Source of the DNA: Natronorubrum halophilum
GTDB lineage: Archaea; Halobacteriota; Halobacteria; Halobacteriales; Natrialbaceae
Direction of reading: 5' to 3'
NCBI RefSeq assembly: GCF_003670115.1
Contig: NZ_QQTY01000001.1
Location: forward strand, 496,001-560,000
DNA: 64,000 nucleotides
The notes below the pieces were generated by a model. That model saw only the letters and a list, made by a program, of their open reading frames with translations. It did not search any database and had not been told where the DNA came from. The position numbers were made by a program, and so were the translations under genes. Of the stretch, positions 1 through 64,000 are shown piece by piece; the stretch's first letter is position 1; each line of letters opens with the position of its first letter.

Positions 1-574
1 TCGTGTAGAACTCGAGGGGGATGTCGTGCATGTCGGCGATGCAGCGGACGAGATCCGCCGACGCCTCGTAGCACGCGTCGCTGATGCCGTTGTTGTCGAA
101 CCATTCGTGTTCGATGCCGATCGACCGGTGGTTGGCGATGTACCGGGCGTGCCAGGCCGCGCGGTCGTGGTGGACGAGTTGATCGACGTGTCCCGGACTC
201 GGCCCGTCGGTCCAGTCGTAGTTTTTCACGAGGTAGTGAGAGCTCACGCCCGAACTCGAACTGGTCAGCGTGCTCAGCGCGCCCTGATAGGCCCCCGCGG
301 TCACGTGGATGACGATCCAGTCGATGCCGTAGTCCCGCGAACTGTGATTCGCCGCCTCGACCCATCGGTCCGCGGCGGCACACTCGGTGTGCGACGCTGC
401 TACCCGACCGGTCTGGGTTCCGAGAATCGTTCCGGTCCCCGCGGCGGCACCGGTCGCTTGGAGGAACTTTCGCCGTTTCCACTGTCCGCTACCGTCCGCC
501 CGTGTTGTTTCGGACCCGTCGTCCGATTTCGAACCCGACTCCGTCGTGTCACGCCCAATGCAATCAAGACACAT
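1..574 (-). CDS. Tat-exported N-acetylmuramoyl-L-alanine amidase (amidase_2 fold), 3' end outside window
   Basis: The reading frame runs off the left edge, so only the first 191 codons are present. Residues 33-48 hold a twin-arginine signal (KRRKFLQATGAAAG), with likely cleavage near AAS at residue 60. The rest matches the zinc-dependent amidase_2/PGRP fold: WIVIHVTAG supplies the first zinc His, and AAWHARYIANHRSIGIEHE carries further conserved His/Glu positions. Family members cleave the bond between N-acetylmuramate and L-Ala in bacterial peptidoglycan. Haloarchaea have no peptidoglycan, so a role against neighbouring bacteria or in using their debris is inference. The ATG at 574 is chosen because it places the Tat motif near the N-terminus. 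The third zinc ligand would lie outside the window. Confidence 0.85.
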   Translation of the reverse strand, partial: MCLDCIGRDTTESGSKSDDGSETTRADGSGQWKRRKFLQATGAAAGTGTILGTQTGRVAASHTECAAADRWVEAANHSSRDYGIDWIVIHVTAGAYQGALSTLTSSSSGVSSHYLVKNYDWTDGPSPGHVDQLVHHDRAAWHARYIANHRSIGIEHEWFDNNGISDACYEASADLVRCIADMHDIPLEFYT

Positions 575-754
575 GATGTGACATACCACAATACCTGTAA
601 TAATAGTACGGAACTGTAGCGTAAATATCATATATTCGTCGATCTATTTACTGCCCGGAACCTAAGAATAACGCCGAACGAAGTCCGATTCTGGAGTGGC
701 GGAGTTGGCACAGTAAGGGGTCAGGTGTATCCTCACTGCGAGCTAAACGGTAGC

Positions 755-1291
755 ATGAAACTCGCACACGTTCAGCTCTTCGAAGACTTCGGCACGCGCT
801 CGCTTGCGGTACATGCGGTTATGGTGCTCGTGTTTGCGAATGCGGTACTCGCGGGGCTGTTCATCGGGGGAGAACTGGGCTTGCTCTCGTTCATCGCGCT
901 GCTCAACTTCACCGCCGGACTCTGGGTCGCCCACTCGATTCACTCGCTCGGCAACGTCGCAACCGACGACGAGTACAACGGCGTCCTCAACGAGTTGCTG
1001 GATATCGGCACCGACGAGTCCACGGAGGGGCTCGATACCGGTCGATTCGGTCGGCTGCTCGCGCTCATCGCGGCCGTGACGGCGGTGTCCCTGTTGACCT
1101 CCGCACAGATCCTGCCGGGAACGGTGTTTCCGCTCGCCGTCGTCGCCGTCGGCGCTATCGCCGTCGTGACGGCGATCATCGGGTTCCTGATCGCCCTCGG
1201 CGCGTCCTACGACGACTCGGAACGGTACTGGACCGGCGAAGTCGATCAACACCAGCGCGCGGATGCCGACAACCAGCCAGACCAGCGGTAA
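755..1291 (+). CDS. Four-helix membrane protein, unknown function
   Basis: 178 residues if translation starts at the ATG at 755 (MKLAHVQLFEDFGTR); an ATG 30 bases upstream adds ten residues with no membrane or domain signal. Four hydrophobic stretches are visible, two near residues 15-65 and two near residues 105-155, separated by a hydrophilic acidic loop that contains DDEYNGVLNELLDIGTDEST. The C-terminal tail is polar. I do not recognise a family. It stands alone, upstream of a convergent DUF5519 gene. Acidic loops and codon use are normal for the window. Confidence 0.75.
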   Translation: MKLAHVQLFEDFGTRSLAVHAVMVLVFANAVLAGLFIGGELGLLSFIALLNFTAGLWVAHSIHSLGNVATDDEYNGVLNELLDIGTDESTEGLDTGRFGRLLALIAAVTAVSLLTSAQILPGTVFPLAVVAVGAIAVVTAIIGFLIALGASYDDSERYWTGEVDQHQRADADNQPDQR

Positions 1292-1321
1292 GCCGACACC
1301 GTTCGGCCGGAACCGATGTGC

Positions 1322-1777
1322 TTACGGCCGCATCCGGGCGATAATCGATTCGATCTCGTCGTCCACGTCGAGCGCCTCGAGTTCGGTCTCGAGATCCAGG
1401 TCGGCGAGAACCGCCCGTCCGGCGGGTTTTCGGCGGAGCGTGAGCGCGGTGTGGAGATAGGAGAGTCGGAGCAGCCGGATCGCGCGGTCGACGTCGTCGC
1501 TCGAGTCGATCGTGAAACTCGTCCAGCCGCCGCCGGCGAAGCGGTGCCTGTTCGTTTCGCCGGTGGCGACGAGACGATCCGCGACTCGCTTGGGGAAGTT
1601 GACGTCGACGACGCGGTCGCCGTGAGTGTGCCCGATCTCCCGGCCGTCGAGCGTGAACTCGTTCGTCCCGAGCCGGTGCGGGCCGACGGCGACGCCGGGC
1701 CACGCCGAGACGGTTTCGAGGATCCGGTCGTCGGCGCTCGCGTCACTCGAAGGGGTGGGCGAGGGTGACATAGTCAT
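1322..1777 (-). CDS. Luciferase-like DUF5519 family protein
   Basis: 151 residues. The central block GVAVGPHRLGTNEFTLDGR, followed by IGHTHGDRVVDVNFPKRVAD and then a stretch ending in WTSFTID, is typical of the small alpha/beta DUF5519 proteins (luciferase domain in databases by name only; no light production is implied). The protein looks soluble and cytoplasmic. Two in-frame ATGs (1777 and 1771) are equally plausible starts. No operon partner is obvious: the next minus-strand gene downstream is outside its transcript direction, and the gene at 755 converges on it. Function is unknown. Confidence 0.7.
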   Translation of the reverse strand: MTMSPSPTPSSDASADDRILETVSAWPGVAVGPHRLGTNEFTLDGREIGHTHGDRVVDVNFPKRVADRLVATGETNRHRFAGGGWTSFTIDSSDDVDRAIRLLRLSYLHTALTLRRKPAGRAVLADLDLETELEALDVDDEIESIIARMRP

Positions 1778-1883
1778 GCTAGGCGCTGTGACGAGATAAC
1801 GCTTTCACAGGTCCGGAGAGCCCACAATGAAGGTGCCATCGCGTACCGGAGACGACTCGATACCGCCGGAAAGGGCCTCGAAC

Positions 1884-2177
1884 TCAGTTCATCAGATCCT
1901 CGAGCGTGTTCTTCGTTTTATCGACGGCCGTCTCGAACGTCTCCTCGATCTCCTCGACGGAGCGCTCCACGTGGCGGACGCGCTCCCTCGGAACGCGGCG
2001 AACGACGTCGTTGCCGTCCTCGTCGGTCCCGTACGCGAACAGCCAGTGGTCCTGAAAGTAGGCGATGTGATCGTTGTCGACGGTGGCTCGCTCGAGGTCG
2101 CCGGTCGCCGTCTCGTAAACGATCGTGGCCTTCCCTAACTCGAGATCCGACTCGGTGTCGGTATCGATTTCGACCAT
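1884..2177 (-). CDS. Conserved haloarchaeal small protein, unknown function
   Basis: 97 residues, acidic. The first half is beta-rich (ATIVYETATGDLERATVDND, then HIAYFQDHWLFAYGTDEDGN) and contains a charged turn. The second half is one amphipathic helix (VRHVERSVEEIEETFETAVD). There is no signal peptide, membrane segment or cysteine. It is divergent from the methyltransferase at 2308, with about 130 bases between them. I do not recognise a characterised family. Confidence 0.7.
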   Translation of the reverse strand: MVEIDTDTESDLELGKATIVYETATGDLERATVDNDHIAYFQDHWLFAYGTDEDGNDVVRRVPRERVRHVERSVEEIEETFETAVDKTKNTLEDLMN

Positions 2178-2307
2178 ACCGGTGAGTGCGCAGTCAGCGG
2201 TGTAGGCCTGAGCCCGGCAGGTGCAACCCGACGCAGTCGAGGGGGTCTCGTCACGAGCACGTCCGGAAACCAGTTCACGTATCTCCGTCCGAAACGTGTC
2301 GCCGAGT

Positions 2308-2928
2308 ATGAGAGCCGACGAACGAGAGCGGGTGTACGGACGGGACGCGTACTACTGGGGGACGGAACCGAACGAACTGGCGACGGAGACGGTCGAAGTC
2401 GTCGCTGCAGATCGAGATTCGCCGGCCGTCGTCGATATCGGGGCCGGCGAGGGCCGTGACGCGGTGTTTTTCGCCGAACGGGGCTGGACGGTCTACGCGA
2501 TGGACGTCTCCGCCAACGGACTGGCGAAAGCCCGCCGCCTCGCCGACGAGCGGAACGTCTCGATACGGACGCTCGAGGCCGACGCGAACAGCGTCGATCT
2601 TCCCGAACCGGTCGATATCGTCTACTCGATCGGAACGATTCAGTACATCCGGCCGGAGAGCCGGAACGGACAGTTCGAGCACTTCAAGGGGCAAACGACG
2701 CCCGGCGGCGTCCACGCGCTGTTCGCGTTCGTCAACCACCCCGAGATTCCGACGCCGCCGGACTGGACGGACAACGAGCACTTTTACGTGCCGGGCGAGT
2801 TGGCGGCGTACTACGACGACTGGGACATCGAAACGACCGAAGAGATCGTTTTCGAGGACGATTCGAGCGGCGAACCCCACGAGCACGCGGCGGAAACCGT
2901 GATCGCGCGCAAACCGAACGACCCGTAA
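2308..2928 (+). CDS. Class I SAM-dependent methyltransferase, TehB/tellurite-resistance-like
   Basis: 206 residues from the ATG at 2308, chosen because MRADERERVYGRDAYYWG aligns with the usual N-terminus of these enzymes; an upstream ATG at 2221 would add a poorly conserved tail. The SAM-binding motif I is VVDIGAGEGRDAVFFAERG, followed by the acidic motif II loop in VYAMDVSANGLAKAR. The later DIVYSIGTIQYI resembles motif IV. The TehB-like group methylates tellurite or small thiol or metalloid substrates, but the true substrate cannot be read here. It is monocistronic and converges on rqcH with a 24-base gap. Confidence 0.82.
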   Translation: MRADERERVYGRDAYYWGTEPNELATETVEVVAADRDSPAVVDIGAGEGRDAVFFAERGWTVYAMDVSANGLAKARRLADERNVSIRTLEADANSVDLPEPVDIVYSIGTIQYIRPESRNGQFEHFKGQTTPGGVHALFAFVNHPEIPTPPDWTDNEHFYVPGELAAYYDDWDIETTEEIVFEDDSSGEPHEHAAETVIARKPNDP

Positions 2929-2952
2929 TCGGACGCCGTTCGCGGCCCGTCC

Positions 2953-5118
2953 TCACTCCTCTGCGATCCGACTGCCGCCCGGCGGCATGAAGTGTTGGAT
3001 CCGATCCGGGCTGGCGATCTTGCGGACGAACGACTCGTCCTCGAACCGCTCCCGGAAGCGCCGGTAGAGCCGTTTCGCCGCGTCAGCCTGGGCGTAACGC
3101 CCCGGCTCGAGTTCGATCGTCGTCTCCGCCTGCCCGTCGATCGCCGACGGCGGGCCGCCGATCACCCGCGTGTAGGGTTCACACTGGATGCCGACCGCGA
3201 CTCCCACCGGCGTATCGCGGTAGTAGGTTCGGTCGCCGCGGACCGCGAACCCGCCTTTCTCCAGGTACTCGCCGCTCTCGGGCGTCTTGGTGACCTGATC
3301 CGAATCGACGGCGTAGACGTCGCCCGCGTAGCGCCCGTCCTTCCAGACCGACGCGTAGGAGACGGCGAACTGGGCGGCCTCCTCGACGCTCGACTCCGGA
3401 AGCTCGATATCGGACGAGGACGCTTCGCTGGGATCGGTCGCCTTCAGGACGGTGACGGGGCCGCCGTGAGCCTGCGTGTGGAGGACCGTATCGCCTGGCT
3501 CCAGGTACTTCTTGACGAGTTCCTCGTTCTGGTCGGCGTTGCGGCCGCCGATGACGAGGTAGCCGTCGCTGGTGTGGAACCAGCGGAAGCGATCGTACCA
3601 CGGTTCGTTATCGCGGATCGGAACGGAGGACTCCGACAGCCAGTCCCGCTCGTAGCCGTCGTCAGCCTCGTCGTCTTCCTCGTCCGTCTGGTCCGCCGCC
3701 TCCCACTCGTCGCGTCGGCGTTTGGCGTCCTCTAAGTCCGCTCGAGTGTTCTCGATGGCCGCCAGCGCGCCCTCTTTTTTCTCTCCGACGCGCTTCGCCT
3801 CGGTGTAGAGGCGGTCGGCGTTCTGTTCGACGCCCTGGTGGGCCGCGAGATCGATCCGTTCGCCGTCGATATCGATCGTCACCATCGCCTCGCTGCTGTC
3901 GATGTCGACGACCGCCTCGGCGGCTTCGATGCCTCGTTCGGCACCCTCCTCGAAGCGCTCCTCGATCTCGTCCCACGAGCGCTCTTGCTCGCGGGCGTCC
4001 TGAATCGTCGAGAGGATATCGTCGACCAGCCCGTACTCGGCGTACAGCAACTCGGCTTGCTCGCGGAGTTCGTCGGCCTGCTGTTCGAAGCCCTGGATCG
4101 CTCCCCGCTGTTGCTCGATGATCCGCTCGTGTTTGGCGATCTCCTCCCCGAAATCGGGTCGTTGATCGGTCGGATCCGGCTCCGCCTCGTCCTCGAGTTC
4201 GAGCCGGAAGAAGTAGTCGTCGAGCGCGGCCAGGAAGGAGTCGTAGGGCTCCGCGGCGAGTTCGACGTGCTCCTCGAGCGGGAACGGCGTGGCGTCGACG
4301 ACGCTGGCGCGGTCGGTGCCGGTATCGTCGCCGTCGTCGCTTCCACCGTCATCGCCGCCCTCGGCAGGATCTTCGAGGTAGAGCCGGGGATCGAAGTTTC
4401 CGTTCCGCAGGTCGAGCGCGAGGCGCTCGATGGCTTCGTAGATCCGATCGTACACGGTCTCGTCGGCGTCGGAGATATCCATTCCCTTCTCGACGCCGGC
4501 GCGGGTACAGACCTCCTCGGCGTAGAGCCCGCCGAAGTTGAGCTGCGTCGCGAGGGTCCTGACGACGTCGGTGTCCGAATCCTCCATCTCGCGGTCGAAG
4601 GCCTCCCGAGAGACCGTCAACGGGTTGATTCGACTGTCGGGGAACTCGTATCGCGAGCCCGGGACGACGGTCCGGGACTTCAGGCGAACGGTCTCGAGGC
4701 AGTCGATCACCTCGTACTCGCCGTCGGTGACGGCGACGTTGCCCTGACCGAACAGTTCGACGATAATCCGCGTGGTACCGTCCTCCCGCTCGAAGACGAA
4801 CTCGAGGATGCGGTCGAACTCGTACTGCTCGACGCCGGCGAAGTCGGCACCCGAGAGTCGGTTCCGGAGCATCATCGCGAACTGCGGCGGTCGGCCGGGG
4901 GCGTCGGGAACCCGTTCGGGGGCGACCGTGTGGGCGCGCTTGATCTCGCCGACCTCGAGGAAGAGTTCGACGCGGCCGCGATCGAAGTCCCGCATCTTGA
5001 GTCGGACGAGGTCGTCGCCGTAGAGGTAGGCCTTATCGACCTTTGCCCCCTCGTAGGCCCCGAGCTCCCCGACGAGGGCGGCAAGGTCGACGCTCGTAAG
5101 CTCCCGCTTTGGATCCAT
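2953..5118 (-). CDS. rqcH: Ribosome-rescue factor RqcH (NFACT family, Rqc2/FbpA homologue)
   Basis: 721 residues starting at MDPKRELTS (ATG 5118, with GGAG directly upstream). The order is the family one: an NFACT-N domain (about residues 1-170, with KVDKAYLYGDDLVRLKM), a helix-hairpin-helix region, a long charged coiled coil (about 330-480) and an NFACT-R/DUF814 domain (about 505-620, with WYDRFRWFHTSDGYLVIGGR and AHGGPVTVLKA). In the known family RqcH binds the 50S subunit carrying a stalled peptidyl-tRNA and recruits tRNA-Ala to add C-terminal tails that mark the chain for destruction. An Asp/Glu-rich insertion near residues 255-275 is a halophile feature. It is transcribed alone. Confidence 0.93.
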   Translation of the reverse strand: MDPKRELTSVDLAALVGELGAYEGAKVDKAYLYGDDLVRLKMRDFDRGRVELFLEVGEIKRAHTVAPERVPDAPGRPPQFAMMLRNRLSGADFAGVEQYEFDRILEFVFEREDGTTRIIVELFGQGNVAVTDGEYEVIDCLETVRLKSRTVVPGSRYEFPDSRINPLTVSREAFDREMEDSDTDVVRTLATQLNFGGLYAEEVCTRAGVEKGMDISDADETVYDRIYEAIERLALDLRNGNFDPRLYLEDPAEGGDDGGSDDGDDTGTDRASVVDATPFPLEEHVELAAEPYDSFLAALDDYFFRLELEDEAEPDPTDQRPDFGEEIAKHERIIEQQRGAIQGFEQQADELREQAELLYAEYGLVDDILSTIQDAREQERSWDEIEERFEEGAERGIEAAEAVVDIDSSEAMVTIDIDGERIDLAAHQGVEQNADRLYTEAKRVGEKKEGALAAIENTRADLEDAKRRRDEWEAADQTDEEDDEADDGYERDWLSESSVPIRDNEPWYDRFRWFHTSDGYLVIGGRNADQNEELVKKYLEPGDTVLHTQAHGGPVTVLKATDPSEASSSDIELPESSVEEAAQFAVSYASVWKDGRYAGDVYAVDSDQVTKTPESGEYLEKGGFAVRGDRTYYRDTPVGVAVGIQCEPYTRVIGGPPSAIDGQAETTIELEPGRYAQADAAKRLYRRFRERFEDESFVRKIASPDRIQHFMPPGGSRIAEE

Positions 5119-5227
5119 ACTCCTACTGCCCGACGCTGTCAAAAAGACGTGTCGCTCCGTCGTGGCGACGGAGCGGACGCGACCGCGGTCGGAAAGGCTA
5201 ATCTGGACAGGTCACCTTCTCGTTCGT

Positions 5228-5311
5228 ATGAGCGACACTGTCGACGCCGGTGAAACGCGTGGAGGAACGATCCGTCCACGTCAACAGACGAGCGGAGGCC
5301 GTCACCGATGA
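5228..5311 (+). CDS. Short upstream ORF (27 codons) ending at the start codon of the next gene
   Basis: This frame begins with ATG at 5228 and stops with TGA at 5309-5311, overlapping the ATG at 5308 in an ATGA. The peptide MSDTVDAGETRGGTIRPRQQ plus seven residues has no domain. Its exact end at the next start suggests that it delivers terminating ribosomes to the 5308 gene (termination-reinitiation, well documented for haloarchaea). Expression is not shown. It could be chance, or a mis-set start for the downstream gene. Confidence 0.4.
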   Translation: MSDTVDAGETRGGTIRPRQQTSGGRHR

Positions 5312-5952
5312 GTCAGCCCGACGATCGACCGTGGACCGACGTCTCCCGGTTTCCCACGTTCGTCGACCACCTCGAGGACGAGGGCGCGTTCTCCGTCCGG
5401 GGGATCGTCGACCACCTCGAGGACGAGATCGACGTCGACGGGATCGTCTACCACGACCGCGGCATCCGCGCGCCCGGCTACGACGCCACGTTCGTCCACG
5501 AACCGTCCGGCTCCGCCGGTCGACAGGCGTTCAGCGTCGAAGTCGACACGATCGGCCCCCGCAACACGTGGGCGGTGTTCGACGCGACGCTCGGCTGGGA
5601 CCTCTATCTCCTGCAAGCCGGCGACGTGGCGGCGCTCGCGTGGGTGAGCGACGAGGAGTACAAGACGGAGGAAGCCACGATGTTCGACTCGAAGCACGAC
5701 GCCCTCGCCGCGGGTCGGTTCTCCTTCGGCGTCTTCCTCTACTCGGGCAGCGACTGGGACGAACGGGTCGACCGAATTCAGCGGACGGACGCGCCGGCGT
5801 ATCTCAAACGCGACGACGGGACGCCCGTGGTCCCGCAGACGCCCTCCGAGTTCTACGACTACATCGGCTCGTCGGCCGCCGAACTTCGGAAGACCGGCGG
5901 CGGCGCACCCGCCTACCTCGGGGTGCTCGAACTCGAGGTCACGATCGACTGA
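5308..5952 (+). CDS. Conserved haloarchaeal protein, unknown function
   Basis: 214 residues, soluble and acidic, with no signal peptide. The sequence contains a near-duplicate N-terminal motif (FVDHLEDEGAFSVRG, then IVDHLEDEIDVDG), a His-containing segment YHDRGIRAPGYDATFVHEP and a mixed beta/helix C-terminal half. No cofactor motif is evident. The start at 5308 overlaps the stop of a 27-codon upstream ORF. The next gene (a TenA paralogue) converges on it, so no operon role can be inferred. I do not recognise the family. Confidence 0.72.
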   Translation: MSQPDDRPWTDVSRFPTFVDHLEDEGAFSVRGIVDHLEDEIDVDGIVYHDRGIRAPGYDATFVHEPSGSAGRQAFSVEVDTIGPRNTWAVFDATLGWDLYLLQAGDVAALAWVSDEEYKTEEATMFDSKHDALAAGRFSFGVFLYSGSDWDERVDRIQRTDAPAYLKRDDGTPVVPQTPSEFYDYIGSSAAELRKTGGGAPAYLGVLELEVTID

Positions 5953-5960
5953 ACTCCCCG

Positions 5961-6728
5961 CTATCCGTCCTCAGCCGGTTCGTACGCCGAGTCGAAAAAG
6001 GCGACCTCGAGGTCGACCGTTCGCCGGAACAGCGACTCGACTCGAGCCTGCCGCCGCGGCGAGAGCTCGGGGCCGACGATGTCGAGTTGACCGCGAAGCC
6101 AATCGACGAACGCGCGAAAGCCCTCGGTCGCGTGGAGGTCGATCCACTCGGCGTAGTAGAACGGAAGGTCGGTCCCCGCGCTGGGCGGGCCGTCGGCCGC
6201 GGGGTCAGCGTGCGCCTCGACTGCGGCGACGGCCCAGCGCTCGTAGATCCACTCGGCGGGGACCAGTACGGCCAGCGTTTCGGCGTACCCGCCTTCGCGG
6301 GCTGCCCGCCCTAACAGGTCGATAAACGCGGCCGTCGGCTCGGCGAGTTCGGGATCGCGGTGGCGCGGTTCGGGCACCTCGAGCGCGTTGAACGAGCGCT
6401 CGAAGTAGTCGTCTTCGTCGTCGGTGATCGTGTCGAGAAATTCGACGAGCGAGCGTTTCGCCGCCATCTCGGGGGCCTGCCCGACCGCGTAGCCGAAGAC
6501 GCCGACGAGGTCGTTGACGAACGCGTAATCCTGGACGAGGTACTCGGCGAACGCGGCCTCCGGGAGCGTTCCGGCGCCGAGTTCCCGCGTGAACGGATGG
6601 GCGACCGCGTCGGTCCACGCCGGGTCCGCTCGCTCGCGGAGCCAGTCGGTGAACCGGGGGTCGGCTTCGTCGACGACTGCAGCGTACTCGGCGTACGTTC
6701 CGGGAACAGCGGTCCCGTTCGCGGTCAT
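5961..6728 (-). CDS. TenA-family protein, Glu-type (TenA_E), thiamin pyrimidine salvage
   Basis: 255 residues from MTANGTAVPG (ATG 6728). The all-alpha TenA fold is visible: WTDAVAHPFTRELGAGTLPE at the N-terminus, then LVQDYAFVNDLVGVF with the conserved Asp. The position of the catalytic Cys of classical TenA is replaced in LVPAEWIYERW, the pattern of the TenA_E subfamily. By family knowledge TenA enzymes hydrolyse aminopyrimidines from degraded thiamin to hydroxymethylpyrimidine; TenA_E forms act on formylated and unformylated aminopyrimidines. The start overlaps the stop of the upstream tenA by 4 bases (ATGA), indicating translational coupling. Confidence 0.85.
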   Translation of the reverse strand: MTANGTAVPGTYAEYAAVVDEADPRFTDWLRERADPAWTDAVAHPFTRELGAGTLPEAAFAEYLVQDYAFVNDLVGVFGYAVGQAPEMAAKRSLVEFLDTITDDEDDYFERSFNALEVPEPRHRDPELAEPTAAFIDLLGRAAREGGYAETLAVLVPAEWIYERWAVAAVEAHADPAADGPPSAGTDLPFYYAEWIDLHATEGFRAFVDWLRGQLDIVGPELSPRRQARVESLFRRTVDLEVAFFDSAYEPAEDG

Positions 6729-7384
6729 AGCTCCCACCCCTCGAGCGTGTACGCCATCTCCCAGAATCGATACTCGAGTTTGGCGCTCGTGAGAAACGCC
6801 TCGCGCATGGCGTCGTGCTCGCCCGGATAGCGTTCGCCACAGCGGTCGACAAACTCCCGACACCACGCCGTCGCCTCGCGGAACTCCGCGCCCGTATACA
6901 GCTCGATGAACGGCGTGTACCGGTGCTCCTCGTTGGCCAGTTCCGCCATGTGTTCGGCGACGTCGAGGTAGCCCTGCATACACGGATACATGGCGGCTGC
7001 GATTTCGCCGATCGACCCCTCGTAGGCCGTTCGCACGAGAAAGCCGGTGTAGGCGACGCAGGTCGGCGCTTTTTCGACGGTCTCGAGTTCCTCCTGTCCG
7101 ATACCGTAGTCGGCGGCGAACTCGCGGTGGAGGTCCATCTCGTGGTCGAGCACGTCGTGGGCGACGCCCAGGAGGTGCGTCATCGTCTCTTCGTCGCGGG
7201 CTTTCGAGCCGGCGATCGAAAACAACCGGGCGTAATCGAGCAGGTACCGATAATCCTGTTTCACCCAGTGTCGAAACGCCGCCTCGTCCAGGGTTCCCGC
7301 CGCGAGTTCGCGAACGAACGGGTGCGATTTCTGTGCCGCCCAGATCTGTTCGCCGTCCTCGAGGAGTTGCTCGCTGAAGGCCAT
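6725..7384 (-). CDS. tenA: Thiaminase II / TenA (Cys-type)
   Basis: 219 residues from MAFSEQLLEDGEQIW (ATG 7384, about 32 bases after a TATA-like box). Conserved TenA features are SHPFVRELAAGTLDEAAFRH, VKQDYRYLLDYARLF (active-site Asp and Tyr region) and the catalytic Cys in AAMYPCMQGYLDVAEHM. Known role: hydrolysis of 4-amino-5-aminomethyl-2-methylpyrimidine to HMP, a salvage step for thiamin. It is the first gene of a two-gene operon with the TenA_E paralogue at 5961. No TPP riboswitch core is seen upstream, so control is probably transcriptional. Confidence 0.9.
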   Translation of the reverse strand: MAFSEQLLEDGEQIWAAQKSHPFVRELAAGTLDEAAFRHWVKQDYRYLLDYARLFSIAGSKARDEETMTHLLGVAHDVLDHEMDLHREFAADYGIGQEELETVEKAPTCVAYTGFLVRTAYEGSIGEIAAAMYPCMQGYLDVAEHMAELANEEHRYTPFIELYTGAEFREATAWCREFVDRCGERYPGEHDAMREAFLTSAKLEYRFWEMAYTLEGWEL

Positions 7385-8216
7385 CTCGCTCGTATCCGAG
7401 GGGCTACACGCTATTATAAGCACCTACTATAATCGAGTGATATGCCTTCGCAAGTGGCGACCGTGCGTCGCTCGAGGAGCCGGGACGCGACCGGCGAATC
7501 CAGCCACCAACCGGAGCGCACGCGAATCGTGATCGGTGTCTGATCCACCGCTGTCGGTGCGCTCGAGCACCGTACTCGCGGCTACCAAAACGATTCTCGG
7601 AGAAGTGGGACGCAAAGAGCACGCCGTGATGGTTCGTTCGGTGGGGGACGAACGAGTGTGGGGAGAGTACACGGACGTGCTGGGGCAACATTGGGTGCTG
7701 TTGCCGATCTGGTGAGTGGTGACAACGGTGCCGACGAGTGTCGGCGATTGACCGTACACCGAACATTGACATAAATTTTTTCATGCCGGAGATGTATATT
7801 ATTGCCAGTGGTTGGGGCCGGTACTACTTCGAGTTGCCCATTCCCGCTCGAGAACGCGACCCCCTCGCAGCGGTACTCGTCGTCGGTTGTGCGCGATGTC
7901 TCTCACCCGGTAGAATGTAGCCGATCACGGCTTTGAACCTACAAGAGGTTTGGAAACCATGTCTCAGGTGTTCCAGCACTCGAGGTATTTCACGTATGCT
8001 CGTTGTAAATTCCGATCTATTCGATGTTGTCCGACATATTAGGACTTCTGCTAAGTGACCGGATGAGAACGGTACTAAGAGCCTCGTTGGATACGCCAGT
8101 CACGCACTGAAAGGCACGGAGAAGTTATTTTCACCAGACGTGGTGGGTTATTCGAAATTGATTGTATAACTCGCGTTCAGTACCCACGCGTCGTTCCTCT
8201 TCGGAGAGGATGGGAG
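7385..8216. other. Long AT-richer intergenic region without convincing genes
   Basis: About 830 bases between tenA and a small membrane-protein gene. Apart from the tenA promoter I see no coding sequence with haloarchaeal character. The part from about 7740 to 8200 is clearly poorer in G+C than its surroundings and has several T/A runs. The ORFs present are short and basic and lack the acidic bias. It may be the scar of a decayed mobile element, but no transposase motif or terminal inverted repeats could be found by eye. Confidence 0.5.
7411..7422 (-). promoter_or_regulatory. TATA-like box of the tenA pair
   Basis: On the minus strand the segment reads TGCTTATAATAG. Its centre is about 32 bases before the tenA ATG at 7384, the spacing expected for an archaeal TATA box driving a leaderless or very short-leader mRNA. 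A second AT stretch (TTATAGTA) lies a few bases further upstream. Confidence 0.5.
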
Positions 8217-8429
8217 TCAGTCATACAGTAGCCATCGACCGAGGAACAACACGGTGGCGAATACAACGCCAAATACCACCCCGAGTGGGGCAGCGTCCAC
8301 AAACGACTGATTGTTTATCCACATTCCACTGGCGGTGTATGCGAGTCCTGGAAAGGCTACGGTCACGGCGAGCCATACCACTGGATGGCTTTCGAGCCAG
8401 GCGTTCGCTTGTTCATAGTGACTACTCAT
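8217..8429 (-). CDS. Small two-helix membrane protein
   Basis: 70 residues with two hydrophobic helices: residues about 17-35 (VVWLAVTVAFPGLAYTASG) and 46-66 (AAPLGVVFGVVFATVLFLGR), separated by a short polar loop WINNQSFVD. The N-terminus MSSHYEQANAWLESHP is polar. It lies next to the AT-rich gap and is less G+C-rich than the flanking genes. No family is recognised. Its clean hydrophobicity pattern and isolated position support a real gene. Confidence 0.55.
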   Translation of the reverse strand: MSSHYEQANAWLESHPVVWLAVTVAFPGLAYTASGMWINNQSFVDAAPLGVVFGVVFATVLFLGRWLLYD

Positions 8430-8599
8430 CTTCGATAAATGAACAAGACTGTCTAAAAATCTACTCTTTCAGACGACAGTACGTTCAGTTCACATACATA
8501 GTTTCCGAATCGAACGGTTCGACCTCGATCATTACTCCGAAGAACGAAATCGTATTACTGACGGTCGGCTGTTTCGAAAACAAATCGGCGACCCGGCCG

Positions 8600-10261
8600 T
8601 CAGAGTCGCTTGCTCACGTACGGCCCGTCCTGATGGTAGCCGAGTTTCTCGCGGTAGTACTCTCGAGCGCCGATACCGGAAATGACGCTCACCTTGTCGT
8701 AGCCGGCCTCGGCGGCGAGCGTTTCCGCCTGGGCCATCAGTTGCCGTCCATAGCCGCGGTGCTGGTGCTGGTCGGTTTCGCCTTCGCCACCGACTGCGAC
8801 CTCCGTCCCGTAGACGTGCAGTTCCCGGATGAGCGCGGCGTTCTCGAGTTCCGGTCGCACCGGATCGTTCGGGAATCGGAGTCGACAGAAGCCGATCAGG
8901 AGGTCCTGCTCGAAGTCCTCGACGGAGATGAAGTGCTCCGTCCCGCCGCAGGCGTCGTAGGTCATCACGTCGAGTTCGACGGCTTCGGGCTCTTCGTCGT
9001 TCATCCCGGCCTCGCGACAGCGGATGCACTCGCAGGACCAGCCGTGTTCGTCCATCCGCTTTCGGGCCAGTTGTCGAAGGTTGGATTTCCAGACGCCGGC
9101 GTCGATGTAGTCCGCGGGAATGTCGCGCTGGACGCGCTGGAGGCGCGTGTATCTGGGGATCATATCCTTAATCTCGGCGACCAACTCGGCGGCCTCCTCG
9201 TTTCCGAGCGGATCGTACTCGCCCTTGTGCCACCAGTCGTAGGTCGCCGTCCCGCGAACGATGAGCGTCGGGTAGATCTTCAGGTAGTCCGGCTTCCACT
9301 GCTCCTGTTCGAAGATGCGGCGGAAGTCCTCGAGACACATCTCTTTGCTCATTCCGGGTTGGCCCGGCATCATGTGGAAGCCGACCTTGAACGCCGAATC
9401 CCGCAGTCGCTGGTTGGCCTGGATCGACGCCTGAACGCCGTGGCCCCGGTGCATCTCGCGGTTGATCCGCTCGTAGGTCGTCTGGACGCCGACCTCGACT
9501 TTCGTGCCGCCGAGGTCGAGCATCCGGTCGATCTGTTCGGGATCGCACCAGTCGGGCTTGGTCTCGAACGTCGTCCCGATGTTCCGGATGTCGTTCGTCT
9601 CGTTTTCGGCGATCACGTCCTCGAGATACTTCCACTCGTACTCCGCGGGGTCCTCCGCGAAGCTGACGCCTTCGGCCGGTTCGGGCTCCTTGTCGACGTC
9701 GTAGTCGTTCATCGCCTCCAGGGCCCGCTTGACGAACCACTCCTGGTAGTCGTGGCTGCGGGCGGTCATCGTCCCGCCCATCAGGATGAGTTCGACCTTG
9801 TCGACGGGGTGGCCGATCTCGCGCAGTTGCTCGAGTCGCAGCGTGACCTGGCCGTACGGATCGTACTCGTTCTGGACGCCGCGGGCAGCGGCGGGTTCGT
9901 CGCCCGTGTAGCTCTGCGAGGACGAAAACTCCGAATCGGGACCGCCGGGACAGTAGAGACACTTCCCGTGGGGACAGCGCTCGGGAGACGTCATGATCGC
10001 GACCGGCGAGACCCCAGAGGCGGTTCGGACGGGTTTGCGCTGGAGAACCGTCTGTAGCTCCTCGCGGTGTTCTCGCGCCGCGTGGTCCAGCAGTTCGGAG
10101 TTCTTCGGCACCTTCGGTGCCGAGTGCTCCGAACAGGCCTCGAGTTTGGCCGTCTCGACCTCGTCGCGCTCGATTTCGCCCGCGAGAATTCGCTCGACGA
10201 GCGTCTCACAGACCCGCTCGAAGGCGTCGGTTTCGGTTGGATCGGGCGTCTCGGTACTCAC
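8600..10261 (-). CDS. elp3: Elp3 tRNA uridine(34) 5-carboxymethyl-transferring radical SAM/GNAT enzyme
   Basis: 553 residues when started at the GTG at 10261 (MSTETPDPTETDAFERV), which lies about 27 bases after a TATA-like box; the ATG at 10342 would put the promoter inside the gene. The radical SAM cluster is CPHGKCLYCPGG (three Cys), followed by the TIM-barrel domain (KVELILMGGTMTARSHDYQE and KVEVGVQTTYERI). The C-terminal GNAT domain has QHRGYGRQLMAQAETLA. Elp3 makes the cm5 modification on U34 of tRNAs from acetyl-CoA; archaea use the single subunit alone. It is monocistronic. Confidence 0.95.
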   Translation of the reverse strand: MSTETPDPTETDAFERVCETLVERILAGEIERDEVETAKLEACSEHSAPKVPKNSELLDHAAREHREELQTVLQRKPVRTASGVSPVAIMTSPERCPHGKCLYCPGGPDSEFSSSQSYTGDEPAAARGVQNEYDPYGQVTLRLEQLREIGHPVDKVELILMGGTMTARSHDYQEWFVKRALEAMNDYDVDKEPEPAEGVSFAEDPAEYEWKYLEDVIAENETNDIRNIGTTFETKPDWCDPEQIDRMLDLGGTKVEVGVQTTYERINREMHRGHGVQASIQANQRLRDSAFKVGFHMMPGQPGMSKEMCLEDFRRIFEQEQWKPDYLKIYPTLIVRGTATYDWWHKGEYDPLGNEEAAELVAEIKDMIPRYTRLQRVQRDIPADYIDAGVWKSNLRQLARKRMDEHGWSCECIRCREAGMNDEEPEAVELDVMTYDACGGTEHFISVEDFEQDLLIGFCRLRFPNDPVRPELENAALIRELHVYGTEVAVGGEGETDQHQHRGYGRQLMAQAETLAAEAGYDKVSVISGIGAREYYREKLGYHQDGPYVSKRL

Positions 10262-10590
10262 TACACGGTATTGAACGCCGTTCGCGAATAAGCGTGTCGG
10301 ACTCGCGACCCATCGTCGCCGCGGGCCGGTCGACGGACTCACCCGCTCCCAGGGCGGTACGGGTTCGGTTCGGCGTCCGAACGGCGTCGACGGCGTTCCC
10401 CGATGGCATCGAAGTCCGTCTCGAGATACCGTGTGTGTGTGTAACCCGGTTTGACCGTCGTATTGAGATCGGTCGTCCGCTCAGTACGACGCGACGACCG
10501 AACTCGAGCGGGTCGTTGTCCCGGAACCGCCGACGACGGGACGAAAGGCCACGATTTAAGTACGCTCTCTGGGTATTTTGGAGAAACTAG
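10262..10590. other. Divergent promoter region between elp3 and the mrp operon
   Basis: About 330 bases with no convincing ORF. It holds the elp3 TATA-like box at its left end and, at 10553-10562, the sequence GATTTAAGTA, which would drive mrpA. A GGAG at about 10580 lies close upstream of the mrpA ATG. A short (GT)n run is present near 10433-10442. Confidence 0.5.
10284..10292 (-). promoter_or_regulatory. TATA-like box of elp3
   Basis: The minus-strand segment TTATTCGCG is centred about 27 bases before the GTG at 10261. This fits a leaderless haloarchaeal transcript and is the main argument for the GTG start of Elp3. Confidence 0.45.
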
Positions 10591-12951
10591 ATGCCGCCCG
10601 AGTTGTCGGTGGTCCTCGCCGCCGTCGCGTTGCCCTTTGTCGCTGCTGTGAGCACGCCAGTCCTCTTTCGCGTCCTCGGTGAGCGGACCGGCTACGCCGG
10701 CGTAGCGGTCGCGCTGACGAGCTTCCTCCTCCTCGCGACCCAACTCGGGAGCGAGGGGACCGTCGGACTCGCCTGGATTCCCTCGCTAAACATCTCCCTG
10801 CGCTTCGCTATCGACGGCTGGGGGCTGCTGTTTGCGCTGCTCGCCTGCGGGATCGGGACGCTCATTTTCCTCTACTCGCCGGCGTACATGCACGGCGAGT
10901 CGAGCCTCCCCAGGTTCTACGCCGCACTGCTCGCCTTTATGGGGTCGATCGTCGGCGTCGCGCTGGCTGCCGACCTGATCGCGATCTTCCTCTTCTGGGA
11001 ACTCACCAGCCTCTGTTCGTTCGTCCTGATCGGCCACTACACGGCCGACGACTCCTCGCAGTACGCCGCTCGAATGGCGATGTTCGTCACCGTCGGCGGC
11101 GGTCTCTTCTTGCTCGTCGGCTTCCTGTTGCTGGCGCTGGTCGCGGGCGACGTCCTCGGCTCCGAATTCGCGTTCAACCTCGCCGCGATGCTCGAGAACC
11201 CGAACGAGATAGCCGACGCGCTCCGGGAGGAAGGGCTGTTTCTACCGGTGTTGGGCTTGATCGCGATCGGCGCGGGGGCCAAGTCCGCACAGGTGCCGCT
11301 GCACTTCTGGTTGCCCAACGCGATGGCGGCTCCGACGCCCGTTTCGGCGTTTCTCCACTCCGCGACGATGGTCAAAGTCGGCGTCTACTTCGTCGGTCGG
11401 ATTCGGCCTATGCTCGTCGGGCCGGAGTGGCTGTTCCTCTTCGCGACGCTGGGGCTGACCACGATGACGATCTGTGCGATCCTGGCGGTCGGCTCGACCG
11501 ACATCAAGGAGCTGCTGGCTTACTCGACGGCGAGCCACCTGGGGCTGATGATCGCCGGCTTCGGCTTCACCTCGATCTACGGCGCGGAGGCCGGCGTCTT
11601 CCACCTGTTCAATCACGCGCTGTTCAAGGCTGCGCTCTTCCTCGTCGCCGGGATCGTCGCCCATCAGGCCGGCACGCGGCGGCTCGAGAACCTCAGCGGA
11701 CTCCGTCACGACCTCCCGATCACGACCGCGATCACCGCTATCGTCGCGCTCAGTATGGCCGGTATTCCGCCGTTCAGCGGGTTCTACTCGAAGGAACTGC
11801 TCTTCGAGGCGGCCGTCGAGGCGAGACACGTCCACGATATCGGCGTCCTGGGCTGGCTCTACCCGGCCGTCGCCGTCTTCGGGAGCATCTTCACCGTCCT
11901 CTACTCGCTTCGATTCCTCTCGCTGTTCTTCGGCGAGCGACCCGAGGAACTCGGTCACGTCGACCGGCCGTCCGTCATGCTTCTCGTATCGCCCGCCGTG
12001 CTGGCCGCGCTCACGGCCCTCGTCAGCGTCGATCCCGAGATCGCGGTCCACGCGATCGTCCAGAGCGGCGTCGACGCGACCGCCGTCGATCCCCACGAGA
12101 TGCACGTCGGGATTCCGACCGCCTACTCCCCGCCGGTCGGGATGAGCGCGGTGACGATCGGGCTCGGCTTCCTCGCGTACCCGTTCTACGGGCGCATTCA
12201 CGGCGGCGTTCGGGCGATCCCGGAACTGATCCCGCCGATCGGTGCGAACTGGTGGTACGATACCATCGTCGATGGCCTCACGGACGGCGGCGCGTGGCTC
12301 GCCGCCCGGATCCACAACGGGCTGCTCAGAACGTACGCGACGTGGACGCTCGCGTCGACCTGCGCCCTCACGCTCGCGGGCTTCGCCGCGACGGCCACCA
12401 TCGTTCCGACGCATCTCATCGAATTCGACGCCCCGATTGCGATCGCACTCGTCATGCTCGTCGCGGTGATGGCCGCCGTCGCCGTCGTCCGCTCGACCTC
12501 GCACATCGCCGGCATCCTCACGCTCTCGATCCTGGGATTCATGATCGCCATCTTCTACATCCTCGCGAGCGCGCCCGACCTCGCGTTGACCCAGCTGGTC
12601 GTCGAAACGCTCATCCTCGTCATCTTCTTGCTCGTGATCGAGGAGATTCCCGAGTACTACGAGGTCGGGCTCGGCCGGGTCGCTCGCGACGCCGTCCTCT
12701 CAGTCGCCGTCGGCGCAACCGCCTTCGTCACCGTCCTCGTCACGACCGACGCGCGTCCGGCGGGAAGTACGTCCATCGCCCGCTACTACGCCGAACAGGC
12801 GGTTCCCGAAGGCGGCGGGACGAACATCGTCAACGTGATTCTCGTCGACTTCCGCGGCTTCGACACCCTCGGCGAACTCGCCGTGGTCGCACTCGCCGCG
12901 ATTTCGATCCTGACGCTCATCGTGATGCGCAACGGAGGGGACGACGAATGA
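10591..12951 (+). CDS. mrpA: Mrp Na+/H+ antiporter subunit A
   Basis: 786 residues, the full length expected for MrpA. The N-terminal two thirds is a NuoL-like proton-channel domain with about 14 helices: LIAIFLFWELTSLCSFVLIG, HFWLPNAMAAPTPVSAFLHS with the discontinuous-helix Pro/His region, and the conserved Lys/His in FNHALFKAALFLVAG. The C-terminal part (from about 600) has the MbhD/MbhE-like helices (ASAPDLALTQLVVETLILVI, then VNVILVDFRGFDTLGE). MrpA is the largest subunit of the secondary antiporter that expels Na+ using the proton gradient. It is the first gene of a seven-gene operon. Confidence 0.95.
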   Translation: MPPELSVVLAAVALPFVAAVSTPVLFRVLGERTGYAGVAVALTSFLLLATQLGSEGTVGLAWIPSLNISLRFAIDGWGLLFALLACGIGTLIFLYSPAYMHGESSLPRFYAALLAFMGSIVGVALAADLIAIFLFWELTSLCSFVLIGHYTADDSSQYAARMAMFVTVGGGLFLLVGFLLLALVAGDVLGSEFAFNLAAMLENPNEIADALREEGLFLPVLGLIAIGAGAKSAQVPLHFWLPNAMAAPTPVSAFLHSATMVKVGVYFVGRIRPMLVGPEWLFLFATLGLTTMTICAILAVGSTDIKELLAYSTASHLGLMIAGFGFTSIYGAEAGVFHLFNHALFKAALFLVAGIVAHQAGTRRLENLSGLRHDLPITTAITAIVALSMAGIPPFSGFYSKELLFEAAVEARHVHDIGVLGWLYPAVAVFGSIFTVLYSLRFLSLFFGERPEELGHVDRPSVMLLVSPAVLAALTALVSVDPEIAVHAIVQSGVDATAVDPHEMHVGIPTAYSPPVGMSAVTIGLGFLAYPFYGRIHGGVRAIPELIPPIGANWWYDTIVDGLTDGGAWLAARIHNGLLRTYATWTLASTCALTLAGFAATATIVPTHLIEFDAPIAIALVMLVAVMAAVAVVRSTSHIAGILTLSILGFMIAIFYILASAPDLALTQLVVETLILVIFLLVIEEIPEYYEVGLGRVARDAVLSVAVGATAFVTVLVTTDARPAGSTSIARYYAEQAVPEGGGTNIVNVILVDFRGFDTLGELAVVALAAISILTLIVMRNGGDDE

Positions 12952-12983
12952 CGCGACTCGCCACTCGAGGTGAGATGCGATGA
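12948..12983 (+). CDS. 11-codon relay mini-ORF between mrpA and mrpB
   Basis: The ATG at 12948 overlaps the mrpA stop as ATGA, and the TGA at 12981-12983 overlaps the mrpB ATG at 12980. The peptide would be MTRLATRGEMR. It is too short to carry a function; its position suggests that it passes terminating ribosomes from mrpA to mrpB. Expression is not shown. Confidence 0.4.
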   Translation: MTRLATRGEMR

Positions 12984-13444
12984 CGACCGTCATCATGCGC
13001 ACGACCGCTCGAGCGATCGTTCCGATCATCTTCGTGGTCGCCGCCTCGCTGTTCGTCGAGGGTCACAATCTTCCCGGCGGCGGCTTCATCGCCGGCGTCC
13101 TCACGACGACCGCGTTCGCGATCATCTACCTCGCCTTCGGACTGGACTTTCTCGAGCGCGGGGTGCTGGGGCGCGACGTCGAACCCGGGAAGGAGTCCTC
13201 GCGGGATCGCCTCGTCGTGGCCTACCGGCGACTGTTCGAGTACGGCCTGGCGATCGCCGTCCTCAGCGGGCTGGTACCGCTGCTGTTCGGCCGCCCCTTC
13301 CTCACGCAGACGTTCCTCGTGTTCGAGGGCGTGCCGATCTATCACCACGTCGAGATCGCGAGCGCGCTCGCGTTCGACTTCGGCGTCTTCTGCGTCGTCG
13401 TCGGCGGGCTTCTGACGATCCTCTCGGTGGTGGGTGCGGAATGA
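12980..13444 (+). CDS. mrpB: Mrp Na+/H+ antiporter subunit B
   Basis: 154 residues with four predicted helices. The signature EGHNLPGGGFIAGVLTTTAF is the conserved MnhB core, preceded by TARAIVPIIFVVAASLFV. The C-terminus VEIASALAFDFGVFCVVVGG matches the last helix of the family. The start overlaps the stop of an 11-codon mini-ORF that follows mrpA, and the stop overlaps the mrpC ATG as ATGA. It is an integral membrane subunit of the Mrp complex with no catalytic cofactor. Confidence 0.93.
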   Translation: MTTVIMRTTARAIVPIIFVVAASLFVEGHNLPGGGFIAGVLTTTAFAIIYLAFGLDFLERGVLGRDVEPGKESSRDRLVVAYRRLFEYGLAIAVLSGLVPLLFGRPFLTQTFLVFEGVPIYHHVEIASALAFDFGVFCVVVGGLLTILSVVGAE

Positions 13445-13794
13445 CGGCGTTCCTCCTCGCGCTCGTCGTCGGCGCGCTGTTCGCGCTCGGGACGTTCTTG
13501 CTCCTCAGACGGGACCTGATCCGCGTCGTCTGGGGGCTTGCCATCATCAGTCAGGCGGCGAACGTCTACCTGCTGGCGATGGGGGGAGTTGCGGCGGGCA
13601 CCGCCGACACGGTCCCCGTACTGGCAGGTCACGGCGAACACGTACCGGAGACGGCCGATCCGCTGGTGCAGGCGCTCGTACTGACCGCGATCGTCATCGG
13701 CTTCGGCATGACCGCGTTCGCACTGGTGCTGTCGTATCGGGTCTACGAGGAACACGACACGCTCGACGTCTCGGAACTGGGTGATCGCGAATGA
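13441..13794 (+). CDS. mrpC: Mrp Na+/H+ antiporter subunit C (NuoK-like)
   Basis: 117 residues, three helices, homologous to NuoK. Recognisable elements are VVWGLAIISQAANVYLLAMG and the last helix DPLVQALVLTAIVIGFGMTA, the classic MnhC signature. The start is the ATG at 13441 inside the mrpB stop (ATGA). The hydrophilic loop with HGEHVPETADP is normal for the family. A 25-codon mini-ORF spans the gap to mrpD. Confidence 0.93.
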   Translation: MTAFLLALVVGALFALGTFLLLRRDLIRVVWGLAIISQAANVYLLAMGGVAAGTADTVPVLAGHGEHVPETADPLVQALVLTAIVIGFGMTAFALVLSYRVYEEHDTLDVSELGDRE

Positions 13795-13868
13795 CGACGA
13801 CAGAGCCGACGGAGACGATGAACACGAGAGCAACCAGTACATCGACAGGAGCGGGTGAGCGACGATGA
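13791..13868 (+). CDS. 25-codon relay mini-ORF between mrpC and mrpD
   Basis: It begins at the ATGA formed with the mrpC stop (13791) and ends in the ATGA formed with the mrpD start (13865). The peptide MTTTEPTETMNTRATSTSTG plus five residues is low in complexity and has no domain. It probably serves translational coupling rather than coding for a functional protein. Expression is unproven. Confidence 0.4.
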   Translation: MTTTEPTETMNTRATSTSTGAGERR

Positions 13869-15541
13869 CGACACCGTTGGCGGCGATGCCGATCGGCACG
13901 GGATCCCAACTCGTGATCGCGCCGATGCTCGTCGTCCTCGTCGCGGCCGTCGGGAGTTTACTGTTCAGCCGATGGCCCCGTGCGCGCATGGCCGTGAGCC
14001 TCGCGGGCGGCGCCGGCTACGCGATCGCCGTCGCGGCGATCGACTGGTACGTCGTCCTCGCGCCGGGCGCGCCGGGAATCGCGACCTATCAGGTCGGCGA
14101 CTGGCCGGCCCCGGCCGGCATCACGCTCGTCGCCGACGGCCTGTCGGCGTTCATGCTGACCATGGTCGCGATCCTCGGAATCGCGTCGCTGGTCTTTTCG
14201 ACGCGCGTGCTGCCCGAGATCGATCCGCGTAGCTATTACTTTCCGCTGTTTCACTTTCTGGCGCTCGGCGTCACCGGTGCCTTCCTCACCGCCGACCTGT
14301 TCAACCTGTTCGTCTGGTTCGAGGTGATGTTGATGGCCAGTTACGTCTTCGTCGCCTACTACGGCGGCCCCCAGCACACCCGCGCCGCCTTCTGGTACGT
14401 CGCGCTCAACCTGCTCGCGAGCGCGGTCTTCCTGCTCGGGGTCGGCGGCATCTACGCGACGACGGGGACGCTCAACATGGCCGACCTCGCCCGTCGACTC
14501 GCCGAACCGGCGGCGTACGGGATCGATCTCGGCCCGGTCGTCGGCCTCCTCGCCATGCTCCTGTCGGTGTTCGCGATCAAAGCCGGACTCGTCCCCTTCC
14601 AGTTCTGGATCCCGACGGCCTACCGGGCCGCACCGCCGCAGATCACGGCCCTGCTGGCCGGCGCGACCAAAAAGGTCGGCATCTACGCGATCATCCGCCT
14701 CTCCTTTACCGTCTTCGCCGGGGCGCAGATCAGCGTCGACCTCGAGGCACCGATCGTCGGAGCCGTCGTTTCCGGCCCCTCTCCCCTCGCGTTCGTCGGG
14801 GCCGTCCTGTTCGCCATGGCCACCGCCAGCATCCTCGTCGGCGGGATCGGTGCCGTCGGCCGGGACTCAATCGAGGGCGTGCTCGCCTACTCGAGCATCG
14901 GTCAGGTCGGCTTCATCGCGATTCCGGTCGCCATCGCGGCGACGGCCTCGAGCGCGGAGTTACGCCACTTCGCCATCGTCGCGGCGCTGGTCTACGCGCT
15001 CAATCACACGTTGGCGAAGGGATTGCTCTTTCTCGCGGTCGGCGCGATCAGATCGGCGACCGGAACGAGCCGTCTGGCCGACCTCGGCGGGCTGGCGAGG
15101 CGGTCGCCGCCGCTCGCCGTCGCCTTCTTCGTCGGCTCGCTCGCGCTCGTCGGCATTCCGCCGCTGTCGGGCTTTTTCGGCAAATTCCTCGTCTTCTACA
15201 CCGCGGCTCGAGCCGAGTTGGCACCGGTCCTCGGCCTCCTGCTCGTCGGATCGCTGTTGACCATCGCCTACGCGACGCGGACGTGGAATCGGAGCTTCTG
15301 GGGGGCCCGCACCTCCGCGGTCGAAGAGGCAACCGTCGATCCCGTACAGGTCGGCGTGTTGCTCGCGCTCGCGACGGTCATCGTCGCGGTCGGCGTCGGC
15401 TTCGAACTGGTCTACCAGTTCGCGGAGGCCGCCGCGGCGGCCGCGCTGGATACCGACGGGTACGTCGACGCCGTCGATCCGCTCGAGCCGAGCGAGTTGG
15501 AGGCGGCCGGCGAGGACGCCGGCGGAGGTGAGCACGCGTGA
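13865..15541 (+). CDS. mrpD: Mrp Na+/H+ antiporter subunit D (NuoN/M-like)
   Basis: 558 residues with about 14 transmembrane helices. It shows the proton-translocating-module hallmarks: NLFVWFEVMLMASYVFVAYY (conserved Glu of TM5), FQFWIPTAYRAAPPQITALL (discontinuous helix region), the Lys in AGATKKVGIYAIIRL, and YALNHTLAKGLLFLAVGAI (conserved His/Lys). The Ala/Glu-rich C-terminal tail is cytoplasmic. The start is set by the mini-ORF stop overlap. It is paralogous to MrpA and forms the second proton path. The stop overlaps the mrpE GTG. Confidence 0.94.
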   Translation: MTTPLAAMPIGTGSQLVIAPMLVVLVAAVGSLLFSRWPRARMAVSLAGGAGYAIAVAAIDWYVVLAPGAPGIATYQVGDWPAPAGITLVADGLSAFMLTMVAILGIASLVFSTRVLPEIDPRSYYFPLFHFLALGVTGAFLTADLFNLFVWFEVMLMASYVFVAYYGGPQHTRAAFWYVALNLLASAVFLLGVGGIYATTGTLNMADLARRLAEPAAYGIDLGPVVGLLAMLLSVFAIKAGLVPFQFWIPTAYRAAPPQITALLAGATKKVGIYAIIRLSFTVFAGAQISVDLEAPIVGAVVSGPSPLAFVGAVLFAMATASILVGGIGAVGRDSIEGVLAYSSIGQVGFIAIPVAIAATASSAELRHFAIVAALVYALNHTLAKGLLFLAVGAIRSATGTSRLADLGGLARRSPPLAVAFFVGSLALVGIPPLSGFFGKFLVFYTAARAELAPVLGLLLVGSLLTIAYATRTWNRSFWGARTSAVEEATVDPVQVGVLLALATVIVAVGVGFELVYQFAEAAAAAALDTDGYVDAVDPLEPSELEAAGEDAGGGEHA

Positions 15542-16143
15542 ACGTGCGGACCTGGCCCGTCGCCGGCGTCGTCTTCGCCGTGCTGTGGGTCTTCGTTCGC
15601 GGCGTCCATCTGACGCCGTCGGCCGTGCTCGGCCAGTTCCTCCTCGGCCTCGCGGTCGGCCTGCCGACCGCGTACCTCTTCCGGCGGCTGTACGGCAAGC
15701 GGATCGATCTCGGCCGCGGCGTGCTCGCGCTTCCCTACGCGGGCCGGTACCTCGGTGCGTTCGTCTGGGAACTCGTCCGCGCGAACCTGGACGTGGCCTA
15801 CCGGGTGCTCTCGCCGGGAATGCCGATCGAACCCGAAGTAATCCTGGTACCGCTGCGCGTCGAGACCGACGTCGCGATCACCCTCCTCGCCAACAGCGTC
15901 ACGATCACCCCCGGGACGGTCACCCTGGACTACGACGAGGGGACGAACGCGCTCTACGTCCACGCGGTCGACGGCCGCGATCCGGAAGCGATCGCCGCCC
16001 CCATTCGACGCTGGGAGGACGCCGCGCTCGAGATGTTCGACGAGCGGGCGTCGCCGGACGATCCGCCGCGAGAGATCGTCGTCTCCGGCGGCGAACGGAA
16101 TCAACGCTACGGCGGTGACCCGCTGGGTGATGGCGATGAGTGA
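15538..16143 (+). CDS. mrpE: Mrp Na+/H+ antiporter subunit E
   Basis: 201 residues starting with GTG at 15538, overlapping the mrpD TGA as GTGA. Helices at about 8-22 and 25-45 (TPSAVLGQFLLGLAVGLPTA) are followed by the conserved MnhE stretch FVWELVRANLDVAYRVLSP. The soluble domain has RVETDVAITLLANSVTITPG and DYDEGTNALYVHAVD. The C-terminus is longer and more acidic than in bacterial MrpE (about 160 residues). The stop overlaps the mrpF start by 8 bases. Confidence 0.93.
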   Translation: MNVRTWPVAGVVFAVLWVFVRGVHLTPSAVLGQFLLGLAVGLPTAYLFRRLYGKRIDLGRGVLALPYAGRYLGAFVWELVRANLDVAYRVLSPGMPIEPEVILVPLRVETDVAITLLANSVTITPGTVTLDYDEGTNALYVHAVDGRDPEAIAAPIRRWEDAALEMFDERASPDDPPREIVVSGGERNQRYGGDPLGDGDE

Positions 16144-16426
16144 ACTGGTCGGTCCGGCGGCCCTCGAACTGACGGTTCGTGCGGCGCTGATCCTCGTCAG
16201 CCTGCTGTGTGTCCTCTGTAGCTACCGCGTAATCGCCGGGCCGACGAATCCGGACCGCGTGGTCGCACTGGACGCCATCGCCACGAACGTCGTCGCCATC
16301 GCCGTCCTCTTCGCCATCCAGACCGACCGCGGGCTGTTTATCACGGTGAGCCTCGTGCTCGCGATTATCGGCTTCATCGCGACGGTCGCGGTCGCAAAGT
16401 TCGTCATCGAGGGGGAGGTGATCTAG
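16136..16426 (+). CDS. mrpF: Mrp Na+/H+ antiporter subunit F
   Basis: 96 residues from the ATG at 16136 (MSELVGPAALEL), three helices. The family signature is RVIAGPTNPDRVVALDAIAT, followed by FITVSLVLAIIGFIATVAVA. An alternative ATG at 16115 lies 21 bases upstream inside mrpE. Translation is likely coupled to mrpE (8-base overlap), and the TAG stop shares one base with the mrpG GTG. Confidence 0.93.
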   Translation: MSELVGPAALELTVRAALILVSLLCVLCSYRVIAGPTNPDRVVALDAIATNVVAIAVLFAIQTDRGLFITVSLVLAIIGFIATVAVAKFVIEGEVI

Positions 16427-16803
16427 TGATCCGAACCGCCGTCATTATCGCGCTGATCGTCGTCGGCTGTTTCTTCCTGACGGTCGGCACCGTCGGCTTG
16501 CTGCGCCTGCCGAACGTCTACAATCGGATGCACGCGACGAGCAAGCCCACGACGCTCGGTACCGCCGCGATATTCCTCGCGGGGTTCGTCTACTTCGGGC
16601 CGGGCAACGAGGGCCTCACCTCGCTGATCGGAATCGTCTTCCTGTTTCTGACGGTTCCGACGGGTGCCCACATGATCGCCCGATCGGCCGAACGAATCGG
16701 CGTTCCGTTCCTCGGGAGCGTGACCTGGCCGGACGCGTCGGTGTTGGCGAACGACCAGCGAGACCGAGACGAACGCCGATCCGCGGACGACAGCGACGAA
16801 TAG
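16426..16803 (+). CDS. mrpG: Mrp Na+/H+ antiporter subunit G
   Basis: 125 residues, GTG start overlapping the mrpF stop by one base. Three helices and the MnhG signature are present: GLLRLPNVYNRMHATSKPTT, with a conserved His region, and LTVPTGAHMIARSAERIG near the C-terminus. The tail is acidic and Asp/Arg-rich, typical of halophiles. It is the last gene of the mrp operon; the next gene (SHOCT protein) converges on it with a 20-base gap. Confidence 0.93.
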   Translation: MIRTAVIIALIVVGCFFLTVGTVGLLRLPNVYNRMHATSKPTTLGTAAIFLAGFVYFGPGNEGLTSLIGIVFLFLTVPTGAHMIARSAERIGVPFLGSVTWPDASVLANDQRDRDERRSADDSDE

Positions 16804-16823
16804 AACGGCTCGCTCGTCCTCGT

Positions 16824-17321
16824 TCAGGAATCGTACTCGAGATCCCGATCCCGGTTTCGAGTTCCGTCCTCGCGCCGATCCTCCCGTTCGTGGCGCTGTA
16901 ATTGCTCTTGGACGTCCTCTATCGTCTCCGTCTCCAGCAGTCGCTCGAGTTTTCGCTCGAACTGCTCGTCGGTGAGTTCGCCCGCGGCGTAACGCTCGCG
17001 CAGCGTCTCGAGGGCGTCGCCGGGCGTGAGTTCGTCGGATCGATCGCGCTCCCTCGGGTGAGATTCGGTTCGTGCGCTCTCGCCCGTTCCCCACCACTCG
17101 TCCCAGGAGTCGTCATACCCCCAGTCCCACCACTCCGCGCGGTCCGATTCGTCGCCGAACAGGAGGGCGACGAGCGGAACGACGACGATGTAGCCGACGA
17201 GCAACGCGGCGAGCCACCACGACTGACCGGTGAACATCGCCGCCAGCCAGAGTCCGGTGACGATCATCGCCGTGATTCCGGTGACGTTCTCACGGAACCG
17301 TGTTCTGGCGTCATCGCTCAT
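16824..17321 (-). CDS. Membrane-anchored SHOCT-domain protein
   Basis: 165 residues from MSDDARTRFRENVTG (ATG 17321; an upstream ATG at 17360 is less likely). Two hydrophobic helices lie at about 14-32 (ITAMIVTGLWLAAMFTG) and 36-55. A Trp/Asp-rich linker (RAEWWDWGYDDSWDEWWGTG) follows. The C-terminal SHOCT motif is ALETLRERYAAGELTDEQFE (about 105-135), known as a short oligomerisation or protein-binding segment. The tail is highly charged. The function is unknown; such proteins are common and often multi-copy in haloarchaea. Confidence 0.85.
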   Translation of the reverse strand: MSDDARTRFRENVTGITAMIVTGLWLAAMFTGQSWWLAALLVGYIVVVPLVALLFGDESDRAEWWDWGYDDSWDEWWGTGESARTESHPRERDRSDELTPGDALETLRERYAAGELTDEQFERKLERLLETETIEDVQEQLQRHEREDRREDGTRNRDRDLEYDS

Positions 17322-17428
17322 AGCGGTATCGTCGCCCGTACGACGGAAAGCTGTTTCCACCGAACGGCGTCGCCACTGGGCGATTGTGGCGGCGTAGAGG
17401 AACTGGACTGACCGCGTCGTGCTCGAGT

Positions 17429-19594
17429 TTACGCGAGCGTCTCGCCGAGGGCCTCGAGTGCGGCGTCGCGAACGGCGTCGCGTTCGCCGGGCAGGAACTC
17501 GACGTGGCCGTCCTGTCCGCCGACGACGCTGACGCCGGCGTTCGGCGCTGCGTCGTCGATCGCGTCACGGAGGTCCCGAACGTTCAGCGACTCGGTCGCG
17601 CGGACGTGCAGTTCGTCGTCGCCGACGCCGAGGGTCACGAACGGCCCCTCGTCGCGCTGGCGGCGGTGAAGCGCGTCCAGCAGGAGCGTCGTCGTCGGGA
17701 AGTTGTACCGGTGCGTGAAGGCGTCGGTGTCCAGCACGGCGACGGTAACGCCGTCGACTTCCTCGGTCTCGAGGTTCTCCCGCGCCGTCTCGAGTTCGGT
17801 CTCGAGTTTGTCGCGGAACTGCTCGGAGACGTGGGCCGCGAGGTCGCCATCTCGAGGGATCTCCGATCCCTCGCCGTCGTCGAACAGCAGATCGATGACG
17901 AGTTCGCGCTTGTCCTTGTACGACTGGTAGTAGGCCTCGAGCGCGACGGCTTCGCGGCGCTCGGAGATGCCCGTCTCGTCGTAGCCGGCCTCGGTCGCGA
18001 GGTCGACGTAGGCCTCAGGGGTGTTCTCCCAGTAGCTGACCGCGGGGAGGTGCTCGAGGTCGTCTCGAACGTCGTCGTTGACGTGGGCGGCGATGTTCGC
18101 GGCGAGAGCCGTCGAGGTCAGGTCGGAGACGTCAGCGCCGCCGAGCGACGGAGCGACGGCGACCGAGACGGCGTCCGTGATCTCGTCGTCGGCGCGACTG
18201 TCGTCGATGACGACCGTCTCGGCGTCGTACAGCGAGAGCAGGTCGTAGCCGTCGACGGACTCCTCGGTCGAACCGGCGTTGACGAGGACGACGAGCGGCA
18301 GTTGCTCGCCGTGGCGGTCGCGGGCCTCGAGCATCGAGGTGACGTCGTTCGTCGCGGCGTCCATGTCGTAGACGCGGCCGTCGAGCGGACGCCGTTCGAA
18401 GTAGTGGTACTCCGCGTCCTCGCGCGTGTGTTTCTCGCGGATCAGCGGCAAGACGGCGCGTTCGATGGCGGCTCCGCCGACGTAGCCGTCGGCGGTTGCG
18501 CCGTGTCGAACGACGACCGGGCGGGCCTCCATGACTGCTCGGCGGATCGTGGTCGCGGCCTCGACGAGTCCGTCCTCGACGGATTCGACGGCGTCGTGCT
18601 CGGCCAGCAGGGAGACGTCGGCCGGTCGAGCCTGGGACTCGATCGCCTCCTCGAGTCGCTGCCGGACGGTCTCGCTCTCCTCGCCGTCGAGGATCTCGAG
18701 CGTCTCGGTTTCGACCTGCAGGTCGCCGTGGTGACGTTCGACCTCGCCCTCGAGTGCGACGACGTCGTCGATCTCGACGTCTGGGTAGGCGCGGACGCCG
18801 GCCTCTTCGAAGGCCGCACATTCGACGGTCGCCGTTTCGTCGCGCAGTTCGAAGACGGTCGGACCGCTGGTCTGGCGAACGCCGGTGATCTCGCCCTCGA
18901 GACGGACGACGCTGCCGACCTGATTGTCGATGGAGTCGATCGTCGTTCGGTTGAGCGCCGGTTCCGCTTCGGCCTCGGGCTTGGCGTCGGCCGCGTCGTC
19001 AGTCGCCGGCGTCGAAGGCGCGGCGGTTTCGGCCGCAACGGAGCCGCTGCCGGTGGTGACGGTCTCGGACGCGTTCGGTGCGGCGCTTCCGTCGTCGGCT
19101 CCCGTCTGCAGGTCGCCGGCTTTGACGTCGTCCGCGGCGTCGGGTTCGCTTCGGGTTTCGGCTTCGTCGGTCGACGCGTCCGCCGTTTCGGTAGATTCGG
19201 ACTCGTCTTCGACGTCGTCGGGGAGTCGCTCGCCGTTCCCCGTATCGATCAGTTTGCCGCGGAACTCGCGTTCGCGCTGGCGGATCGACCAGCCGAGGTC
19301 GACGTTGTCGTTGTCCCGAACGTCGAGAACCTGGACGTAGACGCTGTCGCCGGGCTCCCAGTCGAGACTCTCGAGTCGTTGGTCGAGTTCGCTTCTATGC
19401 AACAGGCCGGTGACGTGGTCGCCGACGTCGACGAAGACGCCGAAGTCGGCATAGCCGTCGACGGTGCCCCGGTAGTAGCGACCGGGGGTGAGCTGCGAGG
19501 GAGAATTGCCGTGAAACTCGAATACGGCATCCTCTTCGTGACTCTCGCAGATCTCGCCGTCAACGGGTGTGCCACAGATGATACAGTTACCCAT
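17429..19594 (-). CDS. Archaeal RecJ-like protein: Zn ribbon, S1, OB-fold and DHH-type domains (COG1107-like)
   Basis: 721 residues. Order: an N-terminal zinc ribbon (CIICGTPVDGEICESH), an S1 domain (about 30-105, RYYRGTVDGYADFGVFVDVG), a low-complexity acidic linker (about 120-220), an OB-fold (about 225-300, VGSVVRLEGEITGVRQTSGP), then DHH and DHHA1-like domains (about 330-715). Related archaeal proteins are single-strand exonucleases or GINS/Cdc45-like RecJ relatives. Here the DHH-type metal motifs look altered: HGATADGYVGG where HxDxDG is usual, and VVIDDSRADDE where DHH is usual. Nuclease activity is therefore uncertain. It is monocistronic. Confidence 0.82.
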   Translation of the reverse strand: MGNCIICGTPVDGEICESHEEDAVFEFHGNSPSQLTPGRYYRGTVDGYADFGVFVDVGDHVTGLLHRSELDQRLESLDWEPGDSVYVQVLDVRDNDNVDLGWSIRQREREFRGKLIDTGNGERLPDDVEDESESTETADASTDEAETRSEPDAADDVKAGDLQTGADDGSAAPNASETVTTGSGSVAAETAAPSTPATDDAADAKPEAEAEPALNRTTIDSIDNQVGSVVRLEGEITGVRQTSGPTVFELRDETATVECAAFEEAGVRAYPDVEIDDVVALEGEVERHHGDLQVETETLEILDGEESETVRQRLEEAIESQARPADVSLLAEHDAVESVEDGLVEAATTIRRAVMEARPVVVRHGATADGYVGGAAIERAVLPLIREKHTREDAEYHYFERRPLDGRVYDMDAATNDVTSMLEARDRHGEQLPLVVLVNAGSTEESVDGYDLLSLYDAETVVIDDSRADDEITDAVSVAVAPSLGGADVSDLTSTALAANIAAHVNDDVRDDLEHLPAVSYWENTPEAYVDLATEAGYDETGISERREAVALEAYYQSYKDKRELVIDLLFDDGEGSEIPRDGDLAAHVSEQFRDKLETELETARENLETEEVDGVTVAVLDTDAFTHRYNFPTTTLLLDALHRRQRDEGPFVTLGVGDDELHVRATESLNVRDLRDAIDDAAPNAGVSVVGGQDGHVEFLPGERDAVRDAALEALGETLA

Positions 19595-19673
19595 CTACTC
19601 GGACCAAGCAGTTTCGCCCTAAAACGGTTGTCGAAATGCGTTCGTCACTCACGCATCGTTTGCGATCGATCGT

Positions 19674-19937
19674 TCACTCGAAAACCGGCGATTCGTCCTC
19701 GAGCGCGTCGATGTCGTCTACGATCTTCCGAACGTCCTCCGGAAACAACGAAACCTGTATCTCGCTGCCGTCCTCGTCCTCGAAGACGAGTTTGACGCGC
19801 TTGTCGCCGAACGCACGCGCTTCGGCGGACTCGACATCGAACATCTTGACCGTCGCCGACTTGTTCGTCGGCCCGACGTTCTTGATCGATCCGTCGTTCA
19901 ACTCCACCATGAAATCCTCGAGCGTTACTGTGAGCAT
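19674..19937 (-). CDS. Conserved haloarchaeal small protein, unknown function
   Basis: 87 residues from MLTVTLEDFMVELND (ATG 19937). A beta-rich acidic protein with the segments SIKNVGPTNKSATVKMFDVE and VKLVFEDEDGSEIQVSLFPE, ending in a helix VRKIVDDIDALEDE. It reads like a compact PH- or OB-like small domain, but no family is recognised. It is followed downstream by the RecJ-like gene on the same strand (79-base gap), so cotranscription is possible. Confidence 0.72.
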   Translation of the reverse strand: MLTVTLEDFMVELNDGSIKNVGPTNKSATVKMFDVESAEARAFGDKRVKLVFEDEDGSEIQVSLFPEDVRKIVDDIDALEDESPVFE

Positions 19938-20059
19938 GGGCGTCGTACGGCCCCCGTGTAAAAAACGACACGGCATCGCGTCCGTCGAGATTCGACGAAC
20001 TGTCACACCCTCTCGAGTCGCCCGCCGCCGTCGCCGTTCGTCGACGAACGCTCGGCCAC

Positions 20060-20070
20060 CTTTAAGGTAA
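20060..20070 (+). promoter_or_regulatory. TATA-like box of the UPF0173 hydrolase gene
   Basis: CTTTAAGGTAA is centred about 30 bases before the ATG at 20095, the expected spacing for a leaderless haloarchaeal mRNA. Confidence 0.45.
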
Positions 20071-20094
20071 ATTCGACCTAACGCACCACACGCT

Positions 20095-20814
20095 ATGCAG
20101 GTCACCTGGCACGGCCACTCGACGTGGCACGTCACCGTAGGGGAGACAGCGCTACTGATCGATCCGTTCTTCGACAATCCGAAGACGGACCTCGAGCCAG
20201 CCGACGTCGACGCGCCGGACTACGTGCTGTTGACGCACGGCCACGCCGACCACATCGCCCACGCCGGGGAGTTCTCGGAGGCGACGCTGGTCGCGACGCC
20301 CGAGATCGTCTCCTACTGCGAAGCGGAGTTCGGCTTCGAGGACGCCGTCGGCGGGATGGGAATGAACCTCGGCGGCACCGTCGAGTGCGGCGACGCGTTC
20401 GTCACCATGGTTCGGGCCGACCACACGAACGGGATCATGACCGAGAACGACTCGAGCGGCGGGATGCCCGCCGGATTCGTCATCTCCGACACCGAGCCGA
20501 CCAAGGACAGCGACGACTCGACGACGCTGTACAACGCCGGCGACACCAGCCTCATGAGCGAGATGCGCGACGTCATCGGCGACCATCTCGAGCCCGACGC
20601 GGCCATCGTTCCCATCGGCGATCACTTCACCATGGGACCCAAGCAGGCCGCTGTCTCCATCGACTGGCTCGACGTCGACTACGCGATCCCCCAACACTAC
20701 GACACCTTCCCGCCGATCGAACAGGACCCCGAGGAGTTCACGAGCGAGGTGAAAGCGACGGGGAGCAGTGCCGACGTCGTCGTTCCCGAAGCCGACGAGC
20801 CGTTCCACCTCTAA
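20095..20814 (+). CDS. Metal-dependent hydrolase, UPF0173 (metallo-beta-lactamase fold)
   Basis: 239 residues. N-terminal [20 protein letters not shown] with the conserved HGHST, then the metal motif [15 protein letters not shown] (HxHxDH). Later ligands are in [26 protein letters not shown] and [15 protein letters not shown]. The length and motif order match the UPF0173 (YtkL-like) family, whose physiological substrate is unknown. The protein is soluble. It is followed by an OsmC gene on the same strand after 120 bases, probably a separate unit. Confidence 0.92.
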
Positions 20815-20934
20815 CTGCGGATGCGAATCTAACCGCGGTACCCTCTCCGTCTCCGTTTTCGGTCGTGTCACCGATCCGAAGACAGTTCGAGCGACAGCAA
20901 CGTTTACACCGTCGGATGCCGACGTTTCGAGTGC

Positions 20935-21330
20935 ATGGCAAAGCAGGTCACCACCGTTTCCGAGGAGGGGTTCAGTGCGACGAACGAGGTTCGCGACTTC
21001 GAGACGACCATCGACGCGACCGGCGAAACGGCACCCGACACGCTCGAGGCGCTGTTGTCCGCGTACGCGACCTGTTACGTACCTGCCCTGCGGGTCGGCG
21101 GCCAGCAGCGCGGCGTCGACGAACTCGGCCGGGTCGAAATCGACTCGACGGGCGAACTCAACGAGGACGACAAACTCGAGTCGATCGCCTTCGACATCCG
21201 CGTCGAGGCGGACGTCGACGACGAGACGGGCGCCGAGATCATCGACCGGGCGAACGAACTCTGCAAGGTCCACGACGCGCTGAAGCCGGAGCTGCACGCG
21301 GAGCAGACGCTGGAAGGGAACGCCTTCTAG
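20935..21330 (+). CDS. OsmC-family peroxidase-like protein
   Basis: 131 residues. The two redox Cys of OsmC/Ohr proteins are in YATCYVPALRVGGQQRGVDE and ANELCKVHDALKPE. OsmC-type proteins reduce organic hydroperoxides with a Cys pair and form intertwined dimers. The length is normal for the family. The translation starts at MAKQVTTVSEEGFSAT. No adjacent partner suggests a specific stress pathway. Confidence 0.88.
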   Translation: MAKQVTTVSEEGFSATNEVRDFETTIDATGETAPDTLEALLSAYATCYVPALRVGGQQRGVDELGRVEIDSTGELNEDDKLESIAFDIRVEADVDDETGAEIIDRANELCKVHDALKPELHAEQTLEGNAF

Positions 21331-21498
21331 CAAATCGCGATTCCGGTCGTTATCGACAGCCGTCCACTCGCGAATAGCGATCGACCCGCTGCGACCGCGG
21401 TCGCCGGTTTTTCTTCACCGTTGCGGGGGTAAGTTCGACGGACCGCGTTACTGGATGTGGTCCCAAGCCACATATCCGGGGCCCCCCTCCGGTCGTGT

Positions 21499-22554
21499 AT
21501 GCGACGTCGACGCGGCCTGCTGATCGTGACAGTGGCGGGACTACTCGTCCTGTCGGGGTGTCTCAGCGGGTTCACCGTGGACGACGGAATCGAGGCCGAC
21601 GCCGGCGTCGACGGCGACCTCGAGATCCACCACATCGACGTCGGACAGGCCGATGCGACCCTGCTCGTCACGCCCGCTAACGAGACGATTGTGATCGATA
21701 CCGGCGACTGGCGACCCGACGGACAGGACGTCATCGACTACCTCGAGGAACGGAACATCAGCCGAATCGATCACCTCGTTGCGACCCACGCCCACGCCGA
21801 CCACATCGGCGGTCACGCGGCCGTCATCGAGCACTTCGAAGAACACGGCGACGGGGTCGGCGCGGCTTACGACTCGGGGATCGCCCAGACGAGCCAGACG
21901 TACGAGGGCTATCTCGACGCGGTCAAGGAGTACGAGGTGACGCTCTTCCAGATCGCCGAAGGCGATACGCTTCCGCTCGAGGACGAGTCGCTCGAGGCCA
22001 CGGTGTTGAACCCGCCGGCGGACGGTTCGGGTGACGGTCTCCACTACAACAGCGTCACGCTCGTCGTCGAATTCGGCGAGTTCTCCTATCTGACGACCGG
22101 CGACGCCGATCGAGCCGCCGAGCAGCGACTCGTCGAAGACCACGGCGAGAACCTCACGGCCGATGCCTATCAAGCCGGCCACCACGGCTCATCGACCTCC
22201 TCAACACCACCGTTCCTCGACGCGGTCGATCCCGAGATCGCGATCGTCTCGAGCGGGCTCAAATCCCAGTACGGTCACCCGCACGACGAGGTGCTCGAGG
22301 CGTTCGCCGACCGCGGAGTAAAAACGTACTGGACCGGGGCCCACGGGGATATCGTTCTCACGACCGACGGCGAGGACGTCTCGGTAGCGACCGAACGCGA
22401 GGTCTCGACCGATCTCGACGCCCTGCTCGAGCGAAAATACGAACCGCATGCGGAATCGGAATCGCTGGTCCCACCCCGGAGCCAATCGGAGTCGTCGGTA
22501 CGAGAACCGGGATCGCAAGCTGCAGCACCGATCGCGCGCACTACAGGACAATGA
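21499..22554 (+). CDS. Secreted lipoprotein with ComEC-like metallo-beta-lactamase domain
   Basis: 351 residues from MRRRRGLLIVTVAGLLVLSG (ATG 21499). A hydrophobic signal ends in LSGCLSG, a lipobox with the acylated Cys. The MBL domain follows: EIHHIDVGQADATLLVTPAN, the metal motif ATHAHADHIGGHAA, then LTTGDADRAAEQRLV and AGHHGSSTSS, as in the extracellular domain of ComEC/Rec2. ComEC-like MBL proteins are nuclease or phosphodiesterase related; the substrate is unknown. The C-terminal 40 residues are low in complexity. The stop overlaps the DUF3006 gene start (ATGA), a frequent pairing. Confidence 0.9.
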   Translation: MRRRRGLLIVTVAGLLVLSGCLSGFTVDDGIEADAGVDGDLEIHHIDVGQADATLLVTPANETIVIDTGDWRPDGQDVIDYLEERNISRIDHLVATHAHADHIGGHAAVIEHFEEHGDGVGAAYDSGIAQTSQTYEGYLDAVKEYEVTLFQIAEGDTLPLEDESLEATVLNPPADGSGDGLHYNSVTLVVEFGEFSYLTTGDADRAAEQRLVEDHGENLTADAYQAGHHGSSTSSTPPFLDAVDPEIAIVSSGLKSQYGHPHDEVLEAFADRGVKTYWTGAHGDIVLTTDGEDVSVATEREVSTDLDALLERKYEPHAESESLVPPRSQSESSVREPGSQAAAPIARTTGQ

Positions 22555-22823
22555 CCGAAACCTACACCGCAGTTCTCGACCGAATCGTCGACGGAGAGAC
22601 GGCCGTGCTCTTGCTCGAGGCGGACGGAACCGTGATCGACGAACACGTACTCGCCGTCGAGGAACTTCCCGAGGAGGGCCGCCACGGCGGTGCCGTTTTC
22701 GACGTCGAACTCGAAAACGGCGCGCTACGCGGCGTGACCTACCGACCATCGGTCACGGAGGAACGGCAGCGATCAGCGCAGGACCGGTTCGACCGACTGT
22801 CCAGACGACTCTCCGAGGAGTAG
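22551..22823 (+). CDS. DUF3006 domain protein
   Basis: 90 residues. YTAVLDRIVDGETAVLLLEA followed by VIDEHVLAVEELPEE is the DUF3006 core, a small beta barrel. The C-terminal helix ERQRSAQDRFDRLSRRLSEE is charged. DUF3006 genes are repeatedly found downstream of ComEC-like MBL genes in bacteria and archaea; the 4-base overlap here fits. A GGAGGG-AACT-CCCTCC hairpin sits 35 bases after the stop (22858-22873). Confidence 0.85.
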   Translation: MTETYTAVLDRIVDGETAVLLLEADGTVIDEHVLAVEELPEEGRHGGAVFDVELENGALRGVTYRPSVTEERQRSAQDRFDRLSRRLSEE

Positions 22824-23112
22824 TCGAGTTAGCAACCCGCGAGAGATGTGGAACGAAGGAGGGAACTCCCTCCAACTGGTGGTTCGGGGTGCGTGGGATG
22901 ACACCACGACGGACGCCCATCAGACGGGTGTTCGTCGCAACCGTTGCTTTCACGGTCACTGCAATAGCCGTGGTGCCAAAGCATGTTGGAAGTAATGGTG
23001 ACTGTCACCACGGGCCATTAGTTCCGATTTTCGAACGAAACGTCCGGATACCTGGTTCGCACGGTCGATTTCGATGGGTAGCTTCAAGGCGATCCTCGAG
23101 ACAGGAGCAGGC

Positions 23113-23613
23113 ATGCTACGTTCGTTCGATGGGACGGAACCGCGGATCGCCGACTCGGCGTACGTCGACGAGGCGGCGGTCGTGATCGGAAACGTCGTCG
23201 TCGAAGCCGACGCGAGCGTCTGGCCGAACGCCACGCTTCGAGGCGATCACGGCCGGATCGTCGTCGGCGAAGGCGCGAACGTCCAGGACAACGCGGTGCT
23301 TCACGAGGCGTCCGAACTCGGCCCGTACTCGACGGTCGGCCACAGCGCGATCGTTCACGACGCGACCGTCGCCGAACGCGCGCTGGTCGGCATGAACGCG
23401 GTCGTCCTCGATGGCTCCAGCGTCGGCGAGGGGGCGGTCGTCGCCGCCGGCAGCGTCGTCACCGAAGACACCGAGATCCCGCCCTCGACGCTCGTCGCCG
23501 GAGCGCCCGCCGAGCCGAAAGCCGAGATCGAGAATCCCCAACTCGAGGCGACGGCCGACCGATACGTGGCGCTGTCGACGCGACACGAGGAGACGGGAGA
23601 GCGCCTCGAGTAA
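23113..23613 (+). CDS. Gamma-carbonic anhydrase family protein (left-handed beta helix)
   Basis: 166 residues from MLRSFDGTEPRIADSAYVDE (ATG 23113; an upstream ATG at 23074 is possible). Hexapeptide repeats form the beta helix: VVIGNVVVEADASVWPNATL, GEGANVQDNAVLHEAS, YSTVGHSAIVHDATVAERAL and the closing VGMNAVVLDGSSVGEGAVVA. The three zinc-ligand His positions of the Cam/CaiE-type family are present (VLH, VGH, IVH). Such enzymes hydrate CO2 or are inactive paralogues; activity cannot be decided. The region 22824-23112 upstream shows no gene. Confidence 0.9.
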   Translation: MLRSFDGTEPRIADSAYVDEAAVVIGNVVVEADASVWPNATLRGDHGRIVVGEGANVQDNAVLHEASELGPYSTVGHSAIVHDATVAERALVGMNAVVLDGSSVGEGAVVAAGSVVTEDTEIPPSTLVAGAPAEPKAEIENPQLEATADRYVALSTRHEETGERLE

Positions 23614-23733
23614 CGCTTTCGAGACACGGTCAGTTCCGAGTGACTAGCGGCGCTTCCTGCGGGAGCGATCGCGTCGGAGCGGACGGTGCAAGCGATGGAA
23701 ACGCTGATACAGCCGCCGTCCCAATCGGAATCC

Positions 23734-24198
23734 ATGAGCGACAACCCGTGGACGGACCGGATCGTCGGTGCACGAATGGCCGTCGATCAGGAGTTTACCA
23801 CACGGATCGCCGACTCGCGGTTTTCCAACCAGCAGTGGAGTCTGATCATGACCGCCACGGAGTTCGAACTGGACCATCCCGACGATCCCGATCGCGCGCG
23901 AATCGTCGCGAACACCGAAAAGATCGGACAGATCATTCCCGAACTCGACAACATTCAGACCGGAATGGGTGCCGTGGGCGGGCAAGGCGGGAGACAGGGA
24001 GGCTCCTCGAGCGGGGGCCTCATCGACTCGATCAAAGGGGCGCTCGGGATGGGAGGCGGTGGGAGCGGCAGTTCCCACGACGAAAAACGACAGGCGGCCG
24101 AACGGCTCACGCAGGAGTACGCCGACGAACTGCAGGCCCACCTCGAGTCGAACGGGCGCTGGGAGTCGGTCCGACAGGCAGCGGCTGCCGAAGAATAA
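23734..24198 (+). CDS. Conserved haloarchaeal protein, DUF5799-like
   Basis: 154 residues from MSDNPWTDRIVGARMAVDQE (ATG 23734). The N-terminal half has helices and the motif RFSNQQWSLIMTATEFELDH. The centre is a Gly/Ser-rich flexible stretch (residues about 90-115). The C-terminal helix is DEKRQAAERLTQEYADELQA. I associate this layout with the haloarchaeal DUF5799 family; the function is unknown. The name is from memory and should be checked. It has no signal peptide. Confidence 0.7.
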   Translation: MSDNPWTDRIVGARMAVDQEFTTRIADSRFSNQQWSLIMTATEFELDHPDDPDRARIVANTEKIGQIIPELDNIQTGMGAVGGQGGRQGGSSSGGLIDSIKGALGMGGGGSGSSHDEKRQAAERLTQEYADELQAHLESNGRWESVRQAAAAEE

Positions 24199-24282
24199 CC
24201 GGGAGCCCCGCGCACGAGGTGATTCCGAGACGTTGCGACCCAAGCCACAGCACATATAGGTGCGGTTCACCACCGTAGAAGT

Positions 24283-24573
24283 ATGACCGACGAAGTCGAC
24301 ACGACGACAATCTCGATCAGTACCGACGATGAGACGACCGACGACGTGACCGTCCCGAGCGGTCTCATCGATCTCGTCGCGGAGGGCGACCAGACCGACG
24401 CCGAAACGATCGCCGACGTCACCATGCTTTCGTTCGCCAGCCGCGCCCACCACATCGTCCACCACGGCGAGGGCGCGGACGAGGAACTCGAGGCCCAGGA
24501 AGCCCGCATCATGGACCTGTTCGAAGAGCGCTTCGGCGTGACCTACGGCGAAGCGACCGGACACCAGCACTGA
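24283..24573 (+). CDS. Conserved haloarchaeal small acidic protein
   Basis: 96 residues. An acidic N-terminus (DEVDTTTISISTDDETTDDV) is followed by a helical part with SGLIDLVAEGDQTDAETIAD and the His-rich segment ASRAHHIVHHGEGADEELEA. The C-terminus ends GEATGHQH. The clustered His and Glu residues could bind metal, but no family motif is recognised. It follows the DUF5799-like gene after 84 bases on the same strand. Confidence 0.7.
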   Translation: MTDEVDTTTISISTDDETTDDVTVPSGLIDLVAEGDQTDAETIADVTMLSFASRAHHIVHHGEGADEELEAQEARIMDLFEERFGVTYGEATGHQH

Positions 24574-24703
24574 GCCCGGTCTACGCGGGAGAACCGAGCG
24601 CAACTCGACTCGAGCGAGGTTTTCGACGGCTGTAACTCGAGCGACGGCGCTCGTGCGCCGGACGCGACCGAACGGCGAGTCCACGAGAAAAACCGCGAGC
24701 GGG

Positions 24704-27700
24704 TTATCCGGCGGGCGCTTCCGTTCCCGGATCCGAATCTCCACCCGATCCGGCGGGCTCGACGGGAGATTCCGTCTCGGTCGGCTCCGCAGGGTCGCCA
24801 GCGCCGTCGCCCTCGGGTTCTCCGAACGGCTCGTCGGTCGGATCCTCCGTGACGGGGTCATCAGGCGGTGACTCGTTGCCCGGTTCCGCTTCAGTACCGG
24901 GCTCGTCACCGGGGTCCTCCGCCGGCGGTTCATCGGTCGGCTCCTCCGTCGGCAACTCGTCGTCCGCCGGTTCTTCTTCGGCGGGGTCCGGCTCGTCGGC
25001 CGCTTCGATCGTCGCCGACGCCTGATCGTCGTCGGTCGCGATCGTATGCGTCGAGTCGTCCGCCGGCATCGTCGAGGAGAACGTCACCGTCTCGGATTCG
25101 TCGCTCTCGAGGTCGAGGGTCTCCTCGTCGATGTCCTGGCCGTCGACGCTGTAACTGACCGTCTGGGTTCCCTCGGACTCGCCCACGTTCTCGATCGTCG
25201 CGCTGACCGTCACTTCGTCGCCGGGCTCGGCCGTCTCGGGCGCGTCGAAGTCGGTGACGGCGAACTCGGGCTCGCCGGTCTCCTCGATCGTCACCGTCGT
25301 CTCGGCGGTCTCGTTCTCGCTCGAGACCTCGACCGGGTAGTCGCCGGGCTCGAGATCTTCGGTTTCCGCGGTCAGCGTGACGTCCTCGGTGGCCTCGGGT
25401 TCGAGCGAGACCGACTGTTCGTCGACGGTGTCACCGGCAACCGACAGCGAAACGTTCTGCGTGCCTTCCCCGTCGCCGACGTTCTCGATTGCGGCGTCCA
25501 CCTCGAGCGGCTCACCCTGCTCGACCGGATCGTTGGTGTCCGCGATCGAGACTGCGAACTCGGCGGGATCGGTCGGGGCGATCTCGCCGGCGGCGTCGGT
25601 TTGGGCGGGCGCTACCGCATCCTCATCGTAGTCGTAGAAGCTCATGTCGACCGCCCAGACGAGCCGTTCGTCGTCGTCCTCGGGCGTCCACTCGACGGTG
25701 AACGAGTTCGTTCCGGGCTCGAGTTCGTCGACCGGTTCGGCGGCGGTCGTCCCCTCGACGAACTCGCTGTCGACCAGCAGTTCGGCATCGTTCGGGTTGA
25801 TGTAGCCGAAGGTGACCTCGATGGCGTCCTCGGTCGGGGTCGTCTCCTCGACGGAGAGTTCGGGCAGTTCGGGTCGAACCGACTCGAGACAGTCGCCCGC
25901 ATCGGGGTTCGGATGGTCGATCGAGCCCGGCGTCGCGTCGGGCGAGGCGAAGCCGGTGATCGCAGCTCCGAAGTCGCCCCCGGGAACCGTCACGGTCGCG
26001 CCCTCGGCCGTTTCGTCGACGGCGAACTCGTCGCCGATTTCGTACGTAACCGTCCCCTCGAGCGGCGCCTCGACGTCCTCGCCAACCGTGATCGCGTACT
26101 CGCCCATCGTGTTGCCAAAGCCGCCCGATTGGTAGAACCCGGTGGCTACGATGATGGTATCGCCCTCCTCGAACGAGCCGGTTACCTCGGCCCGCGAGCA
26201 GTCGACGAAGGTCGCCTCGAACGTTTCGGGATCGCCGTCGACCGTGTACTCGATGGTCTCGCTCTCGAGGACGGCGCCAGCGCCGGTCCCGGTTTCGTTG
26301 GCACCGTCGTCGGCCGCCTCGACGGCCACCTCGAGCGTTGCGTTCTCCTCGAGCGGCGGCTCGAGGTCGAGCGACTCGAAAGCGACGGTCTCGTTCGCCT
26401 CGAACGGCCCGCTCTCAGCGAGTCGCTCGCCGTCCTCGTCGGTCGCGGTGAGGACGTACGCGACGTCGGCGTTCGCTTCCTCGACGGTCACCGTCTCGCC
26501 GTCGCCCGTCTGATCGGTCACGTTGAGCGTCGCGTTGGCATCGTCCGCGGGCGGCCCGTCTCCGTCCTCGAGTGCGTACTCGATTGACTCGTTCGCGAGC
26601 TCCGCACCGTCCTCGTCGACGACGGCAACGTCGACGGTCGCGTTCTCCTCGAGCGGCGGCTCGAGGTCGAGTTCGAGATCCGTAACCGTCTGGTTCGCCT
26701 CGAACGTCTCACTTTCGGCCTCGGTGCCGTCGGACGAAGCGGTGACGGTGTACTCGACGGGAGCGCCCGCCTCGTCCACCGCGAGCGTCTCGCCGTCACC
26801 CGCCTGGTCGGTCACCGAGAGGGTCGCATTGGCATCGTCCGGCTCGGCGGAGTCGCCGACGGTCACGAACGCCGTATCGAGGACCGGGGACCCGGCGGGG
26901 GTAACGTACGGATCGTCCTCAGCACCGTCGGACTCCGCGTACTGGAACGTCTCGTCGCCGGTCGTATCCCGGTGGACCACCGCGAGGAGCGGCTGCCCTT
27001 CCTCGAGCGGGTTCTCGAGTTCGATCTCGACGTCGTCGTGTTCGCCGCTCTCGAGGTAGTCGGACGAGCCGATCACGGTGGTCGGATCGGCGACGGAATC
27101 CCCGCCGTAGAGCGCCACGAAGCCGCCGTCGGAGAGATCGACGCTGTCGACGACGACGCTCTCGCCGTCGCTCTCCTGATCGGCGAACGTGATCGCCGCA
27201 GTGCCCTCGGGTTCGTCGACGGTCTCGATCCGCTGACTGATCTCGACCTCGAGGTACTGGTTGATCTCGGCGGGATCGTCGATCCCTTCCTGAATCGCGT
27301 ACTCGGTGGCGTCGGTCGCGGCCTCCTCGGTCAGGATCTGCAACTGCGAGACGCTGATCCGCTGATACTGTACGGCCCTCGCCGTCTCCTCGCAGGCCCC
27401 GCGGGCCGCGATCTGAATCTGCTCGACGGTCGCCTCCTGGTACTGGACCAGCGCGCCGCTCGCTCCGCCGGTCGCGAGCGTCTGGACCTGCGTGACGTCG
27501 ACGATCTGCTTCTGGATCACCGCCCCTCCGCCGGCGCCGTACGCCGCGGCCTGAATCTGCGTCACCTCGACGTTCTGGTACTGGATCGCCGACTGGATCG
27601 CACCCTCCGACGCGCCGATGGCGGCGTGTTGGATCTGCGTGATCGAGATCCCCTGTTGCTGGACGAGGACGCCACCCGCAGCCCCGTCGGCTGCGGCCTG

Positions 27701-28885
27701 AATCTGCTCGACCGTGGCCGCCTGACTCTGCGTGATCGAACCCGTGGCCGCACCGAAAGAGGCCTCCTGAATCTGCGTGATCGAGATGCGCTGGACCTGT
27801 TCGACGCTCACGGACTGAACCTGTTTCAACGACCCCCTGCTCGCGCCGTGCGCTGCGGATTGGGTCTGCTCGACGCTCACCTCCTGTCGCTGGACGAGCG
27901 CCCCCTTCGCGGCACCCGTCGCGGCCTTCTGTACCTGCTTGATGTCCACCCGCTGGCGCTGTTCGACCTCGACACGCTGATCCTGCTCGAGCGCGGCTTC
28001 GGTGGTCCCCTCGAGTGCGCCGGCCGACGCCCCTGCCGCGGCGTACTGGACGTGTTCGAGCGTTACCTGCTGGCGCTGTTCGACCGTGATCTGCTGGTAC
28101 TGCTCGAGGACGCCGTAGGACGCGCCCTGTGCGGCCTCCTGAATCGTCGGCGCGTCGGTAACGTTCTCGTCGCCGGCCTCGCTGGCGGCCCCGGCAGCGC
28201 CACCGCGGGTCGCGACCTGAATCTGCTCGACGGTCGCGCGTTGTTCCTGTGCGACCGCGCCGTGGGTCGCGCCCCAGGTCGCGCTTTGCATCTGGCTCGC
28301 GGTGACCGTCTGGTGTTGAGAGAGCGCCCCGTCGGTCGCCCCGTCGACCGCGTACTGGATCTGTTCGACCTCGACTCGCTGTTCCTGTATCAGCGAGCCG
28401 TGGACCGCCCCTTTCGTCGCCTCCTGGACCTGCTCGACCTCGGCTTCCTGGTGTTGGGCGACCGACTCGCTCGCCCCCTCGATCGCCGCCGCTCGCTGCT
28501 CTTGCGTGACCTCGACGCCCTGGGACTGAACCAGTTCGATTCCCTCGTCGACGCCGGCCTCGACGGCGTCTTCCTGCTGGGTCGAGAGCGACGCCCGCGC
28601 ATTCGCCTCGGCTGTCGGCTCCAGAGACGCTAACTCGACGCTCTCCGCGACGCCCGTCCCACCGGCATCCATCTCGCCGCCGCCCGCACCGCTCTCATCA
28701 GCATCGGTCTCCGGTGGCGACTCACCGCCAGCGGCTGGGTCCCCCTCGGCCGAAGTATCGGCTTCCGCTCCGCTATCGTCGTTCTGGGCGATACCGCCGC
28801 CGAGCATCGGCAGTGCCAGTACGCTCGTGACCATCAGAAACGCGACGACGAGCGTCCCAGCGACTGCACCTCGCCCGCGATTCAT
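24704..28885 (-). CDS. Large secreted surface protein with Gln-rich 23-residue repeats, DUF7282-like and CARDB domains
   Basis: 1,393 residues from MNRGRGAVAGTLVVAFLMVT (ATG 28885), a Sec-type signal ending near GGGIAQ. About residues 90-550 consist of about 16 repeats with consensus VEVEQIQxAAxGAxxGALxQ, some with an extra 8-residue VEQRQRV half unit. A DUF7282-like beta domain follows (about 560-675, FADQESDGESVVVDSVDLSD), then two similar beta domains (about 685-880, each with TGDGET and EPPLEENAT). Two CARDB-like domains (about 1108-1295, AIENVGDGEGTQNVSLSV) precede a Pro/Glu/Asp-rich tail. No PGF-CTERM or C-terminal membrane helix is seen, so it is secreted or held non-covalently. Its function is unknown; an adhesin or matrix protein is inference. 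Confidence 0.88.
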   Translation of the reverse strand: MNRGRGAVAGTLVVAFLMVTSVLALPMLGGGIAQNDDSGAEADTSAEGDPAAGGESPPETDADESGAGGGEMDAGGTGVAESVELASLEPTAEANARASLSTQQEDAVEAGVDEGIELVQSQGVEVTQEQRAAAIEGASESVAQHQEAEVEQVQEATKGAVHGSLIQEQRVEVEQIQYAVDGATDGALSQHQTVTASQMQSATWGATHGAVAQEQRATVEQIQVATRGGAAGAASEAGDENVTDAPTIQEAAQGASYGVLEQYQQITVEQRQQVTLEHVQYAAAGASAGALEGTTEAALEQDQRVEVEQRQRVDIKQVQKAATGAAKGALVQRQEVSVEQTQSAAHGASRGSLKQVQSVSVEQVQRISITQIQEASFGAATGSITQSQAATVEQIQAAADGAAGGVLVQQQGISITQIQHAAIGASEGAIQSAIQYQNVEVTQIQAAAYGAGGGAVIQKQIVDVTQVQTLATGGASGALVQYQEATVEQIQIAARGACEETARAVQYQRISVSQLQILTEEAATDATEYAIQEGIDDPAEINQYLEVEISQRIETVDEPEGTAAITFADQESDGESVVVDSVDLSDGGFVALYGGDSVADPTTVIGSSDYLESGEHDDVEIELENPLEEGQPLLAVVHRDTTGDETFQYAESDGAEDDPYVTPAGSPVLDTAFVTVGDSAEPDDANATLSVTDQAGDGETLAVDEAGAPVEYTVTASSDGTEAESETFEANQTVTDLELDLEPPLEENATVDVAVVDEDGAELANESIEYALEDGDGPPADDANATLNVTDQTGDGETVTVEEANADVAYVLTATDEDGERLAESGPFEANETVAFESLDLEPPLEENATLEVAVEAADDGANETGTGAGAVLESETIEYTVDGDPETFEATFVDCSRAEVTGSFEEGDTIIVATGFYQSGGFGNTMGEYAITVGEDVEAPLEGTVTYEIGDEFAVDETAEGATVTVPGGDFGAAITGFASPDATPGSIDHPNPDAGDCLESVRPELPELSVEETTPTEDAIEVTFGYINPNDAELLVDSEFVEGTTAAEPVDELEPGTNSFTVEWTPEDDDERLVWAVDMSFYDYDEDAVAPAQTDAAGEIAPTDPAEFAVSIADTNDPVEQGEPLEVDAAIENVGDGEGTQNVSLSVAGDTVDEQSVSLEPEATEDVTLTAETEDLEPGDYPVEVSSENETAETTVTIEETGEPEFAVTDFDAPETAEPGDEVTVSATIENVGESEGTQTVSYSVDGQDIDEETLDLESDESETVTFSSTMPADDSTHTIATDDDQASATIEAADEPDPAEEEPADDELPTEEPTDEPPAEDPGDEPGTEAEPGNESPPDDPVTEDPTDEPFGEPEGDGAGDPAEPTETESPVEPAGSGGDSDPGTEAPAG
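27230..28575 (-). repeat. Coding repeat array: about 16 units of a 23-residue Q-x-Q motif
   Basis: In the translated frame the units share [V/T]-x-x-Q-[I/V]-Q, then A-A/T-x-G-A-x-x-G-A/S-L, then x-Q-x-Q. Examples are EVEQIQYAVDGATDGALSQH, SITQIQEASFGAATGSITQS and EVTQIQAAAYGAGGGAVIQK. The spacing is mostly 69 bases. Three units carry an extra 8-residue Q-x-Q block. DNA identity between units is modest, so the array is old rather than freshly duplicated. Confidence 0.85.
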
Positions 28886-29364
28886 GGCTCGACTCCGCCG
28901 TGTCCGCTGTGCTCGACTCCGCTGTGTGTGGTGATCGCCGCGCGCGAACTCCGATCGAAGCCCCCAGTTACCCGAATCGATCGACGTCCCCGGTTTGTCC
29001 TGCGGCCCCTTCGTGTTCCGGACGGTGTACTCACGGATGGCATCGGTTCTCAAGGCGGGGGCCGAACGAGCGCATAAGGACCGATGGTTGTTTCGGTTAG
29101 TAACCGGATACAATACCCGATTACGTTCCTCGAATCGGAGCGCTTCGGACTCCCATCGCATGGCGTGAGCACTGGTAACGAATCGAAACGCTGAACGCAC
29201 GATCGACTCGAGCACCCCGATCGGCGACACGAAGCGAACTGTTTCGCCCCGTTCTGGCGGCGCCGGCGTTCGTCTCGAGCGGCCGAAAATGCGAACGTGA
29301 CTAGCGATTGTCTCTCACCTCGGAAACCGAAGTGTTGAACAGGGTTTACGGGAGAGTCGGTCGT
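28886..29364. other. Divergent intergenic region between the repeat protein and bioY
   Basis: About 480 bases. The frame of the surface protein stays open upstream of 28885, but the extra 115 residues are basic, lack the acidic bias and precede a perfect signal peptide, so they are not coding. No RNA gene is visible. An AT-richer block at about 29080-29130 may hold the promoter of the surface protein. The region just before bioY contains GTGTTGAACAGGGTTTAC (29330-29347), a weakly palindromic candidate operator. Confidence 0.4.
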
Positions 29365-29952
29365 ATGGAAACGGAACGGGACGCGGTCGAACTCGTCGAG
29401 GGGGATGTCGTCCGGCAATTCGCTCGCGCAGCGGTGCTCGCGGCGCTGCTCGGGGCGATCGGGCCGGTGTCGGTACCGATACCGCTATCGCCGGCACCGG
29501 TCACGCTGCAGGTGCTGTTCGTCTTCCTCGCCGGCCTCGTTCTGGGGCCGGTCTGGGGGACCGTCTCGATGGTCCTCTATCTCACCGCCGGCGCTATCGG
29601 GCTCCCCGTCTTTTCGGGCTGGGAAGCCGGAATCGGTTCCCTGTTCGGAAACACTGGGGGCTATCTCTGGTCGTACCCGTTCGCCGCCGCGCTGATCGGA
29701 TTCGTCGTCCATCGCGGAACCGACCTCCGAGACCCCGCCGATGTCCCGTTTCCGATCGTCGTCGGGGCCCTGCTGATGGCGACGATACTCATCTACGGCA
29801 TGGGAACGGGGTACGCGGCCTGGCTCCTTGATCTCGAGCCGTGGGAGGCGATCGCTGGCTACGCGCTCCCCTTCGTCCCCGGCGAAGTGCTCAAGATGGC
29901 CGCCGCGATCGCCATCGTCCAGAGCGGTCGGCTCGAACCGATCAGATCCTGA
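29365..29952 (+). CDS. bioY: Biotin-specific ECF transporter S component BioY
   Basis: 195 residues from METERDAVELVEGDVVRQFA (ATG 29365). Six helices are visible. BioY motifs present: VPIPLSPAPVTLQVLFVFLA, followed by GLVLGPVWGTVSMVLYLTAG and FSGWEAGIGSLFGNTGGYLW, containing the biotin-binding and G-rich loops. BioY captures biotin in the membrane and docks on the EcfA/EcfT module encoded by the next two genes. Three bases separate it from the ATPase gene. Confidence 0.94.
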   Translation: METERDAVELVEGDVVRQFARAAVLAALLGAIGPVSVPIPLSPAPVTLQVLFVFLAGLVLGPVWGTVSMVLYLTAGAIGLPVFSGWEAGIGSLFGNTGGYLWSYPFAAALIGFVVHRGTDLRDPADVPFPIVVGALLMATILIYGMGTGYAAWLLDLEPWEAIAGYALPFVPGEVLKMAAAIAIVQSGRLEPIRS

Positions 29953-29955
29953 CCG

Positions 29956-30657
29956 ATGATCGAATTTTGCGCCGTCTCGTACGCGTTCGACGACGTGCCC
30001 GTCCTCGAGGACGTCTCGCTCGCGATCGACGACGGCGAGTTCGTCGTCCTCGCCGGGGCTAACGGAAGCGGGAAGACGACGCTGTTGCGCCACTGCAACG
30101 GCCTGCTGTCGCCGGACTCCGGCGACGTGCTGGTCAACGGGACGCCCGTCGAGGCCGACCTCATCGCCGCCCGCTCGAGCGTCGGCATGGTCTTTCAACA
30201 CCCGCGCGACCAGTTCGTCGCCGCGACGGTCGGTGCCGACGTGGCCTTCGGCCCCGAAAACCTCGGCCTCGAGCGCGAGGAGATCGATCGACGGGTCGGG
30301 GCCGCCCTCGAGGCGGTGAACTTGGCGGGTCGCGAGACCGAACGGATCGACGCCCTTTCGGGCGGCGAACAGTCCCGCGTGGCCATCGCGGGCGCGCTCG
30401 CGATGGAACCGACACACCTCGTCCTCGACGAACCGTTCACCGGGCTCGACGAGCCCGCCCGGCGATCCGTGCTCTCGCGCCTCGAGTCCCTCGCCGCCGG
30501 GGGGACCGGCGTCCTGCTCGCGACGCACGACCTTCGAGACGTGCTCGGACTCGCCGATCGCGTCGTCGCCATGGGAGACGGCCGCGTCGTCGTCGACGAG
30601 CCCCCGGAGCGCGCGCTCGAGCAACTCGCCGGACTCGAGGTACGGGTTCCCGAATGA
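29956..30657 (+). CDS. bioM: ECF transporter ATPase (BioM/EcfA-like)
   Basis: 233 residues, an ABC ATPase. Walker A GANGSGKTTLLRH, Q-loop MVFQHPRDQFVAATVGADVA, signature LSGGEQSRVAIAGALAMEPT, Walker B HLVLDEPFTGLD, and switch His in LLATHDLRDV are all intact. The NPD or HPRDQ Q-loop style is typical of ECF ATPases. It energises biotin uptake with BioY and the T subunit. The stop TGA overlaps the ATG of a 17-codon mini-ORF leading to the T-subunit gene. Confidence 0.94.
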   Translation: MIEFCAVSYAFDDVPVLEDVSLAIDDGEFVVLAGANGSGKTTLLRHCNGLLSPDSGDVLVNGTPVEADLIAARSSVGMVFQHPRDQFVAATVGADVAFGPENLGLEREEIDRRVGAALEAVNLAGRETERIDALSGGEQSRVAIAGALAMEPTHLVLDEPFTGLDEPARRSVLSRLESLAAGGTGVLLATHDLRDVLGLADRVVAMGDGRVVVDEPPERALEQLAGLEVRVPE

Positions 30658-30707
30658 CCGAGACCGAACGGCCACCAGCGCCGGACCGGGTGCGTTCACA
30701 ATGTTAA
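30654..30707 (+). CDS. 17-codon relay mini-ORF between the ECF ATPase and T-subunit genes
   Basis: Starts in the ATGA at the ATPase stop and ends with TAA at 30705-30707, seven bases into the T-subunit gene whose ATG is at 30701. The peptide MTETERPPAPDRVRSQC has no domain. It would place a terminating ribosome at the next start codon. Expression is unproven. Confidence 0.35.
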   Translation: MTETERPPAPDRVRSQC

Positions 30708-31405
30708 CCTACGATCCCGACGACACGCTCGCCCACCGGCTCGACCCCCGCTCGAAGCTGGCGCTCCAGATCGGGTTCGCCGCGACCGCGCTGGCACACA
30801 CTAGCCTGCGGGCGCTGCTCGTCCTCTCCGCGGTGACCGCGGTCGTCCTCCTCGTCGCTCGAGTGCCGCTGCTCGAGGCGCTCTCCGCTTATCGGTTCGC
30901 GCTGGTCTTTCTCGCGCTTGCGCCGCTGCTCGCGGGGCTCACGTTCGGCTCGCCGTGGTTCGATCTCGCGGACGCCGGCACCTCCGCGCGAGCGAGCTAC
31001 CGGGTGTTGCTCATCCTCCTGGTCAGCGCCGCCTACATCCGATCGACGCCGGTTCGCGCGTCTCGAGCCGCGATCCAGCGGACGATTCCCGGCAAACCCG
31101 GCCAGCTACTCGGCGTCGGCGTCGCGCTCGTCTTTCGGTTCCTCCCCGTCCTCCAAGCCGACCTCCGGACCATCCGCGACGCGATGGCGGCCCGTCTCGG
31201 AGACGAGCGCGGGGCCGTCGACCGCGCCAGCACGCTGGGACTGCTCGGACTCTCGAGGGCGTTCGATCGGGCCGATCGACTCGCGCTCGCGCTGCAAGCG
31301 CGGTGTTTCGCCTGGAATCCCACCCTCCCCCCGCTATCGTTTTCGCGACTCGACTACCCCGTGTTCGGGGTGGCCGTCGCGTTCGTGATCTCGGCGGCGC
31401 TCTGA
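30701..31405 (+). CDS. bioN: ECF transporter transmembrane (T) component (BioN/EcfT-like)
   Basis: 234 residues with five or six helices. The opening DDTLAHRLDPRSKLALQIGF is the conserved EcfT N-terminus. The coupling-helix motifs are AMAARLGDERGAVDRAS and ALALQARCFAW, corresponding to the two Arg-containing ARG-like signatures that contact the ATPases. Together with bioY and bioM it completes a biotin importer. Its start overlaps the end of the mini-ORF. It converges on the flavoprotein gene at 31628. Confidence 0.9.
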   Translation: MLTYDPDDTLAHRLDPRSKLALQIGFAATALAHTSLRALLVLSAVTAVVLLVARVPLLEALSAYRFALVFLALAPLLAGLTFGSPWFDLADAGTSARASYRVLLILLVSAAYIRSTPVRASRAAIQRTIPGKPGQLLGVGVALVFRFLPVLQADLRTIRDAMAARLGDERGAVDRASTLGLLGLSRAFDRADRLALALQARCFAWNPTLPPLSFSRLDYPVFGVAVAFVISAAL

Positions 31406-31497
31406 CGGCGGGCGCGGCGACGAATTCGAACCCCCGTCCACTCTCGAGGCACCCGTCGGTCGCGCCTCGTAGCCGGCACGCTATTCGGCCGGGAAGA

Positions 31498-31525
31498 CGG
31501 CTCCGCGCACTCTCGCGCGGAGCCG
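31498..31525. terminator. Perfect 11-bp GC hairpin between convergent genes
   Basis: CGGCTCCGCGC at 31498-31508 pairs perfectly with GCGCGGAGCCG at 31515-31525, with a 6-base loop ACTCTC. It lies in the gap between bioN (plus) and the flavoprotein gene (minus). No T-run follows on either strand, so a classical archaeal intrinsic terminator is not proven; it may shield 3' ends. Confidence 0.4.
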
Positions 31526-31627
31526 TGGGACCCGGGGGAGGGCAGGCCGGTGGCCGCCCTCGGCGGAACGAAACGCGCTGTTCAATCCGCGTCGTGTTCC
31601 GAATGCGTACCGTACCGCGAACGACGG

Positions 31628-33064
31628 TTACCGCAACGTCCCGGCGAGCACCTTCGCGGCGACGAGCACCGGGTCCCACGTGCTGTTGAACGGCGGCGCG
31701 TACGCGAGGTCGTAGTTTTCCAGCTCGAAGACGGTGGTTCCCTCCTCGAGCGCCCCGACGATCGCGTGGCTCCGATGGACCGCCCCCTCGCCGTACTCGC
31801 TGACGAGGCTCGCGCCGAGGACGCGCGCGGAGTCGCGGTCGGCGGTCAACGTGATCGTGACCTCGCCGCCCTCGGGGTAGTAGCCCGCGCGCGATTTCGC
31901 CGTGATCGTCTCGCTGACCGGATCGAACCCGGCCTCGCGTGCCTCGTCGTGGTCGACGATTCCGGTTCGCGCCGCCTCGACGTCGAACGCCTTGACGGCC
32001 GCCGTGCCGGCGACGGTGCCGCCTTCGGTCGGCGTCCCGGTGACGGTCTGTCCGACGGCGCGGCCGTGTCGGTTGGCGGTCAGCGCCAGAGGGACGTAGA
32101 CCGGATCGCCCGTGACGGTGTGGGTGGCCTCGGCGCAATCGCCCGCCGCATAGATGTCGGGAGCGTTCGTTTCGCGATAGGCGTCGGTCGCGACCGCGCC
32201 CGTCGGACCGAGTTCGATCCCGGCGTCTTCGGCGAGCGCCGTTCGGGGTCGAACGCCGGTGCCGAGCAACACCATCTCGACGTCGACTCGCTCGTCGGCG
32301 GTGACGACGGCCTCGACGGTTCCGTTTCCGTCCTCACCGGTCTCCCCACCCTCGAGCGCCAGCACCTCGCTCTCGAGGTACACGACGACGTCTTGTTCCC
32401 GAAGGTGGGCGACGACTTCCTCGCTCGTCGCCTCGCTGAACCCCGTCAACACCTGGTCGCCGCGCTGGAACAGGTTGACTTCGAATCCGTTCGCGGCCAG
32501 CGCCTCGGCCATCTCGAGCCCGATGTATCCCCCGCCGACGACTCCGACGGGACCGGTGCAGTTCTCGAGGTATCGACAGGCCGGTCCGCGGTCTGCCTGC
32601 TGAAGCGACTCGCCGTCGCGCGCTCGAGCGATGTACTCCCGGAGTTCCTTCCCGTCGCTCATCGACCCGAGCGTGTAAACGCCCTCCCGATCGGTTCCGT
32701 CGATCGGGGGCACCACCGCCTCCGCGCCGGTCGCGAGCAGCAGGTGATCGTACGACTGGACGACGTCCCCGGACTCGTGCTCGGCGGTGACCGTCCGGTC
32801 GTCCGGATCGACCGCGACGACCTCGTGGCCCGTCCGCAGGTCGATATCGCGTTCCTCCCGGAACTCCTCCGGAGTCACCGAGACGAGCGCCTCGAGGGAC
32901 TGGATCTCGCCTTTCACGTAGTAGGGGAGACCGCAGGCACCGTAGGAGACCCACTCGCCCTTCTCGAAGACGATTACCTCGAGATCGGGATCGTCGCGCT
33001 TTGCCTTGCTTGCGGCGGACATTCCCGCTGCGTCGCCGCCGACGATAACGAAGGTATCCGTCAT
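31628..33064 (-). CDS. FAD-dependent pyridine nucleotide-disulfide oxidoreductase, CoA-disulfide reductase/NADH oxidase type
   Basis: 478 residues from MTDTFVIVGGDAAGMSAASK (ATG 33064). The FAD dinucleotide fold is VIVGGDAAGMSAASKAKR; the single redox Cys is in VSYGACGLPYYVKGEI at the position typical of CoA-disulfide reductases and NADH oxidases. The NAD(P) fold is PVGVVGGGYIGLEMAEALA, and the second FAD motif is APDIYAAGDCAEATHTVTG. The C-terminal dimerisation domain is present. Such enzymes keep CoA (or related thiols) reduced or reduce O2 or sulfur species; the precise substrate is not decidable. It is monocistronic. Confidence 0.9.
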   Translation of the reverse strand: MTDTFVIVGGDAAGMSAASKAKRDDPDLEVIVFEKGEWVSYGACGLPYYVKGEIQSLEALVSVTPEEFREERDIDLRTGHEVVAVDPDDRTVTAEHESGDVVQSYDHLLLATGAEAVVPPIDGTDREGVYTLGSMSDGKELREYIARARDGESLQQADRGPACRYLENCTGPVGVVGGGYIGLEMAEALAANGFEVNLFQRGDQVLTGFSEATSEEVVAHLREQDVVVYLESEVLALEGGETGEDGNGTVEAVVTADERVDVEMVLLGTGVRPRTALAEDAGIELGPTGAVATDAYRETNAPDIYAAGDCAEATHTVTGDPVYVPLALTANRHGRAVGQTVTGTPTEGGTVAGTAAVKAFDVEAARTGIVDHDEAREAGFDPVSETITAKSRAGYYPEGGEVTITLTADRDSARVLGASLVSEYGEGAVHRSHAIVGALEEGTTVFELENYDLAYAPPFNSTWDPVLVAAKVLAGTLR

Positions 33065-33175
33065 GGCAGTCTGTTCGTTCGACAGCACCGTAACTACTGA
33101 GGTGGGAACGTCGTCTCCTCGAGTGACTTCGCGGGGCGCGTCCCGGTGATCGGTATCCGAATCGCCACGATCGGG

Positions 33176-33880
33176 CTATAATCGCTCGTCGATGTAACTC
33201 GCCTGTTGGACGTCGAGGTTCGACTCGATCCGGCGAAGCGCAACCCGACGCTCGCGGTCGGAATACCCCGACAAATGCCGGCGCGCCCACGTCCTCGCGG
33301 CGTACAGATCCCGCTGGTAGTGGACGTCACACGGGATCGACTCGAGGCCGGCGACGTAGCTGGCCCAGACTCGCTTGTGGCCGTTGAGAATCTCGAACCG
33401 ATCGCCACAGTCCCGGACTAGCGGGGCGGGTTCGGGGCGACCGCGCTCGCGAATCGCCTCGATGTAGTTGCGGTTGGCAGCCGCCTCGAAGTTTCGCGCG
33501 TGGTACGGACATGGATCGATATCGTTCAGCGCGAGCTCGTGCGGCTCGAGTTGTCCGACACGACGTAACTGAGCGGCCGGGAAAGAGTAGTAGTCGACGC
33601 CGTCCCGATTCAGCTGCTCGAGCGCGAGCGCGATCCCGCCGGTGTAGCGCGGATACCGCTCCTCGAGGTCGTCACGGAAGACCACCACCACGACCCGCTC
33701 GTCGGCCGGGTACTCCGGATTCGTATCCGCGACGGTACCGCCGGGGACGCGCCACTCTTCGGCGACGGCGTTCGGCAGTTTGACGACGACCGCCCGCGCT
33801 CCAGGCCGGTCCCTGTCGACGATGATGTCCCCGAGTTGGCGGGGCGTCCGTTCCGAATGCGAACCTGTCAGTGTAATCAC
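33176..33880 (-). CDS. ParB/sulfiredoxin-like nuclease-domain protein
   Basis: 234 residues. The C-terminal half (about 120-190) carries the ParB-like core: NRNYIEAIRERGRPEPAPLV, then RFEILNGHKRVWASYVAGLE, where GHKRVWA corresponds to the ParBc box II GHRRxxA. The N-terminal half is a beta-rich region with RPGARAVVVKLPNAVAEEWR. There is no obvious helix-turn-helix, so plasmid partition activity is unlikely; a chromosomal regulator or nuclease-like role is open. It is just downstream of the tRNA-Thr region, on the same strand. Confidence 0.8.
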   Translation of the reverse strand: MITLTGSHSERTPRQLGDIIVDRDRPGARAVVVKLPNAVAEEWRVPGGTVADTNPEYPADERVVVVVFRDDLEERYPRYTGGIALALEQLNRDGVDYYSFPAAQLRRVGQLEPHELALNDIDPCPYHARNFEAAANRNYIEAIRERGRPEPAPLVRDCGDRFEILNGHKRVWASYVAGLESIPCDVHYQRDLYAARTWARRHLSGYSDRERRVALRRIESNLDVQQASYIDERL

Positions 33881-34236
33881 CTGTCCGGAACACTATTCTA
33901 GAGCACAATAATCGATACGACCCGTTTCGAATTCGCGGGCAGCGAGGTCGGAACGAGTGATGGGATTTCCCGTAGGCAAACACCCCGCTGGGGCGCAAAA
34001 GCGTTCCGAGAGAGCGAACACCGATCTCTACGAGCGTATTCAGGTGTCTCCCTGTTCGGCGGGGGAGATCGAAGGAATTGCCTGGAACCTCAAGAACGTC
34101 TTCGCTGCTCGTGAGTTTGCTCGCAGTAGAAGAAGCCGGTGGAGGGGGTGTGAACCACGGTCGCAGCGAAGCTGCTCCTGATTCAAATCCCTCCAGCGCG
34201 TATTCGCTGCTCGTGAGTTTGCTCGCAGTAGAAGAA
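33881..34236. other. Intergenic region with tRNA-derived repeats
   Basis: About 355 bases between the ParB-like gene and the 3' end of tRNA-Thr. The right part (from 34103) is filled by a duplicated piece of the tRNA 3' end and its flank. The left part (33881-34100) has no gene that looks coding; a 74-codon plus-strand ORF there is basic and without similarity that I can see. Confidence 0.5.
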
Positions 34237-34248
34237 GCCGGTGGAGGG
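34103..34248. repeat. 46-bp direct repeat including the tRNA-Thr 3' end, period exactly 100 bp
   Basis: Positions 34103-34148 and 34203-34248 are identical: they start TTCGCTGCTCGTGAGTTTGC and end GCCGGTGGAGGG. The second copy includes the last 12 bases of the tRNA (34237-34248) plus its 3' flank. Between the copies, 34184-34197 reads TTCAAATCCCTCCA, a 14-base match to the tRNA T-arm region in the opposite orientation. Partial tRNA 3'-end duplication is the usual footprint of tyrosine-recombinase integration, but no integrase is visible in the window. Confidence 0.75.
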
Positions 34249-34309
34249 ATTTGAACCCTCGACCTAATCCTTACGAAGGATTCGCTCTGCCAGTCTGAGC
34301 TACACCGGC
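34237..34309 (-). tRNA. tRNA-Thr (anticodon CGT)
   Basis: The minus strand folds into a complete cloverleaf. The acceptor is GCCGGTG with CACCGGC, D-arm GCTC/GAGC, and the anticodon stem AATCC/GGATT encloses the loop TTCGTAA, giving anticodon CGU (codon ACG). The T-arm is GAGGG-TTCAAAT-CCCTC. CCA is not encoded. No intron is present. Its 3' end is partially duplicated downstream. Confidence 0.95.
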
Positions 34310-34451
34310 ACACTCACTTCGGTCGTGTCCCGAGCCTTGCCTCGTTTCCGTCGGCGAGACACCGGCGCGATCGCATTCATTCATACGATCGATACCAGCC
34401 ATAAGGATTGCGAATCGCATCAGTCGTGGGACTGACCCGCGTGACCTCGAG

Positions 34452-35432
34452 TTATCGCTCGAGTCGAACGTCCAGACAGACGTTCACCTCGTGTGGCGCG
34501 TAGGATCGAACCGTGTGCCTGGTCTCGACGCTGACGTCGTACTCGGGTTCGGCGGCCGCACGGATCGCCTGCTCGCCGGGCCCGAACGGGTCGTCCTCGT
34601 GTTGGATGTCGTAGTAGTGAATTACGCAGTCGTCGCTCGCGAGGGTGACGGCGGCCGCGAGGAACTCGTTCGCGCTGTGGGGCAGGTTCATGACGAGTCG
34701 GTCGGCCCACCCCTCGTACTCACCCGCAACCTCGCGGACGTCCCGGCAAATAGCCGTGACCCGGTCTTCGACGTCGTTCCGGCGCGCGTTCTCGCGCAGA
34801 GAGGAAATCGCGTCCTCGTTGACGTCGACGCCGACGCACTCCGCGCCGCGCTTCGCGAAGGGGATGACGAACGGGCCGACGCCGGCGAACATGTCGAACG
34901 CGAGCTCGCCGTCGGTCACCTGCTCGGCGACGCGATGGCGCTCGGTCGCGAGCCGCGGCGAAAAGTAGACGGCGGCGAGATCCAGCGCGAATTCGCAGCC
35001 GTACTCGCGGTGGATGACCTCCGTGTCGTCGCCCGCAAGCAGGTCCCAGTCGCGCACTCGAGTCTCGCCTTTCACCTTCGAGGCCTTGTTCAACACCGTG
35101 TTGACGGGGAGATCCGACTCGAGAACGGCGTCGGCGAGCCGTCGCGCGCGCTCGTCGTCGTCCTCGTCGATCAGGGCCGCTTCGCCGAGCCGTTCGTAAG
35201 AGGGATCGAATTCCAGCAGGTCGGACGGCGTCGTCTGGGTCTCGCGTTCGCCGACGGCTCGGCTGACGACCTCGAACCCGTCGGGGACCCTGTCGGGGTC
35301 GGTAACTGGCACGTAGAGACTGCCGTCGGCGACGGCGATCTCGTAGTCGTCGTCGATCAGGTCCGCGTCCGCCAGTTCGCGGCGCGCAGCCTCGCCCTCC
35401 TCGCGCGCGACGCGGACGCACGGCACTTCCAT
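34452..35432 (-). CDS. trm5: tRNA (guanine(37)-N1)-methyltransferase, Trm5 family
   Basis: 326 residues. The N-terminal domain (MEVPCVRVAREEGEAARREL) corresponds to D1; then VLNKASKVKGETRVRDWDLL and HREYGCEFALDLAAVYFSPR, which are Trm5 signatures. The class I SAM domain has DMFAGVGPFVIPFAKRGAE (motif I), CVGVDVNEDAISSLRENARR and NLPHSANEFLAAA (catalytic NLP motif). Trm5 forms m1G37 next to the anticodon and prevents frameshifting; archaeal forms may also start wyosine synthesis. It is transcribed alone, upstream of the tRNA-Thr gene. Confidence 0.93.
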   Translation of the reverse strand: MEVPCVRVAREEGEAARRELADADLIDDDYEIAVADGSLYVPVTDPDRVPDGFEVVSRAVGERETQTTPSDLLEFDPSYERLGEAALIDEDDDERARRLADAVLESDLPVNTVLNKASKVKGETRVRDWDLLAGDDTEVIHREYGCEFALDLAAVYFSPRLATERHRVAEQVTDGELAFDMFAGVGPFVIPFAKRGAECVGVDVNEDAISSLRENARRNDVEDRVTAICRDVREVAGEYEGWADRLVMNLPHSANEFLAAAVTLASDDCVIHYYDIQHEDDPFGPGEQAIRAAAEPEYDVSVETRHTVRSYAPHEVNVCLDVRLER

Positions 35433-35602
35433 ACCCGGAGGAAGCCGACGGATCGCCGTAACGGTGACGTTTCTCCGTGCCCGGTTCGCCGCGGCTTCGA
35501 CCCCGCTCGAGGCGGGCGCGGCAGCGATCAGCGACCGACGCCGACCCCGTTCGCACGCGGTCGTCGTGAACAGTTATCAGGCTCCCGACGATAGGGGCCC
35601 CT

Positions 35603-36004
35603 ATGCAGCAACTCACGACCGTGGAGACGGTTCACGAGGAGCGCTCGTGGTTGTTCACCGTCCGAGACAAGTACGGCGAGCAGGACGAGGTGATTCTCGT
35701 CCCCTGTGACGATAGCGTCGAGGCGTGGATCAACCGCTGCACGCACGAGGCCCAGCGCTTCGATACGGGCCGCGGAGTGCCGATGCGCGACGGCCAGATC
35801 ATCTGTCCGCGCCACGGGTCGCTGTTCGACTCGTGTTCCGGCTACTGTGACAACGGCGACGCTGCCGACACCACGCTCCCGGCGGTCGATATCACGATCA
35901 GCAACGACGGCATGGTCTATCTCACCGACGACGCAACGTTCGTCCACGAGGGCGGAATCGACGAGGACGGCGGCCCCGACTCGACGTCGCACCTCCAGCT
36001 GTAA
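35603..36004 (+). CDS. Rieske [2Fe-2S] protein
   Basis: 133 residues. The Rieske ligands are in the two boxes NRCTHEAQRF (Cys-x-His) and CPRHGSLFDSCSGYC (Cys-x2-His), with a further Cys-Gly-Tyr-Cys pattern nearby. There is no membrane anchor or Tat signal, so this is a soluble ferredoxin-like Rieske protein, as found in small haloarchaeal electron-transfer or dioxygenase-related systems. The partner is unknown; the next gene (RidA) starts after 38 bases on the same strand. Confidence 0.9.
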   Translation: MQQLTTVETVHEERSWLFTVRDKYGEQDEVILVPCDDSVEAWINRCTHEAQRFDTGRGVPMRDGQIICPRHGSLFDSCSGYCDNGDAADTTLPAVDITISNDGMVYLTDDATFVHEGGIDEDGGPDSTSHLQL

Positions 36005-36042
36005 ACCGCGAACGCTTTTCTCTCCGTCCGTCTCCGTCACGT

Positions 36043-36438
36043 ATGGACAGACAGCGCGTCTCGAGCGACACCGAGTGGGAATCGACGGTGGGCTACTCGC
36101 GGGCCGTCCGCGTCGGCTCGCAGGTCCACGTCGCGGGAACGACTGCGACCGACGAAGACGGCGAGGTCGTCGCCCCTGACGACCCGTACGCACAGACGAA
36201 GCGCGCCCTCGAGATCATCGCGGACGCACTCGAGGAGGCAGGGGCATCGCTCGAGGACGTCGTCCGGACCCGAATGTACGTCACCGATATCGACGACTGG
36301 GAGGCAATCGGGAAGGCCCACGGAGCGGTCTTCGACGAGGTTCGACCCGCGGCCAGCATGCTCGAAGTCCAGCGGTTGATCGATCCCGATCACCTCGTCG
36401 AGATCGAAGCGATGGCGGTCGTTCCCGATGATACCTGA
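36043..36438 (+). CDS. RidA (YjgF/YER057c/UK114) family enamine/imine deaminase
   Basis: 131 residues. Typical elements are ESTVGYSRAVRVGSQVHVAG, DPYAQTKRALEIIADALEEA and EDVVRTRMYVTDIDDWEAIG, which carries the conserved Arg. The C-terminus MLEVQRLIDPDHLVEIEAMA is characteristic. Known RidA proteins hydrolyse reactive 2-aminoacrylate and related imines made by PLP enzymes, protecting among others branched-chain biosynthesis. It lies between the Rieske gene and a SnoaL-like gene on the same strand. Confidence 0.92.
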   Translation: MDRQRVSSDTEWESTVGYSRAVRVGSQVHVAGTTATDEDGEVVAPDDPYAQTKRALEIIADALEEAGASLEDVVRTRMYVTDIDDWEAIGKAHGAVFDEVRPAASMLEVQRLIDPDHLVEIEAMAVVPDDT

Positions 36439-36561
36439 TCGGCATCGACGAACTTGCGCGTCGATGAACCGGTTTCAAACTCCGAGATCGATTTGTGGAC
36501 CAGTTAGCTGCGCGTAGACAACCGTTATCTCCGCAGTCAGCCCCACTACTAGCGGCTGATC

Positions 36562-36984
36562 ATGAACACCGAGGACAACAAAGCGCTCGCCCGCCGCATG
36601 CAGGAGGACGTCTGGAACGAGGGAAACGTGGACGCGGTCGATGACCTCCTCACGGAGGGCTTCGTCCAGCACTCGCCGTGGGAACCGTCGGAGTTGCGCG
36701 GCCGAGCGGAATTCAAAGAGCAGATCGAGGCGTTCCGCGCCGCGTTTCCCGATCTGCACGGAACGATCGACGACGTCATCGCCGAAGGCGACACCGTCGC
36801 GAATCGGTTCACCATGCACGCGACCCATCGGGGCGAGTTCATGGGCGTCGAGCCGACGGGTACCGAGGTCGAACTGGTCGGAACCATTTTCGCCCGCGTC
36901 GAGGACGGGCGAATCGCCGAGCGCTGGGTGGTCGACCACGCGCTGGGGTTCCTAGAGCAGCTCGGAGCGGTATCCGAGCGGTAA
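36562..36984 (+). CDS. SnoaL-like ester cyclase / polyketide cyclase family protein
   Basis: 140 residues. NKALARRMQEDVWNEGNVDA, GFVQHSPWEPSELRG and RAAFPDLHGTIDDVIAEGDT are the recognisable SnoaL-like (NTF2-fold) segments, with THRGEFMGVEPTGTEVELVG near the end. Members are small alpha+beta barrels; most are of unknown substrate. It is soluble. It follows RidA by 123 bases, so probably has its own promoter. Confidence 0.85.
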   Translation: MNTEDNKALARRMQEDVWNEGNVDAVDDLLTEGFVQHSPWEPSELRGRAEFKEQIEAFRAAFPDLHGTIDDVIAEGDTVANRFTMHATHRGEFMGVEPTGTEVELVGTIFARVEDGRIAERWVVDHALGFLEQLGAVSER

Positions 36985-37032
36985 GGGTCGGGCGCGTTCG
37001 CCGGGAGCGATCCACCCGCCCTCGGACTCGAA

Positions 37033-37042
37033 AGATTATAAC
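37033..37042 (+). promoter_or_regulatory. TATA box of dph5
   Basis: AGATTATAAC is centred 27 bases upstream of the ATG at 37065, an excellent fit to a leaderless haloarchaeal promoter. Confidence 0.6.
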
Positions 37043-37064
37043 GGGGTTGCTCACTAGCAGGGCT

Positions 37065-37877
37065 ATGCTCACCTTCATCGGACTCGGGCTCTACGACGAG
37101 CGGTCGATCACCGTCGAGGGTCAGGAGGCGCTGCGAAACGCCGACCGCGCCTACGCCGAGTTCTACACTAGCACGCTACTCGGAACGACGCTCGAGGAAC
37201 TCGAGTCCCACCACGACCTCTCGATCGAGGTCAGGGATCGCGCGGGCGTCGAACAGCACCCCGACGACATCCTCGAGGCCGCCGAGCGCGAGACCGTCGC
37301 CTTCCTGACGGCGGGCGATACGATGATCTCGACGACGCACGTCGACCTTCGATTGCGGGCTCACGACCGCGGCATCGAGACGCGAGTGATCCACGGCGTC
37401 ACCGCCCAGACGGCGACCAGCGCGCTGACCGGGCTCCAGAACTACCGCTTCGGGACGGCGACGACGCTGCCGTTTCCGTACGCTCACGGTGCCGACGGGC
37501 TCCCGGAGAGCGTGACGAGGACCATCGACGAGAATCGGGAGGACGGCGTTCACACGGTCGTCTATCTCGATATCAAAGTGGACAACGAAGCGGCGACGAA
37601 CCGCCTCGACCGCGACGAAACGGTCGAAGCGTACATGACCGCCGATGTGGCTGCGGGGTTGCTCGCCGAGGAGTACCCCGATCTCGTCGGCGTCGTCGTC
37701 GCCCGCGCGGGCAGCCCGGAACCCCTCGTCGAGGCCGCCACGATGACCGCCCTCGCGGAGCGGGACTTCGGCGACCCGCTCCACCTGCTCGTGATTCCCG
37801 GCGACTGTCACCTGCTCGAGGCCGACGCGCTGGTCGAACTCGCCGGAGCGGACCGGTCGACGCTCGACGTCGTCTAG
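37065..37877 (+). CDS. dph5: Diphthine synthase (Dph5/DphB)
   Basis: 270 residues from MLTFIGLGLYDERSITVEGQ. The SAM-dependent tetrapyrrole-methylase-like fold has YAEFYTSTLLGTTLEELESH, VAFLTAGDTMISTTHVDLRL and HGVTAQTATSALTGLQNYRF, then FPYAHGADGLPESVTRTIDE, all Dph5 hallmarks. It trimethylates the modified His of translation elongation factor 2 in the diphthamide pathway. The longer open frame upstream of 37065 is a shadow. It is leaderless by the TATA position and monocistronic. Confidence 0.95.
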   Translation: MLTFIGLGLYDERSITVEGQEALRNADRAYAEFYTSTLLGTTLEELESHHDLSIEVRDRAGVEQHPDDILEAAERETVAFLTAGDTMISTTHVDLRLRAHDRGIETRVIHGVTAQTATSALTGLQNYRFGTATTLPFPYAHGADGLPESVTRTIDENREDGVHTVVYLDIKVDNEAATNRLDRDETVEAYMTADVAAGLLAEEYPDLVGVVVARAGSPEPLVEAATMTALAERDFGDPLHLLVIPGDCHLLEADALVELAGADRSTLDVV

Positions 37878-38054
37878 TCGCGGAATCGTGCTGGAATCGG
37901 GATCGTTTCTCGTCGTCACACTACACCTGTCCGCCGGCAGTTAGCCGTTCGATAAGCCGTCCCGAACCGGTTCGCCTTCGTCGATTTCCGGCGCTGAAGT
38001 GAATTTAACTGCTCCATAGACAAGTACGCGACCTGCGACGAACTGATAACGACA

Positions 38055-39956
38055 ATGGATAACGAAACCGACACGAGCGACCGACTGTCTCGACGATGGA
38101 TGCTCGCCACGGTCGGCGCAACCTCCACCGCCCTCGCAGGCTGTACGGATCTGCTGTCAGGCGACGAGGAGACGGACTCACAGGACGATGAGGATCCCGA
38201 TGAAACGCCGTCGGACGCGTCGAAGCGGTGGCCCGCGATCGACGAGGGCGAACTGCTCTCGGACTTCGAAAATCTCGACGAGTGGTTCCCGCAGAACGGC
38301 GAATTATCGGCCGCACCCGACGAAGCGCGAATCGGCTCGCAAGCGGCCGTCATCGAGAGCGACGGCCGACAGGCCGGGATGGACATTCGGTTCTCCGATG
38401 GAATCGATCTCAGCGAGTGGGACACGTCGCTGGCGGTCAAGCCGGAATCCGCGAACAAAATCGTCGTCGAATTCCTCGCCCCGGACCGGGACGCGCGGCT
38501 CAACACCGTCCGAACGGTGCCGGACGAGTACGACGGCTGGTTCCGACTCGACTGCGGGTACGAACACAAGCCGGAAGGCGAACCGGACCTGTCGAACGTC
38601 ACCCGCATCAACATCATCGCAGTGGGTCCGTCGGACGGAGCGACGAAGATGGTCGTCGACGACCTTCGTCGAACCGAAGCAGCCGACAACGGGAAGGCGA
38701 TCCTGGCGTTCTACGGCGGTCACGACTCCCACTACGATATCGCCGCGGAGATGCTCGCAGAGCGCGACTGGGCCGCGGCGGTTCCGGTCAGCCCCGACCG
38801 AATCGGCGATAGCGGTCGGATGGGTGCCACGGAGCTCGAGGAGCTTCGGGACCGCGGGTGGGACGTCTGCTCGTACCCGCGGGTATCCGCGCCGCTCCCC
38901 GAAATGCCCGAGGACCGCCAGCGTCAGGTCCTCGAGCACAACCGCGACCAGCTCGTGAACCTCGGCTTCGAAGACGGCTCGCGGCACCTGTTCGTCCCGG
39001 ACGATCGGATGGACGCGACGACGAACGAGATCGTCAGGGACGTCCACGAATCGGCGTTCCTGTTCGGCTCCTGTACGTCCGGCGTCCCGCCGACCGGGAT
39101 GGACACGATTCCGCTGATCTGGGGTCCCGCGCTCCACAACGGCGTTCGCCGTCACATCAACCTCGCCGACCAGTATCAGGTGCTCACCGTCCTTCGAATT
39201 CCGCGAATCGTCGACGACGACGACGTCGGCCCCGACGAGAACCGGATGTCGCTCGACGACTTCGAACACCTGCTCAACCACATCGAACACCGCGGTCTCG
39301 ACGTGATCACGCCGTCCGACCTCGTCGACGGAACGTTCGAGAGCGACGACGGCGAAGACGAGAACGAAAACGCCAGCGACGGGCGGCCGGAGGGCACAAT
39401 CCTCGAGGCGGGCCAGTCTCACGAGTTCGAGGGATCGGGAGCGGACGAAACGCCGACCTTCGACCTCGACGACGGCGTCCTCACCGGAAGCTTCTCGCAC
39501 GACGGCGACGGCGAGTTCGTCGTCGACGTGATCGCAGACGGTGACGGCAGCGATGACGTGCTGGTGAACACCGCCGGAACGACCGCCGGCGAATCGATCA
39601 TGGCGGTCGAGGAGGGAACGCACCGGCTCGAGGTCGACGCGGACGGCGAGTGGTCGATCGACCTCTTCCAGCCGGAGGTCCACGCCAACGACCTCGACGA
39701 GCTCCCGGTGGAAGCCACGGGCAGGGGATCGGCGTTCGTCGGCCCGATCTGGACCGACAGCGACGCCAGACTCGAGGTGACACACGACGGCGACGGCGCG
39801 TTCGTCGTCGACGGCTACAGTGCGGACGGGAGCAGGGAGTCGATCATCAACAAGACCGGCACGTTCGACAACTCGAGATCGTACCACTCGAGCGGAACCA
39901 TCTGGATCAACATCGAAGCCGACGGGGACTGGACGCTCGAGGTTACCGAATCCTAA
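38055..39956 (+). CDS. Tat lipoprotein with degenerate polysaccharide-deacetylase domain and two beta-sandwich C-terminal modules
   Basis: 633 residues. The N-terminus RLSRRWMLATVGATSTALAG followed by C is a Tat signal with a lipobox Cys. About 55-195 is a beta-sandwich, possibly carbohydrate-binding (DIRFSDGIDLSEWDTSLAVK). About 210-420 has the NodB-like barrel order (ILAFYGGHDSHYDIAAEMLA ... NHIEHRGLDVITPSDLVDG). The metal-binding DD and HxxxH motifs of active enzymes are not evident, so catalysis is doubtful. About 440-633 has two related beta modules (ILEAGQSHEFEGSGADETPT). It is exported and acid-rich, and would be anchored by lipid. The function is unknown. Confidence 0.82.
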   Translation: MDNETDTSDRLSRRWMLATVGATSTALAGCTDLLSGDEETDSQDDEDPDETPSDASKRWPAIDEGELLSDFENLDEWFPQNGELSAAPDEARIGSQAAVIESDGRQAGMDIRFSDGIDLSEWDTSLAVKPESANKIVVEFLAPDRDARLNTVRTVPDEYDGWFRLDCGYEHKPEGEPDLSNVTRINIIAVGPSDGATKMVVDDLRRTEAADNGKAILAFYGGHDSHYDIAAEMLAERDWAAAVPVSPDRIGDSGRMGATELEELRDRGWDVCSYPRVSAPLPEMPEDRQRQVLEHNRDQLVNLGFEDGSRHLFVPDDRMDATTNEIVRDVHESAFLFGSCTSGVPPTGMDTIPLIWGPALHNGVRRHINLADQYQVLTVLRIPRIVDDDDVGPDENRMSLDDFEHLLNHIEHRGLDVITPSDLVDGTFESDDGEDENENASDGRPEGTILEAGQSHEFEGSGADETPTFDLDDGVLTGSFSHDGDGEFVVDVIADGDGSDDVLVNTAGTTAGESIMAVEEGTHRLEVDADGEWSIDLFQPEVHANDLDELPVEATGRGSAFVGPIWTDSDARLEVTHDGDGAFVVDGYSADGSRESIINKTGTFDNSRSYHSSGTIWINIEADGDWTLEVTES

Positions 39957-40003
39957 CGGACGTCCGAAACCCGACCTCGCGGATGGTCACGGTGGTCGAC
40001 ACC

Positions 40004-41089
40004 TCACCCCTGAAGGACCGATTCGAGCCGATCCAGGAAGTCCCCGGGGACTTCGACGTGTGGCGCGTGTCCCGTATTCCGGAAGACGACCTCCTCGAAC
40101 TCGCCGTCCGAATCCGCGTACGTCTCGAGGACCGCGCGGGTCTGGTCGACCATCGGCTGGGGCGGGAAGACGTCCTCGCCGGGCCAGCCCGGAACCTCGC
40201 CCATCCGGCCGAGCGTGCCGACGTCGAACAGCGATTCGTTGGAGACGATCTGATCCGAATCGCCGCGGACCCACGTGACCGGCGGTTTCGCCTCGGGATC
40301 GATATCGGTGATCGCCTCGAGCGAGCAGTATTTCGGCGAGATGGCGTTGTTCACGCCGCTCTCGCCTGGTGCAGCGCCGGGCCAGTTCTCGCTCGGCGTC
40401 GCGTCGCCGGGATAGTTCTCGTCGCCGGTCGCGGTGTCGAGCAGCCCCGTCAGGTACGACTCTTCGCGCCCCTCGTCGAACTCGTGAGTGGGATCGACGT
40501 AGAACGTTCGCAGGATCTTCCGCGGCGAGGCCTCGCCGCCCTCGCTGCGGTCGCGCTCCGCGAGCCCCGCGACGAATTCGTCGTTACCGAGCCCGCCGCC
40601 AGAGCCGGCGTAATCGTCGAAACAGGGCGTTCCCGCCTCGTCTTTCGTTCCGCCGAACCCGTACGGCGAGAGCGGATTGACGAGGACGAGCGAGTCGACC
40701 GCTTCGGGGTTGTCGATCGTATAGCGCATCGCGACGCCGCCGCCGTTCGACCAGCCGACGAGCGTGACGGGATCGGGGAGGTCGAGTTCGGAGCGCAGCG
40801 CGCGGAGATCGGCTTCGAAATCGCCCAGTCCGTTCGTCGCATCGACGGGTTTCGTCTCGGAATCGCCGTACCCGCGCAGATCGGGCGCGACGGCGCGATA
40901 GCCGGCCGGTAGGTCGACCATCACGTCCTCGAAAAACCGGGAGGAGGAGACGTTGCCGTGGAGGAACACGACGGAGCCATCGGTATCGGTGGTCTCGTTT
41001 TCGCCGCCCGATTCGAGGAAGTGCGTCTCGAGGCGGTCGGTGTCGACGGTGCGCGACTGGATTCCGGCGAGGGTGTCGTCTCGAGTCAT
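40004..41089 (-). CDS. Alpha/beta hydrolase
   Basis: 361 residues from MTRDDTLAGIQSRTVDTDRL (ATG 41089); the long upstream extension is basic and not coding-like. The oxyanion region is SVVFLHGNVSSSRFFEDVMV, the nucleophile elbow LVGWSNGGGVAMRY (Ser), the acid in VTWVRGDSDQIVSNES (Asp) and the His in FRNTGHAPHVEVPGDFLDRL. This is the triad of the epoxide-hydrolase/haloperoxidase-like group. The cap domain is large (about 170-270). The substrate is unknown. It lies downstream of the PTS genes on the same strand, separated by 91 bases. Confidence 0.9.
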   Translation of the reverse strand: MTRDDTLAGIQSRTVDTDRLETHFLESGGENETTDTDGSVVFLHGNVSSSRFFEDVMVDLPAGYRAVAPDLRGYGDSETKPVDATNGLGDFEADLRALRSELDLPDPVTLVGWSNGGGVAMRYTIDNPEAVDSLVLVNPLSPYGFGGTKDEAGTPCFDDYAGSGGGLGNDEFVAGLAERDRSEGGEASPRKILRTFYVDPTHEFDEGREESYLTGLLDTATGDENYPGDATPSENWPGAAPGESGVNNAISPKYCSLEAITDIDPEAKPPVTWVRGDSDQIVSNESLFDVGTLGRMGEVPGWPGEDVFPPQPMVDQTRAVLETYADSDGEFEEVVFRNTGHAPHVEVPGDFLDRLESVLQG

Positions 41090-41180
41090 CGGACGTAGTA
41101 CCACGACCCTCGTGATAACTGTCAACCCCGAGACGCGCGAGGCCGAGATGAGGGATCGAACCGGCGATGACCGCGCCGAG

Positions 41181-41648
41181 TCAGGACAGAAGCCGCTTGA
41201 GTCGCGCAAACAGACCTTTCGAAGGATCACCGCCGCGTTTCGAAGCGGCGGTCGAATCGCCGTCGTCGGTAGCATCGGAATCCGGCGCACCCGCTGTCTC
41301 GGACGGCTCTCGTGTCGCCGCTGCTGTCTCGGCTGACATCTCGCCGTCCGTCGCCTCGATCGCTCTGTCGATGAGCCCCTCGGCGTCGTTGACGGCGTCT
41401 TTCACCGGGGCTTTGACGACCGGTTTGTCGACGAAGCGGTCGCGGCTCACAGAGGTATCTGCGGCGATGATGATCGCGTCGGCGTCGGCGACCGCCTCGC
41501 TCGAGAGTTCGTTCTCCTGGCCCATGGCACCCTGCACCTCGACGTCGATCTCGTGACCGAGATCGGTCGCGGTCTGTGCTAAGTTCTCGGCCGCCATCTG
41601 GCTGTGTGCGATACCCGTCGGACAGGACGTTACTGCGGCGAATTTCAT
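41181..41648 (-). CDS. ptfB: PTS fructose transporter subunit IIB
   Basis: 155 residues from MKFAAVTSCPTGIAHSQMAA (ATG 41648). The phosphorylated Cys is in the classic loop VTSCPTGIAHSQMAAE. The remainder ENLAQTATDLGHEIDVEVQG and DADAIIIAADTSVSRDRFVD is the fructose EIIB fold. The C-terminal 55 residues form an Ala/Asp/Ser linker ending in GLFARLKRLLS, an unusual tail that could tether it. Its start overlaps the ptsI stop (ATGA). Confidence 0.93.
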   Translation of the reverse strand: MKFAAVTSCPTGIAHSQMAAENLAQTATDLGHEIDVEVQGAMGQENELSSEAVADADAIIIAADTSVSRDRFVDKPVVKAPVKDAVNDAEGLIDRAIEATDGEMSAETAAATREPSETAGAPDSDATDDGDSTAASKRGGDPSKGLFARLKRLLS

Positions 41649-43366
41649 TGGTCTGTAGTCGTGTGTACGCGGTCGGAGACGGTAGTTCTCGTGGTCGCGT
41701 CGGTCGCTCGGTTCGCGAGCGATTCGGCCGTTGCGCCGTCGAGGTCGGTGATCTCGGCTTTCACGTCGGGGATCGTCACGGCGCTCATACTGAGTTCGTC
41801 GAGCCCCAGCCCGACGAGTAGCTTCGTCAGGTCGGAGTCCCCGGCCATCTCGCCGCACATCCCGACCCAGGCGTCGGTCGCGTTCCCTGCCTCGACGGCG
41901 CGTTCGATCGCCCGGAGCACGGCCGGCTCGCAGGGGTCGTGGAGGTCGGCCACTCGTTCGTTCTCGCGATCGGCGGCCATCACGTACTGAGTGAGGTCGT
42001 TCGTCCCGATGCTCATGAAGTCGACGCGCTCGGCCAACGCCTCCGCGATAAACGCGGCGCTCGGCGTCTCGATCATCACGCCCAGTTCGGGAACCGCGTA
42101 GTCGGCGCCCGCCGACTCGAGCGCCGCTGCGACGTCCTCGACCGTATCGAGGGCGGCTTCGAGTTCCGGCACGGTCGCGACCATCGGGAACATCACCGAG
42201 AGCGTCCCCGGTTCGGCGGCGGCCGCCCGCAGCAGCGCCCGGAGTTGCGTCTCGAAGAGGTCGGCGTCGGGACCGAGCGAGCGTCGGATCCCCCGCTGGC
42301 CGAGGAACGGATTGTCCGCCTCGGGCGCATCGAGGTACGGAATCGGTTTGTCCCCGCCGACATCCAGCGTTCGGACGACGACTCGGCCCTCGGGGAACGC
42401 CGCGAGCGCTTCGCGATAGACCTCGAACTGCTCGACCTCGTCCGGGGGCGCCTCCCGGTCGAGAAAGAGGAACTCGGTCCGAAAGAGACCGATCCCGTCG
42501 GCACCCTGGTCGATCGCACCCTCGAGTTCCGCGACGGTGCCGACGTTGGCTGCGACCTCGATCGGGACGCCGTCGGCCGTCGAGACTCTTTCCTCACGCA
42601 CGTCGACGTCGCGTCCGTCGGCCGCACGCTCGCGTCGTTCGGCGGTCGGATCGGCGATCACCGATCCCGCTTCGCCGTCGACCAGCACGGATTCGCCGTC
42701 GTCGATCGACTCGAGGGCGTCGCCGATGCCGACGACGGCGGGAATCCCCAGAGAGCGGGCGAAAATCGCCGCGTGGGACGTCCGTCCGCCCTCGACCGTC
42801 ACGAAGCCGGCGACGCGCTCGGAATCCAGCTGCGCGGTGTCGCTCGGCGTCAGCCGTTCGGCGAGCAGGATCGATCCCGCGGACAGCGAGGAGAGATCGA
42901 CGCGTTCGGCGTCGGTGAGCAGCCGGAGCAGTCGGTCCCGGACGTCCCGGAGGTCGTCGGCGCGCTCGGCCATCCGGCCGTCCATCCCCTCGAACTGCGC
43001 GATGGGGTCCTCGAAGGCGCTCTCGACCGCGTGTTCTGCGGGCAAACCGCCCTCGACGGCCGATTCGACGCCGTCGGTGATCTGCGGATCGTCGAGGAAC
43101 TGCCGGTGCGCGTCGAACACCGCCGCCTCCTCCTCGCCGACGCGTTCGGCGGTTCGTTCGCGCTCGCGCTCGAGTTCGACCTGCGCCCGTTCGCGGGCGG
43201 TCCGGAATCGGTCGCGTTCGGCGTCCGAATCGACGGCATCGGCCGCCGGCGGCTCGCCGAGTTCGAGATCGGCGGTCGGATCGTACCAGACGGCGGTGCC
43301 GACGCCGGATAACGGCGTGACGCCGGTCCCCTCGTACGATCGCGAATCGAGTTCGTTGGCGGCCAT
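41645..43366 (-). CDS. ptsI: PTS enzyme I (phosphoenolpyruvate-protein phosphotransferase)
   Basis: 573 residues from MAANELDSRSYEGTGVTPLS (ATG 43366). The active-site His is in VEGGRTSHAAIFARSLGIP. The PEP-binding C-terminal barrel has GLFRTEFLFLDREAPPDEVE, VRTLDVGGDKPIPYLDAPEA, FMSIGTNDLTQYVMAADREN and the Cys-containing GMCGEMAGD. It takes phosphate from PEP and passes it to HPr. It sits between ptsH and ptfB with 4-base gaps or overlaps, an operon. The longer upstream frame (to 43570) overlaps ptsH and is a shadow. Confidence 0.96.
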   Translation of the reverse strand: MAANELDSRSYEGTGVTPLSGVGTAVWYDPTADLELGEPPAADAVDSDAERDRFRTARERAQVELERERERTAERVGEEEAAVFDAHRQFLDDPQITDGVESAVEGGLPAEHAVESAFEDPIAQFEGMDGRMAERADDLRDVRDRLLRLLTDAERVDLSSLSAGSILLAERLTPSDTAQLDSERVAGFVTVEGGRTSHAAIFARSLGIPAVVGIGDALESIDDGESVLVDGEAGSVIADPTAERRERAADGRDVDVREERVSTADGVPIEVAANVGTVAELEGAIDQGADGIGLFRTEFLFLDREAPPDEVEQFEVYREALAAFPEGRVVVRTLDVGGDKPIPYLDAPEADNPFLGQRGIRRSLGPDADLFETQLRALLRAAAAEPGTLSVMFPMVATVPELEAALDTVEDVAAALESAGADYAVPELGVMIETPSAAFIAEALAERVDFMSIGTNDLTQYVMAADRENERVADLHDPCEPAVLRAIERAVEAGNATDAWVGMCGEMAGDSDLTKLLVGLGLDELSMSAVTIPDVKAEITDLDGATAESLANRATDATTRTTVSDRVHTTTDQ

Positions 43367-43370
43367 CGGT

Positions 43371-43655
43371 TCAGGTCTCCGGTTCCGATTCGGTTTCGGG
43401 CGTCGAGAGAATCGCCTCGAGTTCCTCGAGCGCCGCCTCGGCGTCCGCACCCTCGGCGACGATCCGAAGGTCGTCGCCGCTCGCGACGCCGAGGCTGGTG
43501 ACGGCGAGCATGCTCGCCGCGTTGACCGGGTCGTCGTTCCCGTCCGCCGGGGCCACCGCAATGGTGGCATCGAACTCGCCGGCGGCTTCGACGAACTTCG
43601 CGGCGGGGCGCGCGTGGAGTCCGTCTTCGGGAACCACGGTGACGGTTCGCTCCAT
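43371..43655 (-). CDS. ptsH: PTS phosphocarrier protein HPr
   Basis: 94 residues from MERTVTVVPEDGLHARPAAK (ATG 43655; a GTG directly before it is an alternative). The phosphorylated His is in DGLHARPAAKFVEAAGEFDA. The segment PVNAASMLAVTSLGVASGDD matches the region around regulatory Ser46 of bacterial HPr; a Ser is present there, but HPr kinase is not seen in the window. The C-terminus is a short Glu/Thr/Pro tail. The start overlaps the ptfA stop. Confidence 0.94.
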   Translation of the reverse strand: MERTVTVVPEDGLHARPAAKFVEAAGEFDATIAVAPADGNDDPVNAASMLAVTSLGVASGDDLRIVAEGADAEAALEELEAILSTPETESEPET

Positions 43656-44119
43656 CACGCGACCGCCTCCGTGATCGTCTCCTCGATGGCGGCTTTCGAC
43701 TCCGCCTCGTGCAGACGGTCGCGGACATCGTCGTGCATCAGCGCCCGCGAGAGCGAACTCAGGAGTTCGAGGTGCTCCTCGCCACCTTCGGCGGGGACGA
43801 GCAGCATGAACAGCAGCGTCGCCGGCTCGCCGTCCATCGCGTCGAAGTCGACGCCGGTCGACGAGCGCGCGAAGACGACGGTCGGCTCGGAAACCGCGTC
43901 GGTCTTCGCGTGGGGGATGCCGATCCCCATGCCGACGCCGGTCGTCGTCTCTGCCTCACGGGCGAGCAAGGCCTCGAGTGCGGTCTCGCGGTCGGTAACG
44001 CGGCCGGCCTCGACGGCCCGATCGAGGAGAAATTCGATCGTGGCCTCCTTTTCGGCGGGTGGTTCCTCGAGGGTGATCAGGTCGGAAGTCAGTACGGTCT
44101 CGATTTTGGGTTCGGTCAT
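43655..44119 (-). CDS. ptfA: PTS fructose transporter subunit IIA
   Basis: 154 residues from MTEPKIETVLTSDLITLEEP (ATG 44119; another ATG lies at 44125). The phosphorylated His is in GVGMGIGIPHAKTDAVSEPT. FMLLVPAEGGEEHLELLSSL is the conserved late motif. The frame remains open upstream to an ATG at 44251, adding 44 residues encoded by tandem repeats (MTDGRRTTEATWPTEDERPS...); these lack homology and are probably untranslated. It hands phosphate from HPr to PtfB. Confidence 0.92.
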   Translation of the reverse strand: MTEPKIETVLTSDLITLEEPPAEKEATIEFLLDRAVEAGRVTDRETALEALLAREAETTTGVGMGIGIPHAKTDAVSEPTVVFARSSTGVDFDAMDGEPATLLFMLLVPAEGGEEHLELLSSLSRALMHDDVRDRLHEAESKAAIEETITEAVA

Positions 44120-44174
44120 AGTCATCGTTCGTACGCGACGGTGTGGAATGTGGGTCGGTATCCGTGCGGTTTCG

Positions 44175-44282
44175 GTCGTTCGGCCATATCGACTCGGTCG
44201 TTCGTCTTCCGTCGGCCACGTCGCTTCAGTCGTTCGTCTTCCGTCGGTCATCTCGCCTCAGTCGTTCGTCTGCCCCGCCTCA
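44175..44282. repeat. Intergenic tandem repeat, 32-bp unit, about 3.5 copies
   Basis: Two full units, 44197-44228 and 44229-44260, differ at only a few positions; both start GTCGTTCGTCTTCCGTCGG. Partial copies flank them at 44175-44196 and 44261-44282. The array lies between ptfC and ptfA, and its last copy encodes the C-terminal end of PtfC (GQTND). It looks like a slippage duplication of the 3' end of ptfC. Confidence 0.8.
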
Positions 44283-45448
44283 GTCGCCGGCTGTGCGGGC
44301 TCTGCGCCGGCGACGCGCTCGTGGTAGTCCGGTTTGATCAGCGTGGTGGCCGTCGCCGTCACCAGCGTGCCGAGGGCCAGACAACCCAGGAACTGCAGCA
44401 TGCTGTTCGAGAGGACGATGACGAAGATGCCGCCGTGGGGAGCCGGCATCGTCACGCCCAACCAGAGCGCGGCCGCGCCGGCCGTCGCGCTGCCGAGGAC
44501 GGCCGACGGAATGACCCGAAGCGGGTCGGCGGCGGCGTACGGAATCGCCCCCTCGGTGATAAACGAGAGGCCGAGCGGGACGGCCGCCTTCGCGTTCTCG
44601 TACATCTCCTCGGAGTACTTCTGCGGGGCGATGAAGTTCGAGAGCGCGAGCCCGAGCGGCGGCACCATACCGGCGATCATCACGGCGGCCATCGGCCCGA
44701 AGATCTGATCCGCGACGAGGACGGTACCGAAGACGTACGCGACCTTGTTGATCGGGCCGCCCATGTCCACCGCCATCATCCCGCCGAGGATCGCCCCGAG
44801 CAGGATGGCGTTCGTCCCTTGCATCCCCTCGAGCGCGGTCGTCAGCGCGTCGTCGATGATGGCGATCGGAACGCCGAGTCCGAGGACGACGAGCGGCGAG
44901 AGGAGCAACGTCGTGAACACCGGGATCACGAGGATCGGCATCATCGGATCGATCATCGACGGCACCGCCCAGCCCTTCATCCAGCGGGCGACGTACCCCG
45001 CGAGCAGTCCGGCGACGATCGCACCGAGGAAGCCGGCGACCGCGCCGTTGGCGTCGAATCCGATGACCTGTCCGGCGGCTTCGATGAGCGGTTCTTGCTG
45101 GATCGCCCACGAGAGGATGAAGCCCGGCGCGAGCCCGGGTTTGTCTGCGACCGCGTACGCGATGTATCCGCCCAGGACGGGGATCATGATCGTCAGCCCG
45201 AGATCGCCGATCTGGGCGAGATACCACGGGAGCGTCCCCGTATCGTCGAAGACGGTCGTGGTACTCGTCCCCGCGCCGGGCGTCGGAACCCCGAAGAACG
45301 TCTCCGGGAGCGACGCGAGCATGAACGCGAGCGCGAGGAAGATCCCGCCGATCGTCACGAACGGGATCATGAACGACACGCCCGTCATCAGGTCCTCCTT
45401 GACGGAGAGGAGGTAGGCGCGCGATCGCTGTTCTACATCGTCTTTCAT
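44258..45448 (-). CDS. ptfC: PTS fructose transporter subunit IIC
   Basis: 396 residues from MKDDVEQRSRAYLLSVKEDL (ATG 45448). About nine helices. Fructose EIIC signatures are LMTGVSFMIPFVTIGGIFLA, GDLGLTIMIPVLGGYIAYAV, GGMMAVDMGGPINKVAYVFG, SFITEGAIPYAAADPLRVIP and TMPAPHGGIFVIV. It forms the sugar channel. It is the first gene of the five-gene operon ptfC-ptfA-ptsH-ptsI-ptfB on the minus strand. Confidence 0.95.
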   Translation of the reverse strand: MKDDVEQRSRAYLLSVKEDLMTGVSFMIPFVTIGGIFLALAFMLASLPETFFGVPTPGAGTSTTTVFDDTGTLPWYLAQIGDLGLTIMIPVLGGYIAYAVADKPGLAPGFILSWAIQQEPLIEAAGQVIGFDANGAVAGFLGAIVAGLLAGYVARWMKGWAVPSMIDPMMPILVIPVFTTLLLSPLVVLGLGVPIAIIDDALTTALEGMQGTNAILLGAILGGMMAVDMGGPINKVAYVFGTVLVADQIFGPMAAVMIAGMVPPLGLALSNFIAPQKYSEEMYENAKAAVPLGLSFITEGAIPYAAADPLRVIPSAVLGSATAGAAALWLGVTMPAPHGGIFVIVLSNSMLQFLGCLALGTLVTATATTLIKPDYHERVAGAEPAQPATEAGQTND

Positions 45449-45586
45449 TGGTTTATCTTCATAGACCTTCAACAGAGGGTGCAAAAGTATTTTCGAATGC
45501 GTTTGTTTTGTATTGATATGTTTTGAATATTCATGGCGTTCCGAAATCGGGTCTCGAGCGATTCGACCGCGAACAGGAGACCGATG
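45449..45586 (-). promoter_or_regulatory. AT-rich promoter/operator region of the PTS operon
   Basis: The segment between pfkB and ptfC is strongly AT-rich, unlike its surroundings. A TATA-like AAAATACTTT (45484-45493) lies about 40 bases before the ptfC start. The palindrome GAATATTC sits at 45525-45532 further upstream, and imperfect TTTTGTATTGATATGTTTT repeats are seen. It is a candidate binding site for GlpR or another fructose regulator; the regulator assignment is inference. Confidence 0.5.
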
Positions 45587-46495
45587 TCAGTACGCGGAGA
45601 CCGCGATCGCGTCGCGTTCGTCGCGGACGTCCGCCAGCGACGGCGCTCGCGTCCCGGAGACGGAGACGACGCGGGACGCGACGGCGACGCCGGACCGGAG
45701 CGCCGCCGCGTCCGATTCGCGACGGCTTCGCGAGGCGAGGACGCCCGCCAACAGCGCGTCGCCCGCACCGACGGTGTCGACCACGTCGACGTCCGCCGCC
45801 GGGGCGTGCAGCGTTCGATCAGGCGTCGCCATCACCGCGCCGTCGCTACCCAGAGAGGCGACGACGCGATCGAACCCCTCCGCCCGGAGCGCCTCTGCGG
45901 CCGCAATCGCCGACTGCACGCCGTCGATCCGCCGCCCGGTCGCCGCCGCCAGTTCCTCGAGGTTCGGCTTGCAGAGCGCGTACTCGGCCTCGAGCGCAGT
46001 GAGCGTTTCGCCGCCCATATCGACGACCGTCTCCCACGGGCCGGCCTTCGCGAGTCGATCGATCGTCTCGGGTCCGACGCCCGCCGGAAGGCTGCCGGCG
46101 AGGACGACCGTTTCGGGGTCGTGCTCGCACAACGTGTCGATGATCTCGTCGACCGCCAGCCGCGAGACGCGGGGGCCGCTCTGATTGATCTTGTACTCGC
46201 CGTCCGGCCCGAGGACGGTCGTGTTGAGTCGCGTCTCGCCGTCGATGTCGACGAAGTCGGCGGCGATCTGCTGGGCGGACAGTCGCTCTAAGAGGTAGCG
46301 GCCGAGAAAGCCGCCGGCGACGCCGGTCGCAACGGTCTCGATCTCGAGTTCGACCAGGTACTTCGAGACGTTGATCCCCTTGCCGCCCGCGTCGTACCGG
46401 TAGTCGTCGGATCGAGAGACGGCGTCGGTCTCGAGCGAGTCGGAGAGCGCTACCGTGTAGTCGATCGCCGGATTGAGGGTGACGCTAGCGATCAT
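45587..46495 (-). CDS. pfkB: 1-phosphofructokinase (PfkB family)
   Basis: 302 residues, MIASVTLNPAIDYTVALSDS. PfkB signatures: YDAGGKGINVSKYLVELEIE (N-terminal signature), VLAGSLPAGVGPETI, CKPNLEELAAATGRRI, and VDVVDTVGAGDALLAGVLAS with the catalytic Asp. Asn/Asp-Pro-x-Asp in the N-terminus suggests fructose-1-phosphate as substrate, converting it to fructose-1,6-bisphosphate with ATP. It fits the fructose PTS next to it, whose product is fructose-1-phosphate. The start overlaps the glpR stop by 11 bases. Confidence 0.94.
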   Translation of the reverse strand: MIASVTLNPAIDYTVALSDSLETDAVSRSDDYRYDAGGKGINVSKYLVELEIETVATGVAGGFLGRYLLERLSAQQIAADFVDIDGETRLNTTVLGPDGEYKINQSGPRVSRLAVDEIIDTLCEHDPETVVLAGSLPAGVGPETIDRLAKAGPWETVVDMGGETLTALEAEYALCKPNLEELAAATGRRIDGVQSAIAAAEALRAEGFDRVVASLGSDGAVMATPDRTLHAPAADVDVVDTVGAGDALLAGVLASRSRRESDAAALRSGVAVASRVVSVSGTRAPSLADVRDERDAIAVSAY

Positions 46496-47258
46496 CCGAT
46501 CCCTCCACGCCGACGGTCACGTCGGCCGCCGTACACGCTTCCGCGATTTCGTCGCTCGGTTCGGCGTCCGTTACCAGAACGTCCACGTCCTCGAGCGAGG
46601 CGAACTGGAGGAAGCTCTGCTCGCCGAACTTCGTTTCGTCCGTCACGAGGACGACCCGTTCCGCGCTTTCGACCATCAGCTCTTTCATCCGTGCCTCGTC
46701 CTCGTTTGGCGTCGTCAGACTCCCATCGCCGCCGACGCCGTTGGTGCCCAGAAAGAGCAGATCGAAGTTCGTCCGACCCATGAACGCCTCCGCGCTCGGC
46801 CCGACGAGCGCCCGCGTCCGGTGGCGGAGCGTGCCGCCGGTGAGTTTGACCTCGTTCGCCGTCTGCCCGAGCTCGAGCGCCAGCACCGGCGAGTTCGTGA
46901 CCGGAATGAACGCCGTATCGGTCGGAGCCTGCTTTGCGACCTGCATCGTCGTCGTCCCCGAATCGAAGAAGGCGACCTGTCCGTCGTGGATCTCCGTCGC
47001 GGCGCGCGCGCCGATCCTCGCCTTCGCATCGAGGTTCTGCACCTCCTTCTGGACGTAGGTCTGCTCGCGGCCGACCGCCGTCACCGGAACGGCACCGCCG
47101 TGCGATCGTTCGACGAGCCGTTCCGCCTCCAGATCGTCCAGATCCCGCCGGATCGTCGCCTTCGAGACGCCGAGTTGATCCGCCAACTGTTCGACCGAAC
47201 ACCCGTCCCGATCCGAGACGAGTTCGACGATCGTCCGCTTGCGCTGTTCGGGTAACAT
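46485..47258 (-). CDS. glpR: DeoR-family transcriptional regulator GlpR
   Basis: 257 residues. The N-terminal winged helix is CSVEQLADQLGVSKATIRRD followed by LDDLEAERLVERSHGGAVPV, the DeoR signature. The C-terminal sugar-phosphate-sensor domain has FFDSGTTTMQVAKQ, LTGGTLRHRTRALVGPSAEA and LFLGTNGVGGDGSLTTPNED. In Haloferax, GlpR represses fructose and glucose catabolic genes including pfkB and the fructose PTS, with release by a sugar phosphate. The gene is cotranscribed with pfkB. Confidence 0.93.
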   Translation of the reverse strand: MLPEQRKRTIVELVSDRDGCSVEQLADQLGVSKATIRRDLDDLEAERLVERSHGGAVPVTAVGREQTYVQKEVQNLDAKARIGARAATEIHDGQVAFFDSGTTTMQVAKQAPTDTAFIPVTNSPVLALELGQTANEVKLTGGTLRHRTRALVGPSAEAFMGRTNFDLLFLGTNGVGGDGSLTTPNEDEARMKELMVESAERVVLVTDETKFGEQSFLQFASLEDVDVLVTDAEPSDEIAEACTAADVTVGVEGSDDR

Positions 47259-47559
47259 GAGCCAGGGTTGTCTTCGAACGTATCTGCGCTCTGCATGTTT
47301 TTATTTGTTTACCCCGGAACACTCGTTCGTTTCTGCACGATTTTCCTGAGTCGAAATTCGTTCTGCTGCAACAGGAGGGACGTTGACCGAGGAAACCCGG
47401 TCGAGAGCTCGATAGCAGAGCTGCTACCCGAAGAAGCAGTTCGGTCACGGTCAACACTTCGAGCCGACACTACCGACCGCGGTCGTCGGTCGATACCGAC
47501 CGTATCGATACCCTCGTCGGTGTGGTGTGACAACTCGCGGGAGCGGCGACGAGAGCGGC
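47259..47559. promoter_or_regulatory. glpR-pfkB promoter region
   Basis: About 300 bases between leuB and glpR, with no convincing ORF. On the minus strand an AT-rich TATA-like element, TAAACAAATAAAAACA (47296-47311), lies about 45 bases before the glpR ATG. The upstream half has moderate G+C and no visible repeat. An autoregulatory GlpR site would be expected here, but I cannot identify it with certainty. Confidence 0.5.
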
Positions 47560-48540
47560 CTACAGCCGGTCGATAATCGCGCCCGTCACGTCCTCGGTCG
47601 AGGCGTCACCGTCCAGATCCGGCGTTCGAGGCCCGTCCTCGAGCGTCGACTCGACGGCCGCGTGGATCGCGGCGCTCTCGTCGTCGTAGCCGAGGTACTC
47701 GAGCAACATCGCGGCGGAGATGATCGTCGCGGCCGGGTTCGCGACGCCCTCGCCCGCGATGTCGGGCGCGGTGCCGTGAACCGGCTCGAACAGCGCGCGG
47801 TCGGGGCCGACGTTCGCCGAGGGGAGCAAGCCGAGGCCGCCGACGAGGCCGGCAGCGAGGTCGGAAAGGACGTCGCCCGCGAGATTCGGACAGACGACGA
47901 CGTCGAACTGTTCCGGATCGAGACAGACCCGCGTCGCGAAGGCGTCCATCAGCACCTCGTCGGTTTCGATGCCGTTGTCGTCGGCGACACCTTTGATGGT
48001 ATCGCGAAAGAGGCCGTCCGTTTCGCGCATGACGTTCGCCTTGTGGACGATGGTGAATCCGTCGTGTTCGTCGCCGGAAACGTAGTCGCAGGCGAACTCC
48101 CCGAGGTCGCTCGAGGCAGATTCCGTGACCACACGGGTGAGCGTCGAGACGTCCTGCGTCAGTCGGTCCTCGAGACCGGCGTAGACGCCCTCGGTGTTTT
48201 CGCGGAGGAAGATCAGATCCGTCTCGGGACGGACGGCGTCGACCCCCGGGTACGCCTTCGCCGGTCGAATGTTGACGAACGAACCGACCGCCTCTCGGAG
48301 CGGGAGGATGACGTCCGCGGCGGTCTCTCCGGCCGCGCCGAACAGCGTCGCGTCCGCCGACGCGGCGAGGTCGTAGGTCTCCTGTGGCAGCGCCTCGCCC
48401 GTTTCGTCCTCGACCGCGTCGCCGGCGTCGGCTTCGACGAACTCGAAGTCGATGTCGAACGTCTCGAGAACCTCGACCGCGGCGGGGGTGACTTCCTGTC
48501 CGATTCCGTCGCCAGGGATGACGGCGATTTCGTGAGTCAT
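47560..48540 (-). CDS. leuB: 3-isopropylmalate dehydrogenase
   Basis: 326 residues. It begins [20 protein letters not shown]. The isocitrate/isopropylmalate dehydrogenase signature is [20 protein letters not shown], and the substrate loop [19 protein letters not shown] resembles the archaeal LeuB form. [20 protein letters not shown] with [15 protein letters not shown] completes it. It oxidises 3-isopropylmalate with NAD+, the third step to leucine. In related haloarchaea it adjoins leuD; here two unrelated genes separate them. Homoisocitrate or isocitrate dehydrogenase activity is less likely given the context. Confidence 0.92.
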
Positions 48541-48655
48541 GCCTGCATCTCTCTTGGGGTGTGAAAAGAGGGTATCGATAGTATCGACGCGACCGACGAC
48601 CCTCGCCGCTCGAAGAGCAGTGTGGAAGCGAGCCCGCGACCCGGACGCCCGCCGA

Positions 48656-50185
48656 TCAACAGTCGTACTCGATACGCTCGTGTGCGGTCGGCTCGCCGAC
48701 CGGTCCGTCGGGGCTGACGGGCTGTTCGACGAGGTACACGGTCAGGCGCTCGACATCGCCGTCGAGGCGCTCACAGAGGTACGCCGCCACCGGTTCGTAC
48801 TGCGTCTCGTCGGCGTACCGAACCGACATCCCGTATCGCTTCCAGAGCGTCGAGGGATACGTCTCCGCGGCGTCCGGCGGCCGATCGAGTCTGGCCTCGC
48901 CGCCGCCGAGGCCGTCGATCGTCTCGCCCGACTCGCGTTCCGCTTCGACGGCGTACCAGCTGTGTGCGGTCGGCGGGTTCGGTGCGAAGAACGCCCAGCT
49001 AGCGTCTTCGACCTCGCTGTCCAACCCCGACGGGGTGTCGACGAGTCCGATGCCGACCGCCTGCCAGACGAGTATCGAGACGAAAGCGCACGCGACGACC
49101 CCCGAACCGATCACCCGTGCGCCCCGGCGAGTGCGAGGCGTGACGAGGGCGGACGTGCCCGCGCTCGTCGTCCGTTCACTCCCGGCCCCGTCGTCGCCGA
49201 TCGGTTTCGAAACACGTTCGAGGTCGAGATCGGAGACGGTCCGCTCGAGTCGATCCCAGACGTGCGGCGGAAGGAACAGGATCAGCCCGGCGACCATGAC
49301 GAACGGAAACGCTCCCAGCCGCATCGTCGCCGCCATTCCGAGGTGTGCGGCGACGAACGCGGCGACCAGCGCGAGACAGTGCCGTCCGGTGAGGACCACG
49401 AGTAACGGGGAGACGCCGAGCAAGACGACCCAGAACCAGTTGGCCGCGGTGAGCAGCGTCGGGTACTCCGCGAGAGACGGACCGAGGAGGACGAGGTACT
49501 GCTCGAGGTGGAAGATGTGTCGGACCGCCCCGCCGTTCATCCACAGTTCGCTCTCCGTCTTGAACAGGCCGTTCGTCACGTAGACGAGCACGACGTTGAG
49601 CAAAATCACCGCCGTTGCAACCGATAGCACGCGATTGCCGCGCTCGGCGTCGTAACGGGCGGGCCGACGACGGACGGATCGGCGACGAGCGTCGAGCGAC
49701 CAGCGCGCCGAAAGCGGGAGGAACAGCCCGAAGAGCAGGAACGAGAGGAGGATCGTGTCTCCGCCGTTGATCACGTGCGGGTTCCGCGCGTGCAGCGACG
49801 CCAGCAAGACGAACGAGCAAAGCGTCGCGACTCGAGTCCGGTAACCGACGAGCAGGAGCACGGCGAACGCTCCGGCGATCGCGAACAGAATGCCCTGAAA
49901 CCACGCCGAACCGGACACCGCGTGGATCGATCCCGGCGCGATCGTCGGATAGGCCTCCGCGAGCGTCGATCGCGGGAAAACTCCGTCGTCGGTGTAGAAG
50001 GTGACCAGCCCCGGCACCCGAAGCACGAGCAGGTCGACGAGCAGTACGAGTCCGAGCGCGATCCGGAATGCGCCGAGGGCTCGCCGATCGATGCCGAGGC
50101 GCGGACCGATGGCTGCTCGAGCCGAGTCGAGAACGACTGTGCGTCTATCGCGGTCGGTCGACGATCCGGGTCGTGAAGCGCTCAT
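48656..50185 (-). CDS. HTTM-domain membrane protein
   Basis: 509 residues from [20 protein letters not shown] (ATG 50185). The N-terminal part has the HTTM motif [20 protein letters not shown] and the loop [20 protein letters not shown], followed by helices [20 protein letters not shown] and [20 protein letters not shown] with [20 protein letters not shown]. About eight helices in total; a soluble C-terminal domain of about 150 residues follows. HTTM proteins share the fold of vitamin K-dependent gamma-carboxylase, but no substrate is known in archaea. It is inserted in the leu region. Confidence 0.85.
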
Positions 50186-50317
50186 GAAGGCGATCCGAGA
50201 GGGTACTGCGGGATTGTCAGCAGTGATATAAGTGTGTTGTCCTCTTCGAACCGACGCGGTCACCGATCGTTCGGTGGCGGGACCGATTCGGCCGGGAAGC
50301 AAAGCGGTGGTCTCGAG

Positions 50318-51232
50318 TCAGGGACCCGCCACGCCGGGTCCGACTCCCGCCGCATCGGCGATCGCGCGGCGCTTGAGCAACACGAATCCGACGGCGACCA
50401 CCGCGAATCCGACGACGGTCACCACGCCGAGCGACTCGTCGAGCAAGAGGACGCCCGCGACCGTCGCGACGACCGGGACCAGATAGCCGATCAGCGCCGC
50501 TTCGAACGCACCGTGTTCCTCGAGGATCGTGAAGTAGATCAGGAAGGCGATCGCCGTCGCGAAGACCCCGAGGTAGAGCAATACGCCGAGCGAGGCGGGA
50601 CCAATCACGTCGACGCTGGGTGACTCGCCAGTGGCGAAACTGACGGCGTGCAAGACGAACGCGCCGACGAACATCGACCAGCCGACCAGCGGCAGTTGCT
50701 CGAGGGTCGGTCCGGCCCGTTGAATCAACACGCCGCCGAGTGCGACGCTACACACCTGCCCGACGACGAGCAGTCGCGCGGCGGTATCGCCCGCGAGGAG
50801 GTTCCCGGGGTCGGGCTGGACGATCAATCCGACGCCGAAAAACCCGATCGCCGCGCCGACGGCTCCGATCGCCGAGAGCCGTTCGCCGAGTAGCGGGATC
50901 GCCCACAGCGCGGTGATGATGGGAATCAATCCCTGTAAAATCGCGGCGACGCCGCTCGGAACGGTCTGTTGACCGAGAAACAACAGGCCGTTGCCGGCAA
51001 TGAGGAAGATCCCGCCGCCGGCGACGGCCGCCAGATCGTTCCGCGCGGTCGGTCGCCACGTCTCGACCCGGACGGCAGCCGCGACCAGTAGCAAGATCGC
51101 CGCGATATCGTACCGGGCGGCCGCGAAGAACAGCGGCGGCAAGTACTCGAGGCCCACGGAAATCGCCGGAAAGGAGAGCCCCCACAGGACGGCGAGCGAC
51201 AGGAACAGGAGAACGTCGAGATTTCGAGCCAT
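50318..51232 (-). CDS. EamA-family (DMT) transporter
   Basis: 304 residues from MARNLDVLLFLSLAVLWGLS (ATG 51232). Ten helices in two EamA repeats are visible: residues about 1-140 (LSFPAISVGLEYLPPLFFAA, QTVPSGVAAILQGLIPIITA, LLGERLSAIGAVGAAIGFFG) and 150-290 (VFATAIAFLIYFTILEEHGA, then LVPVVATVAGVLLLDESLGV). Such carriers export amino acids, drugs or metabolites. Its place among leucine genes makes an amino-acid exporter tempting, but this is speculation. Separation from leuD is about 136 bases, so it may have its own promoter. Confidence 0.9.
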   Translation of the reverse strand: MARNLDVLLFLSLAVLWGLSFPAISVGLEYLPPLFFAAARYDIAAILLLVAAAVRVETWRPTARNDLAAVAGGGIFLIAGNGLLFLGQQTVPSGVAAILQGLIPIITALWAIPLLGERLSAIGAVGAAIGFFGVGLIVQPDPGNLLAGDTAARLLVVGQVCSVALGGVLIQRAGPTLEQLPLVGWSMFVGAFVLHAVSFATGESPSVDVIGPASLGVLLYLGVFATAIAFLIYFTILEEHGAFEAALIGYLVPVVATVAGVLLLDESLGVVTVVGFAVVAVGFVLLKRRAIADAAGVGPGVAGP

Positions 51233-51368
51233 AGTCACCGTTTCGGAGGAGCGGCGAAATCGCTGACGGTGGGATGACGACTCTGCCGCTTTCCGTGTGA
51301 TCCGTTCGCAATCGGTCGTCCGCTCCAGCGAGCGCGAACGACCTCGAAAAGGACATCCGTCGATTCGG

Positions 51369-52010
51369 TTACTCGGCTTCGGGAATCGCGCCGTCCTCGA
51401 CGTAAGGTAGCTCACGGGCCTTCTTCCGGACTTCACCGGCGTTGGACTTCATCAACGCCGTCGTGTCCCAGACGCCCTCGACGAGCGCCTTGCGCTGGGC
51501 GTCGTCGACGGTGACGTCGATCGTCTCGCCTCCGTACGTGACCGTCTCGGCCTCGACGTCGATCTCGAGTTCGCCGTCGGGGTTCTCGTCGACCCAGTCC
51601 TGGAGGTTCTGGATCGTTTCGCTGTCGGCGGTGACGGTCGGGATGCCGAGCGCCAGGCAGTTGCCCGCGAAGATCTCGGCGAAGCTCTCGCCGATTACCG
51701 CATCGATCCCCCACCGCATCAGCGCCTGGGGCGCGTGCTCTCTCGAGGAGCCACAGCCGAAGTTACCGTTGACGACCATGACCGACGAATCCTGGAACCG
51801 GTCCTCGTTGAACGGATGGTCCTTGAGGTCGTCGTTCTCGTCGAACCGAAGGTCGAAGAAGGCGAACTCGCCCAGTCCGTCGAAGGTGACGACCTTCATG
51901 AACCGCGCCGGGATGATCTGGTCGGTGTCGATGTCGTTGCCCCGGATCGGGACGCCGGAGCCGGAGACGAAGGTCACCTCCGGAATGTCGACCGCACCGT
52001 CTCCGCTCAT
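51369..52010 (-). CDS. leuD: 3-isopropylmalate dehydratase small subunit
   Basis: 213 residues from [20 protein letters not shown] (ATG 52010). The aconitase swivel-domain motifs are IRGNDIDTDQIIPARFMKVV and FGCGSSREHAPQALMRWGID. It isomerises 2-isopropylmalate to 3-isopropylmalate together with LeuC. The start is fixed by the ATGA overlap with the end of a 35-codon mini-ORF that spans the leuC-leuD gap. Longer than bacterial LeuD only by the N-terminal acidic segment. Confidence 0.94.
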   Translation of the reverse strand: MSGDGAVDIPEVTFVSGSGVPIRGNDIDTDQIIPARFMKVVTFDGLGEFAFFDLRFDENDDLKDHPFNEDRFQDSSVMVVNGNFGCGSSREHAPQALMRWGIDAVIGESFAEIFAGNCLALGIPTVTADSETIQNLQDWVDENPDGELEIDVEAETVTYGGETIDVTVDDAQRKALVEGVWDTTALMKSNAGEVRKKARELPYVEDGAIPEAE

Positions 52011-52114
52011 GCTACCACCTCCGGCGCGTCGCGCATCCGCGGTGGCGTTCGCTCCGATCGGTCGCGGACTCCGTCCACTCGCGTGTTCGAGATGCGTGGC
52101 GTCTCGCTTCTCAT
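52007..52114 (-). CDS. 35-codon relay mini-ORF between leuC and leuD
   Basis: Its ATG (52114-52112) overlaps the leuC TGA as ATGA, and its TGA (52009-52007) overlaps the leuD ATG as ATGA. The peptide is Arg-rich ([20 protein letters not shown] plus 15 residues) and has no domain. It is the longest of the coupling ORFs in the window. Its exact ends make chance unlikely; expression is unproven. Confidence 0.45.
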
Positions 52115-53532
52115 GCCACATTCACCTCCTTCAGATCGCGCACGTCAGAGACCTCCCCGTTGATCGCCGCCGCGGCGACCATCCGCGGGCTCATCAGGAC
52201 GGTCCGTCCGTCCTTGCTCCCCTGCCGGCCGACAAAGTTCCGGTTCGAGGAGGAGGCGCAGGCCTCGTCGCCCTCGAGTTGGTCCTCGTTCATCCCCAGA
52301 CACATCGAACAGCCGGCGTTTCGCCACTCGAAGCCGGCTTCCTCGAAGGTGTCCTTGAGCCCCTCGTTCTCGGCGGTCTTCTGGACGCGCTGGCTGCCGG
52401 GAACGACGAGCGCGCGGACATCGTCGTGGACCTGCCGACCCTCGACGAGTTCCGCCGCGCGGCGCAGGTCGGGGAGTCTGGCGTTCGTACAGGAGCCGAG
52501 AAAGGCGACGTCGATATCGTAGCCTTCCATCGTGTCGCCGGGCTCGACGCGCATGTGTTCCTGGGCGCGTCGCGCCGTGTCCCGTTTGTCTTCGGGCAGG
52601 TCCTCGGGTGCCGGGATCGCTTCCGTGATGCCGATTCCCTGGCCCGGCGTGGTTCCCCACGTGACGACCGGCTCGAGTTCGTTCGCGTCGATCGTGACGA
52701 CGTCGTCGTACTCCGCCGTCTCGTCGCTGCGGATCGACTCCCAGTAGGGTTTCAGTTCGTCGAACTTCTCCGGGCGCTCCTGGAAATAGTCCGTCTGCTC
52801 GAGCCACTCGTAGGTGGTCTCGTCGGGGTTGACGTAGCCCGCTCGAGCGCCGCCCTCGATCGACATGTTGCAGATCGACATCCGCCCCTCCATTCCGAGG
52901 TTCTCGATGGCCTCGCCGGCGTACTCGTAGACGTAGCCGACGCCGCCTTCCGTTCCGAGCCGGCGGATGATCTCGAGGATGACGTCTTTCGCTTCGACGC
53001 CTCGTCCGAGTTCGCCGTCGACCTGAATCTTCCGGACCTTCTGTTTCTCGAAGGCGAGCGTCCCCGTCGCGAGCACGTCCCGGATCTGGCTGGTGCCGAT
53101 CCCGAACGCGAGCGCGCCGAACGCGCCGTGAGTCGACGTGTGACTATCGCCGCAGACGATCGTCTTGCCGGGCTGGGTGATCCCCTGCTCCGGGCCGATG
53201 ACGTGGACGATCCCCTGATCACCCGTCGTCGGGTCCGAGAACTCGATGCCCGCCTCGCGGACGTTTTCCTCGAGCTCCGACATCATCTCTTCGGCCGCGT
53301 CCTCCTCGTACGGACGGGACTGGTCGGCGGTCGGCACGATGTGATCGACCGTCGCGTGGGTCAGCTTCGGAAAGGCGACCTCGAGGTCGCGCTCGCGGAG
53401 CATCCCGAACGCCTGCGGACTCGTGACCTCGTGGATGAGGTGGAGCCCGACGAACAGCTGATCCTGCCCGGTCGGCAGCGTGGTCACTTTGTGTCGGTCC
53501 CAGACCTTGTCGTACAGCGTTCCCGTACTCAT
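52111..53532 (-). CDS. leuC: 3-isopropylmalate dehydratase large subunit
   Basis: 473 residues, [20 protein letters not shown]. The 4Fe-4S ligands are in [20 protein letters not shown] (first Cys) and [20 protein letters not shown] (pair). [20 protein letters not shown] and [20 protein letters not shown] are further aconitase-family signatures. It works with LeuD. The start overlaps the stop of the upstream 109-residue gene (ATGA). Confidence 0.96.
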
Positions 53533-53858
53533 TCCTCGTCTCCTACCGTGTTCGGTTTTCGCCCGCGCTCGAAGACGCGGTTCGTGTCCTCGGCGTTCTT
53601 TGGCGGCGTGTGGTTGACGTCTTTCATCGTTTCCTGGTCGTCGGATTCGCCGTTCGAATCGGTTGCGGACGGGTCGCTTTCGGAGGGCCGGTGATCGTCC
53701 GGCGTTCGGCTCGGCTCACCGCCGTCGGTTACGACGGTCGGGCCGCGGCTGAACAGCTGACCGGCCGTTTCCCCCGTGTAGGGGTTCGTGTGGTCGATCT
53801 CGCCCATCGTTCGCCGGTCCGCGTTGCGTTCGGTTCGGTCGTTCGTCGGTCGTGTCAT
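53529..53858 (-). CDS. Conserved ORF between ilvC and leuC, unknown function
   Basis: 109 residues; a second ATG at residue 18 ([20 protein letters not shown]) could be the true start. The protein is hydrophilic and disordered in appearance, rich in Asp, Glu, Ser, Thr and Pro. Two similar blocks can be read: [20 protein letters not shown] and [20 protein letters not shown] (HT.P....T...F.RG). It is in the ilv-leu operon (14 bases after ilvC, 4-base overlap with leuC). I recall a small hypothetical gene in the same position in other haloarchaea, so a pathway-related role is possible. Confidence 0.75.
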
Positions 53859-53872
53859 GGGTCGTGTACCTC

Positions 53873-54931
53873 TCAGTCAGCCTGGACGCGAGGCTGTTCG
53901 TCGTCCGTTTCTTCCTCGTCTTCCGTCTCGGCTTCCGCCCACGCGAACAGGTCGCGCAGCCGTTCGCCGACCTCCTCGATCTCGTGGTTCTTCTCGGCCT
54001 GGTTGAGCTGCGTGTAGACGGGGCGCTTCGCCTGGTTCTCGGCGATCCACTCGGTCGCGAACTCGCCGTTTTGAACCTGCTCGAGCACCGTTTCCATGTT
54101 CGCCCGAACCTGGTCGTCGATCACGTCGTCGCCGCGGGTGAGCCCGCCGTACTCCGCGGTATCCGATACGGAGTCCCACATCGCGCCGAGTCCGCCTTCG
54201 TACATGAGGTCGACGATGAGCTTCATCTCGTTCATGCACTCGAAGTAGGCCATTTCGGGGCTGTAGCCCGCATCGACCAGCGTCTCGTAGCCGACTTTGA
54301 TCAGTTCGGCGATGCCGCCACAGAGGACGGCCTGTTCGCCGAAGAGGTCGGTCTCGGTCTCCTCCCGGAACGTCGTCTCGACGACGCCGGCGCGCGTACA
54401 GCCGATTCCTTTACCGTACGCCAGCGCTCGCCCCTTCGCGTCGCCGGTCGCGTCCTGATAGACCGCGAGCAGGCCCGGGGTCCCTTGCTCGTTCTCGTAG
54501 TTCCGGCGGACGAGGTGGCCCGGCGACTTCGGCGCGATCATCGTCACGTCGACGTGCTCGGGCGGCTGGATCTGGTTGTAGTGGATGTTGAACCCGTGGG
54601 CGAACTGGAGCGTGTTGCCGTCCTCGAGTTCCGGTTCGATCTGTTCGTAGACCGCCGGCTGGACCGTATCGGGGACCAGCATGGAGACGACGTCGGCTCG
54701 AGCCGCCGCCTCGACCGGGGTCGCTACCTCGAGTCCGTCCGCCTTCGCGGCCTCGCGGGAGGCGGAACTCTCGCGCAGGCCGACGACGACGTCGACCCCG
54801 CTGTCGTGGAGATTGAGCGCGTGAGCGTGACCCTGACTGCCGTAGCCCAGCACGGCGACCGTGGCGTTTGCGAGGTACGATTCGTCCGCGTCATCGTCGT
54901 AGTACATTTCGGTGTTGAATTCGTCAGTCAT
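53873..54931 (-). CDS. ilvC: Ketol-acid reductoisomerase, class I
   Basis: 352 residues. The NADPH-binding fold is [20 protein letters not shown] followed by [39 protein letters not shown] carries a conserved Pro-Gly-His. The knotted C-terminal domain has [20 protein letters not shown] and [20 protein letters not shown] with Mg-binding Glu/Asp residues. It converts acetolactate or acetohydroxybutyrate to dihydroxy acids. The C-terminus has an acidic extension. The start lies inside the ilvN stop region (8-base overlap). Confidence 0.97.
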
Positions 54932-55610
54932 CGGTTGTTGAGTGGGTTGGTGATTGCGTTCGCTGTTGGTTCGCCGTCTCGGCGGATAATACTTCGTCGG
55001 CGGTGGACGCCGAGTCGGACGCGCCCGTGCTATCGGTCCCGCGAGCGAGCGCCGTCGTCCCGGTCCGGGAGATCTCTCGAATCCCGAACTGGCTGAAGGT
55101 CTCGATCGCGGCCTCGATCTTCTGGCGGGCGCCCGTTACCTCGATCGTCGCCGTTTCCGGGCACGAGTCGACGGTCTTCCCGCCGTACATCTCCGCGACC
55201 GCAGCGACCCGATCGGGGCGGTCGGCGTCGACCTTCACGAGCGCCAGTTCGCGACGCATCGCGTCGGGCTCGAGTTCCCGAACCGAGATGACGGGCACCA
55301 GCTTTCGAAGTTGCTTTTTGATCTGGTCGATGCCGGGATCGGGTTCCTCGACGACGACCGTGATCCGCGCGTGGGCCTCGTTCTTCGTCGGTCCGACGGT
55401 CAGACTTTCGATGTTGAACTGCCGCCTCGAGAACAGCCCCGAGACGTCCGACAGGACGCCGGGTTCGTGCGTGACCAACGCCGAGATGACGGTCCGTCGG
55501 GGCGTGTGCGTCGCCTCGACCTCCGGATCGATGCGAATCCCCTGTTCGTTGCGCCGTCCCGACGGGGTCGGTCGCTCTTCGGGCTTCGGTCCGTCGAGTC
55601 CGCGTTTCAC
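54924..55610 (-). CDS. ilvN: Acetolactate synthase small (regulatory) subunit
   Basis: 228 residues from the GTG at 55610, which overlaps the stop of the upstream mini-ORF as GTGA; a GTG 9 bases upstream is the alternative. The first ACT domain is [20 protein letters not shown] followed by [20 protein letters not shown]; the second domain begins [20 protein letters not shown]. Known role: feedback control of IlvB by valine. The C-terminal 40 residues are a low-complexity acidic Thr/Ser tail, a halophilic extension. Confidence 0.93.
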
Positions 55611-55687
55611 GCGAACCACCCCGTGGTTCGCTGACCGGAGTGGCGCGAAGACGCGAAGTCGAAAGCGCTCGCTCGTTCGGAATTCAT
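55607..55687 (-). CDS. 26-codon relay mini-ORF between ilvB and ilvN
   Basis: The ATG at 55687 overlaps the ilvB stop (ATGA), and the TGA at 55609-55607 overlaps the GTG of ilvN at 55610 (GTGA). The peptide MNSERASAFDFASSRHSGQR plus six residues has no domain. Its end selects GTG 55610 as the ilvN start. Expression is unproven. Confidence 0.45.
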   Translation of the reverse strand: MNSERASAFDFASSRHSGQRTTGWFA

Positions 55688-57510
55688 AGCTGGTCCTCCG
55701 CCAGCGCGAACTGGCCGTTGTCGCCGCCGCTTGGCACCATCGGGTAGACGTTCGCCTGCGGGTCGATGTGGACGTCGATCACGGACGGGCCGTCGTAGGC
55801 GATCGCCTCCTCGATGGTGTCCGCGACGTCGTCGTACTCGTCGATGCGGAAGCCGGCCGCGCCGAAGGCTTCCGCGAGCTTGTCGAATTCGGGCATCCAG
55901 TGGTAGTCCGAAGCGGAGTGACGGCCCTCGAAGAAGGCGTCTTGCCACTGCCGGACCATTCCGATGTACTCGTTGTTGAGCACCGCGACCGTGATGTCGA
56001 GGTTCTCGCGAACGGCGACGGACAGTCCCTGCAGCGTCATCAGGAACGAGCCGTCGCCGTCGATACAGACGACGTCCTGGTCGTCGTCGGCCGCGAATCG
56101 CGCGCCGATCGCCGCGGGCAGGCCGTACCCCATCGTCCCGAGTCCGTGACTCGAGACCCACGTTCGGGGCTCGGTGTACGTCCAGTACTGGCAGGCCCAC
56201 ATCTGGTGCTGGCCGACGCCGGTCGTGACGATGGTGTCGTCGGCGGTGGCCTCGTCGAGCGCCTCGACGACGAACTCCGGTTGCACGGGTTCGTCCTCGG
56301 GCGCGTCGTAGGCCATCGAGTAGTCGGACTTCCACTGCTGGCACTGGGCGCGCCACTTCGTCGCTTTGGGCGACGTGGTAACCGACTCGCGCAGTTGCTC
56401 GACGACCGTTTCGGCGTCGCCGATCAGCGGATAGTCCGCGTGAATGTTCTTCGAGATTTCGGCGGGATCGATGTCGACGTGGATGAGCTCCGCGTCGGGC
56501 GCGAAGGTTTCGATGCCGCCGGTCAGGCGATCGTCGAATCGCGTCCCGATTGCCAGCATCGTATCGCAGTGGGTGATCGCCATGTTGGCGTACCCGGTGC
56601 CGTGCATGCCGGCCATCTCCATCGATAGCTCGTGGTCCTCCGGGAACGATCCGATGCCGGGCATCGTGGTGACGACCGGAATCTCGTGTTCGATGGCGAA
56701 CTCGCGGCAGGCCTCGCTGGCCTCGCCCTTGATCACGCCGCCGCCCAGCAGCATAACGGGCCGGTTGGCGTTCTCGAGGCGTTCGGCCGCGGCCGCGACG
56801 ATCTCCGGATCGGCCCGCTCCTGGACCTCGTAGGTCTCAGGAACTCGAGGCTCGTCGGGTTCGCGGTCCGTCTCGGCTTTCGTGACGTCTTTGGGCAGAT
56901 CGACCAGGGTCGGTCCCGGCCGTCCCTCGCGGGCGAGCGCGAAGGCTTCGCTGACGTCGCTGCCGACGCGGTCCGGATCGGACGAGAAGGAGTTGTCCTT
57001 CGTGACCGGCGTCGTGACGCCGGTCGTATCGGTCTCCTGAAAGGCGTCGTTACCGACGAACGCCGTCGGAACCTGGCCCGTGAGGGCGACCAGCGGATCC
57101 GAGTCCATGTCGGCGTCCGCGATGCCCGTGACGAGGTTGGTCGCGCCCGGACCGGACGTGGCCAGGCAGATACCCGGCTCTCCCGAGACGATGCCGTAGG
57201 CGTCGGCCGCGTGGGCTGCGCCCTGTTCATGAGCCATCGTCACGTGGTAGATGTCCGAATCGAAGAGGGCGTCGTAGACGGGCATGATCGCACCGCCTTG
57301 CACGCCGAAGGCGTACTCGACGCCCGCGTTCTCCAGTGCGCGGATGACGGACTCGGCACCCGTCGTAACTGGCTTCGGTGTCGGCTCCGAACCCGCATCA
57401 GCATCGGTGTCGACCTCGGTGACCGCGTCCGGCGTTGCGCTATCGGTAATTTGGTCGTCGTCCTGTTCCTCTCCGTCCGCTGGGGTAATTTTGGCTGCAC
57501 GTTCGCTCAT
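55684..57510 (-). CDS. ilvB: Acetolactate synthase large subunit
   Basis: 608 residues. After an acidic halophilic N-terminal extension (about 45 residues) the enzyme has the standard order: PYR domain (FGVQGGAIMPVYDALFDSDI, HEQGAAHAADAYGIVSGEPG with the catalytic Glu), a FAD-binding central domain and the TPP-binding domain (VVTTGVGQHQMWACQYWTYT, DGDGSFLMTLQGLSVAVREN, VLNNEYIGMVRQWQDAFFEG). It makes acetolactate and acetohydroxybutyrate, the first committed step to Val, Leu and Ile. Transcription is predicted from a TATA box at 57761-57770 with two upstream ORFs. Confidence 0.96.
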   Translation of the reverse strand: MSERAAKITPADGEEQDDDQITDSATPDAVTEVDTDADAGSEPTPKPVTTGAESVIRALENAGVEYAFGVQGGAIMPVYDALFDSDIYHVTMAHEQGAAHAADAYGIVSGEPGICLATSGPGATNLVTGIADADMDSDPLVALTGQVPTAFVGNDAFQETDTTGVTTPVTKDNSFSSDPDRVGSDVSEAFALAREGRPGPTLVDLPKDVTKAETDREPDEPRVPETYEVQERADPEIVAAAAERLENANRPVMLLGGGVIKGEASEACREFAIEHEIPVVTTMPGIGSFPEDHELSMEMAGMHGTGYANMAITHCDTMLAIGTRFDDRLTGGIETFAPDAELIHVDIDPAEISKNIHADYPLIGDAETVVEQLRESVTTSPKATKWRAQCQQWKSDYSMAYDAPEDEPVQPEFVVEALDEATADDTIVTTGVGQHQMWACQYWTYTEPRTWVSSHGLGTMGYGLPAAIGARFAADDDQDVVCIDGDGSFLMTLQGLSVAVRENLDITVAVLNNEYIGMVRQWQDAFFEGRHSASDYHWMPEFDKLAEAFGAAGFRIDEYDDVADTIEEAIAYDGPSVIDVHIDPQANVYPMVPSGGDNGQFALAEDQL

Positions 57511-57575
57511 CGATTACCTCCCGCCGCAGTACGGCGATTCGTGGGGTTGACGCTGGGTGTCTGGTGTGATGTCAT
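57507..57575 (-). CDS. Upstream ORF 2 of ilvB (22 codons), ends in the ilvB start
   Basis: ATG at 57575, TGA at 57509-57507 overlapping the ilvB ATG (57510-57508) as ATGA. The peptide MTSHQTPSVNPTNRRTAAGG plus NR has no domain. It probably passes ribosomes to ilvB. Confidence 0.4.
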   Translation of the reverse strand: MTSHQTPSVNPTNRRTAAGGNR

Positions 57576-57637
57576 CTGCTGGATTGCGTGTCGCTGTGAA
57601 AACGATGCGACGAATTCCGATCGCGAGTGACGAGGAA

Positions 57638-57736
57638 CTAGAAGTGGGGCGTAGTCGCCCCTACAATACGAATCTGGGCGAACGCGCTGCTGTCGACCGT
57701 GTGCGTACGAGTCGACGGCGAAGCGCGGACCGTCAT
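57638..57736 (-). CDS. Leaderless upstream ORF 1 of ilvB (32 codons) with Ile-Arg-Ile-Val run
   Basis: The ATG at 57736 lies about 30 bases after the centre of the TATA box at 57761-57770, the expected position of the first transcribed bases. The peptide is MTVRASPSTRTHTVDSSAFA followed by QIRIVGATTPHF. The codons for I-R-I-V are ATT CGT ATT GTA; ATT and GTA are uncommon in haloarchaeal genes. They precede a hairpin (57646-57661) that spans the last codons. It is a candidate leader peptide sensing branched-chain amino acid supply. Confidence 0.5.
   Translation of the reverse strand: MTVRASPSTRTHTVDSSAFAQIRIVGATTPHF
57646..57661 (-). promoter_or_regulatory. GC hairpin at the end of the ilvB leader peptide
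   Basis: On the minus strand GGGGCG-ACTA-CGCCCC forms a perfect 6-bp stem with a 4-base loop. It begins within one codon of the Ile-Arg-Ile-Val run of upstream ORF 1. It could act as an attenuator or ribosome-position-dependent switch. Confidence 0.45.
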
Positions 57737-57760
57737 TACTACTGACGTAGGTTTCTCGAG

Positions 57761-57770
57761 GGATATAACC
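57761..57770 (-). promoter_or_regulatory. TATA box of the ilvB operon
   Basis: GGTTATATCC on the minus strand. It predicts a transcript start near 57739, giving an approximately 230-base leader before ilvB, unusual for haloarchaea where most mRNAs are leaderless. Confidence 0.55.
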
Positions 57771-57848
57771 TTTGCGAGTCTCGGGGGGTGAACCGCTCGA
57801 GCGCCACAGCAGGGGCTCGCGGACGGTGGCAAACGGGACGGACATCCC

Positions 57849-59082
57849 TTAGGCGCGCACCTCCTCCTCTTCGCGCTGGCGTTCGACGCCGGCTTCGGTG
57901 GCGAAGCGCTCCAGGTCATCGACGGTGACGCGGCGCTTCTCGGCGCCGTAGTCCTTGACTCGGCGAGTGACCGCTCGCACCTGATCGTCCGTGGGTTCGA
58001 ACCCGCACTCGAACAGGCGTTTGCGGACCGAGTGCGTGCCGGTGTGTTTCCCCATGACGAACTGGCGCTCGGCACCGACCATCTCGGGAGTCATCACACC
58101 GGGCTCGAACGTGTCGGAGTTCTCGATGATGCCGGCAGCGTGGATGCCGCTCTCGTGAGAGAAGGCGTTCGAGCCGACGATAGGCTTGTTGCCCGGCGTC
58201 CCCATCCCGCTTTTCTCCTCGACGATCTCCGACAGTTCAGTGATGCGGGTCGTATCGATCCCCGTATCGGTCTGGTAGAGCGATTCGACGGCCATCACGA
58301 ACTCCTCGTAGGCGGCGTTGCCGGCCCGCTCGCCGATGGAGTTGACCGAAACTTGGGCCTGATCGGCTCCCGCTTCGATGCCGGCCAGCGCGTTCGCGGT
58401 GGCCAGTCCGAAGTCGTCGTGCGTGTGAACGTCGATCCGCGCGTCGGTGTGGGCGCGGATCTTCTCGATTAGTGCTTTGAACCGGGTCGGCGTGGCGACG
58501 CCGCACGTGTCCGGAACGTTGATCCAGTCGACGCCCGCCTCCGTGACCGCCTCGATCACGTCGATCAGGTACTGTTCGTCGGTTCGCGTCGCGTCCATCG
58601 GCGAGAACATGCAGGTCGTTCCCGACTCGCTGACGCGTTCGACCGAGTCGACTGCGCGCTGTACGACTTCGTCTCGAGTGCTGTGCATCGAATCCTCGAT
58701 CTGAACGTCGCTGGTGCTGACGAACAGATGAACCATTTCCACACCGGAATCCAGTGCGGCCTCGATATCCCCATCGACGACGCGGGCCAATCCGCACGTC
58801 GTCGTCGAGGTCGATGACGCGATATCACGAACGGCTTCGAACTCCGCGTCCGAGTTGACCGGGAATCCAGCCTCGATGACGTGGGTTCCCATGTCGTCCA
58901 GAACGGAGGCGATCTGCCGTTTGTCGTCGTAGGAGAACGACGTTCCGGGTGATTGTTCACCATCCCGGAGAGTGGTATCAAAGACACGTGCTGACTCTAT
59001 TTCGTCAGTGGAATCTAACGTGCCCTGGAAGAACTCGACCCCCCTGACTGGTGTCAGAGGACGGGTTGTCTTGTGAAGACAT
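57849..59082 (-). CDS. leuA: 2-isopropylmalate synthase (LeuA), 5' end apparently frameshifted
   Basis: The enzyme body (about 400 residues) is intact: RVFDTTLRDGEQSPGTSFSY, HVIEAGFPVNSDAEFEAVRD, DVHTHDDFGLATANALAGIE, NAFSHESGIHAAGIIENSDT and GKHTGTHSVRKRL are all LeuA/citramalate synthase signatures. It condenses 2-ketoisovalerate with acetyl-CoA. The TATA-consistent ATG at 59082 (MSSQDNPSSDTSQ) is out of frame with this body; deleting one G from the six-G run (59039-59044) would join them as SQGVEFFQGTLDS. In-frame ATG starts lie only at 59162, upstream of the TATA box, or deep inside. It may be a sequencing error, a real frameshift, or programmed slippage. Citramalate synthase cannot be excluded. 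Confidence 0.85.
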
Positions 59083-59522
59083 TGTATCTGATTCCGACGT
59101 GCGACGTGATATATAAACCTGGCGCTGTGACCACCGGCCCCAGGCGTGATAGCCACACACACGGGTTCGTCGAAGTCGGAAAACCACCCGACATCAACGA
59201 CCTAATAGAGTTCGCAGATCCTATTATCATACCAGCGTCCGCTCGAAGCGGCCGCCGTTCGTCGTTCGATTCGGCTCGATTATCGGCCCATTCTCGGTCC
59301 GATACCCCTCGCAGCGCTGGCGCGCGCACTCGGTGGACGTTCGGTCAGGACGTGATGCCCGAAGCGGAGTGAATGCCAGAATGAATTTCAAGACCGAATA
59401 TTAGTGAACGATTATGGAGATACGCGGGCTCCGGACGGCGCAATAGCACCCCGTCGTCGCTCGAATACCCGACGGGCGGACCCCCGCTGTCGGTCGGGAC
59501 GAACGCAGGACGTTGATACCCA
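59083..59522. other. leuA upstream region
   Basis: About 440 bases between the Lrp-TRASH gene and leuA. Besides the leuA TATA box it holds an AT-rich patch with the imperfect inverted pair CCTAATAG (59201-59208) and CTATTATC (59221-59228), a possible operator for a leucine-responsive regulator. No coding sequence with haloarchaeal character is seen. Confidence 0.4.
59108..59119 (-). promoter_or_regulatory. TATA box of leuA
   Basis: The minus-strand GGTTTATATATC lies about 31 bases before the ATG at 59082, so the message would start at or within a few bases of that ATG. Confidence 0.6.
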
Positions 59523-60116
59523 CTACTCGAGCGCGTCCCGACGGTCCTCGTACTCGCTGACGTACCGATCCTCGCAGGAGGGACAGCAGAACGTCTTCAC
59601 CTCGCCGCCGACCGTCGCCGTGACGCCGTCACCGGTGATCTCCTTGCCACAGACGACGCACTCGAGGGAGAAGCCGCCCGCCGAGAGGCCGGCGACCCGA
59701 TCCGAGCGCGCGAGTAGCGTGACGTTGTAGCCGGACAGCGACTCGAGGTCGATCTCGGACTCGAGCCACGAGCGCGCGGTCGCGTCGGGAAGCGTCGCGC
59801 GGACGATCACGCGGCCGTCCATCCCCTCGGCGACCGTGTCGACGCCCGGCAGTTCGGTCGCGCCGGCGTAAACCTCGTCCACCGCGTCGGGTCGCGCCTC
59901 GAGTTCGATCAGGACGGGGACGTCACCCCGAAGTTTCTCCCGGTCGACGTCGATCGTGAACCCCCGAATGAGTCCCTGCTCCTCGAGGCGGGCGATGCGA
60001 TCCGAGACGGCCGGGGGCGTGAGATCGACCCGCTCGGCGATCTCGTTGTACGGTCGGCGGGCGTTCTCGAGGAGGAGTTCGAGGATCTCGAGGTCCGTGT
60101 CGTCGAGGTCGCGCAT
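59523..60116 (-). CDS. Lrp/AsnC-family regulator with C-terminal TRASH metal-binding domain
   Basis: 197 residues from MRDLDDTDLEILELLLENAR (ATG 60116). The N-terminal AsnC helix-turn-helix is RRPYNEIAERVDLTPPAVSD followed by RIARLEEQGLIRGF; an effector-like domain follows. The C-terminus (about 150-190) is a TRASH domain: CVVCGKEITGDGVTATVGGE and KTFCCPSCEDRY, four Cys. In Halobacterium a protein of this architecture controls the copper-exporting ATPase, so metal sensing is likely; the target genes are not in the window. It lies upstream of leuA on the same strand, but unrelated in function. Confidence 0.9.
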   Translation of the reverse strand: MRDLDDTDLEILELLLENARRPYNEIAERVDLTPPAVSDRIARLEEQGLIRGFTIDVDREKLRGDVPVLIELEARPDAVDEVYAGATELPGVDTVAEGMDGRVIVRATLPDATARSWLESEIDLESLSGYNVTLLARSDRVAGLSAGGFSLECVVCGKEITGDGVTATVGGEVKTFCCPSCEDRYVSEYEDRRDALE

Positions 60117-60350
60117 GGGAGACGGTTGGGCAGGAACGGACAAGAGTGTACGGAGTCGAGAACCAAAGACGCGGCGTAGCGCGACGAACTCGAGGAGGAG
60201 CGACGACGGATCCGAGAAGCGGTGAGCGGTCTCCGGGCGAGGGGCGGGAGCGGTCTCCGGACGAACGTCCCGTACGCGCTGGCAACGACGGTTTCCACGT
60301 CCTCCCCAGCCGATTTCTCCTCACGGTGCGAAGCACCCGTTCGGATGGTT

Positions 60351-60371
60351 CGCGGAACCTCCGGTTCCGCG
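60351..60371. repeat. 9-bp perfect hairpin
   Basis: CGCGGAACC, a loop TCC, then GGTTCCGCG. It is 16 bases from a second hairpin and unconnected to a coding end. Confidence 0.55.
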
Positions 60372-60387
60372 CTAACGCTCGCGGTTC

Positions 60388-60413
60388 GAGACGCGATTCG
60401 CTCATCGCGTCTC
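60388..60413. repeat. 10-bp perfect hairpin
   Basis: GAGACGCGAT (60388-60397), loop TCGCTC, then ATCGCGTCTC (60404-60413). Together with the previous hairpin it could be a structured RNA or a dispersed repetitive element. Confidence 0.55.
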
Positions 60414-60543
60414 TGCGCGCCATCACCGTCTCGTCCGTGCACCGTCATCGTCTCGTCTGCGCACCAGCAACCGTCTCGCAGTCGATCGCACAGGCACGCG
60501 CGGGTGTCACGATTTTGGCGATCGCCGTGGTAGGCTCTCGAGC

Positions 60544-60999
60544 ATGACGACCGACGAAATTACCGACCTCCTGACGGAGGCCTACATCGACGAACTCGAG
60601 ACCGTGATGAACTACCTGACGAACGCCATCGTCCTCGACGGCGTCCACGCCGAAGAGGTCAAAGTGAGCCTCGAGGAGGACGTCCAGGAGGAACTCGGGC
60701 ACGCACAGATGCTCGGCGAGCGGTTGAAGCAACTCGATCAGTCGCCGCCGGGATCGGAGGCGTTCGAGGCCAACCAGCACAGCCTCCAGCCGCCCGCGGA
60801 CACGACGGACGTGCAGTCGGTCATCGAGGGCGTCATCGAGGCCGAGGACGACGCGATCGAAACCTATCGCGCGCTCCACGAGGCCGCCTCGGAGGCGAAC
60901 GATCCCGTCACGGAGGACGTCGCGGTGACGATCCTGTCCGACGAGGAGGCCCATCACACCGAGTTCCGCGGGTTCCACAAGGAGTTCCCGCAGGACTAG
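60544..60999 (+). CDS. Ferritin-like di-iron-domain protein
   Basis: 151 residues, all helical. Carboxylate/His positions of the ferritin-like fold are visible: YIDELETVMNYLTNAIVLDG, EDVQEELGHAQMLGERLKQL (ExxH-type), VIEAEDDAIETYRALHEAAS and LSDEEAHHTEFRGFHKEFPQ (ExxH). It resembles the small bacterioferritin-like or DPS-like stress proteins common in haloarchaea. Iron oxidation or storage is likely; the multimer type is not decidable. It is monocistronic. Confidence 0.88.
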   Translation: MTTDEITDLLTEAYIDELETVMNYLTNAIVLDGVHAEEVKVSLEEDVQEELGHAQMLGERLKQLDQSPPGSEAFEANQHSLQPPADTTDVQSVIEGVIEAEDDAIETYRALHEAASEANDPVTEDVAVTILSDEEAHHTEFRGFHKEFPQD

Positions 61000-61237
61000 T
61001 CGTCGCGTAGACGGCGTTCAGGTGTCGTTCTGCGTAGACGGAGTTTAGGGGGGTGCTTCCGCGAGCGGGCCGACAACCGATGTGGAGAGCGCTCGCGCTC
61101 GAAGCAGGGGGAGGAGGCTTTTGATCAACCGTTTGCGCTGCGGTCTGCCGTGCTGGTGGCTGCGCCACACAGCGCGGAGGCCCTCGGTAACAGGTTGGAG
61201 GCGAACGTTTTTCTCGTCCCGGTTCGATCCACCCGGT
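61000..61237. repeat. Intergenic DNA with a dispersed element and short tandem repeat
   Basis: At 61005-61021 and 61032-61048 a GCGTAGACGG[C/A]GTT[C/T]AG motif is repeated in tandem. From 61061 to 61140 lies a non-coding element whose two blocks, GGGCCGACAACCGA and a GGAGGAGGCTTTTGATCAAC block, recur near 63106-63159. I see no gene. Confidence 0.55.
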
Positions 61238-61528
61238 ATGAGCGACTTCGACCTCGACCTTCGAACCGTCGAGGAACACATCGACGAGGAACTCGATATC
61301 GAGGGCAGTATCGTCCTCGGGATGCTCGACGGAACGACCCCGTCCGAGGAGTGGTTCGAGGCGATCTCGAAGGGGAACGTCCTCGTGCTCAACGTCGAGG
61401 GCGACGTCAACGAACTGGCCTCGAGTTTCGCCCGCGACGTCAAGGAGTCCGGCGGCAGTCTCGTCCACTTTCGCGGCTTCCTGATCGTGACGCCGCCGGG
61501 CGTCGACGTGAGTACGGATCGACTCTGA
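61238..61528 (+). CDS. DUF5779 family protein
   Basis: 96 residues from MSDFDLDLRTVEEHIDEELD (ATG 61238). The acidic N-terminus is followed by DIEGSIVLGMLDGTTPSEEW and the C-terminal beta part LASSFARDVKESGGSLVHFR plus GFLIVTPPGVDVS. I recognise it as the haloarchaeal DUF5779 family (name from memory); the function is unknown. It could be a DUF that regulates a neighbour, but nothing adjoining is conserved in the window. Confidence 0.75.
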   Translation: MSDFDLDLRTVEEHIDEELDIEGSIVLGMLDGTTPSEEWFEAISKGNVLVLNVEGDVNELASSFARDVKESGGSLVHFRGFLIVTPPGVDVSTDRL

Positions 61529-61652
61529 GATCGGAGCGGGGGCCGACGATAGCGCGCGAGGCCGTCGCGAGTACCACGAGCGACTGTTCGAGTCCTCGCC
61601 CGACGCGAAAAAGTGCGACTTCGACCGATCCGGACGCGACGCGTTCGATCCG

Positions 61653-62150
61653 CTAGCTCGAGGCTTCCAGTTCGCCGTAATCGAACTCCTCGCCCATCTC
61701 CGAGAGAGTCTCGAGTTCGTCCTGCTCCTCGCGCAGCGTCTCCTCGAGCGTGTCGGCCGCGTCGTCCATCCCGAGCTGGTCGGCCATCGGGATGAGGTTC
61801 CCGTAGACCGAAATCTCGTAGTGTTCGGAGTGCTGGCCGGCGGCGATGTTGAACCGATCGATAGCCTCGTCGCTGGGGTCCTGGCTCATGAACGATTCGT
61901 GGGCCTCGATCATCCCCTCGACGACGGGGTCTTCCTCGGCTTGCGGTTCGGCGTCGAGCTGGGCGAACACCTCCTCGATGCGGTCGATGTGCACCTGCGT
62001 CTCCTCGCGGTGCTCGGCGAACCCGCTCTTGAGGTCCTCGTTCGAGGAGGTCTGCTCGAGGTCCTCGAGGGCGTCGACGAGGCGCTGTTCGGTGTGATAG
62101 GCGTGCTGGAGGCCGGATTCGAAGAGGTCTTCTATTGAGTCGATGGTCAT
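61653..62150 (-). CDS. YciE/YciF ferroxidase family protein (DUF892)
   Basis: 165 residues, a four-helix ferritin-like fold. Signatures are SIEDLFESGLQHAYHTEQRL (Glu and ExxH positions), FAEHREETQVHIDRIEEVFA and NIAAGQHSEHYEISVYGNLI. The family is linked to stress in bacteria and archaea, probably as a di-iron protein. It is a soluble, acidic protein (C-terminus EFDYGELEASS). It is divergent from no gene and stands alone. Confidence 0.9.
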   Translation of the reverse strand: MTIDSIEDLFESGLQHAYHTEQRLVDALEDLEQTSSNEDLKSGFAEHREETQVHIDRIEEVFAQLDAEPQAEEDPVVEGMIEAHESFMSQDPSDEAIDRFNIAAGQHSEHYEISVYGNLIPMADQLGMDDAADTLEETLREEQDELETLSEMGEEFDYGELEASS

Positions 62151-62241
62151 TGGCGATCCGTTTGAACGGACAGCGCTGGCGTCGATAAGCGGCGAGCTTG
62201 CAGGTGAGCGGAAATCGGCTCGCGTACGAAGAACGCGACGC

Positions 62242-62925
62242 TCAGGCCGTAAACGTCAGGAAATGCCCGTCCGGGTCCCGAACCACCACCGTCTCGGTCG
62301 TCTCTCGCTCGACCGATTGGACACGATCGCGAACCGCCTCGAGCGCCCGTTTCGGCTCCTCGGTTTCGAATCCGAGATCGACGTGGACCCCGCCGCGTGC
62401 ATCCGCGATACCCAGATGTGGCTCCCAGAGCTCGAGCGCCATCGGTCCGTTCATGCGGACGCGCTTCCGGCTCTCACCGGTATCGACCGTCTCGAATCCG
62501 AGGTCGGCGTAGAACGACGCCGCGCGCTCGAGCGATTCGACCTCGAGCACGACTTCGAAAATGCCGGCGATTCCCGGCCCGTCGACGTCCTGCTGGCCGA
62601 GTTCGACGCAGTTGCCGTCCGGATCGTACAGATACAGCGACTTCGAAGGGCCGAACCGAGCTTCCTCGAGGTCGTAGTCGTCGCTCAGCCGGTCCCACCG
62701 ATCGTCGTACTCCGCGACCGGGATCGAAAACGCGTAGTGGGTGTGGAGGCCGCCCCGCGGGAAGCCGTCGGGCCGTCGCACCACGAGGTCGGTTTCGCCG
62801 GCCGCGAACACGAGTTCGTCGGGTCGCCGCTCGCGAACGGTCATCTCCAGGTGCTCCTCGTAAAACGTCCGCGCGGGCTCGAGATACTTGGCCTCGAGTG
62901 CGAGCCAGGACAGCCCAGTGAGCAT
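62242..62925 (-). CDS. VOC-family protein with two glyoxalase/dioxygenase-like domains
   Basis: 227 residues from MLTGLSWLALEAKYLEPART (ATG 62925). Two VOC modules: residues about 1-115 (ARTFYEEHLEMTVRERRPDE ... SLYLYDPDGNCVELG) and about 120-227 (FEVVLEVESLERAASFYADL ... VVRDPDGHFLTFTA), each with a His or Glu metal candidate. The duplicated layout is typical of catechol-type dioxygenase or glyoxalase-like proteins; the reaction is not evident. It is divergent from the last gene of the window. Confidence 0.88.
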   Translation of the reverse strand: MLTGLSWLALEAKYLEPARTFYEEHLEMTVRERRPDELVFAAGETDLVVRRPDGFPRGGLHTHYAFSIPVAEYDDRWDRLSDDYDLEEARFGPSKSLYLYDPDGNCVELGQQDVDGPGIAGIFEVVLEVESLERAASFYADLGFETVDTGESRKRVRMNGPMALELWEPHLGIADARGGVHVDLGFETEEPKRALEAVRDRVQSVERETTETVVVRDPDGHFLTFTA

Positions 62926-63386
62926 GCCCGCACATACTCGCGGGAGGGCCATATACTGTCGGCCGGAGGCTGTCCGTTGGCGTCTCGACCGTCGTCCGGC
63001 GAGTTCGACGCTGTCGACGCCGCCGCGGCGTGATCGGTTGTCATCTCAGCGGTCAGTATAGGCGAAGAACGGTGCACTCACCGCGAGCGAGCAAAGGGAG
63101 CGAACGGGCCGACGACCGACCCGTAGGGGAGGGAGGAGTGCTTTTCATCAACGTTTTGCCGAGCGACCGAGCGCCAGCGAGGGAGCGCAGAGCAAAAGGT
63201 TGGCACGTATAGTGTACAGCGACGTTCAGCAACGCCGTGACCTCACAATCGGTGCCATCCAGCGTAGCAACGCGTCGCCGACAGCACAGCCGGTACAGAC
63301 AGCAGGATCGGGACATCAACGGTGTGCCTCGAGTCGGAGAAATTCCGATCCCACGTTTATGCGTCCCGCGACCGTAGCGTCCCGGT
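62926..63386. other. Intergenic region with a second copy of the dispersed element
   Basis: About 460 bases. The part 63081-63205 resembles the 61061-61140 element (GGGCCGACGACCGA and a GGAGGAGTGCTTTTCATCAA block). No gene can be supported; the small ORFs here are basic and lack a start context. Confidence 0.5.
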
Positions 63387-64000
63387 ATGAACTTTCGCGC
63401 CGACGAATCCGCGACCGACTTCCTCGAGATCGACCGCTTTGACGACGGCGTCGGCTGGATCGCCCATCCGGACGAAGCGATGGAACGGGCGAGTCACGCC
63501 CTCGAGATCGACGGCGAGGTCTGGGTCTTCGACCCCGTCGACGCCGAGGGGATCGACGACCTGTTCGCCGAATTCGGCGACGTGGCCGGCGTCGCCATCC
63601 TGCTCGATCGCCACAAGCGCGACGCCGCCGAGATCGCGAACCGGCACGACGTCCCGGTCTACCTTCCCAGGTGCTTCGAAGGCGTCACCGAGGAGATCGA
63701 TGCCCCGGTCGCCCGCTTTTCGGGCGAGTTGTCGAATACCGGTCTCGAGGCCCACACTGTAGTCGACAACCGCTTCTGGAAGGAAGTCGCCCTCTACGAT
63801 CCCGACGACGGAACGCTCCTCGTTCCCGAGTCGGTCGGGACCACGTCGTACTTTCTGGCCGGGAACGAACGACTCGGCGTCCACCCGATGCGCCGCCCCG
63901 TTCCACCACGGGAGGAGTTGGGCGGGTTCGCCCCGGAGCGCATCCTCGTCGGTCACGGTCCCGGGATCACGACCGACGCCGCGACGGCGCTCGAGGACGC
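63387..64000 (+). CDS. Metallo-beta-lactamase-like protein (degenerate), truncated by window end
   Basis: Opens with MNFRADESATDFLEIDRFDD (ATG 63387) and runs to the right edge without a stop (204 codons seen). The sequence alternates strands and helices in an MBL-fold-like order: SHALEIDGEVWVFDPVDAEG, VAGVAILLDRHKRDAAEIAN, DDGTLLVPESVGTTSYFLAG and ILVGHGPGI. The HxHxDH motif is missing at the usual place (LLDRHKRDAAE), so metal binding and catalysis are uncertain. I do not know its function. The 3' end is outside the window. Confidence 0.75.
   Translation, partial: MNFRADESATDFLEIDRFDDGVGWIAHPDEAMERASHALEIDGEVWVFDPVDAEGIDDLFAEFGDVAGVAILLDRHKRDAAEIANRHDVPVYLPRCFEGVTEEIDAPVARFSGELSNTGLEAHTVVDNRFWKEVALYDPDDGTLLVPESVGTTSYFLAGNERLGVHPMRRPVPPREELGGFAPERILVGHGPGITTDAATALED

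Follow-up and report, generated by a model that had tools for sequence, protein, structure and literature searches.

Mini-ORFs bridging gaps in the mrp operon of Natronorubrum halophilum as likely translational relays

The window analysed here is a stretch of 64,000 nucleotides of the Natronorubrum halophilum genome (contig NZ_QQTY01000001.1, positions 496,001 to 560,000), in which Pfam assigns mrpA, mrpB, mrpC, mrpD, mrpE, mrpF and mrpG. The genes, the two mini-ORFs between them and the SD motifs are as follows, the latter judged against the 16S 3' end, which we read as GGATCACCTCC.

10591..12951, + strand, mrpA with MbhD/MbhE C-terminal domains (PF00361, PF00662, PF13244, PF20501)
12934..12938, + strand, SD-like GGAGG within mrpA, 9 nt 5' of mini-ORF 1 (from the 16S 3' end)
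12948..12983, + strand, mini-ORF 1, 11 codons, relay from mrpA to mrpB (from the ORF and the relays at gapped A-B junctions of relatives)
12967..12973, + strand, SD GAGGTGA within mini-ORF 1, 6 nt 5' of mrpB (from the sequence)
12980..13444, + strand, mrpB (PF04039)
13441..13794, + strand, mrpC (PF00420)
13780..13786, + strand, SD GGTGATC within mrpC, 4 nt 5' of mini-ORF 2 (from the sequence)
13791..13868, + strand, mini-ORF 2, 25 codons, relay from mrpC to mrpD (from the ORF and the relays at gapped C-D junctions of relatives)
13854..13858, + strand, SD-like GGTGA within mini-ORF 2, 6 nt 5' of mrpD (from the sequence; the automated pick was AGGAG at 13 nt)
13865..15541, + strand, mrpD (PF00361)
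15538..16143, + strand, mrpE, -4 overlap with mrpD (PF01899)
16136..16426, + strand, mrpF, -8 overlap with mrpE (PF04066)
16426..16803, + strand, mrpG, -1 overlap with mrpF (PF03334)

As claimed in a preliminary description of this DNA, the gaps between mrpA and mrpB (28 nt) and between mrpC and mrpD (70 nt) are exactly covered by ORFs of 11 and 25 codons, respectively, which translate to MTRLATRGEMR (12948-12983) and MTTTEPTETMNTRATSTSTGAGERR (13791-13868), each followed by a stop. Each mini-ORF shares an ATGA with the stop of the gene before it (mrpA stop at 12949-12951, mrpC stop at 13792-13794), where it starts, and another with the start of the gene after it (mrpB ATG at 12980, mrpD ATG at 13865), where it ends, both ends of both being -4 stop-start overlaps, the geometry of termination-reinitiation. 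The remaining four mrp junctions overlap directly, with -4 for B-C and D-E, -8 for E-F (ATGAGTGA) and -1 for F-G (TAGTG). This anatomy was found as described, and we add that an SD-like motif lies ahead of each mini-ORF and of each downstream gene, a point absent from the preliminary description. Taken alone, two gaps in one operon are weak evidence, as the right phase has a chance of 1/3 in each, with the openness of the frame to be added.

The comparison with related operons was more informative about the prediction that frame and ATGA ends would be conserved while the peptide is not. Across haloarchaeal loci, all gapped junctions of three kinds were linked by frames with -4/-1 overlaps, namely 19/19 for mrpA-mrpB, 16/16 for mrpB-mrpC and 20/20 for mrpC-mrpD, 18 of the latter by a single ORF; the prediction thus held at 55/55 gapped A-B, B-C and C-D junctions. 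In the two other C-D gaps, the right frame was reached by tandem mini-ORFs, two in a gap of 123 nt (L013) and four in a gap of 211 nt (L059). On the tree, the minimum number of switches between relay and direct overlap was 11 for A-B, 6 for B-C and 9 for C-D, or 16, 10 and 16 if lengths are counted. Gene starts in the relatives were inferred from homology. Prior to the C-D counts we excluded L096, in which C and D overlap over a long stretch, and L154, in which about 1 kb separates them; the frameshift in mrpB of L053 prevented classification of its A-B, B-C and C-D junctions, and one of the 133 unique loci gave no usable A-B junction. In L053 and L065, and wherever MrpB is extended at its N-terminus, classes come from reassigned starts or stops.

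Gaps without an in-frame link in related operons had been named as an outcome that would refute the proposal. Such gaps are absent at A-B, B-C and C-D, but present at mrpF-mrpG (17/27) and mrpD-mrpE (2/5), where the relay rule is followed at only 10/27 and at 3/5 loci, respectively. Since gaps at these two junctions often break the rule, some internal genes are initiated by other means. Apparent gaps at E-F were rejected, as they proved to be long overlaps once the start was placed farther upstream. In an annotated plasmid copy of the operon in Natrinema thermotolerans (L367), mrpA is not listed and mrpC overlaps mrpD directly, so that this copy is uninformative on how relays are annotated.

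The same arrangement recurs in other operons, two of which lie in the same window, with the flanking genes identified by family assignment:

52007..52114, - strand, relay mini-ORF of 35 codons between leuC and leuD
55607..55687, - strand, relay mini-ORF of 26 codons between ilvB and ilvN

In haloarchaeal loci, strict relays link 11/11 ilvB-ilvN gaps and 3/3 leuC-leuD gaps, while glpB-glpC gaps are linked with -4/-1 overlaps in 19/25 cases and in 25/25 if spacings of -8 to +6 are allowed. The conservation of frame and ends at mrp and in these three other operons supports the proposal that the mini-ORFs keep ribosomes moving across gaps, with ribosome occupancy itself remaining undemonstrated.

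Over six junctions, 57 of 61 distinct gap lengths were in phase 1, with P of about 2e-13 even under a null of just two possible phases; phase 2 was left out of this null because an open frame across such a gap would pass for an N-terminal extension. The C-D inserts of Natrinema contain triplet-like repeats, by which length steps of three would be favoured; with C-D omitted, 44/47 distinct lengths are still in phase 1. Over 2214 codons, the relay frame contains 0 stops, which is so by construction, and the two other frames, serving as yardstick, contain 78 and 62. With a permissive definition of the link, frame-shift controls frequently came close to the real values (19/21 for C-D shifted by +1 nt), and thus the strict definition alone is discriminating in the case of mrp. 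Genome-wide, RTGA-to-RTGA gaps show a modest excess of phase 1 (13/21, P 0.007). That the pattern arises by chance or from misplaced gene starts could be argued from the homology-based starts and from the frequency of RTGA starts in haloarchaea, each of which provides a TGA in the linking frame. We regard this as hardly tenable, as phase and openness recur across many switches and control gaps with a non-RTGA upstream stop are distributed over phases 0, 1 and 2 as 37, 26 and 21.

An SD motif precedes the mini-ORF in 86/88 cases and the downstream gene likewise in 86/88, against a background of 12-13%. It is possible that the SD and the ATGA of the upstream gene are relics of an ancestral direct overlap. 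Good SD motifs about 6 nt 5' of mrpB and mrpD and ahead of the 86/88 downstream genes, and relay-free gaps at mrpF-mrpG, which show that a gap can be tolerated, would also fit downstream genes that start de novo at their own SD, with the mini-ORFs being incidental. This explanation appears improbable, since it leaves unexplained both the phase rule and the SD retained ahead of the mini-ORFs, and since internal SD motifs gave no de novo translation start in Haloferax volcanii, according to the accessible part of PMC6728339. In the same organism, translational coupling was lost at 22-23 nt (PMC10666635, as far as its available text goes). Because internal SD motifs there do not initiate translation de novo and coupling fails beyond about 20 nt, a gap needs a relay.

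The peptides themselves diverge almost neutrally by comparison of sequences: among 71 single changes in 14 pairs, 43 were non-synonymous and 28 synonymous, compared to expected values of 48 and 20. They are rich in Arg and Thr. A functional small protein might be suspected from peptides that are recognisable among close relatives (the 35-codon forms of ilvBN, leuCD of the window and of L271). We rejected this candidate, and consider it very unlikely, because the peptide is not conserved under purifying selection, single relays span 10 to 67 codons, the composition is basic with GC3 not above GC2, and the common C-terminal residues simply reflect translation of the SD and its spacer.

An RNA element or leader regulator was rejected as well, there being no Rfam match at gathering score and fold z-scores of -0.45 and +1.04 versus shuffles. 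The same z-scores bear on the idea that translation of the mini-ORFs mainly covers the gap with ribosomes, as a guard against polarity, which occurs in archaea, or by melting a hairpin that covers the next SD, reinitiation being only secondary. An open frame is likewise predicted by this idea and a short stem is predicted over the SD of mrpB, but the folds are no stabler than shuffles, gaps of 25-28 nt scarcely need cover and exact RTGA at both ends is not required, so that we find it improbable too.

The anatomy, the conservation of the frame, the SD at both ends, the lack of conservation of the peptide and the recurrence in other operons are direct observations. In the relay mechanism that we propose, a ribosome finishing mrpA (or mrpC) would restart at the overlapping ATG, aided by the SD near the end of the upstream gene, read 11 (or 25) codons whose content does not matter, stop at the TGA overlapping the next start and restart on mrpB (or mrpD), this second restart being aided by the SD carried within the mini-ORF itself. 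In this reading, haloarchaeal internal cistrons rely on such termination-reinitiation with a reach of at most about 20 nt, and with such a limit most larger operon gaps must stay open in the linking frame. We put the probability that the two mrp mini-ORFs are translational relays at roughly 85%; ribosome occupancy and coupling as the selected function are inferred, without reporter data. Control of stoichiometry by the mini-ORFs, as suggested earlier, is an inference only, and plain ribosome delivery suffices for the data.

More generally, haloarchaea probably hold an unannotated class of relay ORFs, single or in tandem (up to four), whose product is irrelevant and which solely carry a reinitiating ribosome across operon gaps, often between genes for partner subunits. 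If so, many haloarchaeal operon gaps obey a reading-frame law in which insertions survive only by creating a new ORF, and seemingly non-coding gaps become sequence under frame selection. They would provide a natural evolutionary test of the notion that the ribosomes of haloarchaea do not scan over long distances and do not initiate at internal SD motifs, and tandem relays would be natural experiments in serial reinitiation. There is also a warning for gene annotation and for surveys of small proteins, in which relay peptides will be overlooked or over-interpreted.

In the open-licence literature searched, we found no description of relay mini-ORFs within archaeal operons. The overlapping gene pairs of H. 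volcanii (Huber, Soppa and colleagues 2019, 2023; PMC6728339, PMC10666635, both available in part) are alike in their -4/-1/-8 stop-start overlaps, in the SD inside the upstream frame and in often encoding subunits of complexes. There, however, two real genes overlap directly, whereas in mrp a non-conserved mini-ORF is interposed as an extra step, and the accessible portion of the 2023 paper (PMC10666635) mentions no short, small or upstream ORFs, leaders, relays or bridges. The nearest precedent is the mycobacterial MIRU (Supply 1997; covered in the review PMC12548453), in which a short ORF at the start of a gene is -4 coupled and thought to spare the expression of that gene. The haloarchaeal relays have in common with MIRUs that the ORF is tied to its neighbour at -4 spacing. 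MIRUs are repeats and apparently mobile, whereas no repetitive character was seen in the haloarchaeal inserts: matches across junctions are just 15-19 nt long among the 12 of 14 listed, and no second copy of the insert was found in 464 kb of its own genome, the remaining 4.2 Mb lying outside the search. A MIRU-like mobile-element origin was rejected, as the inserts have no common sequence across junctions beyond these short matches. The minigene mg2 in the leader of the axe-txe operon resembles the relays, as far as the accessible text of PMC8708949 tells, in being a very short ORF that, through its closeness, influences how the next gene is translated, but it is bacterial, two codons long, located in a leader and without an ATGA link at both ends. 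Short upstream ORFs that deliver ribosomes, and bicistronic designs, share with the relays the sole task of bringing a ribosome to the next start; in the available part of PMC12548453 these are first ORFs or engineered, whereas the haloarchaeal relays are internal to operons and receive their own ribosomes through coupling.

The seven genes mrpABCDEFG were identified in the window by Pfam, and a preliminary description had proposed that two of their junctions are bridged by relay mini-ORFs, i.e. short ORFs whose stop/start overlaps link them to the genes on both sides. This arrangement was borne out: exactly one ORF spans the 28-nt mrpA-mrpB gap (11 codons) and exactly one the 70-nt mrpC-mrpD gap (25 codons), each with its start codon in the ATGA that contains the upstream stop and its stop codon in the ATGA that contains the next start. 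The remaining junctions overlap directly, as described, with spacings of -4 (B-C), -4 (D-E), -8 (E-F) and -1 (F-G), where negative values give the overlap of stop and start in nt. Shine-Dalgarno (SD)-like motifs are present at both mini-ORF starts and both downstream starts; the 16S RNA of the same genome ends in GGATCACCTCC at its 3' side.

For comparison with related operons, as the preliminary description had suggested, MrpB was searched in the window's family (87/125 genomes at E 1e-3), in the class (162/391 genomes at E 1e-20) and in named contigs (26 loci). The resulting set of 156 loci plus the window, 133 of them unique, comprised the 30 top matches from the family, the 26 loci on named contigs and a further 100 stretches (40 from the window's family and 60 from other families) chosen among the matches listed; Natronorubrum thiooxidans (G108) belongs to the window's genus set, and loci L008 and L031 are the same. 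Among 132 usable A-B junctions, 112 overlapped directly (109 at -4), 19 were gapped and one was unclassifiable, and gaps were found at 16 B-C and 20 C-D junctions. We then traced the path of a model ribosome allowed to restart solely at an ATG or GTG overlapping the stop by -4 or -1, and it reached the downstream gene at all gapped junctions (A-B 19/19, B-C 16/16, C-D 20/20). At C-D, 18 links consisted of a single ORF. The 123-nt gap of locus L013 is out of phase for one relay and carries two mini-ORFs in tandem; that of locus L059, 211 nt long, has four. The tandem peptides of L059, MTTLRRRRTKPAGDRR and its variants, are near-repeats of one another, suggestive of duplication of the relay unit. 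Frame and overlaps were kept at gapped A-B, B-C and C-D junctions and the peptide hardly at all. Single-relay gap lengths varied widely within a junction, always by multiples of three (655/655 pairwise differences, not independent). On the tree of the 133 loci, at least 11, 6 and 9 changes between relay and direct states were required for A-B, B-C and C-D, respectively, or 16, 10 and 16 when lengths were counted.

Some loci showed other peculiarities. About 1 kb separates mrpC from mrpD in L154, and mrpB appears frameshifted in L053 and L091 (Natrinema hispanicum record), where the match lies in separate pieces. In L129, L139-L141, L143, L151 and others, MrpB has an N-terminal extension beginning at a direct -4 overlap, which is an alternative means of preserving junction coupling.

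Gaps without an in-frame link, named beforehand as the observation that would refute the relay idea, were absent from A-B, B-C and C-D but did occur at F-G and D-E. Strict relays were found in 10 of 27 gapped F-G loci and in 3/5 gapped D-E loci, and 9 of the 27 F-G gaps were in phase 0; the phase-0 F-G gaps of L099, L112, L115 and L118-L123 have no strict relay. Relays are therefore not imposed by the method, and there are genes that do not follow the rule.

Relays were also found in other operons when 464 kb of the same genome was scanned with a simple gene caller, the following resting on gene caller plus family assignment:

52007-52114, minus strand, leuC-leuD relay mini-ORF, 35 codons, gap of 100 nt
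55607-55687, minus strand, ilvB-ilvN relay mini-ORF, 26 codons, gap of 73 nt
L169:6527-6577 (locus of the same genome, outside the window), glpB-glpC relay, 16 codons, gap of 43 nt

All 11 gapped ilvBN junctions among 61 loci were relays, recurring with varying length in 10/60 relatives, as were all three gapped leuCD junctions among 61 loci (2/60 relatives, L271 and L311). Of 30 glpBC loci including our own genome, 25 were gapped and 19 had strict relays (18 single, 1 double); the other six became relays once spacings of -8 to +6 were permitted. This junction varied most in length among relatives (relay gaps of 34 to 196 nt). Five relay-joined pairs encode complex subunits (mrpAB, mrpCD, leuCD, ilvBN and glpBC); relays also join isochorismatase-like and amidohydrolase genes (L182) and two MoeA-like genes (L200), neither being clear complex partners.

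Pooled over six junctions, 57 of 61 distinct gap lengths were in phase 1, the phase required for a single relay, and four in phase 0 (P ~2e-13; ~1e-10 without C-D, whose Natrinema inserts contain triplet-like repeats). Phase 2 was left out of this test because an open phase-2 frame would be taken for an N-terminal extension of the downstream gene; these do exist, e.g. at 23/112 direct A-B junctions. Each distinct length was taken as a separate mutational event, so independence is reasonable, not strict. In the strict single-ORF test of 95 junctions (six junctions summed, locus L096 included), 85 were linked, compared to ~60 with shuffled interiors of the same phase and ends; thus phase, not openness, bears most of the signal. 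Adding 1 or 2 nt to the gap left 1/95 and 0/95 strict single relays, largely by construction. Under a permissive definition the +1 nt control was often high (C-D 19/21 with up to four ORFs), and this definition therefore proves little for mrp.

As a genome-wide control, we analysed gaps of 7-130 nt in 1.26 Mb of three genomes, leaving out the two reported junctions. Before any restriction, 16/246 gaps were relays (8 after +1 nt, 3 after +2 nt). With stop/start-overlapping ATGA or GTGA (RTGA) on both sides, 13/21 were in phase 1 (P 0.007); with downstream RTGA and another upstream stop, phases 0/1/2 numbered 37/26/21. RTGA plus SD on both sides left four gaps, all in phase 1 and open, two being leuCD and ilvBN of the window. 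On these modest counts, relays are real yet uncommon.

SD-like motifs preceded 86/88 mini-ORFs and 86/88 downstream genes, compared to 12-13% of nearby codons. Single changes in 14 mini-ORF pairs were non-synonymous in 43 cases (expected 48) and synonymous in 28 (expected 20); the peptide is hardly conserved, and any bias towards synonymous change is weak at best. The common endings GDRR, GERR and VIR are in-frame readings of SD plus spacer. Haloarchaeal proteins are acidic and their genes have raised third-position GC; both traits are missing from the mini-ORFs, whose peptides are basic (Arg 18%) and whose GC is 0.57, 0.69 and 0.69 at codon positions 1, 2 and 3.

In H. volcanii reporters, coupling was lost when stop and start lay 22-23 nt apart (PMC10666635), and downstream genes of overlapping pairs did not start de novo at their own SD (PMC6728339). 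If these rules apply in Natrialbaceae, scanning and de novo initiation would both be excluded for mrpB (28 nt) and mrpD (70 nt), and since neither could serve, a translated relay would be the route left. That relays control subunit stoichiometry remains an inference.

The open-licence literature searched yielded no description of relay ORFs within archaeal operons. By sequence, the relay junctions, including those of mrp, show the features of termination-reinitiation. The additional ORF in the haloarchaeal gaps is similar to mycobacterial MIRUs, described as repeats inserting at start codons with -4 coupling (PMC12548453). A repeat shared among relay inserts, or a second copy in the 464 kb of the same genome examined, was looked for and not found, and membership of the MIRUs therefore fails; by analogy, however, MIRUs and haloarchaeal relays may have a working principle in common.

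Follow-up and report, generated by a model that had tools for sequence, protein, structure and literature searches.

An exported haloarchaeal protein carries a conserved array of 23-residue Gln-pair repeats with predicted helical units

A complete gene on the minus strand of the window, the 64,000-nucleotide stretch of Natronorubrum DNA analysed here, encodes a large protein whose N-terminal part carries tandem repeats marked by Gln pairs. On the strength of predicted models, the repeats appear to form a row of short Ala/Gly helices and not an amyloid-like ladder. We propose, with confidence no better than even, that this exported haloarchaeal protein belongs to the cell surface or matrix, where its fixed-length helical-repeat head would serve as a rigid, adhesin-like scaffold for binding or assembly. 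The gene, which belongs to a genome of 4.67 Mb, is real, and purifying selection supports the coding status of its ORF. The features of the protein and of its gene neighbourhood are collected in Table 1.

Table 1. Features of the repeat-protein gene and its divergent neighbours (positions are those of the window)
Feature	Residues	Position	Strand	Basis
Complete gene, secreted repeat protein	1393 aa + stop	24704..28885	minus (28885 -> 24704)	ORF, translation, purifying selection, presence in family genomes
Hydrophobic putative signal sequence (MNRGRGAVAGTLVVAFLMVTSVLALPMLGGGIAQN)	1-35	28781..28885	minus	Sequence inspection; shared by nearly all relatives
Acidic low-complexity linker and lead-in helix	36-119	28529..28780	minus	27.4% D+E; predicted helix
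Array, 16 units of ~23 aa, QxQxVxVxQIQxAAxGAAxGALx	120-528	27302..28528	minus	Spacing, autocorrelation, unit statistics, AF2 helices
Extra octad (QYQQITVE)	262-269	28079..28102	minus	QxQ spacing
Extra octad (QDQRVEVE)	301-308	27962..27985	minus	QxQ spacing; AF2 3-residue strand at octad end
Extra octad (QVQSVSVE)	355-362	27800..27823	minus	QxQ spacing; AF2 3-residue strand here
DUF7282	563-675	26861..27199	minus	Pfam PF23951, E 2.7e-36
Acidic region	676-1205	25271..26860	minus	Sequence; no Pfam match
CARDB domain	1206-1288	25022..25270	minus	Pfam PF07705, E 9.4e-11
Acidic Pro-rich tail and stop	1293-1393	24704..25009	minus	Sequence; no hydrophobic anchor
bioY, ABC ATPase and CbiQ/EcfT genes		29308..31405	plus	Pfam

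The hydrophobic N-terminus, recognised by inspection and shared by nearly all relatives, is read as a signal sequence and may alternatively be an uncleaved anchor. This agrees with the earlier note on this DNA, which had described a secreted multidomain protein and named no strand; its word "giant" is too strong for 1393 residues, large as the protein is. In the lead-in to the array, residues 11-30 of the AF2 model (protein residues 102-121) are helical. Behind the array, the DUF7282 match scores 124.6 bits against a gathering cut-off of 27. The earlier expectation that the remaining parts are extracellular beta domains holds for DUF7282 and CARDB, both assigned by Pfam; the acidic region between them has no such assignment. 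There, two mutually similar segments starting at about residues 685 and 783 were recognised by sequence only, and a further segment without Pfam assignment contains two Cys at 894 and 998. The C-terminus is as previously described, an acidic tail with no membrane or PGF-CTERM anchor. Specifically, the window protein contains no C-terminal hydrophobic segment, the PGF motif, TM segment and basic end of archaeosortase substrates are absent, and no NCBIfam model of this kind matches it.

The QxQ pairs of the array lie at 120/128, 144/152, 167/175, 190/198, 213/221, 262/270, 301/309/317 and 332/340 in its first part, and at 355/363/371, 386/394, 409/417, 435/443, 458/466, 481/489 and 506/514 in its later part. 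A degenerate unit at approximately 239-261 brings the total to 16. In line with this spacing, autocorrelation of the window protein gives an identity of 0.239 at lag 23, compared with mostly 0.06-0.12 at unrelated lags. The count of about 16 and the 23-residue period given in the earlier note are thereby retained, while its limits of 90-550 shrink to 120-528 for the array proper; the three units that it credited with extra 8-residue Q-x-Q blocks correspond to the three octads of Table 1. The consensus of 515 distinct units from relatives is Q1xQ3xV5xV7xQ9I10Q11xA13A14xG16A17A18xG20A21L22x, found with a search pattern that itself fixed Q1, Q9/H9 and Q11. Some relatives carry many N-glycosylation sequons within their repeats, but the window protein has almost none.

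The array domain is present in 104 of 125 genomes of the same family (94 of the 111 near-complete ones) and in 122 of 392 genomes of an order sample that includes the family; homologues beyond one strain, on which the earlier reading depended, thus exist, in other haloarchaeal families as well. All 469 codons of the domain align gap-free with five relatives, with dN/dS values of 0.16-0.26 that are generally the lowest among the well-aligned parts (DUF7282, 0.40-0.62). Within the family, a unit resembles its positional counterpart (similarity 0.73) far more than it does the other units (0.43), and the counterpart is the best-matching unit in 503 of 554 cases. The QxQ spacing pattern recurs across the family with its irregularities included, and the 18- and 17-residue irregularities near the array end recur in other families. 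Taken together, these comparisons indicate that the array is old and consists of specialised units, and that it is not fast-changing.

Two AF2 predictions bear on the fold. For residues 92-562 of the window protein, run with 49 homologues in the alignment, AF2 gives a helix of about 16 residues per unit joined by an extended link of about 7 residues, with pLDDT mostly above 90 over roughly the first seven units and 31-60 across much of the C-terminal half. For a Haladaptatus homologue array of about 51% identity, run with 33 sequences, the model is helical throughout, with one helix per unit (pLDDT 87.4, pTM 0.89), and confident over most of its length. In both models the tandem units are thus each predicted to hold at least one helix, as in alpha-helical repeats in the broad sense. 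Confidence is confined to the top of five models in each run (75.8 versus 69.9-48.1 for the window array and 87.4 versus 62.5-36.8 for Haladaptatus), and the input alignments have little depth (49 and 33 sequences) and consist of self-similar sequence. The structure prediction called for in the earlier note therefore returns helices, with confidence limited to the first half of the window array and most of the Haladaptatus array. Additionally, charge periodicity, calculated from the sequences alone, peaks at 100 degrees per residue over unit positions 7-23 (permutation p = 0.005) and at 180 degrees, a strand-like alternation, over positions 1-7; within the helix, charged residues are nearly confined to positions 8, 12, 15, 19 and 23, which form one face of the wheel. 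These two peaks point to a unit composed of an extended link and an amphipathic helix. Unlike charge, entropy along the unit keeps the strand-like alternation through position 11.

How the predicted helices are arranged is less clearly indicated. Foldseek and VIA searches with the models gave no hits beyond generic helical repeats, designed proteins and channel helices, all with a low TM-score or a high rmsd. The matches are mainly up-and-down helical proteins, and the best by VIA is 8ugc, at Z 12.1 (rmsd 9.2 Å, 290 residues aligned) and Z 7.9 (11.4 Å, 269 aligned). The fold may already be known despite the absence of a credible match. A 16-residue helix (~24 Å) is about as long as a 7-residue extended link (~23 Å), a match that would be compatible with a solenoid of parallel helices. 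On the other hand, a two-unit (46-residue) super-period, examined as a sign of alternating helix direction, shows up to some extent in profiles of the family (P 0.006 and 0.019) but not in the single Haladaptatus sequence (P 0.72); such weak periodicity would suit alternating directions.

The array appears to be a haloarchaeal possession. A scan of approximately 85,000 bacterial and archaeal species, relying on short peptide patterns that distant relatives elsewhere could escape, found 68 loci, all of them haloarchaeal, and no relatives outside the haloarchaea; named matches from the same genus include several Natronorubrum species. Viral contigs and phage records contain none, and the two plasmid records with relatives are both haloarchaeal. 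A weak profile match (E 4e-5) in another family of the phylum was rejected because that protein, helical and rich in Lys, Glu and Ala, lacks QxQ. When the repeat was searched against Pfam, NCBIfam and PDB sequences, no match was credible; those discarded include Gly-zipper_YMGG, seen in 3 of 30 members (best E 0.003), SNARE (E 0.57) and 3dgt (E 0.33). No description of the Gln-pair repeat was found in the open-access literature. The bioY-ecfA-ecfT genes adjoin the array gene in 19 of the 20 family loci inspected, whereas array genes outside the family showed no such neighbourhood. The link to the biotin transporter is probably one of position only.

In the relatives, the sequence behind the N-terminal array varies: it consists of DUF7282 repeats, TSP3 repeats, a right-handed beta-helix, a carboxypeptidase-regulatory domain or Thr-rich sequence. 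A constant head with varied domains behind it is typical of surface or secreted proteins whose stalk can be exchanged. The C-terminus of some relatives, as read by eye, is a hydrophobic stretch with an Arg-rich tail, and NCBIfam sorting-signal models gave no match in six of these relatives. Matches to CglD/MtsD in relatives fall far below the cut-offs and are probably due to TSP3 stalks.

Given these features, we propose that each 23-residue unit would comprise an Ala/Gly-zipper helix (positions ~7-22) and an extended Gln-pair link (positions 23 and 1-6). Close packing of the helices through the invariant face formed by G16, A17, G20, A13 and Q9 would yield a rigid head of approximately 16-17 helices, in which neighbouring links and helices are probably tied by the invariant Gln side chains. 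The variable outward positions 2, 4, 6, 8, 12, 15, 19 and 23, some of which are at times charged, may then provide a long surface for binding or assembly, and the exchangeable acidic stalk (DUF7282, CARDB, TSP3 and others) would hold the head off the cell, or into the matrix if an anchor is absent. The role of the array is probably structural or binding at the cell surface. Its unit-by-unit conservation across a whole haloarchaeal family, and its presence in others, speak for a genuine and perhaps important function at the surface of cells living in hypersaline water. More tentatively, as a possibility that we think rather doubtful, the Gly-zipper helix with its extended Gln-ladder link could be a haloarchaea-specific fold absent from solved structures, a rigid, nearly neutral or basic rod that withstands saturated salt and acts as an exchangeable head of surface proteins.

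The composition of the array bears on what such a head might bind. Net charge per 100 residues in the window protein is -6.6 in the array and -27.6 in the rest, which bears out the earlier remark that the repeat domain is unusual for an acidic secretome. In each homologue that allowed the comparison, the array is less acidic than the remaining protein, and the difference is usually large. Such low acidity is unusual among exported haloarchaeal domains; it is consistent with a Gln-rich surface in tight packing, or with binding to polyanions or membranes. Since the array departs from the strong acidity expected of secreted haloarchaeal domains, its structure could reveal another way to stay folded in high salt. 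One alternative is a polyanion-binding module, a head whose outward positions would contact acidic exopolysaccharide, S-layer glycan or extracellular DNA. Arrays in Haladaptatus, some Halorussus, Halomicrococcus and some Natrinema do have pI values of 9.2-12 (about 11-12 in Haladaptatus and Halomicrococcus) beside acidic stalks. However, the Natronorubrum array retains a mild acidity (pI 4.5), and attraction by charge would therefore fail for some members; we consider this role unlikely. We regard as distinctly improbable a lipid- or membrane-associated Gly-zipper domain whose low-charge Ala/Gly helices lie on or in the archaeal membrane or vesicles after export. The reduced acidity of the array, basic in several relatives, the Gly-zipper_YMGG matches and the alignment of short model segments with AmtB/Rh and urea channel helices are in its favour, yet helices of about 16 residues with Gln and charged positions are too short and polar for spanning, the channel-helix matches are of low Z, and N-glycosylation sequons in the links of some relatives suggest solvent exposure.

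The earlier note had favoured beta-strand stacking, as a solenoid or amyloid-like ladder. Spelled out, QxQxVxVxQ strands would line up in register as in curli and assemble into fibres of the matrix. This is a very unlikely reading because of the AF2 helices, the helical charge periodicity and the comparison with curlin, even though in/out alternation is strict at unit positions 1-11, the motif Q-x-V-x-V-x-Q is similar to the curlin kernel N-x-Psi-x-Psi-x-Q and the curlin repeat likewise spans about 23 residues (PMC10192328). AF2 predicts helices and no beta ladder in two divergent proteins although it is reported to model ~23-residue curlin repeats as beta-solenoids with a mean pLDDT of 83 (PMC10192328). 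Half of the unit shows i, i+3/i+4 charge spacing, no curlin Pfam match was obtained with the protein and 30 homologous domains, and the array has fixed length and ends and specialised units. Stacked strands of the curlin or amyloid kind are seen neither in the AF2 predictions of the two homologues nor in the charge periodicity.

Set against known systems, the putative helical head shares separate features with several of them. Like the array, the curlin repeat proteins CsgA and CsgB are exported and have repeats of ~23 residues with conserved Gln and alternating small and aliphatic residues; the array differs in having no curlin Pfam match, a predicted helical structure, an amphipathic charge pattern at positions 7-23 and a fixed length. 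The proteasome subunits Rpn1 and Rpn2 contain PC repeats, which are packed helices rich in Gly and Ala. They resemble the predicted array in this respect and give a weak VIA match (Z 4.3-5.5, rmsd 13-15 Å), which is however at noise level, and no sequence relation to the array was found. Alpha-solenoids and designed helix-turn-helix repeats (8ugc, DHR series, TALE), the top structural neighbours, likewise arrange tandem helices in a one-dimensional row, whereas the predicted 23-residue unit of the array contains a single helix and a conserved QxQ link in extended form, and no sequence relation to them was found; Foldseek TM-scores of 0.1-0.25 and VIA rmsd values of 9-11 Å give no fold assignment. 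Finally, haloarchaeal stalk proteins with DUF7282, CARDB or TSP3 domains share the signal sequence, the acidic extracellular modules and, in some relatives, the hydrophobic and Arg-rich C-terminus. What sets the window protein apart from them is the lack of a C-terminal anchor and the Gln-pair head, which lies outside all Pfam and NCBIfam models tried.

N-x-S/T sequons are dense in the repeat units encoded at four loci of relatives (L046, L047, L048 and L049; 2.6-3.4 per 100 aa), with unit positions 4, 6 and 12 holding most of them, whereas the Natronorubrum array has a single one. This pattern points to possible lineage-specific N-glycosylation of the links, the extended Gln-pair part of each unit.

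A shorter, related QxQ array occurs in smaller paralogues from some Natrialbaceae (L086, L087, L088, L089 and L090). Specifically, four of these five carry a Tat-type-looking N-terminal signal, such as RRTLLAGTGAVLA and RRAMLCGIGSAS, and the repeat may therefore also serve proteins that use a different export route.

Although the repeat domain is otherwise nearly universal in this family, it is absent from two member genera, g2 (0/6 genomes, G001-G006) and g11 (0/5, G029-G033), which offer a natural phenotype comparison with domain-bearing members.

In the window protein, residues 676-1205 have no Pfam match. An unassigned segment within them contains two cysteines, at 894 and 998, which is unusual given how few Cys residues the protein has. 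A single RNA gene, for a tRNA, was detected within the 64-kb window.

Locations of the features discussed
Feature	Location	Strand
Repeat head on TSP3 stalk	L151:5761-11154	+
Repeat head on TSP3 stalk	L159:5815-10101	+
Smaller paralogue with short QxQ array	L086:5215-6729	+
Residues 676-1205 of the window protein: two similar acidic segments and a segment with two cysteines	window 25271-26860	-
tRNA-Thr (CGT)	window 34236-34309	-

In several relatives (L151, L159 and L094), the repeat head is carried on a stalk built of thrombospondin type 3 (TSP3) repeats; elsewhere, modules of this type bind calcium.
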